Assembly: GCF_000006985.1 (NCBI RefSeq)
Contig: NC_002932.3
Coordinates: 1,103,109-1,167,108 of the forward strand
From: Chlorobaculum tepidum TLS
GTDB taxonomy: Bacteria; Bacteroidota; Chlorobiia; Chlorobiales; Chlorobiaceae
Reading direction: 5' to 3'
DNA length: 64,000 nt
Positions 1 to 64,000 of the stretch are shown here, in pieces. The translations under genes were made by a program, and so were the position numbers. Under the pieces are notes generated by a model, which was not told the origin of the DNA, ran no database searches, and saw nothing but the letters and a program-made list of their open reading frames with translations. The stretch's first letter is position 1; every line of letters starts with the position of its first letter.

Positions 1-433
1 AAAATGAGAGCCTGAAGAAAAACAAACAAATTTAAAAAAAATAAAAAACATAAAATTAAAACCGAAACATTAAAATAAAAACAATAAAAAAACCAATAAA
101 CAACACAAAATAATAGCAATAATCTACAAATAAAAACAAACACAATGAAAAATATAAACATAATCAAACACAATAATATTATTATTCAATAAATTAATCT
201 AATTTATTTTAATAAAAGTACTTATAATTTTTCATCAAAAACTCTTATTAATCAGTTATAACAAAAAAAACAAAACAAAATAAAGAAATATCTAACAAAT
301 AAAAACAAACATAAAGGACAGGTTTATTTTATCAAAACAAAAAAATATTAAAAAATAAATATTTTAAATAAATGGGCTTTGTTCTTGGATTATTAAAATG
401 TTTTTTATGATCTAAGAACAATTAAAATATGAT
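1..433. other. A-rich, very low-GC non-coding spacer
   Basis: No open reading frame of useful length is visible. The forward strand is dominated by A, with scattered C and very few G, unlike the GC-rich genes that follow. Near its end, bases 381-390 and 410-419 can form an imperfect hairpin (GTTCTTGGAT against ATCTAAGAAC) just past the stop of the reverse-strand RidA gene; it lacks an adjacent U-tract, so it is at best a weak terminator. The function is unknown. Confidence 0.7.
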
Positions 434-913
434 TTAATGTCTTATTAAAGGGCAATAAGCAATCATTTCAACTTCAACACTGGCATCAAGAGGAAGAGCA
501 AGAACTCCAACGGCAACCCTGACATGCCGGCCCGATTCACCAAAAATTTTATAGACAAGTTCCGATGCTCCGTTGGCCACTTTGTGTTGATTCGTAAACC
601 CGTCAGCGCTCGAAACATAGATCGTTAGCTTCACGATTCTCGCCACGGTGTCGAGATTTCCGGTAACGGATCGAAGTACCGCAACCGCATTAAGCGCGGC
701 CACTCTGGCAGCCTTCGTCGCCTCCTGTTCGTTCGCTTCGCTCACCCGTCCCCTTCCTCCTGGCTCCATCAGTTTGCCGCCAACCAGTGGCAATTGACCT
801 GAAGTGTAAATCAGATCGCCAATCCGTACCGCTGGCTGGTAAAGTCCCGCTGCTGAAGGGATTTCCGGGAGAAGAATACCGGCGTTCTTTAGATTTTCTT
901 CATGAGATATCAT
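434..913 (-). CDS. RidA/YjgF/UK114-family protein
   Basis: A 159-residue protein of the RidA superfamily, whose members hydrolyse reactive enamine/imine intermediates in the cytoplasm. It shows the YTSGQLP strand near residues 36-42 and the C-terminal signature R-x-AVGV-x-ALP with VEVEMIAY (about residues 132-153); Arg132 matches the substrate-carboxylate-binding arginine of active RidA proteins. The N-terminus is about 25 residues longer than in canonical RidA, as in the longer COG0251 subgroup. It is divergent from the thiamine genes with a gap of about 110 bp. The exact substrate is not predictable. Confidence 0.85.
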   Translation of the reverse strand: MISHEENLKNAGILLPEIPSAAGLYQPAVRIGDLIYTSGQLPLVGGKLMEPGGRGRVSEANEQEATKAARVAALNAVAVLRSVTGNLDTVARIVKLTIYVSSADGFTNQHKVANGASELVYKIFGESGRHVRVAVGVLALPLDASVEVEMIAYCPLIRH

Positions 914-1026
914 GACCTTTTTGTGTTTTCTGTTTGGGAAAAGAGCGGAAAATCCGAACAGTTAGGGATAGATTTTCCAGATTGCGATTCCTTTGGAAAA
1001 TAGTTATCGTGCCTGAAATTGCATTT

Positions 1027-1665
1027 ATGACTGAAAAACACCCCTCACTCCCCCGGCTGATGATTGTCAGCAGTGGCGGCGAACATTTTTCTCAGAAAGG
1101 CCTTGTACTGGCACAGGCACAAACTCTCGCCCGCTCTGCGCCGGTCATCTTCCAGGTTCGAGAGAAAATGCTCGATTCTGCTTCGATGTGGCGCCTCTGT
1201 AGCCAAATCGCCCCGCTTGTCGATAATTCGGGATCGATTCTGACCATCAACGAACGCTTCGACATCGCACTTGCATCAAAGGCGGGCGGAGTTCATCTTC
1301 CCGAATCTTCATGCCCTGCCGATGTCGTTCGAAAAACTGCACGAAAATTGCTTGTCGGGCAAAGCGTACATAGCGAAACGACAGCATTGAAAGCCGCTTC
1401 GACAGGCCTTGATTACCTCCTTTTCGGACCAGTATTCCATACGCCATCAAAAGCATCTTTCGGCCCGCCTCAGGGGTTGGATCGCCTACGGGAAATCTGC
1501 GAAAAAGTACGCATCCCGGTCTTCGCCGTTGGAGGCATCACGCCTGAAAAAGTCCCGGCCTGCATCGAATGCGGAGCCTGGGGCGTAGCCGCCCTCACAC
1601 CGTTTCTCGATGCCGGATCGCTGCCTGAAACCGTCAACCGCTTCTACTCATTCATGCAATCATGA
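1027..1665 (+). CDS. Thiamine phosphate synthase/TenI-like protein (paralog 1)
   Basis: A 212-residue TIM-barrel protein of the ThiE/TenI family. Recognisable elements are QVREK (43-47), GVHLPESS (88-95), GPVFHTPSK (134-142) and the phosphate-binding AVGGI (167-171). An in-frame ATG at 934 would add 31 residues, but the family similarity begins just after the ATG at 1027, so that start was chosen. The stop overlaps the next gene's start by four bases, implying translational coupling. It is more divergent than its downstream neighbour and could be a thiazole tautomerase (TenI) rather than a second synthase; the sequence alone does not settle this. Confidence 0.8.
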
Positions 1666-2276
1666 CGTTACCGCGAAGAGTTCTCTGCGTCATCACCGAT
1701 GAACACTCCAATCCAGTCGAACTTGCCCGCATGGCCCTCCAGGGCGGGGCAGGGATGGTACAGTTACGAAGAAAAACAGCCTCGGGCCAAGAGCTTTACG
1801 AGTGGGCCATCAGAATTCAAGCGCTTTGCAGTGAACAGCAGGCGCTCTTCATCGTCAATGACCGGGTCGATATTGCCATGGCCGTACATGCCGATGGAGT
1901 GCACCTCGGCCAACAGGATCTGCCCGCGTCGGCTGCCCGCGCACTGCTTGCCCCCGATGCGATCATTGGCGTATCGGTCTCCAACGCCACCGAGGCTATC
2001 AAGGCAGCCGAAGAGGGCGCAAGCTATATCGGCGTGGGGCACATATTCCCGACTTTTTCCAAAGACAAACCTTCAGAGCCGCTCGGCACGGCATCTATAC
2101 GACCGATCGGCAGGGCTGCGCAGCTGCCGGTCATCGCCATCGGCGGCATCGGGCACGACAACGCTGCCGAGGTCATCCGTGCCGGTGCATCAGGCATCGC
2201 CGTCATCTCCGCGGTTTCCGACAGCGACGATCCCGAGACCGCCACTCGCGAGCTGGTAAGAAGAATCAGGCAATAA
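1662..2276 (+). CDS. thiE: Thiamine phosphate synthase
   Basis: A 204-residue protein that joins HMP pyrophosphate and the thiazole phosphate to give thiamine phosphate. It has the ThiE motifs QLRRK (34-38), NDRVD (66-70), [10 protein letters not shown] (79-88), a GHIFPTFSK phosphate/pyrophosphate loop (126-134) and AIGGI (159-163). Length is normal for the family. It overlaps the upstream paralog by four bases and thiD begins two bases after its stop, so all three are almost certainly one transcript. No TPP riboswitch was recognised upstream. Confidence 0.9.
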
Positions 2277-2278
2277 AT

Positions 2279-3112
2279 ATGATGCAGAACTACATCACCG
2301 TGCTGACCATCGCCGGATCGGACGGCAGCGGCGGAGCTGGCATCCAGACCGACCTGAAAACCATCGCCGCCAACAACTGTTACGGCCTGAGCGTCATCAC
2401 TGCTGTGACGGCACAGAACACCACTGAAGTACGGTCTATACACAACATTCCGCCCGCCTTCATCGGCGAGCAGTTCAAGACGATTGTCGACGATATTCGA
2501 ATCGATGCGGTCAAGATCGGCATGCTGGGCTCGCTGGAAGCGGCAGAAACAGTCGTTGAACTCATGAAAAGCCTCAATGAGGTACCGGTCGTTCTCGACA
2601 CCGTTTTGCGCTCATCGAGCGGAAAATCGCTGCTCGACGCAGAAGCCCTGCTGGTGATGAAGCAGCTCTTTCATCTCACCAGTCTGATTACCCCAAATCT
2701 GCCAGAGGCGGCAATACTGACGGGCCGCAGCATGGCTCCAACAACGCAGGCTGAAATCGAAGTGATGGCAAAAGATTTGCAACGGGAAGGCGCAAAATCC
2801 GTTCTTGTCAAGGGAGGACATGGCGAGGGAGACCAATGCAACGACTGCCTGCTGCACGAGGGACAGCTCTTTTGGTACTCAAACCCGAAAATCGATACAC
2901 TCAACACACATGGCACCGGCTGCACACTCTCGTCAGCCATAGCTTGCGGACTGGCAAAAGGCTTGCCGATGAATGAAGCTGTGGCAGAAGCTATCAGCTA
3001 TACGAGAAAAGCCCTGCTGGCAGGCGCATCATGGCGGCTGGGACACGGAAATGGTCCGCTGGAGCATTTTCCCGACCGGACAGTCGAAAGACGGCCGGGA
3101 AAACTGCAATAA
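2279..3112 (+). CDS. thiD: Hydroxymethylpyrimidine/phosphomethylpyrimidine kinase
   Basis: A 277-residue ribokinase-fold kinase that phosphorylates HMP and HMP phosphate to supply ThiE. The N-terminal TIAGSDGSGGAGIQ (10-23) and C-terminal HGTGCT anion hole with the catalytic region (211-216) are diagnostic. It is the last gene of the thi operon and converges on ugd with only seven bases between the stops. Two adjacent ATG codons (2279 and 2282) could serve as start. The C-terminal tail after GHGNGPLEHF is a short, basic extension. Confidence 0.93.
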   Translation: MMQNYITVLTIAGSDGSGGAGIQTDLKTIAANNCYGLSVITAVTAQNTTEVRSIHNIPPAFIGEQFKTIVDDIRIDAVKIGMLGSLEAAETVVELMKSLNEVPVVLDTVLRSSSGKSLLDAEALLVMKQLFHLTSLITPNLPEAAILTGRSMAPTTQAEIEVMAKDLQREGAKSVLVKGGHGEGDQCNDCLLHEGQLFWYSNPKIDTLNTHGTGCTLSSAIACGLAKGLPMNEAVAEAISYTRKALLAGASWRLGHGNGPLEHFPDRTVERRPGKLQ

Positions 3113-3119
3113 AACAAGC

Positions 3120-4457
3120 TTAGCGCACCAGGCGAGGACGACGGCCGATAGAGTAGTAGCTGATGCCCACCTGTTCCACCATATCGGGATTGTAGATATT
3201 CCTGCCGTCGAAGATCACGGGTTCTTTCAGAGAGTTTCTGATCAGTTCGAAATCGGGACTACGAAACACCATCCACTCCGTCATGATGGTTAGCGCATCT
3301 GCGCCCTTGAGAGCCTCGTCGGGATGCTCCACCAGCACTAGATCGGGCCGGTCGCCATAGATGCGCCGGGCCTCGTCCATGGCAACGGGATCGTAGGCTC
3401 TGACGATTGCCCCCGCCTTCCAGAGCTCTTCCATGACCTTCCGGCTCGGGGCTTCACGCATGTCATCGGTATTTGGCTTGAACGCCAGCCCCCACATTGC
3501 AATGACGCGCCCTTTAAGATCGCCGTCGAAATGGTCACGAATCTTTGAAACAAGGCTCAGCTTCTGATCATCGTTGACCGCCTCAACCGCTTGCAGAATT
3601 CGCGAATTATAGCCAAGCTTCCTTGACGTGCGCTCCAGGGCTCGCACATCCTTAGGGAAGCAGGAGCCGCCATAACCCACTCCGGGATAGATAAAGGAGA
3701 AGCCGATCCTCGAATCGGAACCGATACCGCGGCGCACCGCTTCGACATCCGCCCCGGCCCGTTCAGCAATGTTGGCGATCTCGTTCATGAAGCTGATCTT
3801 GGTGGCAAGCATGGCGTTAGCTGCATACTTGGTCAACTCCGCCGAGCGGATGTCCATGGCAATGAAACGCTCGTGACTGCGGTTGAACGGCGCGTACAGG
3901 TTGCGCAGAAGCTCCTTGGTGCGCGGGTTGTCCACTCCAACGATGATGCGATCGGGCTTCATGAAATCGTCCACGGCATCACCTTCTTTAAGGAACTCCG
4001 GATTCGACACGACATCGAAATCAATCGCCCGCCCCCGTTCTTCGAGTACAGTCCTGATCGTTTCGCGCACCAGATCGGCCGTACCGACCGGAACCGTCGA
4101 TTTGTTGATCACAATACGATAATCCTCCATATTGCGGCCGATGCTCTCGGCAACGCTCAACACATGACTCAAATCAGCTGACCCATCTTCATCAGGTGGA
4201 GTACCGACGGCGATAAACTGGTACAGACCGAAATCGACACCGTCAGTAATGCTGGTGGTGAATTTCAGGCGTCCTTCACGCAGGTTTTCACTAACGATAG
4301 TGTCAAGGCCTGGCTCGTAAATCGGAATCTCCCCGTTCAGGAGACGATTGATCTTGTTCTCGTCGATATCGACGCACATAACCTCATTGCCAACCTCGGC
4401 AAAACAGGCGCCGGTAACCAGGCCTACATAACCGGAACCAAATATGGTTATCTTCAT
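3120..4457 (-). CDS. ugd: UDP-glucose 6-dehydrogenase
   Basis: A 445-residue NAD-dependent enzyme that oxidises UDP-glucose to UDP-glucuronate for surface polysaccharides. The Rossmann motif [10 protein letters not shown] (7-16), [10 protein letters not shown] (152-161) and the active-site segment [11 protein letters not shown] with Cys266 and Lys269 are all present. Length is typical. It sits alone on the reverse strand, convergent with thiD. UDP-N-acetyl-mannosaminuronate dehydrogenase is a related family, but the GGSCFPKD context and overall sequence favour UDP-glucose. Confidence 0.92.
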
Positions 4458-4496
4458 GCATTCTGTGGTTTAATTGATCAGAAAAAAAACGATAAT

Positions 4497-4520
4497 GCCT
4501 TCCGGTTACTACCGAAAGGC
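4497..4520 (-). terminator. Possible weak terminator after the lipoprotein gene
   Basis: Bases 4497-4505 and 4512-4520 form a GC-rich hairpin (GCCTTTCGG/CCGGAAGGC on the reverse strand, one mismatch). On the reverse strand a run of eight T follows about eight bases later (complement of 4482-4489). The separation of stem and T-run makes this weaker than a canonical Rho-independent terminator. Confidence 0.4.
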
Positions 4521-4585
4521 GAGGATTCAACCTTGTGAGATAAACCAATGGAAGAGCAGCAAGAGACATGCTTTTCAGACATCTC

Positions 4586-5431
4586 TTATTCCACGACAAT
4601 GACCAGGCATCGGGATTTTTTCCAAAACTCTGCCTCGTTCCTGATCAACAGAAGCGAGGATGTTTTGCCGCCAACGAGTTCATAGGAACCTTTTGTATGC
4701 GGGGTAATAACATGCAGTCGACTAACTGGCTTGTCAAAATAAATATCTTTTGTTTCGGTAATATCCACCTGCCTGAATGGCCGCAGATCAAAATCATTGG
4801 CCAAAACAGGCCGCATACCGAAAAAGCGGGAAAACGGCCCTGGAGGCACCAGAATCCCTTTGGAGACAAGCTGATCGACGGTACCAACAACGTAATAGGC
4901 CTTGACCATCTGGTCTTCCTGGTCGCTGATAGCCTCATCCATGACATCGACCGTATTGGTAAGCCGGGCAATCTGCCGGTTTAGCTTCGCAATCTCCCTT
5001 TTCATGGCGCCAAGTTCCAGCTCCTTCTTGTCCAGCTCGCCCTTGAGCTGACCGGTCATGCGATCAAGCGCCGCGATGCGGTACTGGGACTCGTGATTCT
5101 GCTTTTCAAGCGTCGCGACAAGGTTCTTGCTTGCCGAAAGCGTGGAGTCGATGAAGCGGATATTGGTGTTAATCTCGCGCCCGATCTGCTCGGCGCTCTT
5201 TGGCTTGCGCCCCTCCACATCCGATGAAAGCCGAACGACCACGGCCTCTTTCTGGCGAATCCGTCCAAGATTCTTCTGAACCTGAACGAGGATTGACATC
5301 ATCGACTCGAGATGCTTTTCTTCCTCTTTTTTCCGTTCATCCCGGCTGCAAGAGGTGGATGTAGCGATCACCGCTCCTGCTAGTAAAATAACGGCGATAC
5401 GCCTGAAGGGCTTTAAAGCCACTCTATCCAT
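4586..5431 (-). CDS. Predicted lipoprotein or envelope protein with long coiled coil
   Basis: A 281-residue protein of unrecognised function. It starts with a basic then hydrophobic signal-like segment (about residues 8-27) ending in STSC at Cys28, an imperfect lipobox. Residues about 30-165 are rich in K, E, Q, L and R with heptad character, predicting a long coiled coil; the C-terminal 110 residues look globular with several beta-like stretches. Its start overlaps the end of the upstream esterase gene by 19 bases, so the two are probably co-translated. An envelope location is inferred from the N-terminus only. Confidence 0.7.
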
Positions 5432-6117
5432 TGTTCAACTCCATCTTTGGTACCATACCACTTTGTATGCGGCGCTGGCAAATGTTCGCATTCAAGTATA
5501 GTAACATTTTTGGCGCCATCAAGAAAGCAGCTTCTCGCAGGAACAACCCCGTCACCGGCGAGATTTCCATCGTCGGTCACTCCCCGGTAAAACATGTAAC
5601 ACATTTTTTCGATCATACCGCCATCGAGCGAGCCCTTATACTGGTTGCTAACGACCGAAACGACCTGGTACTTCTGAAAAAATTCAGGCCCGAGATGTTT
5701 GAAAATAAAATCTGTCTTGATTTTCGCGAAATGCTCATGGGTATGAAATGGAGTGCCAAGCGTGACCAGCCTGCCGACCAGACCATTGACAGCGTAAACA
5801 TCGCCCTGGAACGGGCGTTCCAGCAGATAGATCATGGCAACCGTTCCGCCACCGCTATGCGCGACGATGGTGACCGGTTCGCCGGGAAACCGTGAAGCCA
5901 TAGCTCGCACCGTTCGATCCAGAGCTGCCATGACACGGTTGGTCGAGCGCTCGGGCGATGGAGGAAAGCCGAGCCAGTCGAGAAGATTGACCGGAACGAT
6001 GGCGATTTTCTCTGCCGGTATCCAGGTCGAAAGAGCCTCCCTCATCACCTCATAAAGGGAGTCCCAGAAGAGCACGCCCGGAACGATCACCACCGGATTC
6101 TGCCTGACCTCTGCCAT
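5413..6117 (-). CDS. Alpha/beta-hydrolase (lipase/esterase-like)
   Basis: A protein of about 234 residues with a lipase-like nucleophile elbow AHSGGG preceded by VTIV (Ser about residue 88 from this start). The PVVIVPGV segment near the N-terminus resembles the oxyanion region of alpha/beta hydrolases, and a late HLPAPH histidine fits the catalytic triad. The start at 6117 follows AGGAGG at a long spacing of about 12 bases; an in-frame ATG at 6153 is the alternative. It overlaps the coiled-coil lipoprotein gene by 19 bases. The substrate is unknown; a lipid or ester hydrolase is the safest call. Confidence 0.72.
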
Positions 6118-6181
6118 ATTGGAACAAAGCCTCCTGTGCGGGTTGTGAAGCATGAACAGGTGAATCTACCGTCAATCTGTC

Positions 6182-7696
6182 TTATGACCAGCCTTTAAGC
6201 AGATCAAGCAAGAGACGAACACCGAAGCCGGTTGCTCCCGGCGTCTTCGACCCGCCTTTTGCCCAAAAAGCCGGTCCTGCGATGTCGATATGCGCCCAGT
6301 GCTTGTGGCCGTCGATAAACTTCTCGAGAAATTTAGCCGCAGTAATCGTACCCGCGCCGCGTCCGCCGGTATTGTGCACATCGGCAACGTCGGACTTGAT
6401 GAGCTCGTCGTACTCATCCCAGAGCGGCAACCGCCACACCTTTTCACCGGACGACTGGCCAGCCTCGAAAATACTCTCAGCCAGTTTTTCATCATTGCTG
6501 AAAAGTCCGGCCACCGAGTTGCCAAGCGCCACAATGCACGCACCAGTCAGTGTAGCTAAATCAATAATCACATCAGGATTATACTCTTTCTTGGCGTAAA
6601 ACAGGGCATCAGCAAGAATCAGTCGTCCCTCGGCATCGGTGTTGCCAACCTCGACCGTAATGCCCGACATGGTCGTGATCACATCACCAGGCTTTTGCGC
6701 CGAGCCGCCTGGCATGTTGTCGGTAGCGGGAACCAGACCAACCACCCTGAGCGGCAGACCAAGGCTTGCAGCAGCTTCAATTGCGGCAATCACCACAGCG
6801 GCTCCGGACATATCCGATTTCATCTCGTCCATCCCCTGGGCCGGCTTCAGAGAAATGCCGCCCGAATCAAAGGTCACGCCTTTACCCACCAGCGCAATGG
6901 TCTTTTTGGCCTTGCCTTTCGGCTTGTAGTCGAGAATGACAAAGGTCGGTGGCTGCTCACTTCCCTTGTTGACGGCAAGAAGACCGCCCATGCCAAGCTC
7001 GACGATTTTCTTTTTATCAAACACCGTCACCTCGAAGCCTCCTCGCTTACCGGCCTCAATGGCCGCCTCGGCAAGGTCTTCGGCAGAAAGATGGTTGCCC
7101 GGCAGGTTGACCAGGTCTCTTGCCCTGTTCTGGCAAGCTCCGATAATCATTCCTTTCCCGGCTCCTTTTTCGATCGCCTCAAGCCTGCTCCCACATCCGG
7201 CAAGCACCAGCTCTTCGATGTTTTTCGGCTTGTCTTCCTTCGTCTCCTCCTTGTCGAGCTTGCCGCTCTTGAGGCGATCGAAGCGATAAGCTCCGGACAG
7301 GACGCCCTCAACGAGAATGGCTGCCAGCTCTTCCGGCTTCTGTTTCGACTGCTTGGCCCAATCATCGATCGGCGAGCAATCAAGGGCGAGAACGCCAAGA
7401 TGCAGATCAACCGTCTTTCGAGCGACGGAATCGGCAGCCTTGCGATAATCCTCGGCGGTTTTGCCTTCGCCGACACCGGCAAGAATCACCCTCGAAGCCT
7501 CTTTGCCCGAGGCCTGCCGGTAGAGCATCGCAATCTCGCCGGCAGAGGCCTTGAAGTCACCATCAGGGCTCGCAACAACACCCAGACCTGCGAGAACTTT
7601 GCCTGCATCTCGCTTCATCTCTTTTTTGCTGAAAAACTGGACGAGAATATCGGCATTAACCAGGCCGCTCTCTTTAGCCGTAACAGTACATTTCAT
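6182..7696 (-). CDS. pepA: Leucyl aminopeptidase (M17)
   Basis: A 504-residue cytoplasmic zinc/manganese aminopeptidase removing N-terminal residues from peptides. The metal-binding and catalytic segments [10 protein letters not shown] (271-280, including the catalytic lysine), the following SDMSGAA, and NTDAEGRL (352-359) are intact. The N-terminal domain is diverged, as is usual in M17, with a lysine/glutamate-rich linker at about 143-160. It is a single gene between the esterase pair and the DHH phosphoesterase, with gaps of about 30-65 bp, so it may be read with its neighbours. Confidence 0.93.
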
Positions 7697-7729
7697 GCTT
7701 GCACGTAAATGGGAAATAATTGAAAGAAA

Positions 7730-8791
7730 TTAACTGTCCACCTGTTCGAGGGTGAACTTCCGGACATCCTCAAGAATCACAAGTTGCGCCTTCTCTGCCG
7801 ACATTCTCAACAGGCAGCCGGCAGCGTTCATGTGACCACCGCCGCCATAGTGTTTGGCCAACTGGTTGACATAAATCTTGCCCCGCGACCTGAAGCTGAC
7901 CTTACACCGTCCATCCTGCATCTCTACAAGGAGAACGGCAACCTTCACTGTAGGCACGCTCAAAAGATAGCGAATAATAAGATCGGTGTCGAACAGCTTG
8001 CTGCCCGTCTGTTCGAGCATTTCCTGAGTGATGAAAAGCCAGGAAATCAGACCGTTCTCAATGATCTTGATATTTGAAAGCGAAAGGCCAAGCAGCTTGA
8101 GCGCCTCCGGCGTCAAGGCGTTGTAGATGCGGTCGTACACCAGCTCAGGATCGGCCCCTTTTTCGACCAGCATTCCGGCAAGTCGATAGGTGTAGGGTGT
8201 CGTCTTGGGGAACCTGAACGAGCCAGTATCGGTCATGATAGCTGCATAGAGAGCTGAAGCCACTTCGGGAGTAAACAGCTGCTGCCCGGTACGCAGCTCC
8301 AGGGCGGTAACAAGATCACAGACAAGCTCACCGGTCGAAGATGCGTAGGTTTCGCACACTGTGATATCGGCAAAATCCTCCGGTTCGAGATGATGATCAA
8401 TGCAGAGCACTTTGAGTCGGCTCATCTGCCTGGCAAACTCCACATGCGGCCAAAGTCTGCCAATACGGTCGTGCAGATTGGCATCGAGCACAACCAGAAG
8501 ATCAGCAAGAAAAAACTCCTGCATGGACTCCTCGTCCCGGTCACGAAAAAGGTTAATCTCATGAAGTTCCTTCAGGAACAGATAGTTCGGCGGCACTTCC
8601 GTTGGATTGAAAATCGCAACCTCCTTGCCCAGAGCCTTGAGTGCGAGAGCAAGGGCGACCTGGCTGCCAAGCCCGTCGCCATCTGAATTTTCGTGGGTGG
8701 TAAAAATAATGTGCGTGGCTTCCAGCATCTCATCGACGACCGGCCTCCACTCTTCAGGGGTCAATGTCCGGCCATATTCGGGTATAATCAT
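7730..8791 (-). CDS. DHH/DHHA1 phosphoesterase (NrnA-like)
   Basis: A 353-residue DHH-superfamily phosphoesterase. The N-terminal DHH domain has THENSDGDGLGS (32-43), VVLDAN (about 100-105) and IDHH (131-134), which bind the two manganese ions; the C-terminal DHHA1 substrate domain has GGGGHMNAAG (316-325). Family members degrade nanoRNAs, pAp or linear cyclic-dinucleotide products, and in Bacteroidetes/Chlorobi-like genomes this form is normally annotated as bifunctional oligoribonuclease/pAp phosphatase. Which of these substrates applies cannot be read from sequence. It lies 33 bp upstream of pepA on the same strand. Confidence 0.88.
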   Translation of the reverse strand: MIIPEYGRTLTPEEWRPVVDEMLEATHIIFTTHENSDGDGLGSQVALALALKALGKEVAIFNPTEVPPNYLFLKELHEINLFRDRDEESMQEFFLADLLVVLDANLHDRIGRLWPHVEFARQMSRLKVLCIDHHLEPEDFADITVCETYASSTGELVCDLVTALELRTGQQLFTPEVASALYAAIMTDTGSFRFPKTTPYTYRLAGMLVEKGADPELVYDRIYNALTPEALKLLGLSLSNIKIIENGLISWLFITQEMLEQTGSKLFDTDLIIRYLLSVPTVKVAVLLVEMQDGRCKVSFRSRGKIYVNQLAKHYGGGGHMNAAGCLLRMSAEKAQLVILEDVRKFTLEQVDS

Positions 8792-8936
8792 CAGCGCTGG
8801 AAATAGTTTGCGAAATACTCAACGGAAACGAGCATATAATACAGAAATAATCGGACGGACGGAATCCGATAATTTCAGGACATCAGCAGAACGCGAAAGG
8901 ATTTGCAATAACTGAACTTAACCCAAAAAAGGGGAA

Positions 8937-9284
8937 TCAGGCCGTCTGCACTTGCAAATCCGGCATATCTTCACAGAATTTCTCCACATTTCTGAGATAC
9001 CGGGCAAAAGCCTCCCGGCCCTCGCTGGTCACCCGGTAATTGGTCAAAGGCTTGCGGCTCTCGAAACTCTTCATGCACTCCACATACCTGGCCGCTTCAA
9101 GTTTTCTCAGGTGAATACTGAGATTTCCATCCGTAGCTCTGATACTGTCGCGAATGTCAACGAACGATGCTTCAGGGACGCTCATCAGATAAGCCAGTGC
9201 TGCAAAGCGAATTCTCGCATGAATAACCTTGTCGAGAAGCTGATGATTGTAATCCTTTTTGTCTTTCGATGGTTCCAGAGACAT
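8937..9284 (-). CDS. Winged-helix transcriptional regulator
   Basis: A 115-residue protein with a single winged helix-turn-helix domain (about residues 20-100), of the type annotated as winged helix DNA-binding domain (MarR/ArsR-like fold). RIRFAALAYLM, DGNLSIHLRKLEAARYVE and the wing region KPLTNYRVTSEGREAF match that family. It is divergent from rlmN, so the shared 99-bp region could be its operator, but no clear dyad was seen. No ligand-binding domain or metal-binding cysteine cluster is present. Confidence 0.82.
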   Translation of the reverse strand: MSLEPSKDKKDYNHQLLDKVIHARIRFAALAYLMSVPEASFVDIRDSIRATDGNLSIHLRKLEAARYVECMKSFESRKPLTNYRVTSEGREAFARYLRNVEKFCEDMPDLQVQTA

Positions 9285-9383
9285 TCTTTCTTTTAAATTA
9301 TTTCAACGGTTACTAAGGAGACTTGACGTCGTATACAAATAAGAGTACTTTTTTTTTCGATCAAGAGCAAGCGAAGCAACAAA

Positions 9384-10508
9384 ATGGAAAAAAATGAAAT
9401 ATCAGAAGAGAGGCGGACCCAAGAAAAGGAAAAACAGCATGGCCACCGTCTGAACATCAGAAGACTGGGCAGAAAGGAACTTACCGAACTCTTGACCCGT
9501 CTCGGAGAGCCAGCTTATCGCGCAAATCAGCTCCATCGATGGCTGTACAGTAATCAGGCCCTCCGTTTTGAGGAAATGAGCACCCTCAGCAAACAACTGC
9601 GTCAGAAACTCGCTTCTGAATGGATTATACATCCAGCCTCACTTGTCGGCACCGAACGCGAAACGACGGACGCCAGTTTGGTGACCGGAAATCCAACGGC
9701 AAAATTCCTCATCAAGCTGGAGGATAACGAACTGGTCGAAAGTGTTCTCATCCCTTCGGAAGAGCGGATAACTGCCTGCATCTCCTCGCAAATCGGCTGC
9801 CCGCTCCGCTGTACCTTCTGCGCAACAGGACACATGGGATTCAGAAGAAACCTCACGGCATCGGAAATAACCGATCAGGTATTTCTGCTTGAAAAAGAAG
9901 CGCAGAAGCGCCACTGGCGGGGGCTGACCAATATTGTCTTCATGGGCATGGGCGAACCGTTGCTGAATCTTGACAATGTACTTGAGTCGATCGGAACGCT
10001 GACTGAAAAGGATTACCAATTCAGCATCTCCGAAAGAAAGATCACGATTTCAACCGTCGGTTTGCCCGTGGAAATGGACAGAATCGCCCGGTCGGGACTC
10101 AAAACCAAACTCGCCATATCGCTGCACAGCGCCGACCAGCTCATACGGGAACGGATGATGCCAATCGCCGCTGACATTACCCTCGACAAACTCGCCAAAG
10201 CGATAAACTCTTATAACTCCGTAACCAGCCAACCAGTTACGCTTGTCTACATGCTGCTGGAAGGCATCAACGATTCGCCTGAAGATGCCCGCAAACTGGT
10301 TCGTTTCGCAAAGAGAGTGTTGTGCAAAATTAATTTGATTGATTATAATTCTATCGTTACCTTGAAGTTCAAGCCGGGTTGCAGTAGCTCGAAAACCATG
10401 TTCATTCAACAGTTACTGGATGCCGGGCTGCTCGTCACCGTCAGAAAAAGTCAGGGTGCAACCATCAACGCAGCATGCGGACAGCTGGCCACCCGGCCTG
10501 TGAGGTAA
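9384..10508 (+). CDS. rlmN: 23S rRNA (adenine2503-C2)/tRNA (adenine37-C2)-methyltransferase
   Basis: A 374-residue radical-SAM methyltransferase that methylates A2503 of 23S rRNA and A37 of some tRNAs. The iron-sulfur ligands are Cys139, Cys143 and Cys146 in QIGCPLRCTFCATG; the C-terminal AACGQL (Cys365) is the methyl-carrying cysteine of the ping-pong mechanism. GMGEPLLN and the overall length are typical of RlmN rather than Cfr. The first 20 residues are a charged E/K-rich extension. It is followed after 43 bp by an unknown gene and adk on the same strand. Confidence 0.95.
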   Translation: MEKNEISEERRTQEKEKQHGHRLNIRRLGRKELTELLTRLGEPAYRANQLHRWLYSNQALRFEEMSTLSKQLRQKLASEWIIHPASLVGTERETTDASLVTGNPTAKFLIKLEDNELVESVLIPSEERITACISSQIGCPLRCTFCATGHMGFRRNLTASEITDQVFLLEKEAQKRHWRGLTNIVFMGMGEPLLNLDNVLESIGTLTEKDYQFSISERKITISTVGLPVEMDRIARSGLKTKLAISLHSADQLIRERMMPIAADITLDKLAKAINSYNSVTSQPVTLVYMLLEGINDSPEDARKLVRFAKRVLCKINLIDYNSIVTLKFKPGCSSSKTMFIQQLLDAGLLVTVRKSQGATINAACGQLATRPVR

Positions 10509-10551
10509 TAACGGTTTGAAACCGAGAAGAAATCTTTAACCGGCCCATCTC

Positions 10552-11322
10552 ATGGATTTATCCTCTTTCCTTCCCTTCAGAGACGAAATGGTCAAGGTAT
10601 ATCACTGTCTGACCACCAATGCAACCCATACCTCCGAGAAACCAGTTTTCAGTGAGCTCAAGGTTCGCCGCTACTCCTGTCCGCTGGAAGATGTCTCCAA
10701 CTTTATCACCAACAAAATAGAGAGCTGGGTTGGCTGGGAACTCAAGAACCAGAAAACGGCGGTCGGTGGCATGAAAACCATCCGCGCAGAGGTTTCCTCT
10801 TTCGCCCTGCTCGGTATGAAGATCGACGTCACGTTCGGGCTGGTTGAAGAAACCGACATCAATGGCCGGAAAATCACCACCGTCAACGGCAAAGCCCACA
10901 CCAGGATCGACTCCAAGGGTGATCTCGGCGAAAGCCGCAGAATGCTCCGGATGATGCTGGCCTCACTCGATTTCGAGTTCAGACCACAGATCGTCCATGA
11001 AGATGAATACGTTCACCGCTCCATTGACCCGAAAAACTCGAACGCGGCATTCCAGCAACTTTTCGATGAATCCACGCTCGAACACCGCCCAAGCACACCA
11101 AAGGCCAAGTCTATTGAGCTAAAAAAACCGGTTAAAAAACAGATAGAGTTCAAGTCATCCAAGAACAGTGGAGAAACTGTAAAGGCCCCCATCTCATCTC
11201 AGGCCATACCAGTCGCCACGAACGGTGCACAGACGACCACTGCCCCGGATTCGGATGTCGAAGAGGTGAAAAAACCGGCCAAACCGAAAATTACCGTCAT
11301 CTCCCTGAAAAAAAATTCATAA
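10552..11322 (+). CDS. Conserved-looking protein of unknown function
   Basis: I do not recognise this 256-residue protein. Residues about 25-150 look like a compact alpha/beta domain (FSELKVRRYSCPLEDV, then alternating strands such as IDVTFGLVEETD). Residues about 185-256 are low-complexity, rich in K, P, S, T and A, and probably disordered. There is no signal peptide or membrane segment. It lies between rlmN and adk with short gaps (43 and 15 bp), suggesting co-transcription with the adenylate kinase gene. A start at 10588 is an alternative. Confidence 0.7.
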   Translation: MDLSSFLPFRDEMVKVYHCLTTNATHTSEKPVFSELKVRRYSCPLEDVSNFITNKIESWVGWELKNQKTAVGGMKTIRAEVSSFALLGMKIDVTFGLVEETDINGRKITTVNGKAHTRIDSKGDLGESRRMLRMMLASLDFEFRPQIVHEDEYVHRSIDPKNSNAAFQQLFDESTLEHRPSTPKAKSIELKKPVKKQIEFKSSKNSGETVKAPISSQAIPVATNGAQTTTAPDSDVEEVKKPAKPKITVISLKKNS

Positions 11323-11337
11323 AAAGACTATCGTTTC

Positions 11338-11994
11338 ATGAGAATAATCCTGTTGGGCGCGCCGGGCGCCGGCAAAGGAACACAGGCACAATATATTTCT
11401 GAAGCTTTTGGCATACCCCAGATATCGACCGGCGACATGCTGCGTGCCGCTGTCAAGGCAGCCACTCCTCTTGGACTCGCAGCCAAAAAGATCATGGATG
11501 AGGGTGGACTCGTCCCGGACGACCTCATCATCAGCCTTGTCAAAGAGCGCATAGCGCAACCAGACTGCGCCAATGGCTGCCTTTTTGACGGCTTCCCGCG
11601 CACCCTGGCCCAAGCCGAAGCCCTGAGAGCTGGGGGTATTCGAATCGACCATATCATTGAAATGAACGTCCCTGACGAAGAGATCATCAAACGCATGAGC
11701 GGACGCCGCGTCCATCTCGCCTCTGGCCGCACCTACCACGTCACATTCAACCCACCAGCTGTACCGGACAAGGACGACCTCACTGGTGAACCGCTGGTGC
11801 AGCGCAACGACGACTGCGAAGAGACCGTTCGCAAGCGACTGAAAGCCTACCACGAGCTGACCGAACCGCTGGTCGGCTACTATCGCAACCTCTCGATGAA
11901 CGGCTCCGCTGACGCTCCGAAATACTCCAGAATCGCAGGAATCGGCACCGTCGAACAGATCAAAGATGAGATCATCGCCACCCTCAACGGCTAA
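11338..11994 (+). CDS. adk: Adenylate kinase
   Basis: A 218-residue enzyme interconverting ATP + AMP and 2 ADP. The P-loop [10 protein letters not shown] (7-16), the AMP-binding STGDMLRAA, and [11 protein letters not shown] are intact. The LID region ([14 protein letters not shown] onwards) is the long type and has no four-cysteine zinc site, as in most Gram-negative enzymes. It is followed immediately by a strong hairpin terminator, so it ends the rlmN-unknown-adk unit. Confidence 0.96.
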
Positions 11995-12013
11995 CTGCCG
12001 GGTGCATATCGTG

Positions 12014-12048
12014 AAAAAAAAAGCCAGTTTGAACCACTGGCTTTTTTT
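12014..12048 (+). terminator. Rho-independent terminator after adk
   Basis: A perfect stem AAGCCAGT/ACTGGCTT with loop TTGAACC is flanked by an A-run on the left and a T-run on the right, so it can act in both directions. It lies 20 bases past the adk stop and about 80 bases before priA. Confidence 0.9.
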
Positions 12049-12126
12049 CATTATGAATGATGAACTTTGAATGAGCAATCTTTTTCCTGCCCTTGTTGCC
12101 GTTTTCTTTCAAACTCCTGATTGCTG

Positions 12127-14556
12127 ATGTATGCGATTGTCTATGTAGAAAGAATCTATCGTGACGAGCCTTTTCGGCTGAGCATGCCGGAGGGGCTCAA
12201 AACGACGATTCAGCCGGGCTGCCAGGTGCTGCTGAACCTTGCCCGCCACAAAGCGTCGGCTTACACGGGCTATGTCTGGTCGCTGGAAAAGGCGGGCGAG
12301 GGCGACATCGAGGGCGAAGTGCTCGACCTGCTCAACAGCGGTGTTCCGGTGCTGACGCCGGTAATGCTGAAACTCGCTTTGTGGATTGCCGACTACTACG
12401 CAGCCCTCCCCATCGACTGCCTCTCCACCACCCTTCCGGCTCCGCTCAGGAGTACGGTCGATGACGTGGTGGAGCTGGCCGGGTTCCAGCTCGAAAGCCC
12501 GGAATTACGAGTCAAAAGCACGGGGTTGCGCCGGAGCATCCTGAAAGCGCTGGCGACTGAAAAACGGCTCACCGTGCGCCAGCTCCGCAAACGCCTCGGT
12601 CGCAGGGAGCTGTACAGCGCGATCGCGGAACTCGAACGCGCCGGGCTGGTCAACGTCCGCAAGAGCTTCGTGGAAACGAAGCCCCGCACGGTCACCACAT
12701 GGAAACTGGCGAAGACGCTGCCCGATGAACCGGAAAAACTCATTGCACGTTCGCCAAAGAAACGCGAGGCGTTCGAGCTGCTCGCCTCGCGCCCGGAGCA
12801 GCTATTCCGCGCCGGAGAGGGCGGTATTTCACGAACGGTATTCAGCGGACTTGTCACTCTCGGCCTCGCCGAAAAGATCGAAACCGCAGCGCCCTCTGGC
12901 GAAAGCCTGCGCTTCGACGAGCCGCAAAAGGAGATTCATTCCCTCAGTCCGCACCAGCAGCAGGCGCTTGACGCCTTGACCAAAGCGCTCTACGAACAGC
13001 AATTCCGGACTTTCCTTTTGCACGGCGTAACTGGCAGCGGCAAAACGCTGGTTTACATCGAGTTGCTCCGCCGTGTGCTCGCCGAGGGCAAAACCGCCAT
13101 TGTTTTGGTGCCGGAAATCTCACTCACACCACAGACCGCCGCCCGGTTCCGCCACTATTTCGGCGACGATATCCAGATCATGCACAGCGCCATGAGCGAC
13201 CGCGAAAAGTACGATGCCTGGCAGCGGCTGCGACAGGGCAAGGCACGCATCGCGCTCGGCGCTCGCTCGACCATTTTCGCGCCGCTGGAGAATGTCGGTG
13301 CGATCATCGTGGACGAGGAGCACGACGCCGCCTACAAGCAGGATCGCACGCCTCGCTACCACGCCCGCGACACGGCAGTGATGCGCGCCATGTTCGAAAA
13401 CGCACTCTGCGTGCTCGGCTCGGCAACGCCATCGTTCGAGTCCTACCGGAACGCGCTGGAGGGCAAGTACACACTACTCGAACTGCCCGAACGCATCGAC
13501 AACGCCCGAATGCCCTCCATCGAGCTGGTCTGGATGCCCGGCAGCCAGCGGGTCACACCGTCGATCTCGGGCGCGCTCTACGACGCCATCCGCGAAAGGC
13601 TCAAGCGCGACGAGCAGGTGATCCTCCTGCAAAATCGCCGGGGCTTCGCAGGCAGCCTGCTCTGCCTCGACTGCGGCCACACGCCGCAATGCCGCCACTG
13701 CAACATTCCGCTGGTCTATCACGCCAGCGATCGGAGCCTGCGCTGCCACTACTGCGGTCACATTGAACCGTTCCGCCAAACGTGCCCTGCGTGCAAATCG
13801 GAAAATCTCTTCTACAAAAGCAGTGGCACTGAGCGCATCGAGGAGGAACTTGGAGAGCTGTTTCCCGAAGAGAAGATTCTGCGGATGGACATCGACACCA
13901 CCTCGACCAAGGACGCCCATGCGTCGATGCTGACTGCTTTCCGCGAAAAGCGCGCCCGCATCCTGCTCGGCACGCAGATGGTGGCCAAGGGCCTCGACTT
14001 TCCAGAGGTAACGCTGGTCGGGGTGCTGATGGCGGACATCGGCCTGAACCTGCCGGACTTCAGAGCCGCCGAACGCATCTACTCGCTCCTGATGCAGGTT
14101 GCCGGGCGGGCGGGCCGCTCGTCGATGCCCGGCGAGGTGCTGCTTCAGCTCTACAACCGCGACAACGAGCTGTTCCAGCACGTCATCCGGGCTGACTACC
14201 GCCACTTTTTCGAGGCGGAGATGGCCACGCGCCGCGAACTCGCCTACCCGCCGTTCACCCGCCTCATCAAGTTCGAGTGTTCGTCGCCATCGGAAGCGGT
14301 GGCCGAAAAAGGGGCGGTGGCACTGCGGAAGCATCTGCGACCGCTGGTGCCGGAAGCGTTCGGCACGATCCTCGGCCCCGCCCCGGCGGGCATCAGCAAA
14401 ATAAAGGGGCGCTACCGCAGCCAGCTCATCATCAAGCTCACCGGCATCAAGCTCTCAGCCGCCCTGCTTCGGCAAGTACAATACGAAACCCTCAGCGCTT
14501 TTCGGGGAGAAAATCTTGTCATCACGGTCGATGTCGATCCGCAACATCTTCTGTAA
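12127..14556 (+). CDS. priA: Primosomal protein N' (replication-restart helicase)
   Basis: A protein of about 809 residues, a DEAH/DExH-type 3'-5' helicase that reloads the replisome at stalled forks. It has an N-terminal DNA-binding domain, a winged helix (around 135-190), Walker A GVTGSGKT (300-307), the DEEH box (about 395-398), the paired zinc-binding cysteine motifs starting CLDCGHTPQCRHCN (about 514) and continuing through CHYCG and CPACKSE, and the C-terminal helicase motifs including QVAGRAGR. The frame is also open from a TTG at 12121; the ATG at 12127 is the more likely start. A terminator separates it from adk. Confidence 0.95.
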   Translation: MYAIVYVERIYRDEPFRLSMPEGLKTTIQPGCQVLLNLARHKASAYTGYVWSLEKAGEGDIEGEVLDLLNSGVPVLTPVMLKLALWIADYYAALPIDCLSTTLPAPLRSTVDDVVELAGFQLESPELRVKSTGLRRSILKALATEKRLTVRQLRKRLGRRELYSAIAELERAGLVNVRKSFVETKPRTVTTWKLAKTLPDEPEKLIARSPKKREAFELLASRPEQLFRAGEGGISRTVFSGLVTLGLAEKIETAAPSGESLRFDEPQKEIHSLSPHQQQALDALTKALYEQQFRTFLLHGVTGSGKTLVYIELLRRVLAEGKTAIVLVPEISLTPQTAARFRHYFGDDIQIMHSAMSDREKYDAWQRLRQGKARIALGARSTIFAPLENVGAIIVDEEHDAAYKQDRTPRYHARDTAVMRAMFENALCVLGSATPSFESYRNALEGKYTLLELPERIDNARMPSIELVWMPGSQRVTPSISGALYDAIRERLKRDEQVILLQNRRGFAGSLLCLDCGHTPQCRHCNIPLVYHASDRSLRCHYCGHIEPFRQTCPACKSENLFYKSSGTERIEEELGELFPEEKILRMDIDTTSTKDAHASMLTAFREKRARILLGTQMVAKGLDFPEVTLVGVLMADIGLNLPDFRAAERIYSLLMQVAGRAGRSSMPGEVLLQLYNRDNELFQHVIRADYRHFFEAEMATRRELAYPPFTRLIKFECSSPSEAVAEKGAVALRKHLRPLVPEAFGTILGPAPAGISKIKGRYRSQLIIKLTGIKLSAALLRQVQYETLSAFRGENLVITVDVDPQHLL

Positions 14557-14652
14557 TGCGCTTTTTTCGTAAGTTTGCGATACATTCAAATTATAGCGCA
14601 AGACGAACAATGCCCCACGGAAAAGCAACCTTGAACCCTTGTTCAGCAAGTC

Positions 14653-15189
14653 ATGACCGATTTCGAGTGGAAAAGCAACTATCTGAAATCACACAAGCTC
14701 AAGACACTTGGCGTCATAATCGTGCTGGTGCTCAGGTACCTTTACACCTCGCTCTTCATCTACGGCTTCGTCCACAAAATCATCCACGGCTGGATGTGGA
14801 GCGACATTCTCGCCCATCACTTCACGAAACGGCTGCACGAACTGCTTGCCACGGCCTCGACGTCCAGCTCCTTTGAAGCGACCGTCGCCGTGTGGCAGGC
14901 CTCATATCTGGAGCACTTCGCCCTGCCGCTGGTGATGCCCATCGCCTGGATTGTCACCATCGGCGAGCTCGCCATCGGCATCGCGCTGCTCTTCGGCGTC
15001 ACGACCCGCATCAACGCAGCCTTTGGCCTCTTCATGCTGCTCAACTTCGCGGCTGGCGGCTACTACAACCTGACCATCCCGCCGCTGGTCGCCATTTCGA
15101 TACTGCTCATCGTGCTGCCGACAGGCCACTGGCTCGGCCTCGACCGCAGCCTTAACAGGAAATATCCGGAGTCACCATGGTTCAGATAG
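14653..15189 (+). CDS. DoxX-family integral membrane protein
   Basis: A 178-residue protein with about four hydrophobic helices (roughly 18-40, 88-110, 113-130 and 140-160), matching DoxX/TQO-small-subunit-like proteins. The segment AWIVTIGELAIGIALLFG followed by TTRINAAFGLFMLLNF is typical of the family. Many DoxX proteins have unknown function; some associate with thiosulfate:quinone oxidoreductases or thiol redox systems, which would suit a sulfur oxidiser, but nothing here proves it. Its stop lies 12 bases inside the next gene. Confidence 0.82.
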   Translation: MTDFEWKSNYLKSHKLKTLGVIIVLVLRYLYTSLFIYGFVHKIIHGWMWSDILAHHFTKRLHELLATASTSSSFEATVAVWQASYLEHFALPLVMPIAWIVTIGELAIGIALLFGVTTRINAAFGLFMLLNFAAGGYYNLTIPPLVAISILLIVLPTGHWLGLDRSLNRKYPESPWFR

Positions 15190-16025
15190 CAGGCACACCG
15201 GTTCCATTATCGGCAAAAAGCCGCGGACCAAACGCTTTGAGTTCGCTTCTGGCGGCGCTGTTTCTCCTGCTGTCGCAACCGGCCAGCGGCGCGGAAGCAA
15301 AGCAGTGCATTGACAATGCCGAACTCGATGCCGCCGACAAGGCATTCAATTCGCTGCACTACGCAAAAGCGGACTCGCTCTACCAATCGATGCTCCAGAC
15401 AGGCGATCAATCCTCGACGCTCTACTGGAAGCTCGCCCGCCTCAACATAAGTATAGCGGAAGCGATCGACCCGAGCGAACGTAAAAAACGGATACCCTTT
15501 TACAACAAAGCGGTCGAATATGCGAGAAAATCAGTTCAGCTCGACGAAAACAACGCCAGCGCCCACACCTGGCTTGCCGCCGCTCTGGCCTTGAAAGCAG
15601 ACAAAATCGGTGCAAAAGAGAAACTGAACAGAGCTGCTGAAATCAAACGTGAGCTTGACAAAGCACTCGCGCTGAACCCGAACGACGACGTCGCTTGGTC
15701 GATGCTTGGTTCGTACAACTTCGAGGCGTCGAAAATTGGCTGGTTCAGCCGCTTCATGGGCAGCACCTTCGTCGGCAAAATGCCCAAAGGCAGCCGCGAG
15801 GAGGCGGAAAAGGATTTCAAGAAAGCGATCAGCCTGAACCCGCGAGTCATCCGGCACTACCACGAGCTGGCCCTGCTCTACCTCGAAGAGGACAGAAAAC
15901 AGGAAGCCCTGAACACCTTGCGGATAGCCGAAACCAGACCGGTGCTCATGAAAAGCGACGTGAGACGACTCAAAGAGATCAAAAAGCTGATCGCCAAGCT
16001 ATCGAAAGAGATTGAGGAAAAGTAA
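15177..16025 (+). CDS. Secreted TPR-repeat protein
   Basis: A 282-residue protein with a probable signal peptide (hydrophobic stretch about 21-38, ending ASGAEA). The rest is helical, with TPR-like units: one around 47-75 (ADKAFNSLHYAKADSLY), others around 125-175 and a C-terminal pair containing AISLNPRVIRHYHELALLYLE. The middle resembles the RMD1/PTPIP51-type regulator-of-microtubule-dynamics TPR family. It probably works in the periplasm as a scaffold. It overlaps the upstream DoxX gene by 13 bases. Confidence 0.78.
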   Translation: MVQIAGTPVPLSAKSRGPNALSSLLAALFLLLSQPASGAEAKQCIDNAELDAADKAFNSLHYAKADSLYQSMLQTGDQSSTLYWKLARLNISIAEAIDPSERKKRIPFYNKAVEYARKSVQLDENNASAHTWLAAALALKADKIGAKEKLNRAAEIKRELDKALALNPNDDVAWSMLGSYNFEASKIGWFSRFMGSTFVGKMPKGSREEAEKDFKKAISLNPRVIRHYHELALLYLEEDRKQEALNTLRIAETRPVLMKSDVRRLKEIKKLIAKLSKEIEEK

Positions 16026-16059
16026 AAGACAAACTGGCGAAGGTTCAAGCAATTATCAA

Positions 16060-16079
16060 CTCAGACAAAACTGTCTGAG
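16060..16079 (-). terminator. Small hairpin between convergent genes, possible terminator
   Basis: CTCAGAC and GTCTGAG form a seven-base perfect stem with a six-base loop between the convergent TPR-protein and aroQ genes. There is no good T-run on either side, so termination activity is only possible. Confidence 0.3.
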
Positions 16080-16108
16080 CCAACCAATCAGTCATCTCCC
16101 GGCCCAGT

Positions 16109-16555
16109 TCAACGGTTACCCCTCCCCAGCAGCGCCCTTACGCCGAGGTGGTAGCTCTCGACTCCGAAACCGGCGATCACACCGATGCAGACGGCGGAAA
16201 TCACCGATTTGTGACGAAACTCCTCCCGCTTGTGCACGTTGGAAAGGTGCACCTCGACCACAGGCATCGTAACGGCGCTGATGGCGTCGCGCAGGGCAAT
16301 CGAGTAGTGCGTCAGCGCCCCCGCGTTGAGCACGACGCCCGAAAAACCGCCGCGACCTTCGATCTCGAAAAGCTTCTCGATAAGCGCACCCTCGTGCTCC
16401 GACTGGAAAAACTCGAAGCTCACCTCCGGAAACGCGACCGCGATCCCCCGGTTGATCTCGTCGAGGGTGAGACTGCCATAAACTTCGGGTTCACGCTTTC
16501 CGAGACGTGAAAGATTCGGCCCGTTCATGACCAGAAGGGAGGTTGCGCTCATCAT
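16109..16555 (-). CDS. aroQ: 3-dehydroquinate dehydratase, type II
   Basis: A 148-residue class II dehydroquinase of the shikimate pathway. NGPNLSRLGKREPEVYG (11-27) contains the lid with the catalytic tyrosine and arginine; NAGALTHYSIALRDAI carries the conserved asparagine and the histidine region (the usual GAYTHTS is GALTHYS here); VEVHLSNVHKREEFR carries the second histidine. Length is typical. It is the last gene of the reverse DUF3109-rpoN-hslV-hslU-aroQ run, 20 bp from hslU. Confidence 0.93.
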   Translation of the reverse strand: MMSATSLLVMNGPNLSRLGKREPEVYGSLTLDEINRGIAVAFPEVSFEFFQSEHEGALIEKLFEIEGRGGFSGVVLNAGALTHYSIALRDAISAVTMPVVEVHLSNVHKREEFRHKSVISAVCIGVIAGFGVESYHLGVRALLGRGNR

Positions 16556-16575
16556 GGTTGCTCCGGCTTTTTGGC

Positions 16576-18072
16576 TTAGAGGATATACTGGCTCAGATCC
16601 CGGTCGGCGACTAGCTTGCCCAGCTTTTCGCGCACCTGGTTGTCGTCGATAACTATGTTCCTGTCGATGGTGCCATCCATGACCATTTCAGGAATCCCAA
16701 ACATCAGCTCTTCGAGCAGGTTGGTCAGAATGGTGTGCAGGCGACGAGCACCGATATTTTCAACCGTCTCGTTGACTTTCGCCGCCGTCCGTGCAATCTC
16801 GCGAATCGCCTCCTCGGTGAACTCGAGATCGATCTGTTCGGTCTTGAGCATGGCGCGGTACTGCTTGATCAGCGCATTGCGCGGCTGGGTCAGGATTAGG
16901 AAAAAGTCCTCTTCGGTAAGACTTTTCAGCTCGACCCTGATCGGAAAACGACCCTGAAGTTCAGGTATAAGGTCGGACGGCCTCGCCACATGGAACGCTC
17001 CCGAAGCAATAAAGAGCACGTGATCGGTTTTGACGACGCCATACTTGGTGGAGACCGCCGTGCCCTCGACGATGGGCAGCAGGTCGCGCTGCACGCCTTC
17101 ACGGCTGACATCAGGGCCCTTGCCGCCAGCGCCGGTGGTTGGAGCAGCAATTTTATCGATCTCGTCGATGAACACGATGCCAGAATCCTCAACCTTGCGA
17201 AGCGCCTCCTTGACCACAGCATCCATGTCAATGAGCTTCTGCACCTCCTCCTGCTCCAGATACTTGCGGGCTTCGGCGATGGTCATGCGGCGCTTTTTGC
17301 GTTTTTTCGGCATACCGCTCATCAGATCTTGCATGATGTTGCCAATCTCCTCCATCTGCCCGAGTGGACCAAATATCTGCATCATGCCCCCCTGACCGTC
17401 GCTACTGACCTCCAGCTCTATCTGGCGATCCTCCATTCTGCCGTCGCGCAGGCGCTCACGCATCTTCTGGCGGCTTTTGCGGTTGATTTCACGTTCGAGG
17501 TTCTTCTCCACCACCACCTCGGCGTCACCTTCAACAACCACGGCCTCCTCTTCGTCGCCAACGTGTTCCGACTCTTCGAGCCCGCTCACGGGAGGCAGAA
17601 GAATGTCGAGCAGACGCTCCTCGACCAGCAGCGCCGCTTTTTCGCGAACCTCCTCCGTTTTTTCGCTGCGCACCATCGCCACCGCCTGCTCGACCAGGTC
17701 ACGGATCATCGACTCGACATCGCGACCAACGTAGCCAACCTCGGTGAATTTTGAGGCCTCGACCTTAACAAAGGGAGCTTTGGCAAGCTTGGCCAGACGC
17801 CGGGCTATTTCGGTCTTGCCAACGCCGGTCGGGCCAATCATGATGATGTTGTTCGGCATGATCTCGTCACGCAGCTCCTCGCTCACATTCTGGCGGCGGA
17901 GCCGGTTACGCAGCGCGATGGCTACCGATCTCTTGGCGTCTTTCTGGCCGATGATGTACTTGTCGAGCTGCTCGACGATCTGTGTCGGCGTGAGCTGCTC
18001 CTTGTCGATGAGTTTGACCGGAAAATCCTGAGGCTCATCCGGCTGGATCATATCCTGAATATCGTTGTTCAT
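16576..18072 (-). CDS. hslU: ATP-dependent protease ATPase subunit HslU
   Basis: A 498-residue AAA+ unfoldase that feeds substrates to HslV. Walker A GPTGVGKT (80-87), an acidic I-domain insertion (about 145-255), Walker [11 protein letters not shown] and the C-terminal sensor regions are intact; the C-terminus ends DLSQYIL, consistent with the tail that docks on HslV. The I-domain is acidic and Q/M-rich and makes the protein slightly longer than the E. coli one. It lies 61 bp downstream of hslV, its partner. Confidence 0.95.
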
Positions 18073-18133
18073 TGAGTGTCGTTGGGAATTTCATGAAAAT
18101 GGACCTGCTGCGACTTGACGCAGATGCGCTGGG

Positions 18134-18679
18134 TCACAGAGTTTCGATGACAATATGGTCGTTCGTGTAGATGCAGATGTCAGCGGCAATTTGCAGACTT
18201 TCCCTGACGATCTCTTCTGCGGAGAGCGTGGTGTGCTTCATGAGCGAGCGCGCGGCGGCCAATGCGTACATGCTACCGCTGCCAATGGCCACGATGCCGT
18301 CTTCAGGCTCGATGACGTCGCCCGTGCCGGAGATGATGAGCGCCTTGTCGGTGCTGACAACGGCCAGCATCGCCTCGAGACGGCGCAGGTACTTGTCGGT
18401 ACGCCAGTCTTTTGCGAGCTCCACGGCGGCGCGGTCGAGCTTGCCGCTGTAGGCTTCGAGCTTTGATTCAAAACGGTCGAGCAGCGTCAGTGCATCAGCG
18501 GTGGCTCCGGCGAATCCGGTAATGAACCGGCCCTGGTAGAGGCTCCGTATCTTGCGGGTAGAGTGCTTCATCACGGTGTTACCAAGCGTCATCTGACCGT
18601 CGCTGCCAAGCGCAGCCTTGCCATCCCTGATGATGCCGATAACGGTAGTCGATCGTATCTGCGGTTTTTCGTAGCCCAT
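18134..18679 (-). CDS. hslV: ATP-dependent protease subunit HslV
   Basis: A 181-residue threonine protease of the proteasome beta family, partner of HslU. The mature N-terminal threonine lies in RSTTVIGI, so about ten residues ([10 protein letters not shown]) must be removed to expose it; this is longer than the single Met in E. coli. [18 protein letters not shown] and [12 protein letters not shown] are conserved elements. It sits between rpoN and hslU with short gaps, consistent with one operon. Confidence 0.94.
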
Positions 18680-18701
18680 GGAGTCGTAGTCGAAATAATG
18701 A

Positions 18702-20156
18702 TTAACCTATTTTTTTCCTTAATCTTGCAACTGGAATTTGCATTTGTTCACGGTATTTTGCAACCGTGCGGCGGGCGATCTGCACCCCTTTTCCGCTCAG
18801 CAATTCCGCCAGCCGGTCGTCGCTGAGCGGCTCGACCGGGTTCTCCCCCTCGATCAGATCGCGAAGCTGCTGCTTGATGATCCTCGACGACAGCTCCTCG
18901 CCTTCGTCGGTCGATACCGCACCGCTGAAAAAATATTTCAGTTCGAACACCCCGAAACGGGTCTGAACGTATTTTCCGTTCACCGCTCGGCTGATGGTTG
19001 AAATATCGTAGCCCGTCTGCTCGGCGATCGTCTTCATGACAAGCGGCTGAAGATAGCGCGGGCCGTCGATGAAAAACTTCGCCTGCGCCACCAGCAGCGC
19101 CTCCATCACCTTCAGCAGCGTCTGCCGCCGGACTTGCAGGGCAGTGACAAATTCATTGGCCCGCTGGAGCTTCTGGCGCATGAACTGCCGATCCTCCTTT
19201 GGCACCTTCCGCTTCGCAAGCACCTCCCGATACTCGTCCGACACTCTGACCGACAGACTGCTCCGGTCGTTCAAAACCGCGGTCAACGCGCCATTTTCGT
19301 AGATAACAATGAAATCGGGCGAAATGTAGTGCCCTCCCTCATCGAAAAACGCTTCACCCGGATGCGGATCAAGCGACGTGATCACATCGATAGCGGCTTC
19401 GAGCTGGCGTTTTTGAAGATTCAGCTTTTTCAGCAGCCGGTCGAAGCGCTTGTTCATGAAGTCGTCGAACGCTTCATTGAGGATCGTTCGCGCAACGCCG
19501 ACCGCTTCGGGATCGTGCTCGTGTTCGTACACCGAAAGTTCAACCAGCAGGCGTTCGCGAAGATTGGCCACCGCCACGCCGGGCGGATCGAGATACCAGA
19601 TTTTCTGCTGTATCTCGCGAACATCTGCCTCGCTGGCATCGATATCTGACTGTCGAAGCCCATCGATGATCACTTCCAGCGGTTCGGTCAGATAGCCATC
19701 GCTGTCGAGGTTGCCGAGAATCTCGGCGGCGATGCGCACCTCGCGCTCTCCAATCCCCTCCTGGAGCGAGAGATCGCGCAACAACCGTTCGTGAAGCGTG
19801 TCGTGCTGCACCGCCTGGAAAAAACGCTCCTCGCCGCCCGAAGCCGAGCCGCTAGTCCTGCCGGCAGAAACGGTCTCCCGGTTCCCTCCATCGGCGCGAA
19901 CCTTCATCGACGAACGCTCGAAGCGGGAGACCGAATCGAACATCTCCGCCGAATCAGCGGTAGCCGCCTGAGTGGAACCAGCCGCTCCATCGTCCTGACG
20001 ACGCTCCTCGACCAGTTCGAGCATGGGATTGTCCTGAACCTCGTCGTAAATCCGCTGCTCGAGCTGCATCAGCGGCAGCTGCAACAACTGGTTGGTCATC
20101 ACCTGCTGCGCCGACAACTGGGCGGTCTGGCGCTGTTGTAGCCTCATCTCCGCCAT
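18702..20156 (-). CDS. rpoN: RNA polymerase sigma-54 factor
   Basis: A 484-residue sigma-54. The N-terminal Q/L-rich activator-interacting region ([17 protein letters not shown]), an acidic linker, the core-binding region, the HTH containing [12 protein letters not shown], and the C-terminal RpoN box [10 protein letters not shown] (461-470), which reads the -24 element, are all intact. It recognises TGGCAC-N5-TTGC promoters and needs an AAA+ activator; such a promoter occurs at 39815 in this window. No activator gene was seen here. It lies six bases downstream of the DUF3109 gene. Confidence 0.96.
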
Positions 20157-20162
20157 GATACC

Positions 20163-20735
20163 TCAGATGGATGCGACAAATTCCTTCAAGCTCATGTACC
20201 AGTCGTGTCCGTACTTTTCAACAAGTGGCGCTTCGAGGAAATCGATCAGCCTGACATCCTGTTCAGCCCCCTGACGACGGGCATCACGGCACATGGTGTG
20301 CTGTTCATAAACAAGATAGTCCAATCCAAACTTTTTTCGCACCCGGATCGGGAAAAGGCGGCACGACAACGGTTTGGTCGCATCGAGCAGCCCTTTCTTC
20401 CACGCCGTTTCGACAGCACAGAGCGCCTTGCCGTTTTCGTGATAGACGAAGACGCACTCCCGCCCGTCGATGGTTTTGGTGTAGAGATTTCCCTGATAGA
20501 CCTCCGCGCAGCCATGACGCCGGATGTAGCGGAGATTCCGTTCCGGCAGCATCGAACGGAGCGGCTCGACGGCGGATTCGAGGAACCGCGCTTCCCGATC
20601 GTCAATTGGCGCGCCGAGTTCGCCCTCGACGCAGCAGTCGCCGTGGCACAGGTCGAGATTGCAACTGAACCGCGCATCGAGCACCGCGCGGTCAACGAGA
20701 ACTTCACCAATGGAGACAACTGACATCTTTAGCAA
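20163..20735 (-). CDS. DUF3109-family protein
   Basis: A 190-residue protein of the DUF3109 family, common in Bacteroidetes and Chlorobi. Conserved cysteines occur in FSCNLDLCHGDCCVEG (about 24-39), further on in AVYQG-like and CRLFP contexts, and in EQHTMCRDARR, suggesting a metal or iron-sulfur site. The function is unknown. It is the first gene of the rpoN-hslVU-aroQ run and lies head-to-head with radA, about 220 bp away. Confidence 0.85.
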   Translation of the reverse strand: MLKMSVVSIGEVLVDRAVLDARFSCNLDLCHGDCCVEGELGAPIDDREARFLESAVEPLRSMLPERNLRYIRRHGCAEVYQGNLYTKTIDGRECVFVYHENGKALCAVETAWKKGLLDATKPLSCRLFPIRVRKKFGLDYLVYEQHTMCRDARRQGAEQDVRLIDFLEAPLVEKYGHDWYMSLKEFVASI

Positions 20736-20958
20736 GGAAGGAGTGGATGAAAAACGAGGGCTGGAAAATCTGCCTGAGCGTTTGAGGAGTCTTCACTATC
20801 TTTTTACTTTGATCGTTCACTGTACCTATCAACGGCGCAGCGAGCAAGGACGTTGCACTGAAACAGCGACGCTTCTGCGTAAGAACACCCTATGTAATCA
20901 ATCGAACCGAAACTTCCAACGCCGGAAACTCGGTGACAAAAACGACAGAAACCGCTTC

Positions 20959-22329
20959 ATGGCCAAATCCACCGTTCGTTACGTCTGCTCCGCCTGCGGG
21001 GCCGTTTCGCTGAAATACCAGGGGCGCTGCTTCGAGTGCCAGAGCTGGGGCACACTGGTTGAAACCCACTTGGAAGAGCCGGATGCCAAAGTCCGCAAGA
21101 AGCGCCCCGCCGGCTCCATGCCCGAAGTGCAGAACCTCGACGACGACGCGCCATCCGGTTTTCACCGCACGCTGACCGGCATCGGTGAACTCGATCGCGT
21201 GCTCGGCGGCGGACTGATGGAGGCTTCGGCGATTCTGGTGGGCGGCGAACCGGGCATCGGTAAATCAACGCTGATGCTCCAGCTCGTACCGCGCCTGGCG
21301 GGCAAAAAGGTGCTCTACGTTGCGGGCGAAGAGTCGCCGAATCAGATCCGCGAACGCGCCAGGCGTCTTTCGATCAAGGCACCAAACCTCCGCCTCGTCT
21401 CCGAAGTTGCGCTCGAACGGATTCTCGATGCCATCGCGAATGAGCAGCCGGAGATGGTCATCGTCGATTCGATTCAGACCGTCTATTCGAGCGACTACCA
21501 GAGCTCGGCGGGCACCATCACCCAGATTCGCGAGTGCGCCGCCTCGCTCATCCGCGCGGCCAAGGAGCAGAACTTCATTTTGCTCATCATCGGGCACATC
21601 ACCAAGGAGGGGTCGCTCGCCGGGCCGAAGGCGCTGGAGCACATGGTCGATACGGTCGTGCAGTTCGAGGGCGAAAACTACCAGCGCTACCGCATCATCC
21701 GCTCGGTCAAGAACCGCTTCGGCCCAACCAACGAAATCGGCGTTTTCAAGATGGGGGAGGAGGGGTTAACCGAGGTCTCGAACCCATCGGAGTTTTTCAT
21801 CTCCGACCGCCGGACGGACGTGCCGGGTACCGCCGTATTGGCTGGAATTGAGGGGTCGCGGGCACTGATGGTGGAGGTGCAGGCGCTGGTGTCGCGCACC
21901 GGCTACTCGATGCCGCAGCGCATCAGCACGGGGTTTGACCTCAAGCGCATCGCGATCATCCTCGCCGTGCTCGAAAAGCGGTTGCAGTTCCAGACCGCCG
22001 GACAGGATGTGTTCGTCAAGATCGCAGGCGGCCTGAAGCTGGTCGAACCGGCGGCTGACCTGGCCATCGCCGCCGCCGTCGCCTCCGGCTTGCAGGACAA
22101 GCCATGCAACCCGACGGCCTGCTGCTGCGGCGAAATCGGCCTGTCGGGCGAGCTGCGCGCCATCAGCGACGGCGAGCGCCGCATCCGCGAGGCGGTGCAC
22201 CTCGGATTCACGTCGATCGTGCTGCCGGAGTCGAACACCCGCGAGCTGAAGCCGTCGCTGAAGAAGCTGCCCATCAGAATCGCCGGCTGCCGCACGCTGC
22301 ACGAAGCGCTCGAAGCGATGGGAGTGTGA
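20959..22329 (+). CDS. radA: DNA repair protein RadA (branch-migration ATPase)
   Basis: A 456-residue RecA-like helicase that promotes branch migration in recombinational repair. The start at 20959 gives the canonical N-terminus with the four-cysteine zinc finger (Cys10, 13, 24, 27). Walker A GGEPGIGKST (95-104), the RadA-specific KNRFG (about 251-255) and the C-terminal Lon-like domain are intact. The frame is open some 300 bases further upstream, overlapping DUF3109 on the other strand, but that segment has no family character. Confidence 0.95.
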   Translation: MAKSTVRYVCSACGAVSLKYQGRCFECQSWGTLVETHLEEPDAKVRKKRPAGSMPEVQNLDDDAPSGFHRTLTGIGELDRVLGGGLMEASAILVGGEPGIGKSTLMLQLVPRLAGKKVLYVAGEESPNQIRERARRLSIKAPNLRLVSEVALERILDAIANEQPEMVIVDSIQTVYSSDYQSSAGTITQIRECAASLIRAAKEQNFILLIIGHITKEGSLAGPKALEHMVDTVVQFEGENYQRYRIIRSVKNRFGPTNEIGVFKMGEEGLTEVSNPSEFFISDRRTDVPGTAVLAGIEGSRALMVEVQALVSRTGYSMPQRISTGFDLKRIAIILAVLEKRLQFQTAGQDVFVKIAGGLKLVEPAADLAIAAAVASGLQDKPCNPTACCCGEIGLSGELRAISDGERRIREAVHLGFTSIVLPESNTRELKPSLKKLPIRIAGCRTLHEALEAMGV

Positions 22330-22361
22330 AGGAAAAAATGAACGCGACGGACGGCGGGTTT

Positions 22362-22382
22362 GGGCAACCGCGAGGGTTGCCC
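22362..22382. repeat. GC-rich palindrome after radA
   Basis: GGGCAACC and GGTTGCCC pair across a short GCGAG spacer, followed by CCTAC. This form (a G-rich palindrome then CCTAC) resembles dispersed intergenic palindromes seen in many bacteria. There is no T-run, so it may be a REP-like element rather than an intrinsic terminator. Confidence 0.55.
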
Positions 22383-22472
22383 CTACAGATATTCTGCGTT
22401 TTGGCGAAATGTCTTACATTAGAGTAGACAAGAGCAAAAGTTGATACGTGAGCGCCAAAAAAGGAGATTACC

Positions 22473-22814
22473 ATGTTCAGGATATTGATTCACTGGCTCA
22501 TCAGTGCCACAGCGGTGTATGTGACCGCCCACATGCTTCCGGGCATTACCATCAAGAGTTTCGGCGCAGCGCTCATCGTAGCGCTGGTGCTGGGCCTCAT
22601 CAACGCCCTCATCAAGCCGGTGCTGGTTTTCTTTTCGATTCCGCTCCTGCTCCTCACGCTCGGCCTTTTCATGCTGGTCATCAACGCGCTCATGCTGCAA
22701 CTCGCCGCTGTGCTGGTAGACAGCTTCGGTGTGCAGAGTTTCTGGTGGGCCGTGCTCGGCTCAGTCTGCATCAGCGGGGTCTCATGGCTCATGAACGCTG
22801 TACTGAACATCTGA
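22473..22814 (+). CDS. Small four-helix membrane protein (phage-holin IV-like family)
   Basis: A 113-residue, highly hydrophobic protein with four predicted helices (about 5-23, 28-48, 55-82 and 87-110). HMLPGITIKSFGAALIVALV and the NALIKPVL motif match the PF04020 family of small membrane proteins, often labelled phage holin superfamily IV though usually chromosomal and of unknown role. AAAGGAG stands upstream of the ATG. No phage genes are nearby, so a lysis role is unlikely. Confidence 0.85.
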   Translation: MFRILIHWLISATAVYVTAHMLPGITIKSFGAALIVALVLGLINALIKPVLVFFSIPLLLLTLGLFMLVINALMLQLAAVLVDSFGVQSFWWAVLGSVCISGVSWLMNAVLNI

Positions 22815-22839
22815 AACCCAAGACAATCGACAGACGACC

Positions 22840-23796
22840 ATGCAGGGAGAAGCGCAGGCCCTCGTCTTCCTCAAAGCCAACAAGCTCAAGCTCCAGTCCG
22901 TGAAGTACGTGGCCAACAGGCCACGTGACATTCTCGTCAGGACGATCGCCAGCACCATCACGCCAGGCCTCGACCGTCTGCTCCTGACCAACAAACCGGT
23001 GTCGCACAAGGTGCTCGCCTATCCCGTGATGCCGGGCAGCGAGACCATCGGTCAGGTGATGCAGGTCGGCCCAGAGGTTACCAGCGTGAAAGAGGGTGAT
23101 TTCGTCTATGCTTTCAAGGGCGACTGCTGGGTTGGCATTGATCCCTATTACGGCTGTCACGCCGAAGTCATTCCGACCTCGGAGGAGAACGTGCTCGCGC
23201 TTGGCCGGAAGCCGATCCATCGCGACCTCCTGACAGGCCTCGTAGGGTATGTGCTCAGCGCGATGGAAAAAGTGGCGCTCGACCCTTCGATGCGAGTGCT
23301 CCTGCTCGGCCTGGGCTCGGTGGGGCTGATGGTATCGGAATACCTGCACTATCGCGGTATCCGCCACGTCGATGCCCTCGAAAACTTCCCGCTTCGCGGC
23401 CAGCTCTCGCACGCCGAAAACATCGGCATCGAGATCGTCGATTTCACCGATGACTTCAACGACCGCTACGACCTGGTCATCGAGACGACGGGCCGCATCC
23501 TGATGGTTGAAAAGGTGATGCGCCTCCTGAAACCGAAGGCCAAGGTACTGCTCATGGGCAGTTACGAAGTGCTCGGCTACGACTATCGGCTGATCCAGCA
23601 CAAGGAACCGGTTATCGTGTGTTCAAGCGTCACTGACAAACAGCATCTCATCGAAGCCAAGGCGCTGCTTGAAACCGAAGCGTTCGAAACCGAAAAGTTC
23701 TTCACTAACGTCTTCCCGGTCAGCCAGTACGAACTTGCCTACAGGATCGCCCTCGACAGCAAGGAGGCGATAAAGACAGTCATCAGCTGGATTTAG
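22840..23796 (+). CDS. bchC: Bacteriochlorophyllide a dehydrogenase, BchC-like
   Basis: A 318-residue medium-chain dehydrogenase-like protein. The order TPGLDRLL, YPVMPGSETIGQV, then GDFVYAFKGDCW, and the C-terminal YRIALDSKEAIKTVISW parallels BchC (3-hydroxyethyl bacteriochlorophyllide a dehydrogenase), including the proline/glycine-rich YPLVPGYESVG region and the AF-x5-LK-x-VLxW end. A nucleotide-binding GLGSVGLMVSEY is present. It would oxidise the C3 hydroxyethyl group in the bacteriochlorophyll a branch. A generic zinc-type alcohol dehydrogenase is the alternative. The ABC importer genes start 15 bp downstream. Confidence 0.78.
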   Translation: MQGEAQALVFLKANKLKLQSVKYVANRPRDILVRTIASTITPGLDRLLLTNKPVSHKVLAYPVMPGSETIGQVMQVGPEVTSVKEGDFVYAFKGDCWVGIDPYYGCHAEVIPTSEENVLALGRKPIHRDLLTGLVGYVLSAMEKVALDPSMRVLLLGLGSVGLMVSEYLHYRGIRHVDALENFPLRGQLSHAENIGIEIVDFTDDFNDRYDLVIETTGRILMVEKVMRLLKPKAKVLLMGSYEVLGYDYRLIQHKEPVIVCSSVTDKQHLIEAKALLETEAFETEKFFTNVFPVSQYELAYRIALDSKEAIKTVISWI

Positions 23797-23811
23797 GCGC
23801 GGAGTATCTTC

Positions 23812-25347
23812 ATGGCGACAGCAGTAAAGCTCTCCGGAATCTCCAAAACCTTCGGCAGCCTCAAGGCCAACGACAACGTTTCGCTTTCGATCGAAGCGGG
23901 GTCGATCCACGCGCTCGTCGGCGAAAACGGCGCGGGCAAAAGCACCTTGTCGAACATCATCTATGGCCTGCTGCATCCTGACTCCGGGACGATTGAAATC
24001 GATGGCAAGGCGGTGAAATTCAGCTCCGTGCGGCAAGCCATCGAGGCCGGAATCGGCATGGTGCACCAGCACTTCATGCTGGTGCCGACCCTCTCGGTGA
24101 CGGAAAACATCATTCTCGGCAAGGAGGAGAGCCGCCTAGCACTGCCAACCCGGCGCATCGGCAAGGAAATTCGCCAGCTCAGCCAGCAGCACGGACTCGA
24201 AGTCGATCCGGACGCACTGGTTTCAACCCTGTCGGTCGGCGAACAGCAGCGCGTGGAAATTCTCAAGCTGCTCTACCGACGTGCCAAGCTCCTGATTCTC
24301 GACGAGCCGACCGCCGTGCTCTCGCCGCCCGAAACCGCGCGACTCTTTGCCACGCTGCGCTCGCTCGCCGCCGAAGGGCGTACCGTCCTGCTCATCACCC
24401 ACAAGCTCGACGAAGTACTCACCGTCTCGGACTCGGTGAGCGTCATGCGCAAAGGGTCGCTGGTCGGCACCGTGCCGACCACATCGACCAGCAAGGAGGA
24501 TTTGGCGAGAATGATGGTCGGGCGCGATGTTCTGCTCAGAACCGCCAATGCGCCGCAGACTCCGGGTAAAACAGTGCTCTCGATCGACAAGCTGACCTAC
24601 CGCTCGCCGCTTGGCATCGACAAACTCACCGGCCTGACGCTGCACGTGAGAGCAGGAGAAATCTACGGCATCGCCGGAGTGGAGGGCAACGGCCAGAGCG
24701 AGCTGCTCTCGTTGTTGTGGGGAACGTTCGATCGCAGCGGCAAAACCGGCGGATCGATCACCATCGACGCCCAGGAGACGCTTGGCAAGAATCCGTCGGA
24801 AATCGCTGCACTCGGCGTTTCGATGATACCCGAAGACCGGCACAAATCGGCGATCATCGCTGAATATGGCATCGAGGAAAACCTGATCCTCGGCAGGCAT
24901 CGCGAAAAAGCATTCCATCGCGGCATCGGATTTGATCGTGACGCCGTTCACAAAAATGCTACGGCCATGATCGAGCAATACGACATCCGGTGTGCGGCGG
25001 GAACCAATCCGCCCATCGCCTCTCTCTCTGGCGGTAACCAGCAGAAGATCGTGGTGGCGCGTGAAATGGAACGCCCCCAACTGAAGCTGCTTGTGCTGGC
25101 GCAGCCAACGCGCGGCGTCGATATCGGCGCTATCGAGCAGATTCACAAGCGCATCATCGACGCTCGCAAAAGCGGTCTGGCGATCCTGCTCATTTCGTCG
25201 GAACTCGAAGAGATTGTCGCTCTTTCGACTCGAATCGGTTGCCTCTACAAAGGCGCGATCCGCCACGAATTCAGCGAAACGGAGGTCTGGCGGGGACGCG
25301 ATCACGAGTCGGGCTTCGAGAAAGAGATCGGTATGCACATCACCTGA
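23812..25347 (+). CDS. Nucleoside/simple-sugar-type ABC transporter ATPase (tandem domains)
   Basis: A 511-residue protein with two ABC cassettes. The first has Walker A GENGAGKST (37-45) and the signature LSVGEQQR; the second has a degenerate Walker A (GVEGNGQSE) and LSGGNQQK (about 405-412) followed by LVLAQPTRGVDIG. This layout is the NupA/YufO/RbsA-like class that serves BMP-type nucleoside or sugar importers. It is followed by one permease gene 15 bp away. No binding-lipoprotein gene and no second permease gene are adjacent. Confidence 0.9.
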   Translation: MATAVKLSGISKTFGSLKANDNVSLSIEAGSIHALVGENGAGKSTLSNIIYGLLHPDSGTIEIDGKAVKFSSVRQAIEAGIGMVHQHFMLVPTLSVTENIILGKEESRLALPTRRIGKEIRQLSQQHGLEVDPDALVSTLSVGEQQRVEILKLLYRRAKLLILDEPTAVLSPPETARLFATLRSLAAEGRTVLLITHKLDEVLTVSDSVSVMRKGSLVGTVPTTSTSKEDLARMMVGRDVLLRTANAPQTPGKTVLSIDKLTYRSPLGIDKLTGLTLHVRAGEIYGIAGVEGNGQSELLSLLWGTFDRSGKTGGSITIDAQETLGKNPSEIAALGVSMIPEDRHKSAIIAEYGIEENLILGRHREKAFHRGIGFDRDAVHKNATAMIEQYDIRCAAGTNPPIASLSGGNQQKIVVAREMERPQLKLLVLAQPTRGVDIGAIEQIHKRIIDARKSGLAILLISSELEEIVALSTRIGCLYKGAIRHEFSETEVWRGRDHESGFEKEIGMHIT

Positions 25348-25362
25348 AACCTCATTTTTTCG

Positions 25363-26397
25363 ATGTCGAAACGCAGCGTCAAACCTTTCATTCCGGCACT
25401 TTCGCTTCTGTTCGCCCTTCTGGCGGGAAGCCTTATCATCGCCGCCACCGGCAGTGACCCGATCGAGGTATACCAGAAGATGCTCCGTTCGACCTTCACC
25501 TCCGGCTACGGCATCGGGCAGGTGCTCTTCCGGGCGACGACGCTGATTTTCACAGGCCTCGCCGTAGCGTTGCCGTTCAGAGTGAAACTCTTTAACATCG
25601 GCGGAGAGGGACAGCTTCTCATGGGCGCTTTCGCCGCCGCCCTCTGCGGCATCGCCCTCCCTGCCGGTACGCCCGCACTTGTCGCCGCGCCCGCTCTGAT
25701 ACTCGTGGCCAGCGCCGCTGGCGCCGGATGGGCGATGGTCGCTGGATGGTTGAAGGTACGGCGTGGCGTCAACGAGGTGATTTCAAGCATCATGCTGAAC
25801 TTCATCGCCCTCGCGATCACCGGTTACCTGCTCACCAACCGCTTCGCCATTCCTTCGACCGTGCACACGCCCGCCATCGTCGCCGGTGGGTGGCTGCCCG
25901 ATTTCGACACGCTCTTCGGCCTCGGCTGGCACTCCCCTGCCAACCTGTCGCTCTTCATTGCCCTCGCCATCACCGCCGGTGCTGCCGTGCTGCTCTACCG
26001 TTCCCGCTACGGCTACGACATGATCGCCTCAGGCCTGAACCCCCAGGCTGCGCGCCACGCCGGAATAGACACCGCCCGCCATACCCTCGGCGCAATGGCG
26101 ATGGGGGGCGCAATGGCAGGCCTCGCCGCCTCGAACCTCGTGCTCGGCTACAAGCACTGGTTCGAGGCCGGGCTCTCCACCGGAGCCGGATTCATGGGCA
26201 TCGCCGTCGCCCTGCTTGCTGGAACCAACCCCACCGGAATCATCATCGCTGCATTTCTTTTCGCCTGGCTCGACTACGGCGGCCTCGCGGTCAACACCCT
26301 CGTCCCCAAAGACATCTTCATGATGGTACAGGCGATCACCATCCTCTCCATCATCAGCATCCCTGCCCTCTTCAAAAACAGGCTAAAGGAAGATTAA
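25363..26397 (+). CDS. ABC transporter permease, nucleoside/BPL_2 type
   Basis: A 344-residue membrane protein with about nine to ten hydrophobic helices. FRVKLFNIGGEGQLLMGAF, VNEVISSIMLNFIA and GFMGIAVALLAG are signatures of the branched-chain/nucleoside permease family (NupB/YufP-like). It would form the channel with the preceding tandem ATPase. Such systems usually have two different permeases; only this one is here, so it may homodimerise or pair with a distant subunit. Confidence 0.9.
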   Translation: MSKRSVKPFIPALSLLFALLAGSLIIAATGSDPIEVYQKMLRSTFTSGYGIGQVLFRATTLIFTGLAVALPFRVKLFNIGGEGQLLMGAFAAALCGIALPAGTPALVAAPALILVASAAGAGWAMVAGWLKVRRGVNEVISSIMLNFIALAITGYLLTNRFAIPSTVHTPAIVAGGWLPDFDTLFGLGWHSPANLSLFIALAITAGAAVLLYRSRYGYDMIASGLNPQAARHAGIDTARHTLGAMAMGGAMAGLAASNLVLGYKHWFEAGLSTGAGFMGIAVALLAGTNPTGIIIAAFLFAWLDYGGLAVNTLVPKDIFMMVQAITILSIISIPALFKNRLKED

Positions 26398-26650
26398 GAC
26401 CATGGATGTTTCTGAAAACAGGACAACTGGAAACATTCAGGATAACAATACTCGCCCGGGTCAGGACAAACACATAACTCTGCTTCTGTACATTCATCAT
26501 TATGATTATTGCAGACTGGTGAAATCGTGACGAACCCTCTTTACTCTGAGCAGTTGAATTGATTATCTTGTTCTTACATTGGGCGCAGTTTTTTTATATG
26601 AACGCCCGGTTCCGGACGAAATAATTCATCGAAGAATATCTCTGAATACC

Positions 26651-26986
26651 ATGGCTAAAAAATCTACCGCCAAAGAGGCTCCAGAAGTAACGCCCGAAAA
26701 AAAAACGGCTAAAAAAGCCGCTGCAAGCGCTGAAACCAAACCAAAATCTGCAAAATCTAAAACCGCAAAAATAGCTGCACCAGAAGAGCCTAAACACGCC
26801 AAAACTGCCAAGCCGCGCAAAAAAGCAAGCGCCAAGCCCATGGCTCCAGAAACCCCTGCCGCAAGCCCGGAGACAGTTGAAGAGCATATCCGGGTCGCCG
26901 CCTACTACCGCTGGGTCGAACGAGGCATGACCGATGGAGGACATGAAGAGGACTGGATTGCAGCCGAGAAACAGATTAAGGGATAA
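26651..26986 (+). CDS. Lysine/alanine-rich protein with C-terminal DUF2934-like domain
   Basis: A 111-residue protein with two parts. Residues 1-70 are K/A/P-rich with repeats of KTAKKAA and KSKTAK type, resembling the basic tail of histone H1-like or nucleoid proteins. Residues about 73-111 (EEHIRVAAYYRWVERGM, then EEDWIAAEKQI) match the DUF2934 pattern. The ATG at 26651 was chosen because the 24 upstream in-frame residues show no conservation. A DNA or RNA association via the basic tail is inference. It ends at a strong terminator. Confidence 0.78.
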   Translation: MAKKSTAKEAPEVTPEKKTAKKAAASAETKPKSAKSKTAKIAAPEEPKHAKTAKPRKKASAKPMAPETPAASPETVEEHIRVAAYYRWVERGMTDGGHEEDWIAAEKQIKG

Positions 26987-27008
26987 TCACGTTCTCAAAT
27001 CTGACAAT

Positions 27009-27038
27009 GAAAAAAGCCATTCGTCGAATGGCTTTTTT
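27009..27038 (+). terminator. Rho-independent terminator
   Basis: A hairpin GCCATTC/GAATGGC with a GTC loop, extended by A-run/T-run pairing on both sides, ending in six T. It lies 20-25 bases after the DUF2934 gene and could work on both strands. Confidence 0.9.
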
Positions 27039-27098
27039 ATATTCAGGCTTTCTCCGTACTCGGCCGGAAGTTTCGTTTAACCCTCCGGCCGTTATTCA

Positions 27099-27278
27099 AT
27101 GCCATCACCCATGAAGTTTTTCACCTCCATTATCGAAAGCATCAAGCTTCTTTTCGCGGGCATCTGGCTCGTCTTCAGAATCATCCTCGAATACTTCGGC
27201 ATCATCAGCGACGGCAATGACCGCACCACCGGTATCAAGGACATGCGCGAAGAGTACAAAAAGGCAAACTACCGCTGA
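27099..27278 (+). CDS. Small single-helix membrane protein, 59 residues
   Basis: A small open frame beginning ATGCCATCACCCATGAAG, with a second in-frame ATG at 27111. The product has a hydrophobic segment (about residues 17-38, FAGIWLVFRIILEYFGII), then a polar, charged tail (SDGNDRTTGIKDMREEYKK). The amino acid composition is natural and the frame is GC3-biased like its neighbours. I do not recognise a family. The gap between two other genes gives it room as an independent cistron, but no strong Shine-Dalgarno was identified. Confidence 0.6.
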   Translation: MPSPMKFFTSIIESIKLLFAGIWLVFRIILEYFGIISDGNDRTTGIKDMREEYKKANYR

Positions 27279-27421
27279 AGTTCAGGCGCAGTGGCATTCT
27301 GCCCCCCTGGTAATAAAAAAACGGTTCGCCAACTATGTTCTCGAGCCTCCTGATCGTTAATCATGCGTAGTCTCGACAGATCAAAAGAGTGCCGTAACAG
27401 CAGGTCGTCGATCTCAACCAA

Positions 27422-28006
27422 TCATCCTCGCCTCCCTCCATACACTACAAACCGGAACCTCGCATACGCGCAACACACCTCGCCAAACCCGGCTTCTTCG
27501 AGCCATGCAAGTTGATCGGCAAGCGTTGCGTTCCTGTCGGCGCGCATTCTTTCTTTTGCGGCATGTATCGCTTCGGCTGTAGCTCCATTGGCGCTCACGT
27601 CGGAGAACCATTGGCTTTCGTAGCTTTCCTCATTTTCGGTCGTTGCCCCCAGCGCCTGATCGGCGTTGATGAAGGCGCCGCCGGGGCGCAGAGCGTGGAA
27701 AATCTTGCACAACAGTTCGCGCTTTGCCTCGTGTTCGAGGTGGTGGATCGAGAAGGCGAATATAACCAGATCGAACTCCGGCTCTTCGGCAAGTTCGAGG
27801 TGCTCCTGAACCGCGAAACTCACTCGCGGATTTCCGGCGAAGCGCTTTCTCGCCACCTCAAGCATTGCTTCCGAGATGTCCGTGAGATGAAACGTGGCGT
27901 TGGGATATGCCTGTGCTACCATCGCAGCGAAGAGGCCTGTGCCTGCGCCGAGATCAAGCACACGGAGCGAAAAGTCAGCCGGAAACGGAATCATCTGCAT
28001 GGCCAC
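27422..28006 (-). pseudogene. Class I SAM methyltransferase, N-terminally truncated
   Basis: The frame encodes 194 residues with the SAM motif VLDLGAGTGLFAAMVA beginning at about residue 16, the acidic HLTDIS (motif II), IFAFSIHHLEHE and LRPGGAFINAD. Full-length relatives carry some 30-40 residues before motif I; here only about ten remain, with GTG as the first usable start. Upstream the frame runs straight into the broken end of an exchanger gene, so a deletion appears to have removed both the exchanger's second half and this gene's beginning. It could still be translated, but function is doubtful. Confidence 0.65.
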
Positions 28007-28491
28007 GCCAGTCAGTGACCGTCACCTGGCCATTTGCAGGCGTTCTGTTTTTCAGGGCCAGAGTAACCGTCGAGACCATCCATGCCGCGAAAATGGCGAG
28101 CATGAACATCCCTTCGAGCCGATCAATCATGCCATCGACGAGCAGAATCACGGTCAGAAACGGGGCCAGAATCGCCACCGGTGCATCGCGTTTCAGCACC
28201 TCCGCGCCAACCGGAATACCTGAAATAAGCACCGTAATGCCGAGAACAAGCGAGATATTCACGATGTTGCTGCCGAGCGCGTCGCCGAGAGAGCTACGAT
28301 TTTGCGGCAAGTCCGGAGTTGATCGCCACGGAAAGCTCCGGACTCGAGGTCGCAAACGCAGCAATCGTGACCGCGACTATCGAAGGCGAAATACGGAGCA
28401 CTGATGCCACTCCCGCCGAACCTCTGACAAACAATTCTCCACCAATCGCGGCAAAGACAATACCAGCGAGCAAAAAAAGATAGTCACTCAT
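27975..28491 (-). pseudogene. Sodium/calcium exchanger (CaCA family) remnant: frameshifted and truncated
   Basis: The first frame (start at 28491, 65 codons) gives GGELFVRGSAGVASVL and IAAFATSSPELSVAIN, the alpha-1 repeat of YrbG-type Na+/Ca2+ exchangers. It stops at TAG after GLAAKS. Removing one T near 28305 restores SLGDALGSNIVNISLVLG, the second part of the same repeat, in the frame ending at 27975. Only about half of the normal 10-helix protein exists; the alpha-2 repeat is missing and the frame ends inside the methyltransferase. It is thus broken twice. Confidence 0.75.
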
Positions 28492-28559
28492 ATTTCATCC
28501 TCCCCCTGCCTGATCGGATCATGACAGGCAAAGGCAAGTACCGACAAACAACCCGGCGG

Positions 28560-29297
28560 TTAATTGGGGTTGCCGACAACGGTAATATCAACCGGCCGGC
28601 CAAACTGAACCATCGCGTTTGCCGATGGCTTCTGGGAAACAACCGTACCGGGTACCAGAAGGTCAGAGTTTTCATAACTGATCTTGCCCAACAATAGACC
28701 GTCTTTGACAATGACACTTCTTGCCTGATCGACCGACATGCCGAGCACGTCGGGCACGATGACAAGCCGCATACCTGTCGGCTCCTGCTCGAGTTTGCCG
28801 ACAATGAACGACACCTGGCTGCCAGACTTGAGCACCACATCGGGCGGTATGGACTGGCTGAGCACCCTGCCGTCCTGATCGGCATCGGAAACAACCTGCG
28901 TCTGCACCTCGGCGACGACCATTCCAAGCCGTTCGAGTTCCGTGCGCGCTTCCGCTTCGGTACGGCCAACCAGATCCGGAACGGGATAGCTGGGCTTGTC
29001 CAGACGGTTAAGCACCAGAATGATGCTGCGTCCCGGCTTAACTATCGAACCGGGCTCAGGGACCTGATCGATGACCCGATCTGGCGGGACATCGGGCAAA
29101 TAGCGCACATTATAACTCTTCATCGCGTTCAGACCAACCCTGCGCAATTCCCGTTTGGCGGCGTCATAGGTCATGTTCGTGACATTTGGAACCGTGGTCT
29201 GCGAGCCGCTTTCGGTATAGTACGGCAACAGGAAGCTATCGACGGCGACAATGGCGATAATCAGAAGGAACAGAAGAAATATCAGTACTTTTTTCAT
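28560..29297 (-). CDS. PASTA-domain membrane-anchored protein
   Basis: A 245-residue protein with one N-terminal membrane anchor (KKVLIFLLFLLIIAIVAVD) and three PASTA domains, starting about at VPNVTNMTYDAAKREL, VPDLVGRTEAEARTEL and VPDVLGMSVDQARSVI. PASTA domains bind peptidoglycan fragments or beta-lactams and usually occur on Ser/Thr kinases or penicillin-binding proteins; here neither partner domain is present. The frame extends to a TTG at 29345 overlapping the upstream gene's stop, but the ATG at 29297 just before the anchor is preferred. It follows the polyprenyl synthase gene. Confidence 0.85.
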   Translation of the reverse strand: MKKVLIFLLFLLIIAIVAVDSFLLPYYTESGSQTTVPNVTNMTYDAAKRELRRVGLNAMKSYNVRYLPDVPPDRVIDQVPEPGSIVKPGRSIILVLNRLDKPSYPVPDLVGRTEAEARTELERLGMVVAEVQTQVVSDADQDGRVLSQSIPPDVVLKSGSQVSFIVGKLEQEPTGMRLVIVPDVLGMSVDQARSVIVKDGLLLGKISYENSDLLVPGTVVSQKPSANAMVQFGRPVDITVVGNPN

Positions 29298-29341
29298 CTT
29301 GGCTGACCGGTCTGAAAATACTGGATTGGCGTTGGTTGAGT

Positions 29342-30316
29342 TCAATGCTGCCGTTTCATGACAAAATCGACAAGAAGCTGGAGTGAACGCTTGGCGTCAC
29401 TTTCGGGAAAATGGGCAATCGATTCGAGCGCCTTGTCCGCAAAGCCTTCCGCAACTTCGGCGGCATAATCAAGCCCCCCCTTCCGGGTGACAAAGTCAAT
29501 TACTTCGCCGCTCCTGACCGAACGCTTCCGGGAGCTTTTCAGAATCGACTTGATCTTGTTCTGCTCCGATTTGTCCGATTGACGAAGAGCGTAGATCAGC
29601 GGAAGAGTAATCTTGCGATCCTTGATATCGATGCCGAGCTGCTTGCCGGTTTTTTTGGAATCCCCGGTGTAGTCCAGCAGGTCATCCCTGATCTGGAAGG
29701 CCAGGCCGAGAAATTCGCCATAGCTCTTCAGGCTGGCGATCTCGTCTTCGGAGTCGGTGGAGCTGGCCGCGCCGATGGCGCACGAGGTGGCGATGAGCGA
29801 GCCTGTTTTGTCGGCAATGACACTCAGATAATCCTCCTCGGTGATGTCAAGGCTGCGAGTTTTCTGGATCTGGAGAATCTCCCCCTCGCTCATGCGGCGA
29901 ACCGCCTCCGAGACCAAATGCAGCGACCGGTAATCCTTGTTTTCGAGGGAGTAGAGCAGACCCTTGGAGAGTAGATAGTCACCGATCAGCACCGATATCT
30001 TGTTTTTCCACAGAGCGTTGATCGAGGGAATCCCCCGGCGCATTTCGGCACCGTCCACCACATCGTCGTGGATCAGCGTGGCCGAATGCAGCAGCTCCAC
30101 CATGATCGCGCCGCGATAGGTGACGTCGTGGACGCCGCCGCACACCTTGGCCGCAAGAATCACCAGCGTCGGCCTGATCTGCTTGCCCTGCTGCCGGAGC
30201 ACATAGCGCGTGACCTTGTCAACCAGGCTGTTGCTTGAATGAAGCACCGTTTTGTAGCGCTCCTGGAACTGTTTCAGCTCTTCCGTAACAGAAAATGTTA
30301 CCACATTAATATCCAC
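29342..30316 (-). CDS. Polyprenyl diphosphate synthase (trans-isoprenyl transferase)
   Basis: A 324-residue all-trans prenyltransferase. The first aspartate-rich motif IHDDVVDGAEMRRG and the second FQIRDDLLDYTGD, with GKQIRPTL near the N-terminus, are those of long-chain (octaprenyl/solanesyl-like) synthases supplying the quinone side chain. Small residues rather than Phe/Tyr before the first motif (LLHSATLIHDDVVD) fit long products. In this organism the product would be the menaquinone/chlorobiumquinone tail; that is inference. Confidence 0.9.
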   Translation of the reverse strand: MDINVVTFSVTEELKQFQERYKTVLHSSNSLVDKVTRYVLRQQGKQIRPTLVILAAKVCGGVHDVTYRGAIMVELLHSATLIHDDVVDGAEMRRGIPSINALWKNKISVLIGDYLLSKGLLYSLENKDYRSLHLVSEAVRRMSEGEILQIQKTRSLDITEEDYLSVIADKTGSLIATSCAIGAASSTDSEDEIASLKSYGEFLGLAFQIRDDLLDYTGDSKKTGKQLGIDIKDRKITLPLIYALRQSDKSEQNKIKSILKSSRKRSVRSGEVIDFVTRKGGLDYAAEVAEGFADKALESIAHFPESDAKRSLQLLVDFVMKRQH

Positions 30317-30621
30317 AACCTGATCCTTTGTGCTTGGTGCACCGTCAAATGCCCGGCGCGATTGCGCTTACGTTCAAAACCGTGAGAAGTTATCGATATT
30401 TCCATGATTGAGCAAATCGGTATCCGTCACCCCTCCTTTACAGCTCTTTCCGGCGAAGCTTTACAGCTAAAAAACCATTTGCGCACAAGAACGATCTTTG
30501 TTACTATGAAACGGATTACCGGCTCTCAAGGCACCCAACGCCACACATTGCCCGGCATCCTCCTGAATTTTTCTCAAACCTTGGCCGCGCCTCGCAAAGC
30601 GACCCGGCACCGTACTTCGAC
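30317..30621. other. Intergenic region between divergent prenyltransferase and tatC genes
   Basis: About 300 bp carrying the promoters for both directions. An open frame of 73 codons (30404-30625, forward) lies here but shows no recognisable domain and overlaps the tatC start. No terminator, dyad operator or RNA structure was seen. Confidence 0.5.
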
Positions 30622-31620
30622 ATGAGCAACGAAAACGAACCAACCATACCGCCAGCGGACGGCAAAGGGACCGGCGCGGAAACCGGAAACGATCAAGAGC
30701 CAGCCTTTCCAACGGTACCCGAAAAAGAAGAACAGGAGGAGCTGAAAAACGAGAACAGTCTGGATTTTCCTGAAGACGATTTCAAGGCGCTGGAAAAAGC
30801 CCCTGGCGAAATAGCAGATTCAGCCCCCCAGGTTAAAACAGAAACGGCAGAGCCGGAAGGGGAGGCCGAACCGGAAGACGGCATGAGCTTCCTTGATCAT
30901 CTCGAAGAGCTTCGCTGGAGGCTCATCTGGTCTCTTATCGCATTTGTTGTAGCGGCCATCGTTACCGCATTCTTTTCAGACTTTCTCGTCAACCAGGTAC
31001 TCATCAGACCACTAAAAGAGAGTGGCCCGAACATTCATTTGCAGAACCTTGTGCCCTACGGCCAGATTTCGCTCTACCTGCAAGTGATTGTTTTTGCGGC
31101 ATTTGTGCTCGCGTTCCCCTTTCTGGTCTGGCAGATATGGCAATTCGTCGAACCTGGCTTGCATGAAACCGAAAAAGCAGCCAGCCGTTTTATCATTTTC
31201 TTCATTTCGATCTGCTTCTTCTCGGGCATCGCTTTCGGTTACTTTGTCTTCCTGCCAATCTCACTGAAATTCTTTGCGGGATTCGGCTCCGAACTCATCG
31301 CCAACAACATCGCCATCCAGGACTACATCAGTTTCTTCATGGGCACCCTGCTGACAACCGGTCTGGTTTTCGAGCTGCCCTTCGTATCTTATGTGCTCTC
31401 GAAAATCGGTTTGCTAACCCCGGCCTTCATGCGCTTTTACCGTCGCCATGCGGTCGTAGCGCTGCTGATCATCGCCGCCATCGTCACGCCGTCAACCGAT
31501 ATGGTCACACAGGCAGTCATCGCCATTCCGATGATCGTGCTGTACGAAATCAGCATCTACATTTCAGCCGCTGTACAGAAAAAGCGCAACAAGAAGATGA
31601 TGGAGGAGGGCGTTGCATGA
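30622..31620 (+). CDS. tatC: Sec-independent protein translocase TatC with acidic N-terminal extension
   Basis: A 332-residue protein. Residues about 87-320 are TatC: FLDHLEELRWRLI, six membrane helices, PFLVWQIWQF, and the late VTPSTDM. It is the signal-peptide receptor of the twin-arginine pathway for folded, often cofactor-containing proteins. The first 85 residues are E/P/D-rich, low complexity and probably disordered in the cytoplasm, which is not usual. It overlaps the following esterase gene by four bases (ATGA), so the pair is translationally coupled. No tatA is next to it. Confidence 0.92.
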   Translation: MSNENEPTIPPADGKGTGAETGNDQEPAFPTVPEKEEQEELKNENSLDFPEDDFKALEKAPGEIADSAPQVKTETAEPEGEAEPEDGMSFLDHLEELRWRLIWSLIAFVVAAIVTAFFSDFLVNQVLIRPLKESGPNIHLQNLVPYGQISLYLQVIVFAAFVLAFPFLVWQIWQFVEPGLHETEKAASRFIIFFISICFFSGIAFGYFVFLPISLKFFAGFGSELIANNIAIQDYISFFMGTLLTTGLVFELPFVSYVLSKIGLLTPAFMRFYRRHAVVALLIIAAIVTPSTDMVTQAVIAIPMIVLYEISIYISAAVQKKRNKKMMEEGVA

Positions 31621-32639
31621 TCTGCGACGATGCCCGCCCGAACGTCGTGTTCGAAGCCATCGAAAGTTCATTGCTGAAAGGCAATCCGCTCGGCGATCCG
31701 GCCACGCGCCACGTGCCGGTTTACCTGCCGCCATCCTACAACGGAACAGAACGCTTTCCGGTAATCTATCTGCTTGCGGGATTCGCCTCGACGGGCATAA
31801 GCTTTCTGAACTATGGTTTTGGCCGTCAGACCCTGCCGGAGATGATCGACTCGATGATCCGGCGCGGCGAGATGCCGAAAACCATTGTCGTCATGCCGGA
31901 CTGCATGACCCGCTACGGCGGATCGCAGTATGTCGATTCAACGGCCACCGGGCCTTACGAGACCTATCTGACCAGCGAGCTGATGCCGCACATTGACCGC
32001 AAATTCCGCACGCTCGCTCACGCGAGGCATCGGGCAGTCGTCGGCAAATCGTCGGGAGGATTCGGTGCGCTCCGGCTCGGCATGAGGCATCCGGAGCTGT
32101 TTGCGGCGGTGGGTTGCCACAGCGGCGACATGGATTTCGACCTCTGCTACCGCCCGAATTTTCCCGTCGCGGCGCGGATTCTCGAAAAATATGACGGCAG
32201 CGTCGCGGCCTTTTTCACCCGCTGGGAGTCACTCAGCAAAAAGCCACGCGGTGAGTTCGCCCTGCTCGAGCTGATGGCGATGGCCGCCTGCTACTCCCCC
32301 GATCCGTCGAAGCCCGCGCCCGGCAACATGCGACTCCCCTTCGAGCCGCGCACCTGCCAGCTCGTGCCGGAAATCTGGGAGCAATGGAAAAGCTTCGATC
32401 CGGTGACGATGCTTGAAGAGACGAAAAATCAGGACGCGCTCGGCTCGCTCCGCTTGCTCTTCCTCGACTGCGGGTCGCAAGACGAATACAATCTGCAATT
32501 TGGCCACCGGCGCTTTTCGGCGAGGGCCACCGAAATCGGCATAGCTCACCGTTACGAAGAGTTCCCCGACACCCACACCGATACCTCCTACCGATACCAG
32601 GTCTCACTGCCACTGCTGGCCAGGGCGATTTCAGAGTAA
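31617..32639 (+). CDS. Esterase-D-like alpha/beta hydrolase
   Basis: A 340-residue esterase-family (PF00756-like) protein. VYLPPSYNGTERFPVIYLLAG marks the typical start of the fold, and VVGKSSGGFGALRLGMRHPELF carries the nucleophile serine in a G-K-S-S-G-G elbow. An acidic residue (DCGSQDEYN) and a late histidine (FPDTHTDTSYR) complete a likely triad. There is no signal peptide. Its translational coupling to tatC is interesting but does not prove a functional link. The substrate is unknown. Confidence 0.83.
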   Translation: MICDDARPNVVFEAIESSLLKGNPLGDPATRHVPVYLPPSYNGTERFPVIYLLAGFASTGISFLNYGFGRQTLPEMIDSMIRRGEMPKTIVVMPDCMTRYGGSQYVDSTATGPYETYLTSELMPHIDRKFRTLAHARHRAVVGKSSGGFGALRLGMRHPELFAAVGCHSGDMDFDLCYRPNFPVAARILEKYDGSVAAFFTRWESLSKKPRGEFALLELMAMAACYSPDPSKPAPGNMRLPFEPRTCQLVPEIWEQWKSFDPVTMLEETKNQDALGSLRLLFLDCGSQDEYNLQFGHRRFSARATEIGIAHRYEEFPDTHTDTSYRYQVSLPLLARAISE

Positions 32640-32726
32640 GACGATCTGCCTCACGACCTTCATCTGAAGACCCGCGAAAAACTCATCCAAATCGATTTCG
32701 AGGAAAACGCTGGAAAGGTCATTTTG

Positions 32727-33353
32727 CTACTCAACCACCGTGAGAAGGCTCTGGTATACCTGCTCGACCTGCGACCGCAACTCGTCGAGGGTGCCGTCGT
32801 TGAAAATTACGTAGTGCGCCCGCTCGACGAGCTTCTCCTGCGGCCACTGCGCCTGCATCCGCTTGCGAGCCTCCTCGCAAGCGAGACCTCGAGCGACGGC
32901 GCGAGCGAGCCGCAGGCCGTCGTTTGCCGCCACCACGATGATACGGTCGAGATCGCGATCCGCGCCCGCCTCGAACAGAATCGCCGCCTCCTTGCAGAGA
33001 ATCCGTTTGCCTTCGCGTGCGCAACGCTTCACTTCGTTGACAAAGGCCTCCCTGACCTTCGGATGGATGAGCCGGTTGAGAGCGGCAAGCTTTTCCGGCT
33101 CGGAAAAGACAATCGCAGCAATGGCTTTACGGTCGATGAGAAGTTTGCCTGATGCATCGCGCGAGTAAACATCCGGGCCAAAAAGTTTTTCAATCCCCCT
33201 GATTACCTCGGGATCTTCAACTTGCAGTTCTTTGGCAATCCGGTCGGCCTCGAACAGTTCGCATCCCATTTCGGCAAGCATGGCGCAAACCGTACTCTTG
33301 CCGCTCCCGATGCCGCCGGTCACCCCGACGAGCAATGGCAGGCGCGCCTTCAT
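32727..33353 (-). CDS. coaE: Dephospho-CoA kinase
   Basis: A 208-residue P-loop kinase catalysing the last step of coenzyme A synthesis. GVTGGIGSGKST (9-20), EADRIAKEL, and IHPKVREAF with the LCKEAAILFEAG segment are characteristic. Length is typical. It overlaps the upstream lipoprotein gene by four bases on the same strand. Confidence 0.94.
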   Translation of the reverse strand: MKARLPLLVGVTGGIGSGKSTVCAMLAEMGCELFEADRIAKELQVEDPEVIRGIEKLFGPDVYSRDASGKLLIDRKAIAAIVFSEPEKLAALNRLIHPKVREAFVNEVKRCAREGKRILCKEAAILFEAGADRDLDRIIVVAANDGLRLARAVARGLACEEARKRMQAQWPQEKLVERAHYVIFNDGTLDELRSQVEQVYQSLLTVVE

Positions 33354-33724
33354 TTACGGCTTTCTTGATCAAGATTGCGGCGCACCTCCAGCAGCACTTT
33401 GCGCCAAAGCTCGGGATTGCGAGAATAAGCGTCCAGCCGCGCGTCAAAGGTTTTCTGGTCGAGTTTGTGCCGGACGAACAGCGTATCGAGTCCCGCCGGA
33501 GTCAGGTCGGTCAAGGGGGCCGCATTACCCTTGTCCGTCACTCCGGAACGGGCAAGATAATCGGCATAAAACGCAGCGAAATGAAGGTCGTCTGCGCTGA
33601 GCTTATCCTGACGCTGCAAGCTGCAACCAGCCATGAGAAGCCCGAAAAGCGCAACGAAAAACAGACGCCGAAACAGCGCAAGTCCTTTCTGTATTGATGT
33701 AAAATTGAGATTCAACTGTCGCAA
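33350..33724 (-). CDS. Small predicted lipoprotein
   Basis: A 124-residue protein with an N-terminal hydrophobic stretch and a good lipobox LMAGC (Cys34), so it is probably a lipoprotein. The mature part (about 90 residues) is helical and polar (DDLHFAAFYADYLARSG and later FDARLDAYSRNPELW), and distantly resembles the DUF4296-like small lipoproteins of Bacteroidetes. Function unknown. It is coupled to coaE by a four-base overlap and divergent from the superoxide dismutase gene. Confidence 0.72.
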   Translation of the reverse strand: MRQLNLNFTSIQKGLALFRRLFFVALFGLLMAGCSLQRQDKLSADDLHFAAFYADYLARSGVTDKGNAAPLTDLTPAGLDTLFVRHKLDQKTFDARLDAYSRNPELWRKVLLEVRRNLDQESRK

Positions 33725-33819
33725 ATTATTTTTTGCCCGCTGAAACTAACAAGGTCAGGAGCCGGGTTAAAGGGTTACTTCCTAACGTAGCCTGCATAAC
33801 CATAAAAATCAATAGTCAC

Positions 33820-34422
33820 ATGGCATATCAGCAACCTGCACTCCCCTACGCCGATAACGCGCTCGAACCGCATATCTCTGCCAATACCATCGGCTTTCAC
33901 TACGGCAAGCACCATGCGGCCTACGTCAAAAACTACAACGGTTTCGTCGAAGGCACGCCATATGACGCCATGAGTCTCGAAGAGGTGATCATCCAGACGG
34001 CAAGTGACGCCTCGAAGACTGGCATATTCAACAATGGCGCGCAGGCATGGAACCACAGCTTCTACTGGAACTGCCTCACTCCGAACGGCGGCGGCGAGCC
34101 AACCGGCGAAATCGCCACGAAAATCACCGAAGATTTCGGCAGCGTTGACAAGTTCAAAGAGGAGCTGAAAAACGCCGCTGCAACCCAGTTCGGTAGCGGC
34201 TGGGCCTGGCTGGTGCTCGATGGCGGCAAGCTCAAGGTAACCAAAACCGGCAACGCCCAGAACCCGATGACCTCCGGCCAGACCCCGCTGCTCTGCATCG
34301 ACGTCTGGGAACACGCCTACTACCTCGATTACCAGAACCGCCGCCCCGACCACGTGGCCGCCGTGATCGAAAACCTGATCAACTGGGAGTTCATCAACGC
34401 TAATTACGCTGCGGCGAAATAA
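33820..34422 (+). CDS. sodB: Superoxide dismutase, iron type
   Basis: A 200-residue cytoplasmic Fe superoxide dismutase. ALPYADNALEPHIS, the metal ligand His27 in FHYGKHHAAYVKN, the AWNHSFYWNCL ligand region and DVWEHAYYLDYQNRR with the Asp and His ligands are intact; AQAWNHSFYWNCL and FGSGWAWLV are more Fe- than Mn-like. The ATG at 33820 gives the canonical start, while the frame opens upstream at 33733 without family similarity. For an anaerobic phototroph it would serve oxygen defence. Confidence 0.94.
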   Translation: MAYQQPALPYADNALEPHISANTIGFHYGKHHAAYVKNYNGFVEGTPYDAMSLEEVIIQTASDASKTGIFNNGAQAWNHSFYWNCLTPNGGGEPTGEIATKITEDFGSVDKFKEELKNAAATQFGSGWAWLVLDGGKLKVTKTGNAQNPMTSGQTPLLCIDVWEHAYYLDYQNRRPDHVAAVIENLINWEFINANYAAAK

Positions 34423-34445
34423 GCCTGCCGGGTAAAATCTACAAC

Positions 34446-34480
34446 GAAAGGCTCCGTTTTCCGGGGCCTTTCTTGTTTTT
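34446..34480 (+). terminator. Rho-independent terminator after sodB
   Basis: GAAAGGCTCCG and CGGGGCCTTTC form a long stem (one internal mismatch) with a short T loop, followed by TTGTTTTT. It lies 23 bases past the sodB stop and points forward. Confidence 0.85.
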
Positions 34481-34550
34481 CGTCAAATGCTGATGGAAGC
34501 TATGGATCGAATAATGAACTGTTCTCCCCGCATTCAATTCATAAGCCTTT

Positions 34551-35429
34551 TTAAAGCCACGGCAACCGCTCCACTTCGTCGAGATTGACCGTCTTCGCCC
34601 TGGCTGGCCATTTAAATGTGATGTTAAAATCGGGCGGATTGATGACCCGTTCATCATAAACCACCTTCAGACTGCGTGACCCTTCCGGATCATCTTCTCG
34701 ATAGAGGATCATGTCGATCTCTCTCGGCACCCTCAACTCCGCGCCGTTCTTGTCCACCTGAGACTGATAGGCGGCGAACCGGAATTCGACACTTTTGCGA
34801 CCTGACTGATCGAAATAGACAAGTCCGGTAAGCTCTCTGGTCAGCGGATCGACCACCAGCTCTTTCGTGCCGTTGCCGGACTTCACGGTGAAGCTGACCC
34901 GACCGCTTCCCTTCCTGACCGATTCGATGTTTTTGGCCGGCTCAGGCACATCGGCAATACCGAACAGTGTTTCGATCATCCTGCCAAACCCGGCGTTAAC
35001 CCCGATGATCTTGCCCATATTTTCGCCGTTGTTGCGTCCCACAAGCATCCGGTTGTTCAGCATGTCATTCACGAAGAGCGAGTCGGGACGAATCAGAAGA
35101 TCGGCCACCGGCCATCCGAGAATACCGGCAGTAACGATCATGCGGGCATCCCTCGATTTCTGTATCTGAACCGTACAGTAAGCCTTCGCTTTGCGCTTCG
35201 GTGTTTCCAGGTAGAGATCTGCATATCCATCCAGCGCCCTGACGGTGCTGGCATTCGATGCCACCTCCTCATACAGCCCCGTCATTTCCGGTGTCAACGC
35301 CACCCTGTCACCGAGCACGCCAGGCTCTCTGGTTACGGTCTTGAATTGCGAGCATCCGGCTATGACCAGAAAGGCGGTCAGGCCCATCCATTTCATCACT
35401 GGTTTTATCCACAGCACTCCATTATTCAT
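34551..35429 (-). CDS. DUF4292-like lipoprotein
   Basis: A protein of about 292 residues with a signal peptide ending in a clear lipobox (LVIAGC). The rest is beta-rich, with a LDGYADLYLETPKRKAKAY region, typical of DUF4292 (LolA/LolB-like) lipoproteins of the Bacteroidetes-Chlorobi group. AGGAG stands five bases before the ATG at 35429, which fixed the start; the frame opens at 35459. Outer-membrane lipid or lipoprotein handling is suggested by the fold only. Confidence 0.78.
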   Translation of the reverse strand: MNNGVLWIKPVMKWMGLTAFLVIAGCSQFKTVTREPGVLGDRVALTPEMTGLYEEVASNASTVRALDGYADLYLETPKRKAKAYCTVQIQKSRDARMIVTAGILGWPVADLLIRPDSLFVNDMLNNRMLVGRNNGENMGKIIGVNAGFGRMIETLFGIADVPEPAKNIESVRKGSGRVSFTVKSGNGTKELVVDPLTRELTGLVYFDQSGRKSVEFRFAAYQSQVDKNGAELRVPREIDMILYREDDPEGSRSLKVVYDERVINPPDFNITFKWPARAKTVNLDEVERLPWL

Positions 35430-35583
35430 CATTACTCCTCTGTCAGACGTTAACATCATAGCTCAATCCATCCGAACCACTCTTCCCGTTGAATCTGAAT
35501 CCCGGTCAAGGTTGATAGCTCCGAAATGTTATTTTAATTAAATCATTTCTCTGTCAAAACATGAAACCGGGAGTTTTCGATCC

Positions 35584-36768
35584 ATGCACTCACTCTACCT
35601 CAAACCAAAAGAACACCGGCGGCTGGTCAGCGGCCACCTGTGGGTTTTCAGCAACGAGCTTCGGGAGGTGCCGCGTGACATTGCCGCCGGAGAAACCGTT
35701 CAGCTCTTCACCCACGACGGACGTCTGCTCGGCGCGGGGTTCTTCAACCCCCAGTCGCTGATCGCCTTTCGCCTTCTGACGAGGGGCGAAGAGCAGCCTG
35801 ACCGCGACTTTTTCCGACGCAAACTGCTCGAAGCGCTGAAGCTGCGCGAAAAAATCTACCCCGAAAGCGAAACCAACGCCTGGCGGCTCGTCCATGGCGA
35901 GTCGGATGGACTACCGGGGCTGGTGATCGATCGCTTCGACCGAGCCTTCGTGCTGCAATCATTTTCCGCCGGTATCGACCAGCACCTGCCGCTTTTCTGC
36001 GAACTGCTCCGGGAACTGTTCGATCCTAAAGCGATCGTGGTGAGAAACGAGTCGCCGCTCAGGGAGCTTGAGGGGCTGCCGCTCTACCGCGAAACCGTGC
36101 TCGGCGAAAGCAGCGACATGCATCAGGAGATCCGGGACAGCGGCATCAGCTACCGGGTCAACATCCTTGAAGGCCAGAAAACCGGTTTTTTCCTCGACCA
36201 GCGCGAAAACCGGCGGCACATCCGGAAATACGCCGCCGGCGCGGATGTACTTGACGTGTATACGAATGATGGAGGATTCGCGCTCAACGCCATGCATGCA
36301 GGTGCAAAATCAACCACCATGGTCGATATTTCCCAGGAGGCGTTACAACGCGCCGAGCAGAACGCCCGAACGAACGGGTTCGGAAACTTCTCGATCGTGG
36401 CTGCAGATGCATTTGAGACTCTTGGACAGCTCAGGCATGAAAACCACACTTTCGATCTGGTGATCCTTGATCCACCAAGCTTCACCAAAAGCCGCAAAAC
36501 CGTGCCGACAGCCCTGAAAGCCTACACGAAGCTCAATCGTCTCGGTTTGCAGCTCGTCAGGAATGAGGGATATCTGGCGACAGCCTCCTGCTCGCACCAT
36601 GTTTCCGAAGAGGATTTCCTCGCGGCCATTCACCTTGGAGCAATGCAGGCGGGCAAACATCTGCGACTTATCAGCCGCGCCGCACAACCGCCGGACCATC
36701 CGGTGCTGCTCGCGATGCCCGAAACGAGCTATCTCAAATTTGCCTGTTTCTATGTGACAAACCTGTAG
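35584..36768 (+). CDS. rlmI: Class I rRNA (cytosine-C5) methyltransferase, RlmI-like
   Basis: A 394-residue protein with an N-terminal PUA domain (about 1-75, [16 protein letters not shown]), a middle domain, and a Rossmann SAM domain with [27 protein letters not shown], and the catalytic LDPPSFTK. This is the RlmI/YccW family that makes m5C1962 in 23S rRNA. The usual tail with [11 protein letters not shown] is present. The specific rRNA site is assumed from the family. Confidence 0.9.
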
Positions 36769-36975
36769 CTAACCTAAAAAAAGCGACTTAAACATTTATC
36801 TATAGACAAAATCTGTGACATGACCCATATAAAGCGGGAGTAGTCCCGTAAAGAATTTTCGTCATTTCAACGAAAAAAAAATTATGAAATTTCAGCAAAA
36901 CCCACAAAAAAAGGCGGAAATACGTCACCGACTCAATAAAGTGAAGACAATTCACAAAAAAAAATGATTTCCGTA
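36769..36975. other. AT-rich intergenic stretch upstream of the candidate small RNA
   Basis: About 200 bases with many A-runs and no credible reading frame. A small hairpin GCGGGAGTAGTCCCGT is present near 36834. Nothing else is recognised. Confidence 0.5.
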
Positions 36976-37003
36976 TTGCAAATTCACTTTGCTTATCTAT
37001 ATT
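36976..37003 (+). promoter_or_regulatory. Predicted sigma-70-type promoter of the candidate small RNA
   Basis: TTGCAA (36976-36981) and TATATT (36998-37003) are separated by 16 bases, close to the sigma-70 consensus. A start near 37010 would fall just before the first hairpin. No open reading frame follows before a strong terminator. Confidence 0.5.
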
Positions 37004-37009
37004 TGCTCT

Positions 37010-37095
37010 GAGTAAACTATGTAATTGACGCCCGTTAATTCACATAGTTTACATGTGCAGCATGATGTAAAGGGGTACGTCATGCTGCTTTTTTT
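37010..37095 (+). ncRNA. Candidate small RNA of about 85 nt with two hairpins
   Basis: Predicted from sequence only. After the promoter, GTAAACTATGT (37012-37022) pairs perfectly with ACATAGTTTAC (37042-37052); AATT/AATT extends the stem across one bulged C, leaving loop GACGCCCGTT. A second stem (37057-37069 against 37076-37088) encloses loop AAGGGG and ends in seven T. The CCC of loop 1 and GGGG of loop 2 could pair. There is no start codon with a ribosome site. It does not match 6S, SRP, tmRNA or RNase P as I know them. It ends 17 bp from the stop of the convergent nucleotidase gene. Confidence 0.55.
37057..37095 (+). terminator. Strong Rho-independent terminator of the candidate small RNA
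   Basis: GCAGCATGA (37057-37065) and TCATGCTGC (37080-37088) pair perfectly, TGTA/TACG extends the stem, and seven T follow directly. The T-run is on the forward strand only, and the nearest forward gene ends about 290 bp upstream. Confidence 0.88.
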
Positions 37096-37112
37096 ATATG
37101 CTCCTGCCATTT

Positions 37113-37688
37113 TTACGTCACGAACGCTTTTATCATATCATACACGTCCTGCCATGAAGCGGCTCTCAGCTCTTCGATATGCCGGTTTGTGCTGTTTCCG
37201 AAACAGATGGTAAAAAGTCCTCTGCCTCGTAACTGCGCCACATTTTCCGGCGAGTCCTCGATGTAGATGTCTGCACCAACCTGCGTCTTCTCTTTTACAA
37301 AGCAGAGATCCCAGTATGGAATACCGTGACTATCGAGCCAGTTGACCGTCTGCTGCACTGCCGTAGCATGAAAATAGTGGATAAAAAGCCGATGCGTAAT
37401 GATGCGGATGCGGAAACCTTCATCCGAGAGCTGGCGCAGATATTTTCGCGCACCAGGAATCGCCTCCATGCTGCTGAACAGCTCTCGCTGAGTCACGGCA
37501 AAACGGTGCAGACTGTCGTATTGGCTCGGGTTCGTGATACCCCATTCGGAAAGCCCCCAGGAGACCTCTTCAGGAAGCTCATCAATCGGTCTTTCAAACC
37601 ATTCAGAGGCAATCTGCCTCATGCGCCCGTAAAAATCGGCGCAAACCCCGTCGAGATCAACGCCAATAACGATACTGTTTTTTGACAT
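37113..37688 (-). CDS. 5'(3')-deoxyribonucleotidase-like HAD protein
   Basis: A 191-residue HAD-superfamily protein of the NT5C (5' nucleotidase, deoxy, type C) family. The nucleophile motif [13 protein letters not shown] is at about 6-18, motif II lies in RIRIITHR, and motif III/IV in [12 protein letters not shown]. The start at 37688 places the HAD motif near the N-terminus; an upstream ATG at 37721 is less likely. It probably removes phosphate from a small substrate such as a deoxynucleotide. It converges on the candidate small RNA. Confidence 0.82.
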
Positions 37689-37807
37689 GGTCGTGTTTTT
37701 TGCAAACCAGCGGGTGCCCACGTCGTATAGGACTTACACGACTTATAGGAAAAGACAGGGAAAACAATTCAGCTGGCGCCCAAGGCCAACCATTCATGAT
37801 TTTTTCT

Positions 37808-38614
37808 TCAGAACGCCCGGTCAAACGCTCGACGGTATTTCATCGTAATTTCATGCTCTTCGCCGAGAAACCGGAAAATGGCGATACAGGCCTTGCGTGA
37901 ACCATCGTCGTCGTAATAGCGGTTTGTCCGCAGAACCGAGATGAAATGTTCGAGCGCACTGTCCATATCTCCCTTCCGCAGGCTTTCGACAGCCTCACCA
38001 TAAGCCTCGCGGCCCTCCCCATCCGGAAAGGCTGATGCGGGACGAACAAGCAACGCACCGAGAGTCCGGACAGACTCGCTCAGATCAGCGTAATCCGGCT
38101 CTGCTTCGAGCGTCTCGGCAAGTCTGAGCGCCTCTTCTGGACGTGAAAACAGAATCAGCCGGGCCAGCATGGCGGCAGCGTCCCTGTTCTCCGGCTCTTT
38201 GGCCAAAACTCCCTCGAGCAGCGTGATTGCCACTGCGTCGTTGCCTGCGGCCATCTCGGCAGCTGCACGCGCCACCTCCTCGGCCCAGGGACTTGGCAAC
38301 GCTTTGGCGAGCCACTGTTCAATCTGGTATTCCGGAAGAGCTCCGGTGAATTCGTCGATAACCACACCGTTTGAAAACAGCTTCACATTGGGAATACTCC
38401 TGATGCCATATTGCGCCGAAATCTCGGGAAACTCTTCGGTATTGACCTTCACGAGCACCCATTTTCCGGCATGACGCTCAGCAAGTTTCTCAAGCACTGG
38501 AGCGAGAATGCGGCAAGGCCCGCACCACTGCGCCCAGAAATCCACAAGAACCGGAACGGTTTTGCTTCGCTCGATGACATCGTTCTGAAAATCAAAAGGG
38601 ATACGGCTCTGCAT
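37808..38614 (-). CDS. Thioredoxin-TPR fusion (CnoX/YbbN-like)
   Basis: A 268-residue protein with an N-terminal thioredoxin domain (1-105, active site WCGPC at 30-34, cis-proline in GIRSIPNVKLF) and a C-terminal TPR region (about 115-268). This matches YbbN/CnoX co-chaperones that hold oxidised or unfolded proteins. The active site keeps both cysteines, unlike E. coli CnoX (SxxC), so it should be redox-active. Length is a little shorter than E. coli YbbN. Confidence 0.87.
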   Translation of the reverse strand: MQSRIPFDFQNDVIERSKTVPVLVDFWAQWCGPCRILAPVLEKLAERHAGKWVLVKVNTEEFPEISAQYGIRSIPNVKLFSNGVVIDEFTGALPEYQIEQWLAKALPSPWAEEVARAAAEMAAGNDAVAITLLEGVLAKEPENRDAAAMLARLILFSRPEEALRLAETLEAEPDYADLSESVRTLGALLVRPASAFPDGEGREAYGEAVESLRKGDMDSALEHFISVLRTNRYYDDDGSRKACIAIFRFLGEEHEITMKYRRAFDRAF

Positions 38615-38773
38615 TAATCGTGTAGTTTTATCATTAGATTCCGGCCATGTGCATTTGTGCCGGAAAAAGTCAAAAAAACCAACTGCGTTCTAATAAAACA
38701 CTTTTCAGGTTTAAAAAAACGTTCTGATGAAACTCGTACCTGAAAACCCTGCAAAAAAGTTCAGTACTCTCCA

Positions 38774-38803
38774 GGAAAAAAGGCTGATCCATGAAAATCA
38801 GCC
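38774..38803 (-). terminator. Terminator overlapping the end of a small gene
   Basis: On the reverse strand GGCTGAT pairs with ATCAGCC across an eight-base loop, followed by a run of six T. The first arm contains the TGA stop codon of the 59-residue gene at 38798-38977, so the gene ends inside its own terminator. Confidence 0.85.
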
Positions 38804-38977
38804 GTGCTGCTTGAGTTCGGTAGAGACTTTCCTCAGATAATCAGAAGCCTCTTCGAGATGTCTGAGCGCCTGGCGGATTTCGTAATCGTCATCAGCATCG
38901 ACTCTGGCACGTTCAAGACGTTTCCGGGCATCCTCAATGGCATCAGAGGCAAGCTGAAGGGTTGAATGGACAGACAT
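38798..38977 (-). CDS. Small charged helical protein, 59 residues
   Basis: A short reverse-strand gene. The ATG at 38977 is preceded by GGAGAGGAG at good spacing. The product (HSTLQLASDAIEDARKRLER, then a polar helix with LRHLEEASDYLRK) is rich in charged residues with heptad-like leucines, predicting a helical hairpin or coiled coil. There is no signal or membrane segment. The intrinsic terminator starts at its stop codon, which supports a real, compact cistron. No family recognised. Confidence 0.75.
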   Translation of the reverse strand: MSVHSTLQLASDAIEDARKRLERARVDADDDYEIRQALRHLEEASDYLRKVSTELKQHG

Positions 38978-39186
38978 ATGGCTCCTCTCCTTCTCATTGA
39001 GTGGTCAGAATGAAAACCCCTTAATCTTTTGTAATGTAATAAAAGAGATCCCGTGTCATACAACTGAACGCCTTGCACCTCGCCCTTCGAAACGTGACTC
39101 TTTCCCTGCAAAACAAAACTCTGAACCGAATCCGGATGTTCTATCTGTATAGTCCACACAGCTCTCAATCTTTCCGATAACGACTT

Positions 39187-39660
39187 ATGAAAAAACCATT
39201 TCAGGCGTTTTTACTGTTTTCTCTGTTTATTGCGCCATCGATCGTAAAAGCAGACCGCTCTTCTACCGGAAAAATCGAAGTTCTCATCGACAACGTGCGA
39301 AGCACTGATGGTATTGTCGACGTGGCGCTGTTCAGCACAAAAAAGGGATTCCCTGATAAAAGCGCGCTGGCTATTGAAGGGCGGAGCATCCCTGCAGAAA
39401 AGTGCTGCAAGGTGATCTTCGAGAATGTTCCGTATGGCGCTTACGCCATCAGCGTGCTTCACGATGAAAACGGCAACGGCAAAATGGACAAGGGCTTGTT
39501 CGGCATCCCGAAAGAGGGATTCGGCACCTCAAACAACCCCGAAATCAAAATGGGACCACCCTCTTTTTCCGACTCGCGCTTCGATCTCAAGAGCAAAGAA
39601 ATAACGCTGCACATCGACATGAAGTACCTTCGCAAACCCGAAAACCAGAATCAGCGATAA
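39187..39660 (+). CDS. Secreted DUF2141-like protein
   Basis: A 157-residue protein with a signal peptide (about 1-22, ending SIVKA). The mature part matches DUF2141: IDNVRSTDGIVDVALF at the start, then VPYGAYAISVLHDENGNGKMD, and a FGIPKEGFGTSNN segment. These small beta-rich periplasmic proteins have no firm role. Its ATG is close after TAACGACTT; no strong Shine-Dalgarno is seen. Confidence 0.85.
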   Translation: MKKPFQAFLLFSLFIAPSIVKADRSSTGKIEVLIDNVRSTDGIVDVALFSTKKGFPDKSALAIEGRSIPAEKCCKVIFENVPYGAYAISVLHDENGNGKMDKGLFGIPKEGFGTSNNPEIKMGPPSFSDSRFDLKSKEITLHIDMKYLRKPENQNQR

Positions 39661-39814
39661 TCGTGCAATTGATGTTGAGAAGTGTAAAATTCTGTGCACT
39701 CATGTAGTTTTCAGATTATTTCCTGCACTATTGTACCATTTACACCACATCAGCCACTCAGCAGTAAAACAATAACCTATTATTTCAGAATAGCTTGCCA
39801 AAAATTCTCCCCTA

Positions 39815-39830
39815 TGGCACAGTTATTGCT
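39815..39830 (+). promoter_or_regulatory. Sigma-54 (-24/-12) promoter
   Basis: TGGCAC-AGTTA-TTGCT matches the sigma-54 consensus TGGCAC-N5-TTGC(A/T) exactly, including the GG/GC spacing. It lies about 50-65 bases before the ATG of the next gene, giving a short leader with AGGA before the start. The rpoN gene itself is at 18702-20156 of this window. No clear activator site (TGT-N10-ACA or other dyad) was found upstream. Confidence 0.8.
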
Positions 39831-39879
39831 TTAATAGATACAGAGACTACTGTTATCATATCATAAAACAGGACAAATT

Positions 39880-40812
39880 ATGACCAATTTCAACACCATA
39901 CATGGCGAACTTCGCGGCGTTGAGTTCAGAACCCTCTATTCAAACGGCAAAACCGATGGTTGCCTTGTCAAGGAAGAGAACATTCTCAACACCCCATACG
40001 GCGAATTGATCCCGCAGTTCGAGACCGAGGATATGGGGCGCCGTCAGCTCAAGCCATTCTATTTTTATAAAAGTGGCTCAATCAAGTCGGTGCCACTGCA
40101 ATCGCAAACGCTTATCCGCACACCGGTTGGTGGCATTCCCGCCGAACTGGTCACCTTTTACGAATCGGGCGCTCTCAAACGGATATTCCCGCTCGATGGC
40201 AAGCTCAGCGGCTTCTGGACTGCCAAAAACGAGTTTGCACTTGCCGAGGAGATCACCGTCGAGTCGCCACTTGGCAGTCTTCGGGCCAAGTTCATCGCCA
40301 TACAATTCTACGAGAGTGGTGCGCTGAAAAGCCTCACCTTGTGGCCCGGCGAGTTTTTGACCCTCTCAACACCTGCGGGGCAGATCAGGGTTCGTACTGG
40401 TATCGCCTTCTACGAAAACGGCGCGATCCGTTCGCTCGAACCGGCGGGCGTGGTGAAGGTCGAAACACCAGCCGGCACGATGACCGCTTACGACAACGAT
40501 CCTCAGGGTGTCCATGGTGACCTCAATTCGCTGGAGTTCAATCTGGACGGCGTAGTCATGGCGCTCAAAACGGTATCGGAAGAGGTCGTGATTACCGACC
40601 AGCTTGGCGAAGAGCACCTGTTCCGTCCGTGGCTCAAGGACAACCCGTGCGGCGCGGAGCGAAAGGTGGTGGTGCCGCTGAAGGTGCGCTTCAGCGAAGG
40701 CAGAATCATCATTGACGACCGTCACGAGTCGTTCAACATGGCGCAGTGCCGGGTGGAGATCAGGCCGTTCGACCGCAAAGCTGGTGATCCTGCCTATTCC
40801 TGCGCAGGCTGA
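39880..40812 (+). CDS. Unknown protein with tandem FYxSGALKSL repeats, sigma-54 controlled
   Basis: A 310-residue protein without signal or membrane segment. It has about six repeats with a central motif FYESGALKSL (around residues 16, 61, 92, 142, 176 and 218, the outer ones weaker), alternating with TPxGxI segments (38, 81, 130, 164, 196). This is reminiscent of MORN/YwqK-like repeats. The last 80 residues are a separate region containing DNPCGAERKVVVPLKVRF. It lies behind a consensus sigma-54 promoter. The final 53 bases overlap the convergent flavoprotein gene. Function unknown. Confidence 0.75.
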   Translation: MTNFNTIHGELRGVEFRTLYSNGKTDGCLVKEENILNTPYGELIPQFETEDMGRRQLKPFYFYKSGSIKSVPLQSQTLIRTPVGGIPAELVTFYESGALKRIFPLDGKLSGFWTAKNEFALAEEITVESPLGSLRAKFIAIQFYESGALKSLTLWPGEFLTLSTPAGQIRVRTGIAFYENGAIRSLEPAGVVKVETPAGTMTAYDNDPQGVHGDLNSLEFNLDGVVMALKTVSEEVVITDQLGEEHLFRPWLKDNPCGAERKVVVPLKVRFSEGRIIIDDRHESFNMAQCRVEIRPFDRKAGDPAYSCAG

Positions 40813-42160
40813 AATGAACAGTTTCGATGATCATGCGGGCGGCGTGACTACCGGCAACCCAGCCGGTGGAGAATGCCGCTTGCAGATTGAAGCCGCCAAC
40901 CTCGCCCGCGTAATCGAGCAGTTCGCCGCAGCAGTAGAGTCTCGGGTGAATTTTGGACTGCATGGTTTTCGGATCGATTTCCCTCAGCGAAACACCGCCC
41001 GCCGACACCTCCGCCCGGTCGAGCGGCACTTTGTGCACTGCACCAAGTGCGAGCCGCTTCAGCGTCGAAACAAGGCATTGCCTCTGCGCTTTCGTCAGGC
41101 CGCTCATCGTCACCTCCCGGTCGATTCCCGCCTGCCGCATGATTTCGTCGGCGAAGGCGTTGGGAATCGTTTCCGCGTTTGACGAGGCAACAGGCGCATC
41201 GAGGCGCTCCGGCGCGAGCGGGCAGCGCTGCAAAAAGGTGCGAACCTGGCGCGAGCCATGACGGGCCGCCTGATCGAGAATGAAGGCCGAGAGCTTGCCC
41301 TCGTCGTGACCGGGAAAGAGATCGACAAAAATCGTGACCTTTTTGCCGGATGCGAGAAAACCGGCCGCCGAGCGCGAAAGCGAAAGACACGCCGGCCCCG
41401 AAATTCCCCGATGGCTGATGAGCACATCGCCCCGGCGTGAGTCGGACGCACCATCCACGCTCGCCACGAGCAAGATGTTACGCAAGGTGATCCCCACGAG
41501 TTCCGGCCTCGGCGGCACCGTGAAATAGTTCGGCGCAAGCGCAGGCAACACTGGCGTAATTGTGTGGCCAACGGCAACGGCCAGCCGGTTGCCATCGCCC
41601 GTCGTTCCGGCGGAACCCCACGAAGCGCCGCCCGTCGCCAGAATCGCCGCATCGGCCTCAAACCGCCGCTCCCCCGCACGGGCGACGAAGCCCGCCGCGC
41701 CGCACTCCAGCCGCTCCACCCTCGCGCCGGTGACGAGCGTGACGGCGCTCTCTTCTACCATGCGCCGCAAGAGGTCGAGCACCTCGCCCGCCCTGCCAGA
41801 AACCGGAAACACCCGGCCATCCTCCCGCACCTCGGTTTTCAGGCCGTAGCGCCCGAACAACTTCAGCAGATCGGCGTTGCTGAACATGTGAATGGCATGG
41901 CGCAGAAACCGCCGCTCGCCTTTGTTGAGGAATCCCTTTTCAAGCAGGCTTTTTACGTCAGCATCGTGCGTGAGGTTGCAGTGCCCGCCGCCGGAGATGG
42001 CGATCTTGTTGCCCGGTTTGGGGTTGCGTTCAAGCAACACAATGCGCAGGCGCTCATCAGCAACGCCATGCTCGCGAGCAACTCGCCTGGCGGCAATAGC
42101 GGCAAGCATCCCGGAGGCGCCGGCTCCAGCAATGAGAAGTGTTGACGTTGTGTGGCTCAT
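40760..42160 (-). CDS. HI0933/BaiN-like NAD(P)/FAD-dependent oxidoreductase
   Basis: A 466-residue flavoprotein. The FAD-binding AGAGASGMLAAIAA (11-24), KPGNKIAISGGGHCNLTH (about 47-64) and the C-terminal LYCCGELLDYAGEVGGFNLQ mark the BaiN/HI0933 family. The exact reaction is unknown; relatives include a bile-acid reductase. The last 18 or so residues after ARMIIETVHFS extend past the usual end and overlap the 3' end of the FYxSG gene by 53 bp. Confidence 0.87.
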   Translation of the reverse strand: MSHTTSTLLIAGAGASGMLAAIAARRVAREHGVADERLRIVLLERNPKPGNKIAISGGGHCNLTHDADVKSLLEKGFLNKGERRFLRHAIHMFSNADLLKLFGRYGLKTEVREDGRVFPVSGRAGEVLDLLRRMVEESAVTLVTGARVERLECGAAGFVARAGERRFEADAAILATGGASWGSAGTTGDGNRLAVAVGHTITPVLPALAPNYFTVPPRPELVGITLRNILLVASVDGASDSRRGDVLISHRGISGPACLSLSRSAAGFLASGKKVTIFVDLFPGHDEGKLSAFILDQAARHGSRQVRTFLQRCPLAPERLDAPVASSNAETIPNAFADEIMRQAGIDREVTMSGLTKAQRQCLVSTLKRLALGAVHKVPLDRAEVSAGGVSLREIDPKTMQSKIHPRLYCCGELLDYAGEVGGFNLQAAFSTGWVAGSHAARMIIETVHFSLRRNRQDHQLCGRTA

Positions 42161-42228
42161 TTGAGACTTTGCATGGTTTCAAGAATGGAAAAACTTTCCG
42201 TTCTTCTTTCTCTTCAATTCATAATTCC

Positions 42229-43398
42229 TTATTCGTCCTTCGTAGCCACGCGCATTCCTGGTTCCAGTTCGTTCGGGGGATGCGTCACGACCTTTTCGCC
42301 TTCGCGGAGGCCTCCAAGCACTTCGGCCATGTCGGCGCCTCTCATGCCGATTTTGATTTTGCGCACTTTGGCGCGGCCTGCGTCGATGACGAACACCTCC
42401 CAGCCACCGTCACCTCTGAAGAGGGCGCTCACCGGCACGCGGAGCACGCGGTCAGCTTTGCTCGTCACGATCTTCGCCTGAATGCGGAAGTTGTCGCCCA
42501 AGCGCGGTTCGGGCTTTTCGAGCATGGCAATGATATTGACCCGCTTCTCCTCGATGCCAAGCGCGGAGACCTTGGTGAAAGCAGCCGGTTCGATTCGCTT
42601 CACCACTCCAGGGAGCGCTCCCCCGCCACCCCAATCCTCGATCCAGACGCGGTCTCCCGGCCTGACCCGCACGGCGTCCGACGAAAGCACGTCGATCACC
42701 ACTTCGAGCAGCCCCGGATTGCCAATCTCCACCAGAGGCGTTCCGGCGGGCACGAAGCGCTCGTTCTTTTCGATGATGCGCAGCACCTTGCCATCGACCG
42801 GCGAGCGGACATCCACCGCCTTGCTCGCGACTCCGGCGTCGATTCGAGCCTCCGCCGCCGTGGCCTGCATTCGCGCCGCCCGGACGGCCGCCGCTGCCGC
42901 GCGCGCCTCCTTTTCGAGCACCGAAGCCGCTTCGGTGGCCAGCTCGCTGCTCTCCTTCGAGACCGCGCCTTCGCTGTAGAGTCGCTCGTAGCGCCCCGCT
43001 TTCAGGCGGGCCTGGGCGAGCCGCACCGAGGTTTCGTGCTGCCGCGCCAGCGCTTCGTTGACCGACGCCGAGGCAGAACCGGCCTGCGCCGCCGATTCGC
43101 GGTACTCCAGCGCATTCTGCTCAGGTGGCAGAATCGCGGCCACTGTCATGCCCGCCCGGACGCTGTCGCCCTCGACCAGTTTGCTCCGCAACACCTTGCC
43201 GTTGACCGGAGACGAAACGGTGAAACGGTCGATCACCCTCGTGATTCCCTCGTCTTCGACGGAGACCTCCAGCGGCCCGTAACTCGCCACGCCCGCATCG
43301 ACGGGCAACGGCGCAGGCCGAAGCACGAGAAACAGCAGAATAGCCACGGCGATTGAAGAAATGGCGACAATGCGCTGTGTTTTACTGAAAGGTTTCAT
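42229..43398 (-). CDS. Periplasmic adaptor (HlyD/MacA-like) of an ABC efflux or export system
   Basis: A 389-residue membrane-fusion protein. It has an N-terminal anchor (about 9-26), the lipoyl-like half with FTVSSPVNGKVLRSKLVEGD, a coiled-coil hairpin rich in A, R and E (about 90-180), the second half VRSPVDGKVLRI, and a C-terminal beta-barrel. It starts two bases after the FtsX-type permease gene ends, so the two are one operon. A separate ATPase gene, normally part of such systems, is not adjacent. Confidence 0.87.
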   Translation of the reverse strand: MKPFSKTQRIVAISSIAVAILLFLVLRPAPLPVDAGVASYGPLEVSVEDEGITRVIDRFTVSSPVNGKVLRSKLVEGDSVRAGMTVAAILPPEQNALEYRESAAQAGSASASVNEALARQHETSVRLAQARLKAGRYERLYSEGAVSKESSELATEAASVLEKEARAAAAAVRAARMQATAAEARIDAGVASKAVDVRSPVDGKVLRIIEKNERFVPAGTPLVEIGNPGLLEVVIDVLSSDAVRVRPGDRVWIEDWGGGGALPGVVKRIEPAAFTKVSALGIEEKRVNIIAMLEKPEPRLGDNFRIQAKIVTSKADRVLRVPVSALFRGDGGWEVFVIDAGRAKVRKIKIGMRGADMAEVLGGLREGEKVVTHPPNELEPGMRVATKDE

Positions 43399-43399
43399 A

Positions 43400-45763
43400 T
43401 CACTCTCTTGTTTTCAGAACAGCGATCAGGTCGAGCTTCACGATTTTTCTGCCGACAAGTGCTCCCGTTACGACCGCAACCGTAACCATAACCGTAAATG
43501 CAAAAAGAAAGTTGGCCGGTGTGAAGACCAGCGGTAAACGGTAAAGTTCGGAGCTGAGCGCCTTGGCCAAGAGCGTCGAAAGAATGATGCCAAACAGAAA
43601 ACCGAGCGGAATAGCCGCAATGCAGAAAACCGCCTGCTCGCCAAGCAGGATCACCGCGATCTCGCGCTTCGTCATACCGAGCACGCGCAGGCTCGACAGC
43701 TCCCGCGCTCGCTCCGAAAGTGTGATACGAGCGCCGTTGTAGATCATCGCGAAGGCCAGCACGCAGGCGAACGAGGTCAGGATGAAGGTCGAGGTGTTCA
43801 TGCTTTTGGCGATCATTTCGCTGAAGCTTTTTTTCAGCGCCTGCAACATCATGATTCCGGCCACTCCCGGCGTGTGCTTGAAGCGGTCATTCAGCTGCGC
43901 GCTTTTCGAGGCGTCGATCTTCAGCACCCCTGCGCTCAAGGCACCGCCGTCTCCGGCCAGCCGGTTCAGCTCGTCGAGGCGCAGGTAGGCCGACATGCCG
44001 AGAATTTCGTCGATGGTTCCGGCCACCGGCACCTCAACGGAGCGGCGCGCGCCCTGCAGAAAATCGACATGCAGCACGTCGCCGGGCTTGACGCCGAGCA
44101 GGTCGGCGAGCGTTGTGGTCAGCAGCAATCCTTGGTGCGGCAAGTGCTGCGGGCGATCATGGCTGTCGATGAGCCGCTGCAGGCCGTCGGTCTTCTGCAA
44201 TCCCTTCAGCGTCTGCCGCCTCGAACGGTAGCCATTGGTCAGCTTCACCGGCTCCTCGCGGTAGTACTCCGCTTCGAGCACCCCCTTCATCGAAGCGAAG
44301 CTGTTGGCGACCGAGGGAGGCATGGCGTCGTTGAAAATCACGGTGACATCCTCCCTGTGGCGCGAGCCGAACTCCACCTCGCTCATGCGCTCGACCGAAT
44401 CGAAGGTGTAGCGCCCGGCCACGAGAATGGCCACCGCGAGCGAGATCATGGTGACAGAAAGCGCCGACTTGAACGGATGACGCTCGATGTTGCGCAGGAT
44501 GATGCGCACCGGCGTGGACAGTTTGTGCGCGATTGGAGACTTGTCGAACAATCCGGGACGATAGACCGGCGGCGACTCCGGACGCATCGCCTCGGCGGGC
44601 GGCAGTTTCACGGCGCGACGTGCCGCCGCCAGCGCCCCGCCGACCGCCGCTCCGAAGCTCAGGAGTACCGCGCCGAGCGCGTTCTCCATGCGGAAAACGT
44701 AGAGCAGTCGCGGAAAATTGTACACGTCACCGTAAAGCCGCAACAGCGCTGAGCCGAGCCACGCGCCAAGTCCCGTGCCGAGCAGCACCCCCGCGACGGT
44801 CGGCGCGAGTGCGAAGCCGAGCACGTGCAACCCCACCGCCTCATCGTCATACCCGTTCGCCTTGAGCACGGCGATCTGCTCGCGCTGCGTGCTCACCAGC
44901 CGCTGGAGCACGATGTTGAGCAGGAACACCGCGACGGCGAGAAAGATGGTCGGCAGAACGGTGATCTCCATGCCGAGAATGCGGATTTCGTCGCCGATAA
45001 AGCGGTTGGAGAGCTGCTGGTCGCGCCCGTACGCGCCGAGCGAACCGTAACGGGAAAACATCCGGTCGAGCTGGCGGATCACCTCTTTTTCCGACGCGCC
45101 GTGCGTGAGCGTCAGCGACAGATCGTTGAACGCGCCGGTCATGTCGAGCGCCGAAGCGAGCGCCTTGTGGCTCATCCAGAACACCCCGAAGCGGCGATTG
45201 TCGGGGAAAAACGCCCCCGGCTGCACCTCGTAAATGTACTCCGGCGAGAGGCCGACGCCCACGATCAGCAGCCGCTTCCAGCGCCCGTTGATCACCGCGC
45301 CGATGTGGTCGCCGGGTTTCAGCCGGTTCGCCTTCATGAAGGGCTTGCTGACAATCACCTCCTCCGGCCTCGACGGGTCGAGCATCCGCCCTTCCGCGAT
45401 GAAGACGCCGTTCAGCGCCGGTTCGCCCCGGTCGGGCAGCGAGACGAGCTGCGCCGTCGCGGGTTCGTCGAGGCCGGGCACGTCGAGGGTCACATTGGTC
45501 ACGATGCGCGGCGCGACGATCGCCACGCCCGGAATACGCCGCACCGCTTCGAGTGTGAACTCTGGCGCGCGCTTGAGTTGCACGAAAAGATCAGCGAACC
45601 GGAAGCGGCTGTAGTAGTCGGCCCGTGTCATTTCGAGTGAATACTTCACGTTACTCATCGACACAAACATGGCGATGCCGCACGCCACCACCGCGGTGAC
45701 GGCCAGCATTTGCCCCTTCATGTGCAGAAGATCGCGAAGCAATTTCCGGTTAAGCTGCCTCAT
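43400..45763 (-). CDS. FtsX-family ABC permease (large, two FtsX domains)
   Basis: A 787-residue membrane protein with an N-terminal helix (about 15-37), a large periplasmic domain and two FtsX-type membrane segments (about 265-385 with QREQIAVLKANGYDDEAVGL, and about 665-780 with ARELSSLRVLGMTKREIAVILL). This is the LolC/DevC/MacB-type architecture that moves lipids, lipoproteins or peptides with a separate ATPase and the downstream adaptor. No ATP-binding-cassette domain is in the protein or beside it. Confidence 0.88.
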   Translation of the reverse strand: MRQLNRKLLRDLLHMKGQMLAVTAVVACGIAMFVSMSNVKYSLEMTRADYYSRFRFADLFVQLKRAPEFTLEAVRRIPGVAIVAPRIVTNVTLDVPGLDEPATAQLVSLPDRGEPALNGVFIAEGRMLDPSRPEEVIVSKPFMKANRLKPGDHIGAVINGRWKRLLIVGVGLSPEYIYEVQPGAFFPDNRRFGVFWMSHKALASALDMTGAFNDLSLTLTHGASEKEVIRQLDRMFSRYGSLGAYGRDQQLSNRFIGDEIRILGMEITVLPTIFLAVAVFLLNIVLQRLVSTQREQIAVLKANGYDDEAVGLHVLGFALAPTVAGVLLGTGLGAWLGSALLRLYGDVYNFPRLLYVFRMENALGAVLLSFGAAVGGALAAARRAVKLPPAEAMRPESPPVYRPGLFDKSPIAHKLSTPVRIILRNIERHPFKSALSVTMISLAVAILVAGRYTFDSVERMSEVEFGSRHREDVTVIFNDAMPPSVANSFASMKGVLEAEYYREEPVKLTNGYRSRRQTLKGLQKTDGLQRLIDSHDRPQHLPHQGLLLTTTLADLLGVKPGDVLHVDFLQGARRSVEVPVAGTIDEILGMSAYLRLDELNRLAGDGGALSAGVLKIDASKSAQLNDRFKHTPGVAGIMMLQALKKSFSEMIAKSMNTSTFILTSFACVLAFAMIYNGARITLSERARELSSLRVLGMTKREIAVILLGEQAVFCIAAIPLGFLFGIILSTLLAKALSSELYRLPLVFTPANFLFAFTVMVTVAVVTGALVGRKIVKLDLIAVLKTRE

Positions 45764-46019
45764 GAGCCATCGTGTGAAGATTCAGCGCAAAAACACCTTT
45801 TCTGAAAGTTATTAACAAACGGCTTGCAAAAAACCGCTTTCCGTTCAGTGATGAATGAACTGACAAAATCAGCCCGGAAACAGACGCCCCTCTGTTGTCA
45901 AATAATTTTACGGGCTACATGACACTGATCTCTTACGGCTGGACAAACCGGATGGTAAAATGTAACTTTCAAAATGTTCGATGGAAGTTTCCGGAAACCA
46001 TTCCAAGGAGGAAAATCCA

Positions 46020-46796
46020 ATGACGAAAGACGAAAAACAAAAGCTTTACACGGTTCGCTGGTATGTACGCGAACGGTGGGCAGATGCAAATTCACAGCGA
46101 GACGTTCTTGAACTTCTCACAGAACTTCTTGATCCTGAATCTGCTCCTGATGTCAGGCCATCGGTTTCAGCCGGCGGTCAGCACCTTCTCTGGTGCCCCT
46201 TCGCGGAAACAGATTTTGCTCCGGCGGTTTCACGCGGCAGCTATGCGACAGGTTATCCGAAAGGCGCGGTCGTCCACTTCACTGCCGGGCGGCGGAATGG
46301 CCTCAAACCGGCGATGAAATACCAGACCGAGCAGGGGTATCTCTATTTCGTTATCGACAAGGATGGCAATATCGGCCAGAATTTCCCGCTCGACTCATGG
46401 GGATACCACGCCGGAAAAAGCAGTTATCCGGGCCTGAATGGCACGGTAAGCGATGAGCTGGTTGGAATAGAAATCGAGTGCGCCGGTCTGTTGACCAAAG
46501 AGGGATCAACCTATAAAACCTGGTATCAAACGGCAGTCGCCGAGGAAGAGGTTCGATACATCAAGACCAAAACCGACAACCAGCAAGCGGGTTATTACGA
46601 AAAATACACACAAGAGCAAGAAGAAGCCTTGACGCGTCTGTTGCTCTGGCTCCATAAAAACAACCCGGATGTATTCAGTCTGGACTTTGTGGTTGGTCAC
46701 GATGAGGTCAGCCCAGGAAGAAAAAATGACCCCGGCGGCTCTCTTTCCATGTCGATGCCAAAGTATCGGGAATTCCTGAAACAGCAAGCGGGGTAG
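46020..46796 (+). CDS. N-acetylmuramoyl-L-alanine amidase domain protein without signal peptide
   Basis: A 258-residue protein with an amidase-2/PGRP domain (about 78-255). KGAVVHFTAGR carries the first zinc histidine; WGYHAGKSSYPG and FVVGHDEVSPGRKNDPGG carry further conserved residues. It should cleave the bond between muramic acid and the peptide. AAGGAGG is seven bases before the ATG. There is no N-terminal signal, so release would need another route or lysis. The first 75 residues are unlike known domains. It is followed by a strong terminator. Confidence 0.82.
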   Translation: MTKDEKQKLYTVRWYVRERWADANSQRDVLELLTELLDPESAPDVRPSVSAGGQHLLWCPFAETDFAPAVSRGSYATGYPKGAVVHFTAGRRNGLKPAMKYQTEQGYLYFVIDKDGNIGQNFPLDSWGYHAGKSSYPGLNGTVSDELVGIEIECAGLLTKEGSTYKTWYQTAVAEEEVRYIKTKTDNQQAGYYEKYTQEQEEALTRLLLWLHKNNPDVFSLDFVVGHDEVSPGRKNDPGGSLSMSMPKYREFLKQQAG

Positions 46797-47266
46797 ATTA
46801 TTTCCTCAGCAGGTTAAAAGGCTCAAACAGGAGAGGCTGTTTCTGATTGGCTTGGGAGACAGCCTCTCCTGTTTTCTCCCGCAATCGGACAAGACACAAA
46901 AACAGGGCCATACATTTCCAGGCTTCCCGATAATTATGTATCTTCAGTGCTACCACTTGTAAGGTACCTGAAAAAACAGTGCATTCGCGCTATCAGAAAA
47001 CACAAGCTCAAGCTCTTCTACCTGAAATCTTCATTCCCATCGAGAAGTGTAATTAACAAGCAGTTCTGATCCGATAGCTATACAACAGAATTACGGTTTC
47101 GCTCATCCCGTTGCAGAACTGTAAGTATTTTTACTTTAGATACTTATACATTAAACGTCATTTCGGATTTCCTTATTTCGTCTCTGTCTTTCGATGCTTT
47201 TTTCCTTGACCCAACCGGAATTCGCCTGAATATTCTGACCAAAAACCATTTATCAAGGAGGTTATC
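46797..47266. other. Intergenic region with one terminator
   Basis: About 470 bp. Besides the hairpin at 46828, only a short AAGTAT/ATACTT inverted repeat near 47125-47145 is visible. No reading frame or other signal is supported. Confidence 0.5.
46828..46876 (+). terminator. Rho-independent terminator after the amidase gene
   Basis: CAGGAGAGGCTGT (46828-46840) and ACAGCCTCTCCTG (46859-46871) are perfectly complementary, with a loop of 18 bases, followed by TTTTC. It lies 31 bases past the amidase stop. Confidence 0.88.
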
Positions 47267-47566
47267 ATGACACAGCCAACGGAACCCGCCCAAGCAGACA
47301 GGCAATCCAACACACCTGCAAGCGGCTCCCCGAAACCGAAACCCCAAATTACAGCCAGCAGCCCAAAGCCAAAACCGAATGTTGCAGGCAGACCCTCAAA
47401 TGCCCAGATCGGCGGTGCGAGACTCGCACCTTTTGACGCCTACACGCGCTCCGGCATCGTCACAGGCAAAGCAAAAGCAGCATCCGAAAATAGGGACTTG
47501 AGATCAAGGCCAGTCGCAAAAACCAGAATGATAAACATCTTCCCTAGCGGCACTCCGAAGCGTTAA
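47267..47566 (+). CDS. Small proline/lysine-rich protein of unknown function
   Basis: A 99-residue product preceded by AAGGAGG at good spacing, which supports real translation. Residues 1-45 are low complexity with a duplicated SPKPKP unit; the second half (IGGARLAPFDAYTRSGIVTG) looks more ordered. No signal, membrane segment or known family. It lies alone between two non-coding stretches and could be an adaptor or DNA-associated peptide, but no function is claimed. Confidence 0.65.
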   Translation: MTQPTEPAQADRQSNTPASGSPKPKPQITASSPKPKPNVAGRPSNAQIGGARLAPFDAYTRSGIVTGKAKAASENRDLRSRPVAKTRMINIFPSGTPKR

Positions 47567-48246
47567 GTGAAGATTGTGATAGATGCCGATAGTTGTGAGA
47601 TAATGAGATCGACAACGTAATGCTATAAAATTTTAACCCCTGAGCGGACACTGGAAATTGGTGAAAGCTCAGGGGGTAAAGTGTTTGTTCTGCCTGATGT
47701 TACTGATCGAATAGGAACGATTCCGGAAAGCGTTACTAACGCACTTGGTTTTTACCAATGTCGCACACCCCACCAATATCTTAAAACTGAATCATGGCTC
47801 AATACCCATCTTTTTAATTAGTGTCGCGTCACCACAAAACTGTCTCATCAAAAATTACAAAAACTGATTAATCTCTTTATTTTTATAGGCTTATAAGCAG
47901 GCCCGCATCCTCTCTCCGCAAGTTTATCCGTCAATATAGCGGAGACGTGACATTAGGTTCTTCGCAGAATTTCGTGGGTGGCATGAAGGATGCTCACATG
48001 ACCATCCCTGATGAACAAGTTTAACAGTTCGGTCAAAGACATTTATAAGTCATCATATGATAAAGCGTTAAGGTGATTTATCCTTTGACCGGACAGTCTT
48101 TGCAGAGTGCATTCGTTTTGGCCGTGCCTCAGTCGATTGACCCATATTCACCATTTACCCACGGTAATCTGAGAAGAACCCGTGGTGTAGTGTGAAAGCA
48201 AAGACATTTTATCAACAAAGTTGAACATTGAAGATTATTATTATCT
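47567..48246. other. Gene-free region with stem-loop and possible decayed frame
   Basis: About 680 bp. TTAACCCCTGAGC (47633-47645) and GCTCAGGGGGTAA (47667-47679) form a long stem with one wobble pair. One forward frame from about 47618 to 47821 reads without stops and includes KVFVLPDVTDRIGTIPES but has no good start, so it may be a gene remnant. The rest shows nothing recognisable. Confidence 0.45.
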
Positions 48247-49839
48247 TCACCCCAACCGCACTACGCAATACCTCTCCGGCTGGTGGAAATCCGGCGCCCC
48301 CTCTCCACGCCACCATGGAAATAGTCCGTAACGCCCATCTCCGAGGCTGACGGCGCATTGCAATCGGAGCGTATCGTCGTGGATAAACGGCTCCAGCAGG
48401 GCGTATGAAAGCTCTATGCCGAAGCCTTTTTCGCTGGCGAAGGGCGTTGCCTGGCTGCGCCAGAGTTCCTCCGACGGAATTTCGTGCCCGGCGGTTCGCT
48501 GGCGTGGGGCGTCGAAGCGGATGGCGAGCCAGTGGCCTTCCGGCGTCACCTCGAATTCGAGATACTGCCCGCTTCCGCCGCCTTGGCCGATGAACAGCTC
48601 GGAGACGTTGTGCTCCCACAAACGATCAACGAACGCTCCCACCGGAGCATCGGGATGCAATGAAAACGCCACACCCGATTCGTCGCGCGTCGTCCAGCGG
48701 ATGAAGGGCCGATCCGGCGCTTTTCGCGCCTCGTCGAGCGGAATGAGCTGGCCGACTTCGACGGCGATGCCAGCCGGAAACACGGCGTCACGGCAGAAGT
48801 AGTCGAGCGCTTCACCTTGCAGCAAGACGCGCGGAAAGGCGTCATCGCAAGCATCCGGGAAGGGCAACAGGCCTGTCCAGCCATAACCGGGGCGCGAAGG
48901 CTCGGGCGTCGAGGCGATGCCACAGGCGTCGAGCAGCGCTGTTTGGAACAGTCCGGCGCACTGGAGTTCGAGCTCCAGCGTCGCACCCAACTTCTCGCGC
49001 GCTTCGGTGCGCATGGCGGCACAAAGATTCAGCACATCGGCAGCCTTCGCCCCGCCAGTGTTGAAAATGAAGTTGGCATGGTGGTCGCTCACCTGCGCCC
49101 CGCCTTCTCGGCGACCCCGAAAGCCGAGAGCGTCGAAAATCTGCCCGCTCGGGCGGCCCGCATCGTAGCTGTTTTTGAACGTAGAACCGCAGCTTGGAAA
49201 ATCGAACTGGTGCTTCGCGTCGCGGTCGTCGCCGTACTCCTGCATCCGCTTGCCGATAGCTTCGGGCTCATCGTGCTCAGCAAATTCAAGCATCGCGCCA
49301 ACCACGATCTCCGGGCTTTGCATCAGGCGGGTCTCCTTGTAGCCGAGGAACACCTCGTCAGCACGACGCCAGCGAACCGCGCCATCCAGCCCAACCGTCA
49401 CGACGCTTCTGGCCACGGCGGAAATCTCGCGTCCGTAGCAGCGCCCGTTCATGCGCACCGTCGCGCCGATGGTTCCCGGCAGGCGGTAAAGCCACTCCCC
49501 GCCACACCGGCCCGCCTCCTGAAGCACGATAGCCGCGTCGGTGTTCTCAACCCCTGCCTCGCAGAAAAACAGCTCGTCGGAGACCTGAAACATGCGATTC
49601 ATCGCATCAAGAACGATGACCACGCCGGGGAATTCCTCATCCGAAAAGAGCATGTTGCTCCCCTTTCCAGCGATAATGACCGGCAGGCCAAGCTGACGGC
49701 AGCGGTCAAGCACCAAAGCGAGCTCCCCAACACTCCGGGGATGAACGATCCAGCGAGCCTCCCCGCCGATACCGTAGTAACCGACGGTTGACAGCGGCAT
49801 CCGCTCATCGAAAGGACAGGGAAAAATCGGCTCGGTCAT
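48247..49839 (-). CDS. murB: UDP-N-acetylmuramate dehydrogenase fused to a DOMON-like C-terminal domain
   Basis: A 530-residue protein. Residues 1 to about 300 are MurB: the FAD-binding GKGSNMLFSDE (59-69), the GSTFKNS segment near 216 with the catalytic serine, and NFIFNTGGAKAADVL. MurB reduces UDP-GlcNAc-enolpyruvate for peptidoglycan. Residues about 310-530 resemble a carbohydrate-binding/DOMON-like beta sandwich (WEHNVSELFIG, YLEFEVTPEGHWLAIRF), a fusion type seen in some bacteria. The frame opens about 100 codons upstream, but the family starts at the ATG at 49839. Confidence 0.87.
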   Translation of the reverse strand: MTEPIFPCPFDERMPLSTVGYYGIGGEARWIVHPRSVGELALVLDRCRQLGLPVIIAGKGSNMLFSDEEFPGVVIVLDAMNRMFQVSDELFFCEAGVENTDAAIVLQEAGRCGGEWLYRLPGTIGATVRMNGRCYGREISAVARSVVTVGLDGAVRWRRADEVFLGYKETRLMQSPEIVVGAMLEFAEHDEPEAIGKRMQEYGDDRDAKHQFDFPSCGSTFKNSYDAGRPSGQIFDALGFRGRREGGAQVSDHHANFIFNTGGAKAADVLNLCAAMRTEAREKLGATLELELQCAGLFQTALLDACGIASTPEPSRPGYGWTGLLPFPDACDDAFPRVLLQGEALDYFCRDAVFPAGIAVEVGQLIPLDEARKAPDRPFIRWTTRDESGVAFSLHPDAPVGAFVDRLWEHNVSELFIGQGGGSGQYLEFEVTPEGHWLAIRFDAPRQRTAGHEIPSEELWRSQATPFASEKGFGIELSYALLEPFIHDDTLRLQCAVSLGDGRYGLFPWWRGEGAPDFHQPERYCVVRLG

Positions 49840-49910
49840 AAATAAATGATCTGAGAGGCTTGTTTCAGTCAGTGCTCTTGTCAAAAGGTTGAAATATAGG
49901 CGACATGGCG

Positions 49911-50525
49911 CTATCCCTGAAAAAAAGCACGAAAAAGAGGACGCTTGACAATGTCGGGCAAAATGAAGCAGATCATGGACAGGAACAGCGCAGGAGGCAA
50001 CTGCTGCCATTCCGGCGCTGAAAACCTGAAAAGTTCGCGCACAAAAGGCACCCCAATCACGATACACAGAAAGAACAGCGTCCCGCCAGTGACCCACCAG
50101 AGCGCCTTGTTGGGGGTCTTCATCGACCGGAACATGCTCTCGTTCCAAGAGCGGTTGGAAAAGATGAGACCGAGGTTACCAATCACGATACCGGTGAACG
50201 CGATCATCCGCGATTCACCCTCGCCATAGCCGTTCAGGGTCATCAGGGCGTAAACGGCCAGCACAGCCAGAAAAATCGACAGGCCCTGCACCAGCGAGCG
50301 GACAAGCACCTTCCGGCCAAGAAGCGCTTCGTCAAGCCTGCGGGGCGGCCGTTTCATAACTCCCGCCTCTTCGCGCTCCATCTCGAAAACGATGCTGCAC
50401 GATGGATCGATGATCAGCTCCAGAAAAAGAATGTGCGCCGGCAACAGCGCCAGCGGCCAGTCCAGAAGCGCCGGGATCAGCGACATACCGGCAATCGGCA
50501 GATGCACCGAGAGGATGAATGCCAT
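49911..50525 (-). pseudogene. P-type cation ATPase, C-terminal membrane part after an in-frame stop
   Basis: A 204-codon frame reading AMAFILSVHLPIAGMSLIPALL onward, with LFLELIIDPSCSIVFEME and four further helices; this is the M5-M10 region of the ATPase encoded just upstream. It is in the same frame as that gene and separated only by TAG AAA GCG, so the two were one gene of 850 codons. The ATG at 50525 may allow separate translation of this half, but P-type ATPases need one chain. Confidence 0.8.
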
Positions 50526-50531
50526 CGCTTT

Positions 50532-52463
50532 CTACAAATTGTCATAAATGCGGCGGCCCATCCTGACCGCCTGGACGATCGAATCGAAGTGATCGTCCAC
50601 CAACACCAGCGATGCGGCCTCCCGCGCCACATCGGTGCCCCTCGCGCCCATCGCGATGCCGATATGCGCAGCCTTGAGCGCCGGAGCATCGTTGACGCCG
50701 TCACCGGTCATGGCCACCACCTCGTTGCGCTTTTTCAGCGCCTGCACGATGCGCAGCTTCTGGCCCGGCTGCACCCGGGCGAAGATCGATGTCGAGGCGA
50801 TCCGCTCATCGAGCTGACGCTCATCCATACCTTCGAGTTCCGTACCGCTGATAAGTTGCTCCGTCTCCGGCAGACCGATCTGTTCACCAATGCGGCGCGC
50901 CGTAGCCGGGTAGTCGCCGGTAATCATGATCATGCGCATCCCGGCATCCCGGCACTCTTTCAATGCCTCGGGTACACCGTTCCTGACCGGGTCTTCAAGT
51001 CCGAGCAGACCAACGAAGGTAAAGTCATAATCGTGCTGCTCTTCCGGCAGAGGACTCTTGCCGAACGGCGCTTTGGCCACACCGATCACCCTCATGCCAT
51101 CCGAAGCGAGCTGCTCGACCGCCGCCTGAAGCGACGCGAGCTGCTCAGGGCTAAAATGGTAGAGATCGAAAATTGCCTCGGGTGCCCCTTTGGCGGCGAT
51201 AACCATCTGGTTGCCGGTTTTTGATCGCCACACGTGTGACATGGCGAGCAGATGCTCCGACAACTGGTACTCTTTCAGCAGCTCCCAGTCACGATACAGA
51301 TGTTCCGTATTGGCAAGCGCTCGCTCGCCGAGTTCACGCATCGCTTTCTCCATCGGATCGAAGGGATCGGGCGGACTGGCGAGAATGCTGTATTCAACCG
51401 TTTCATGCACCGCTTCGGGCAAACCCGCCTCATGACCGTCGAGGTCATAGAAACCACCACCGGCATGAATTTTCCTGACGCTCATCCGGTTTTCGGTCAG
51501 GGTGCCGGTTTTGTCCACGCAAAGCACCGTCGCCGCGCCAAGGGTTTCGATAGCCGTCAGCCGCCGGGTCAGCACGTTGTGGCGCGAAATCCGCCATGCA
51601 CCGATGGCCAGAAAGATGAGCAGAACCATTGGAAACTCTTCCGGCAGCGTGGCCATGGCCAGCGTCAGACCGGCAAGAAGACCGTTGAGCCAGTCGTGCC
51701 TGGTCAGGCTGTAGGCGACCGCGACGATCACGCAGAGCACGACGCTGTAGATACTGATCGTCTGCACGATACGGCGCATCTGCTTCTGGAGTAGTCCCTC
51801 TTCGGGCTCAAGCCCGTGAAGAGCAGCGCTAATCATACCGATCCGGGTACGCAAACCCGTCTCAAGCACGCGCGCCATGCCTCGCCCTTTGACCACCAGC
51901 GTGCCGGAATAGACGGACGAGCGCTCCGCCTCGTCACCGGAAGGCACCGGCCCGGCATCATCCGGGCGCGACCTTTTGCTGACAGCGAAAGACTCTCCCG
52001 TCAGCAGCGATTCGTCGGTGCTGAGACCACTCGAAAAAAGCAGGACGGCATCAGCCGGCACGCGATCGCCTTCGGCAAGCAGAATGATGTCATCCCGCAC
52101 CACCTCCCGCCCGGCAATGCGCTGCTGCCGCCCCTCGCGGATCACCAGCGCTCTCGGGCTGGTCAGGTCACGCAGCGTTTCGAGCGCCCGCTCCGTCCGG
52201 TTCTCCTGCACAACAGCGATGAAAATCATGACCACCACAAATCCCAGCAGCATGAGAGCATCCTCCATGCTGCCGAGCAGAAGGTAGATCAGGCCGCAGG
52301 CAATCAGCATGAGAAACATGGGTTCACGAACCACATCAATCAGCATGGCGACCCATGAGCGCTTTTTCGACGAGGGCAGCTCGTTCCACCCGTCCCGGTC
52401 AAGGCGCTCCCTGACCTCGACAGCCGAAAGGCCGGCAGGCATTCCGTTCAGTTCCGCATCCAT
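50532..52463 (-). pseudogene. P-type cation-transporting ATPase, catalytic part, cut by an amber codon
   Basis: A 643-residue product with a cation-ATPase N-terminal segment, TGES (155-158), the M4 motif PEEFP (274-278), the phosphorylation site DKTGTLT (Asp317) and MTGDGVNDAPAL in the hinge. It ends RRIYDNL at TAG, where relatives continue with RKAMA and helices M5-M10. The missing part follows in frame. Without read-through the pump lacks its last six helices and is probably inactive. Related P2/P3-type pumps move Ca2+ or H+. Confidence 0.85.
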
Positions 52464-52544
52464 ACCTCTGCTTTGCGATTAGAAAGCTAACGGAAAGATA
52501 ATGACAGAAAAGAGAACTGGCGAGGTTGAGCAGGCGAAAAAAGG

Positions 52545-52580
52545 GAGTCTGTAAGATACCGTGTGTAAACGGTCATAGTT
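52545..52580 (+). repeat. Solo IS256-type terminal repeat
   Basis: GAGTCTGTAAGATACCGTGT and the following GTAAACGGTCATAG match the transposase-proximal end of the IS256-family copies at 52696 and 56464, with two changes. Nothing else of that element remains here; an IS3-like end follows directly. Confidence 0.7.
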
Positions 52581-52695
52581 TGTCCCTTCCTGAAAAAGGT
52601 TGACACCAACCAAGAGGAGTTGACCGATGGAATCGAAGCGTTACAGCAAAGCATTCAAGCTGAAAGTGGTATTGGAAATCGAAAGCGGAAAATTC
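52581..52695 (+). mobile_element. IS3-like element remnant: left end and start of orfA
   Basis: After TGTCCCTTCCTGAAAAAGG, TTGACACC and a ribosome site, an ATG at 52627 starts MESKRYSKAFKLKVVLEIES, the typical N-terminus of an IS3-family OrfA HTH transposase. It is cut after 23 codons, where the short IS256-type element begins. No continuation exists on the far side. It is a nested, dead fragment. Confidence 0.65.
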
Positions 52696-53129
52696 GGGTC
52701 TGTAAGATAAAGTGTGTAAACGGTCATCGTGTCCTATCATGTAACAAGGAGCAAAACTATGACCAGAAAGAAAAACAAGACCCCAGACATTCAGGGCGAG
52801 CTGATCGGGCAGCTCGGCTATCCAAAGCATCTGCCCATCGTGCTGCCCAACACCGGCAACAGCCGCAACGAACACGGCATGAGCGTCCGCGACATGCAGG
52901 CCATGTTGCTGGAACTTTACCAGGTCGAAGTCTCCAAAGCACTCATCAGCAGCGTGACCGACGCGATCAAGCTGATCTATCTTGCCATGCAGAATATTGC
53001 CAAAAAATGGACGATGCCAATCAAAAACTGGGGTGCGGTCATCAATCAGTTTTCCATTACATTCGAGGGAAGGGGGGCCTCTGGTCCCTCTATGAAAACG
53101 ACCGTTGACACACTTAACTGAACAGGCTC
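52696..53129 (+). mobile_element. Short IS256-family derivative with multiple internal deletions
   Basis: A 434-bp unit whose two ends match the full-size copy at 55215-56464 (GGGTCTGTAAGATAAAGTGT on the left, TAACTGAACAGGCTC on the right). The inner sequence corresponds to separate pieces of the transposase gene joined in the same order. The flanking eight bases (GAAAATTC and GATTTTGC) do not match, so no target duplication remains. It cannot encode a working transposase but keeps both ends and so could be moved by one acting in trans. Confidence 0.8.
52759..53121 (+). pseudogene. Internally deleted IS256-family transposase frame
   Basis: A 120-codon frame within the short element. It begins MTRKKNKTPDIQGELIGQL like the full copy, then jumps to GYPKH, then to GMSVRDMQAMLLELYQVEV, then after SVTDA to IKLIYLAMQNIAKKWTMP. 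Three deletions thus removed the first two DDE aspartates and the glutamate region, yet the frame stays open. It retains the N-terminal part and the extreme C-terminus only. Confidence 0.8.
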
Positions 53130-53440
53130 GATTTTGCATAGAGTCTCTTAATGGTTTATTAGCTTTATAGTCATATATCTCTTCTATGCGAATTTCCGTT
53201 TCCTTTCTTTACCGAACAATGAATTAATTGACCCCTGTTTATCCCGTGAATAGTTGAATTACAACCCATATAAAACTCAATCGAAAAATATCGTAAAACC
53301 AGCAAATACAAAATCTTCGACTCTCAGGTTACTGCCAATATGATCGGCAAATATATCCGTTCCGGCATGGGTATTTGGGCTTGGATTGCCACATCACCGC
53401 CATCCTCGCCATAACAAACAAATCAACGACTCCCACTTCT
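53130..53440. other. Gene-free region beyond the IS remnants
   Basis: About 310 AT-rich bases between the short IS256-type element and the end of the reductase gene. No clear frame, repeat, promoter or terminator was recognised. Confidence 0.5.
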
Positions 53441-54640
53441 TCAATAAAACGGATTCAGCAGTTTGAACAGTTCTCGGCGTTTTCGGTTGTGGGCTACGAC
53501 GTCGGCGAGGAGATCGGCTCGATGTTGTTTTTTGGCGGTGTAGCGCATGAAGGTGTCCACAAACCAGGAATTGTTCATGAAATGCTGAAATGCGTAACCG
53601 GGGAAATAGACCCGGCCTGAAAACTCGCCTCGCCAGAGCTGCTCGTAGCGAGTCAGCGCCGCAGATTCGTCATTGCGTTCGAGCGCGTTGGCGACCGCTT
53701 CGGCGGCGTAGCGTCCGGTTTTCAGCGCGTAGTAGATGCCTTCGCCCGTCAGCGGATCGATGAAGCTTCCGGCATCGCCCGCGAGCAGCACGTTGCCCCG
53801 GCCCCGCCGGCCCGCGAAGGAGCCGAACGGCAGCGGCCAGCTTTTGAGCGAGCCTGGCTCCATGACGGCATTCTTCAGCCTCGCCGCCGCAAATGCGTTT
53901 TCCTTGACGAAGCTCTTGAACAAGCGCTTCGTGCTTCGCTGATCGGCGAAGCGCGGCAAAAGAAACACTCCGACGTTGGCTCGCTGCTCACCGGCGGGAA
54001 AGATCCAGCCATAGCCCGGAAGCATCGCCTTGTCGTAACACAGCTCGATTGAATCACCCAGCCCTTCGACCCCCGAAAACCACGCCCGCATGGCGAATCC
54101 CTGCTGACGTTTGTCGCGGTTCCACAAATCGAGCTGTTTGGCTATCGGCGAATAGGCCCCATCAGCAGCGATGATGATTCTTCCGCAAAACTCCCCGGCT
54201 GAGGTAGCAACACCCCGTGCCCGGTCGCCATCCATGACCAGACCGGTGACGGTTGTCTTATCGAGAAAAGTGATCGAAGAGTGCTCTTTGACGCGAGAAA
54301 CGAGGGAGTCGTCAAGCACCATTCTCGGAATGACGTAAGAGCTGCCGCTCAGATGGCCATTCCGCAAAATCCTGCCCTGCACTACCGTACCGCCGGGCGA
54401 AACAAAGGTCGCGCCCCTGAACTCCGTCAGGCTACCGGGCCGCTGACGGAGCAGCTCCAGCACGCCCATCTCTTCGAGCAGCTCGGTCGAAGCGGCGGTT
54501 ACGCCGTCGCCGCAAATCTTCTCTCTCGGAAACCGCGCCTTGTCGATGAGCAACACGCGACGGCCCTTTTGTGCGAGAGAGAGCGCCGCCGAGCATCCCG
54601 CCGGCCCGGCTCCCGAAATCACTGCATCGTAACGCTGCAT
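53441..54640 (-). CDS. Geranylgeranyl-reductase-family flavoprotein
   Basis: A 399-residue FAD-dependent protein. [16 protein letters not shown] (8-23) is the FAD fold, [12 protein letters not shown] is the family's second signature, and [22 protein letters not shown] the third. Family members saturate isoprenoid tails of chlorophylls, menaquinones or archaeal lipids; in a green sulfur bacterium the substrate could be a bacteriochlorophyll ester or quinone side chain. It is intact although surrounded by decayed genes. Confidence 0.85.
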
Positions 54641-54724
54641 AGATCAATCGGCTTCAGGTTACCGCCTAAAGAAAAAATATACGATTCAGGGTACCAAAAA
54701 ACACGTATCAATACCAGCCTCCGC

Positions 54725-55005
54725 TCACTCCTCCGCCAAGCCAGAAAGATATCGGTGGGCATACAGCCTGTCGATTTTCGAGAGTTCGGTGAGCTGGTCG
54801 AAGAATATTGTAGAGAGACCATATTGTGCCGGCGGATGCGCTCGATCATTGACATCCACAAGAATGCCGTCATCTCGGCATCGGCTTGCGCACGGTGAAA
54901 ACGACCGGTTTGCGGAAGAGCAGCATAAGAAACAAGCATCTGTAACTTGTGATTCGGAGCCTCCTGATAAATTCGCCGCGATAGAAGGAGTGAGCAGCAA
55001 CACTC
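54725..55005 (-). pseudogene. DnaQ-like 3'-5' exonuclease remnant
   Basis: In one frame the sequence reads [16 protein letters not shown] then [14 protein letters not shown], the ExoIII motif region of DEDD exonucleases (DNA polymerase III epsilon-like). Near 54832 one extra base shifts it to a second frame ending [20 protein letters not shown]. The first half with the ExoI/ExoII motifs is absent; upstream the sequence runs into the HAD remnant. Truncation plus frameshift mark it as non-functional. Confidence 0.65.
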
Positions 55006-55214
55006 CCCCTCGTAGGCCCGGTTCGAGCCTGCGAAGCTCGTCCGCCGATTGGTTCCCGTAAGTAACCGCACAGGAGGTATCGGCACACGCCCGCTGCCCC
55101 ATCTCGATGTCATAACACCGTATCGCCCACAACCAGACACTGTGCCGCTGGAATGCCAAAATGTTGCAACGCGAGCAGCACCATATCGGGGGCGGGTTTG
55201 CCATTCGAAATATC
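55005..55214 (-). pseudogene. HAD hydrolase remnant, C-terminal part
   Basis: This continues the HAD gene broken by the IS at 55215. After the target duplication it reads [20 protein letters not shown] then [22 protein letters not shown] motifs III and IV. An extra T near 55114 shifts the frame inside DTVYD, and the end runs into the exonuclease remnant after LRRLEPGLR. It is therefore damaged by insertion, frameshift and deletion. Confidence 0.75.
55207..55214 (+). repeat. Left 8-bp target site duplication
   Basis: GAAATATC directly flanks the IS end at 55215 and is repeated exactly at 56465-56472. Eight bases is usual for the IS256 family. Confidence 0.9.
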
Positions 55215-56464
55215 GAGCCTGTTCAACTAAGTGTGTAAACGGTCGTTTTCATAGAGGCACCCTTCCCTCGAATTTAATGGAAAACTGATTGATGACCGCC
55301 CCCCAGTTTTTGATTGGCATCGTCCATTTTTTGGCAATATTCTGCATGGCAAGATAGATCAGCTTGATAATCGATTCGTCAGTCGGAAACGAGCCTTTGG
55401 TTTTCAGCACGTTGCGCAACGAGCGGTTCAGCGACTCGATGGCGTTGGTCGTGTAAATGACCTTCCGGATTTCTGGCAGATAATCGAAAAACGGGATGAT
55501 GTGCTCCCAATGCCGCTGCCAGAGCTTGCTGACTGAGGGATATTTGCCGTCCCATTTGTCGGCCAAGAGGCGCAATGCCACTTCGGCGGCCTCGGCGGTT
55601 GGTGAGCCGTAAATCGTTTTCAGATCGGCACAGAACTCTTTGCGATCTTTCCACGATACGTATTTGACGGAGTTGCGCACCATGTGCACCATGCACAACT
55701 GCACCTCGGTTTTTGAGTTCGGTCATGACGCTAAGCCAGAATTTGGCCCCTTCGTTCTGCGAAATCCACAGTCCCAGCAGCTCCTTGTGGCCATCCATGG
55801 TGATGGCTAAGGCCAGATAAACAGCTTTGTTACAGGCCCGTCCGTCTTGACGGCCCTTGACGACAATGCAGTCGAAAGAGACGATGGGATAGAGCGCCTC
55901 GAGCGGGCGGTTCTGCCAGGCGCGTACGTCGTCGAGCACCGCGTCGGTCACGCTGCTGATGAGCGCTTCGGAGACTTCGACCTGGTAGAGTTCCAGCAAC
56001 ATGGCCTGCATGTCGCGGACGCTCATGCCGCGGGCGTCCATGGCCAGGATTTTGTCGTCGAAGCCCTTGAAGCGCGTCTGGCGCTTCGGGATCAGTTGCG
56101 GCTCGAAGCTGCCGTTGCGGTCGCGCGGAGGGCGAATGGTGAACTGATCGTTATCAACGATGATCGTTTTACTGCCGTAACCGTTACGGCTGTTCCCGCT
56201 ATTCGGGACGATCGGGGTGTGCTTGGGATAGCCGAGGTGTTCATCCAGTTCACCTTCGAGTGCCTTTTCGATTAAGCGCTTTTTGAACTGGTCGAACAGG
56301 CCACCTTTGTCAAAAAGGGCTTGGGGGCTGCCGCTTTCTCGCAGAAGCTGCCCGATCAGCTCGCCCTGAATGTCCGGGGTCTTGTTTTTCTTTCTGGTCA
56401 TAGTTTTGCTCCTTTTTCAATGATAGGAAACTATGACCGTTTACACACTTTATCTTACAGACCC
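55215..56464 (-). mobile_element. IS256-family insertion sequence, full ends, 1250 bp
   Basis: The element is bounded by imperfect inverted repeats of about 30 bases: GAGCCTGTTCAACTAAGTGT outward-in from the left and GGGTCTGTAAGATAAAGTGT from the right, sharing the inner AAGTGTGTAAACGGTC. A perfect 8-bp duplication GAAATATC flanks it. It sits within a HAD hydrolase gene. The transposase lies on the reverse strand and carries an internal deletion. Confidence 0.92.
55249..56401 (-). pseudogene. IS256-family transposase with internal deletion and frame change
   Basis: The first frame (from 56401) starts MTRKKNKTPDIQGELIG and contains FDCIVVKGRQDGRACNKAVY, with the first catalytic aspartate. After MTELKNRG near 55720 it shifts, and the second frame continues QLCMVHMVRNSVKYV and YTTNAIESLNRSLR, with the catalytic glutamate. 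About 25-30 codons normally between these, including the VDGLKGFPEAI segment with the second aspartate, are missing. Transposition by this copy should be abolished. Confidence 0.85.
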
Positions 56465-56472
56465 GAAATATC
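56465..56472 (+). repeat. Right 8-bp target site duplication
   Basis: GAAATATC, identical to 55207-55214, directly after the IS end at 56464. Confidence 0.9.
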
Positions 56473-56874
56473 CTGTGCTCCGGCAATGAAAGAGAAATGA
56501 TCGACAATACCGAACTGACGCATCCTGGACAAAAGTCCCTGTCGGCTTTTGCTTGAGGCAATCGCAAGCAGGGAGTTCTGCCTCAACTGTTCCTGGGTCT
56601 CTTTGACTCCCGGAAAAAGGCAAGTCGAGTCGAAAGCGATCTCTTTGTAATACCTCCGGTAGAGTTCGACCGCCGCCGCTGCATCTCCGGCCTCAAGACC
56701 AAGTCCTATTTCAATGGTACGCAGCAACGACAAACCGATCGTTGGTCTGGCTTTCACACAGTCAACTTCCGAAAGCCCGAACTCTTTGGCCACAAGCTGC
56801 ATTGCACCCATGATACTTGCTTCGCTGTCGGCCAGCGTGCCATCGAAATCAAAAACAAGCAGTCTGTAGTTCAT
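56465..56874 (-). pseudogene. HAD hydrolase, N-terminal part (interrupted by IS)
   Basis: The frame begins MNYRLLVFDFDGTLADSE with the HAD nucleophile Asp, then a helical cap domain, and AIASSKSRQGLL for motif II. After AGAQDIS it enters the IS. Joining at the target duplication gives [13 protein letters not shown], continuing at 55214 downward, so the original gene was a phosphoglycolate-phosphatase-like HAD of about 210 residues. Confidence 0.82.
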
Positions 56875-57173
56875 TTATCACCCTCACGACTCAACAACCG
56901 ACTCCCCTCACGCTTTTTCACATTCCGGAGATCATGTACGGCAACGAAAGCACATCGCCTTGCGCACAAACTCTTTACTCGCCGGGCTGTGAACTGCTCA
57001 GGAGTTCAAGGTGCGTAGCTCTACGTACATTCGACACCAGATGCCCTAAACCTGATTCCATTCACTCGCGCCACTCATGCTCAAAATTAAACAAACTCGA
57101 GACATTGAACCGCAGTAACAAGCCTTGCGGTATCTCTTCCCGGCCGTTTCCCTGATCGGCAACGTCTCCGGGC
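56875..57173. other. Intergenic region upstream of the interrupted HAD gene
   Basis: About 300 bp. Two small adjacent hairpins, GAACT/AGTTC and CGTAG/CTACG, occur near 56991-57026. No convincing frame, promoter or T-run is seen. Confidence 0.4.
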
Positions 57174-57683
57174 TCACATCTTCCTGCCAAACCGGCGGTA
57201 CAGCGCGGAAACCCATAAGACGCAGAAAAGCAGATACATGGCAAGAGTGGTCAGGGGATGATCGAGCCTCGAAGCGTTTCCGAGTGAAACCTGAAAGGAC
57301 TGGTTGATGAAGTCGAGCACGAACAGCAGAGTGCCGGAACCGAAGAGCAGCATACCGCTTCTGACATAATGCAGGGTGTCGTGAATGCGTTCCGGCGCCA
57401 GCCAGTACTCCTTGTTGGGAATGTTCAGCCATGAAAGATGGCCCGGCCTCAGGAGGCGGTTCACCACAACGAACATTACAATGCAAAGACCGGTAATGAT
57501 GAAGTACCAGAGGAAAAAGACCGTTTTCGGGCCCCAGGCATCCGGTTTTCCCGAAAAGCCGAAATGGGTAGCGATCTCTTCGGGCAGGATGACGTAGTGG
57601 TAGATGGCATGACCCACCAGAAGAGCGCTGAGCAACGAAAAGAGCGCCAGGGCCAGAGGATGGTTGTTTTGTTTGGGTGTCAT
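57174..57683 (-). CDS. DUF1648-like membrane protein
   Basis: A protein of about 169 residues with four hydrophobic helices (about 8-28, 45-67, 95-115 and 130-152). ILPEEIATHFGFSGKPDAWG matches the DUF1648 signature (a proline/histidine/phenylalanine segment between helices 1 and 2), as in SdpI-like immunity/signalling proteins. Function unknown. The ATG at 57683 begins MTPKQNN; a longer frame from 57743 would overlap the preceding gene. Confidence 0.78.
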   Translation of the reverse strand: MTPKQNNHPLALALFSLLSALLVGHAIYHYVILPEEIATHFGFSGKPDAWGPKTVFFLWYFIITGLCIVMFVVVNRLLRPGHLSWLNIPNKEYWLAPERIHDTLHYVRSGMLLFGSGTLLFVLDFINQSFQVSLGNASRLDHPLTTLAMYLLFCVLWVSALYRRFGRKM

Positions 57684-57739
57684 CGAAGGTTCCCTTATGC
57701 TGGTTGACTGAAAAAGCGGATCGACTGACAAGATAACGC

Positions 57740-58204
57740 TCAACGCAAAAAGCTTGCTGTTGGAAAAATTGACAAGGGCGCGCAGGGGAAACGATGGGAA
57801 AGCTTCCTGAAATAACCGGGACTACCGATGCAATGAGGATTGTCCGGCTCGGTGCAGGCGATTTCGTCAACCAGCCACTGCTTACCGTCGTTGTGCAACA
57901 GGGCGGAAAAATCCTCGTAGTGGAAGAAGCCATCCACCGAGCGCGGTAGGGTATGCACCCACGCCCATCCCCCGCTGACATTCATTGTTTTCACGACAAA
58001 TATCACGTCGATACCATGCAACTCCTTTATTTTCAAGCGCATGGCATCGAGAATCGCCCGGCGCTCCGCGCTGCCCGGCGACGGGGTATGGAGATTTCGG
58101 GTTATGCCCTGACCCGAACGTGCCTGCAACGGGCTTGCGGGCAGAACTGACAGCAGCAGAAAAAGAGCCAGAAGCGGCACACGAAGAGCTTGTTTGTCTG
58201 TCAT
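57740..58204 (-). CDS. Secreted protein of unknown function
   Basis: A 154-residue protein with a signal peptide (about 8-29, ending PLQARS). The mature part contains AILDAMRLKIKELHGIDVIFVVKTMNVS, then GWAWVHTLPRSVDG, DEIACTEPDNPHC (a likely disulfide pair) and FPCAPLSIFP. I recall similar short periplasmic proteins in proteobacteria but no named function. It lies 56 bp upstream of the DUF1648 gene on the same strand, divergent from secA. Confidence 0.72.
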   Translation of the reverse strand: MTDKQALRVPLLALFLLLSVLPASPLQARSGQGITRNLHTPSPGSAERRAILDAMRLKIKELHGIDVIFVVKTMNVSGGWAWVHTLPRSVDGFFHYEDFSALLHNDGKQWLVDEIACTEPDNPHCIGSPGYFRKLSHRFPCAPLSIFPTASFLR

Positions 58205-58525
58205 GGCAAAGTGGATTCAGGCTTATCTTTTTGAATTTTAATATAACGCAAACAAAAGCCTGTTTCACGCTTCCGGTCAACACAGATCAGGAAATGCTGT
58301 TTGACCAATCAAATTCGCAAGGGCAGCTCACAACGCTCTCCTGTATCCCCATCGTTGAGTCATCTCTTCCCGGGCGAGAAGGGCTGTCAGCGCGGCTTAA
58401 CCGGAAAACATGTTTTTTTCGGCAGTTGTTTTTTCAGCGTGCTAAATTCGGTACTTTATGGTTCATTGGAAAGTGCGCCTTGTGCCGCCGGAACAGTTAC
58501 GAAACATCGAGAAATCAAGGGTTAC
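58205..58525. other. Divergent upstream region of secA
   Basis: About 320 bp. The frame of secA is open through most of it, but the amino acids show no SecA similarity. A possible promoter (TTGTTT near 58425, TACTTT near 58452) lies about 70 bases before the secA ATG. No RNA structure was recognised. Confidence 0.4.
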
Positions 58526-61621
<3,096 letters not shown>

Positions 61622-61626
61622 CCTTG

Positions 61627-61656
61627 CAGGGGCGGGTCTTGTGCCCGCCCTGTTTT
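61627..61656 (+). terminator. GC-rich hairpin after secA
   Basis: GGGCGGG (61630-61636) pairs with CCCGCCC (61644-61650), extended by CA/TG, and TTTT follows. It is six bases after the secA stop. It may double as a dispersed palindromic repeat. Confidence 0.7.
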
Positions 61657-61749
61657 GTGGACGATGTAGACAATGAGTTTTATTTTCAACCCTGTTTGGC
61701 CTACACGTCCTGTTCGACCTGTTAGACCTATAAAAATTTCCACCATACC

Positions 61750-64000
61750 ATGAGCACCGAACCTGAAGTGAACCTGAAGCTGGCCCAGGAGCATGGCCTG
61801 AACGAAGAGGAGTACGCTAAGATTTGTGAAATCCTTGGCCGGACGCCCTCCTTTACCGAGTTGGGCATCTACTCAGTGATGTGGTCCGAGCATTGCAGCT
61901 ACAAGAACTCCATCGCCGTGCTCAAGACCCTGCCGCGCGACGGTGCTTCGCTGCTCACGCAGGCAGGCGAGGAGAACGCTGGCCTTGTCGATATTGGCGA
62001 CAACCTCGCTGTGGCATTCAAGATCGAGTCGCACAACCACCCTTCAGCAGTCGAACCTTACCAGGGCGCGGCCACGGGTGTCGGTGGTATCCATCGCGAC
62101 ATCTTCACGATGGGCGCAAGGCCGGTGGCGTCGCTTGACTCGCTGCGCTTCGGCTCGCCGCGCGACCCTCGTGTGCGTTACCTCGTGGACGGCGTGGTGC
62201 GAGGCATCGGCGACTACGGCAACTCGTTCGGGGTGCCGACCGTTGGCGGCGAAATCTACTTCGAGGATTGCTACACCGGCAACCCGCTGGTCAACGTCAT
62301 GTCGGTCGGCCTCGTGGAGCATCACAAAACCGTGAGCGCCACGGCCTGGGGCAAGGGCAATCCGGTACTGATCGTCGGTTCATCGACTGGCCGCGACGGC
62401 ATCCACGGCGCAACCTTCGCATCGGAAGACCTCAGCGAGGCATCGGAAGACAAGCGACCGAGCGTGCAGGTGGGCGATCCCTTCGCCGAGAAGCTGCTGC
62501 TCGAAGCCACGCTCGAAGCGATCGCGACCGGCGCAGTGGTAGGCTTGCAGGACATGGGCGCAGCTGGGCTGACCAGCTCCACCTCAGAGATGAGCGCGCG
62601 CGGCATCGAGAAAACCGGCAGCGGCGGCATCGAGATCGACCTCGACTTGACGCCCGCCCGCGAAAAGGGCATGACCGCCTACGAGCTGATGCTTTCGGAG
62701 TCACAGGAGCGGATGCTGATCGTAGCCGAGAAAGGGCGCGAGCATGAGATCATCGACGTCTATAAAAAGTGGGATGTGAGCGCCGTGGTGATCGGACAGG
62801 TGACGGACGACAACATGCTGCGCGTACGCCATCACGGCGAGGTGGTCGCAGAGATTCCGGCCACCTCACTCGTACTCGGCGGCGGCGCGCCGGTCTACAT
62901 CCGCGAGGCAGTCGAGAAAAAGCCTGACACTCCGGCGGCAGACCTCGTGGCCGACGACTCGCTCGACTTCAAGGCGCTCTCGCTGCAACTGCTCTCCCGC
63001 CCGAACATCGCCAGCAAGGCGTGGGTCTACCAGCAATACGACTCGATGGTGCAGACCAACACCGTCACCCCGGCGGGCCAGACCGACGCGGCGGTCATCC
63101 GCATCAAGGGCACCAAAAAGGGTCTCGCAATGAAGACCGACTGCAACTCGCGCTACGTCTATCTCAATCCGAAAGCGGGCGGCGCGATCGCCGTGGCCGA
63201 GTGCGCGCGCAACATCGCCTGCACCGGCGCAAAACCGCTCGCCGTGACCAACTGCCTGAACTTCGGCAATCCCTACAAGCCGGAGGTTTACTTCCAGTTC
63301 AAAAGCGCCGTCGAAGGCATAGGCGATGCCTGCCGCATGTTCGACACACCCATAACCGGCGGTAATGTAAGCTTCTACAACGAGACCTCGCTTGGCGGTG
63401 GACGCACGGCGATCTATCCGACACCGACCATCGGCATGATCGGTCTGCTCGACAATATCGACAATCTGGTGGAATCGACCTTCCGAAAGGCGGGCGACGC
63501 CATCGTGCTGCTCGGCGCTCCGGAACTCTCGCTCGACGGCTCGGAGTACCTCGTGATGCAATACGGCACGCCGGGCACAGACTCTCCCGCTGTCGATCTG
63601 AACCATGAGAAAAACCTTCAGGAACTGCTCGTCACGCTCGCCTCAAAGAAGCTCATCAACTCTGCGCACGACGTTTCAGATGGTGGTCTTGCGGTCACGC
63701 TTGCCGAAAAGTCGATCATGAACCGCGAGCGGATGCTCGGCTTCGAGGTCGATCTCGAATGCTCCTGCAAGGAGGGCACGGCCATCCAGAAGCAGCTCTT
63801 CTCTGAGGCGCAGGGGCGCGTAGTGATCTCGGTCGATCCCGGCAGGGTCGGGGCGGTCATCGAAGAGGCCGACCGCCTGAACATACCAGGACGTGTTATC
63901 GGCAAGGTGACGCCAGAGGGCGCAAGCATCGCCGTAAACGGCAAGCCTGTGGCGGAGTTTATGATTGACGAACTGCTGCACGCTTACGGGCATGCGCTTG
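61750..64000 (+). CDS. purL: Phosphoribosylformylglycinamidine synthase, PurL subunit (runs off window)
   Basis: A frame of 750 codons still open at the last base. It starts [30 protein letters not shown] (with the active-site histidine), [21 protein letters not shown], and the later [28 protein letters not shown] and [11 protein letters not shown] are all PurL motifs. Length is that of the small (three-subunit) type working with PurQ and PurS. It performs the fourth step of purine synthesis. Only a few residues should be missing. The gene lies 128 bp after secA. Confidence 0.95.

Follow-up and report, generated by a model that had tools for sequence, protein, structure and literature searches.

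In the genome of Chlorobaculum tepidum TLS, we identified a compact gene for a predicted regulatory RNA of 86 nt. It lies in a window of 64,000 nucleotides (the whole stretch of DNA analysed, positions 1,103,109 to 1,167,108 of NC_002932.3), and its conservation in related genomes establishes that the element is real, far beyond chance. The loop of its terminator hairpin matches an ACCCCU tag at the starts of two, perhaps three, genes of DNA uptake and recombination, and the RNA thus probably tunes DNA uptake. Based on these sequence comparisons, we consider it fairly probable that this is a stand-alone, trans-acting antisense small RNA that keeps mRNAs for DNA uptake and recombination from being translated and thereby damps natural transformation. 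Transformation underlies the genetics of Chlorobaculum tepidum, the model green sulfur bacterium, and to our knowledge hardly any regulatory small RNAs have been described in Chlorobi. The locus comprises the following features.

35584 to 36768, + strand: upstream neighbour, an RlmI-type SAM methyltransferase with a PUA domain (Pfam PF10672, PF17785)
36956 to 36964, + strand: putative UP-element-like A-tract just 5' of the -35 box, A-rich here in 14 of 14 orthologues
36976 to 36981, + strand: -35 box TTGCAA, in which TTG does not vary among the 14 aligned sequences
36998 to 37003, + strand: -10 box TATATT, invariant in 14 genomes
37010 to 37095, + strand: predicted small RNA of 86 nt, with covariance-model matches in 14 genomes
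37012 to 37052, + strand: hairpin 1, with a GCCC tetraloop at 37030 to 37033 and three pairs changed on both sides
37057 to 37095, + strand: intrinsic terminator of nearly invariant sequence, made of hairpin 2 (stem-loop 37057 to 37088, 13 pairs, loop AAGGGG) and T7 (37089 to 37095)
37071 to 37076, + strand: proposed seed AGGGGU, i.e. the terminator loop and the U of its closing pair, invariant in 14 genomes
37113 to 37685, - strand: downstream convergent neighbour, an NT5C-type 5'-nucleotidase (Pfam PF06941)

A preliminary description, made from the letters of the sequence, had proposed a promoter, two hairpins and a terminator with seven T in an RNA of about 85 nt. Every one of these elements is present. 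The promoter boxes are separated by a spacer of 16 bp, and the likely RNA spans 37010 to 37095, with its 5' end set from the position of the -10 box and the onset of conservation. The predicted 86-nt RNA folds at -39.7 kcal/mol, compared with a mean of -16.9 for shuffled sequences (z = -7.9), and none of 200 shuffles folded as well. For hairpin 1, the proposed 11-bp arms hold and the proposed loop GACGCCCGTT does not: seven more pairs form past a one-base bulge, so that the loop is the GCCC tetraloop. The RNA had also been described as having no reading frame, in agreement with the short frame AUG UGC AGC AUG AUG UAA being devoid of a stop in five relatives; a short peptide was rejected as the product, as the frame is not conserved among relatives. 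An alternative fold, in which the 3' arm of hairpin 1 pairs with the terminator stem (TTTACAT/ATGTAAA), was discarded as well, since it is disrupted in relatives. Both loops are invariant, and internal pairing of GCCC with GGGU is possible. The terminator stem sequence GCAGCATGA occurs five times in the window (at 15032, 22690, 37057, 37080 and 52247) for 0.9 expected, two of these copies being the two arms of the terminator hairpin.

Using blastn and a covariance model, we found the RNA in 14 of the 21 genomes of the genus, this one and 13 others, with one strong copy in each and covariance-model E values of 1e-16 to 1e-23. A second match of 27 bits in one genome (G007, L031) proved to be an ordinary terminator. 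The covariance model, applied to the best first-look candidates so that a very diverged copy could escape, detected no RNA in 65 genomes of the sister genus or in 12 of other families. A search of 84,980 species genomes with the exact core pattern gave matches only in records of Chlorobaculum, Chlorobiaceae and Chlorobiales, and no homologue was detected in viral contigs. In the alignment of 14, the block ACGCCCGTT is invariant, like TATATT and the TTG of the -35 box, and so are both loops; ACATGTGCAGCATGAnGTAnAGGGGTACG is nearly all invariant, and the six bases that separate the -10 box from the RNA start are free to vary. Stem conservation among close relatives had been put forward as a check of the element, and the element passed it. 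Stem pairs are kept in 97.7% of the cells of the alignment, versus 21-44% in controls with the partner displaced by 1-3 columns, and the compensatory changes, which are modest in number as independent events, affect three pairs of hairpin 1 on both sides. Thus, the promoter and stems are conserved, the latter with compensatory changes, the loops do not vary and no reading frame is maintained, all of which bears out the initial view of a compact, stand-alone small RNA gene.

Other conserved blocks were observed in these genomes. One is a non-coding block, GGGTAGCGG(A/G)TACCCCTTTGATGATCGTTCAAAGCTGTCAAGATACAAG, near a gene start on the - strand at about position 1500 of L122 and L126, in C. tepidum and G001. 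Another, ACCCCTATGAAAAGTCTGCTGAATTTAACTATATT, is conserved in L339 (G009), L281 (G018) and L314 (G008) with no conserved long reading frame.

The RNA gene, which has its own promoter and its own terminator, is located outside coding regions between two convergent genes, and its 3' end stops 18 bp short of the stop codon of the opposite gene. The preliminary estimate of about 240 bp from the upstream gene was accurate: that gene ends at 36768, 208 bp before the promoter and 242 bp before the likely 5' end of the RNA. Ten sister-genus genomes were inspected, and nine of them have these two genes next to each other in convergent orientation, separated by a few tens of bp and without the RNA. Six RNA-lacking genomes of the genus keep the nucleotidase gene with a different neighbour beside it, corA-like in four of them. 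When a nucleotidase tree is rooted on the sister genus, the six fall within the RNA-bearing genomes and form the sister group of G007 and G012 (support 91/93). As RNA-lacking genomes are nested within RNA-bearing ones, this tree of moderate support suggests that the RNA arose at the base of the genus and was later lost or replaced.

We searched for complements of both loops in three complete genomes, and then read all the recA leaders of the genus. The AGGGGU loop is complementary to ACCCCU near the AUG of recA, comEA and comM, which fits the earlier proposal of pairing between a loop and C-rich targets. The recA start, CATACCCCTATGGAA, is the only start-proximal complement of the terminator loop that recurs in orthologues of the three complete genomes. 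In an exploratory target search in which the association of RNA and sites reflects one or two evolutionary events, ACCCCT was found 0-13 nt 5' of the recA AUG in 13 of 13 RNA-bearing genomes read and in none of seven RNA-lacking ones. It starts at -6 in nine genomes and at -15 to -19 in four, and in the latter the box is retained despite an AUG located 9-13 nt further downstream. At 12 kb from recA there is a third ACCCCTATG site, which was dismissed because it falls within a coding frame and not at a start.

A survey of the sampled genes identified comEA, which has ACCCCT directly 5' of its ATG in both species and codes for a membrane-anchored helix-hairpin-helix protein of the ComEA type (Pfam HHH_3). 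The box is found 0-1 nt 5' of the AUG, at -6 or -7, in all 11 RNA-bearing genomes read and in none of the seven RNA-lacking ones; five of these 11 have a second ACCCCT about 25 nt upstream, and a twelfth genome (G016) has a ACCCCTATG site where comEA is expected. The recA leaders of the RNA-bearing genomes have a single hexamer in common, ACCCCT, and the same holds for their comEA leaders. For both genes, complementarity between the RNA and an mRNA encoded at another locus is thus conserved. In a further sample of this genome, examined after the hypothesis had been formed, comM was found to carry AACCCCTAC, with 14 nt between the end of ACCCCT and the likely ATG; comF, in the first sample, has no ACCCCT. 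Gene structure, conservation, complementarity, and boxes kept in RNA-bearing and absent from RNA-lacking genomes are all direct results of our computations. A thioredoxin gene also starts with ACCCCTATG in L285 (G001) and L325 (G020), and might be a further target in part of the genus.

To place these matches against the background, this genome was represented by sampled stretches amounting to ~40% of the total. ACCCCT occurs near the start (-35 to +12) of nine of 761 genes (~1%), and recA and comEA are the only ones among them with the box within 2 nt of the start. Across 115 orthologue pairs of two species, a complement is present in both species only for recA and comEA, for 0.06 expected; recA is not independent in this count because its region was deliberately placed in both samples, comEA having entered as its neighbour. 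The same pairs gave two matches for the loop-1 complement (0.20 expected) and none for the linker (0.26 expected). By duplex energy, comEA and recA rank first and second of 330 starts in the second species, where the loop-1 and linker controls rank them near the bottom; in this genome, recA ranks second and comEA 11th of 761. No significant general enrichment of ACCCCT was found at gene starts (five of 399, for a permutation mean of 2.2), and the signal is therefore gene-specific. The predicted pairing between loop and box is short, covering 6 to 10 bp at -11 to -15 kcal/mol, with the sites and the loop predicted to be mostly unpaired at 48 C. The loop-1 complement AACGGGCGT was rejected as a target signal, its sites being scattered and mostly inside genes, with two weak orthologue pairs. 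Near the start of a TorD/NarJ-like gene (MTPLQKAYRYKFLSQCLAYPNEAF..., MTPLQKAYRY...), the samples of C. tepidum (G000) and G002 both harbour CGGGCGTC, the complement of the GCCC-loop region, although this could simply be where the preceding gene stops coding.

The RNA-lacking genomes have C-runs of their own. In five of the seven, recA has CCCC directly before its ATG, and in six comEA has CCCC. Six of them (G006, G010, G011, G014, G017 and G019; L194-L202, L332-L338) have GCCCCATGG at recA and CCCCC..CCGATG at comEA, with neither ACCCCT nor the RNA. Perhaps these runs go with a diverged RNA that has another G-rich loop, or they could be C-rich starts for a reason unrelated to the Chlorobaculum RNA. 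In L198, of the RNA-lacking genome G013, the recA match has one in-frame TGA, which represents an assembly error or a broken gene, and the comEA leader is devoid of a C-run.

Such C-runs at recA and comEA starts in relatives devoid of the RNA are what would be expected if the ACCCCT boxes served another protein or RNA that binds C-rich starts. The RNA would then be a true regulator acting on other mRNAs, for instance through its GCCC loop, or a protein-binding RNA. In line with this, the ACGCCCGTT block varies no more than the terminator loop, and the TorD/NarJ-like pair has a loop-1 complement near the start in both species. However, loop-1 complements are otherwise scattered inside genes, and it is to the other invariant loop that the exact hexamer common to two independent sets of leaders is complementary. 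We regard this explanation as unlikely, albeit the most serious of the alternatives.

Readings that dispense with a trans-acting RNA altogether are harder to reconcile with the locus. The hairpins might belong to a processed 3' UTR or read-through product, as the terminator of the methyltransferase mRNA or a roadblock between the convergent genes, with no function in trans. Their position, so close to the opposite stop codon, would suit this role, but the conserved promoter beyond the upstream gene is the element's own; a mere terminator needs no invariant loops, compensatory first hairpin or invariant -10 box, and the sister genus does without the element. We thus find this reading improbable. 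Still less credible is an element acting as DNA, i.e. a palindromic protein-binding site, a repeat or a mobile element. Hairpin 1 is a near-perfect DNA palindrome, yet its arms vary in sequence and length while staying paired, and a promoter and a strand-specific U-tract are present. The single strong copy per genome also led us to reject a repeat or mobile element.

In the antisense mechanism that we favour, the conserved promoter would give rise to the 86-nt RNA, with its two stable hairpins and its end in the terminator U-tract. The terminator loop, extended by its flanks, would bind ACCCCU at the translation starts of comEA (the DNA-uptake receptor), recA (the recombinase) and probably comM (the transformation helicase). 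Pairing would make the start codon, or else the region bound by the ribosome, inaccessible and so lower translation of the targets, and natural transformation would be damped as a result. We infer that the gene is transcribed, that the loop and boxes physically pair, that the outcome is repression rather than activation, and that transformation is affected. Hfq, the usual helper protein, was not detected in the genome using the PF17209 profile, for which the controls matched; the loop and boxes would therefore have to pair on their own or with the help of a different chaperone. Natural transformability is documented for C. tepidum, which loses recombination when its recA is disrupted (PMC3842273). 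If the proposal is true, C. tepidum has a post-transcriptional switch of natural transformation that is open to testing, and recA is added as a direct target of a small RNA.

No Rfam family was significant at gathering or relaxed thresholds, and the RNA is not described in the open-access literature searched. The best sub-threshold Rfam match was Qrr of Vibrio (RF00378), which has the right strand and span and also a terminator hairpin at its end; its score of 21.1 bits, for a gathering score of 50 (E 0.16), is at chance level, and it was discarded. The CiaR-dependent csRNAs of streptococci are small RNAs with terminator hairpins that act on competence; they are multicopy and controlled by a two-component system. 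Unlike them, the Chlorobaculum RNA is single copy, and it has no sequence match in Rfam. Chlorobi-1 (RF01696) is likewise a candidate structured RNA confined to Chlorobi (PMC2864571), but its covariance model has no match in the window or elsewhere in this genome.

RocR of Legionella pneumophila is its closest working parallel, the likeness being one of function. RocR represses comEA and other DNA-uptake mRNAs, which share a box to which its seed is matched (PMC9977716, PMC9674577). Both are small structured RNAs with a terminator hairpin at the end and one seed for a short box in several DNA-uptake leaders, including comEA. When a RocR-type shared box was looked for, comEA, comM and recA proved to carry ACCCCT, and comF did not. 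The two RNAs differ in phylum, in the proposed Chlorobaculum seed being the terminator loop itself, and in the proposal of recA as a target in Chlorobaculum; RocR works with RocC, a chaperone with a ProQ/FinO domain, and Hfq went undetected in C. tepidum. If true, a second, independent small RNA aimed at comEA would suggest repeated evolution of RNA control over DNA uptake. We lean, with somewhat less assurance than for the antisense role itself, towards a genus-wide small RNA of an Hfq-less lineage that would co-regulate comEA, recA and comM through its terminator-loop seed, and would have been lost together with its sites in one sub-lineage: a counterpart to RocR of separate evolutionary origin, with recA added to its targets.
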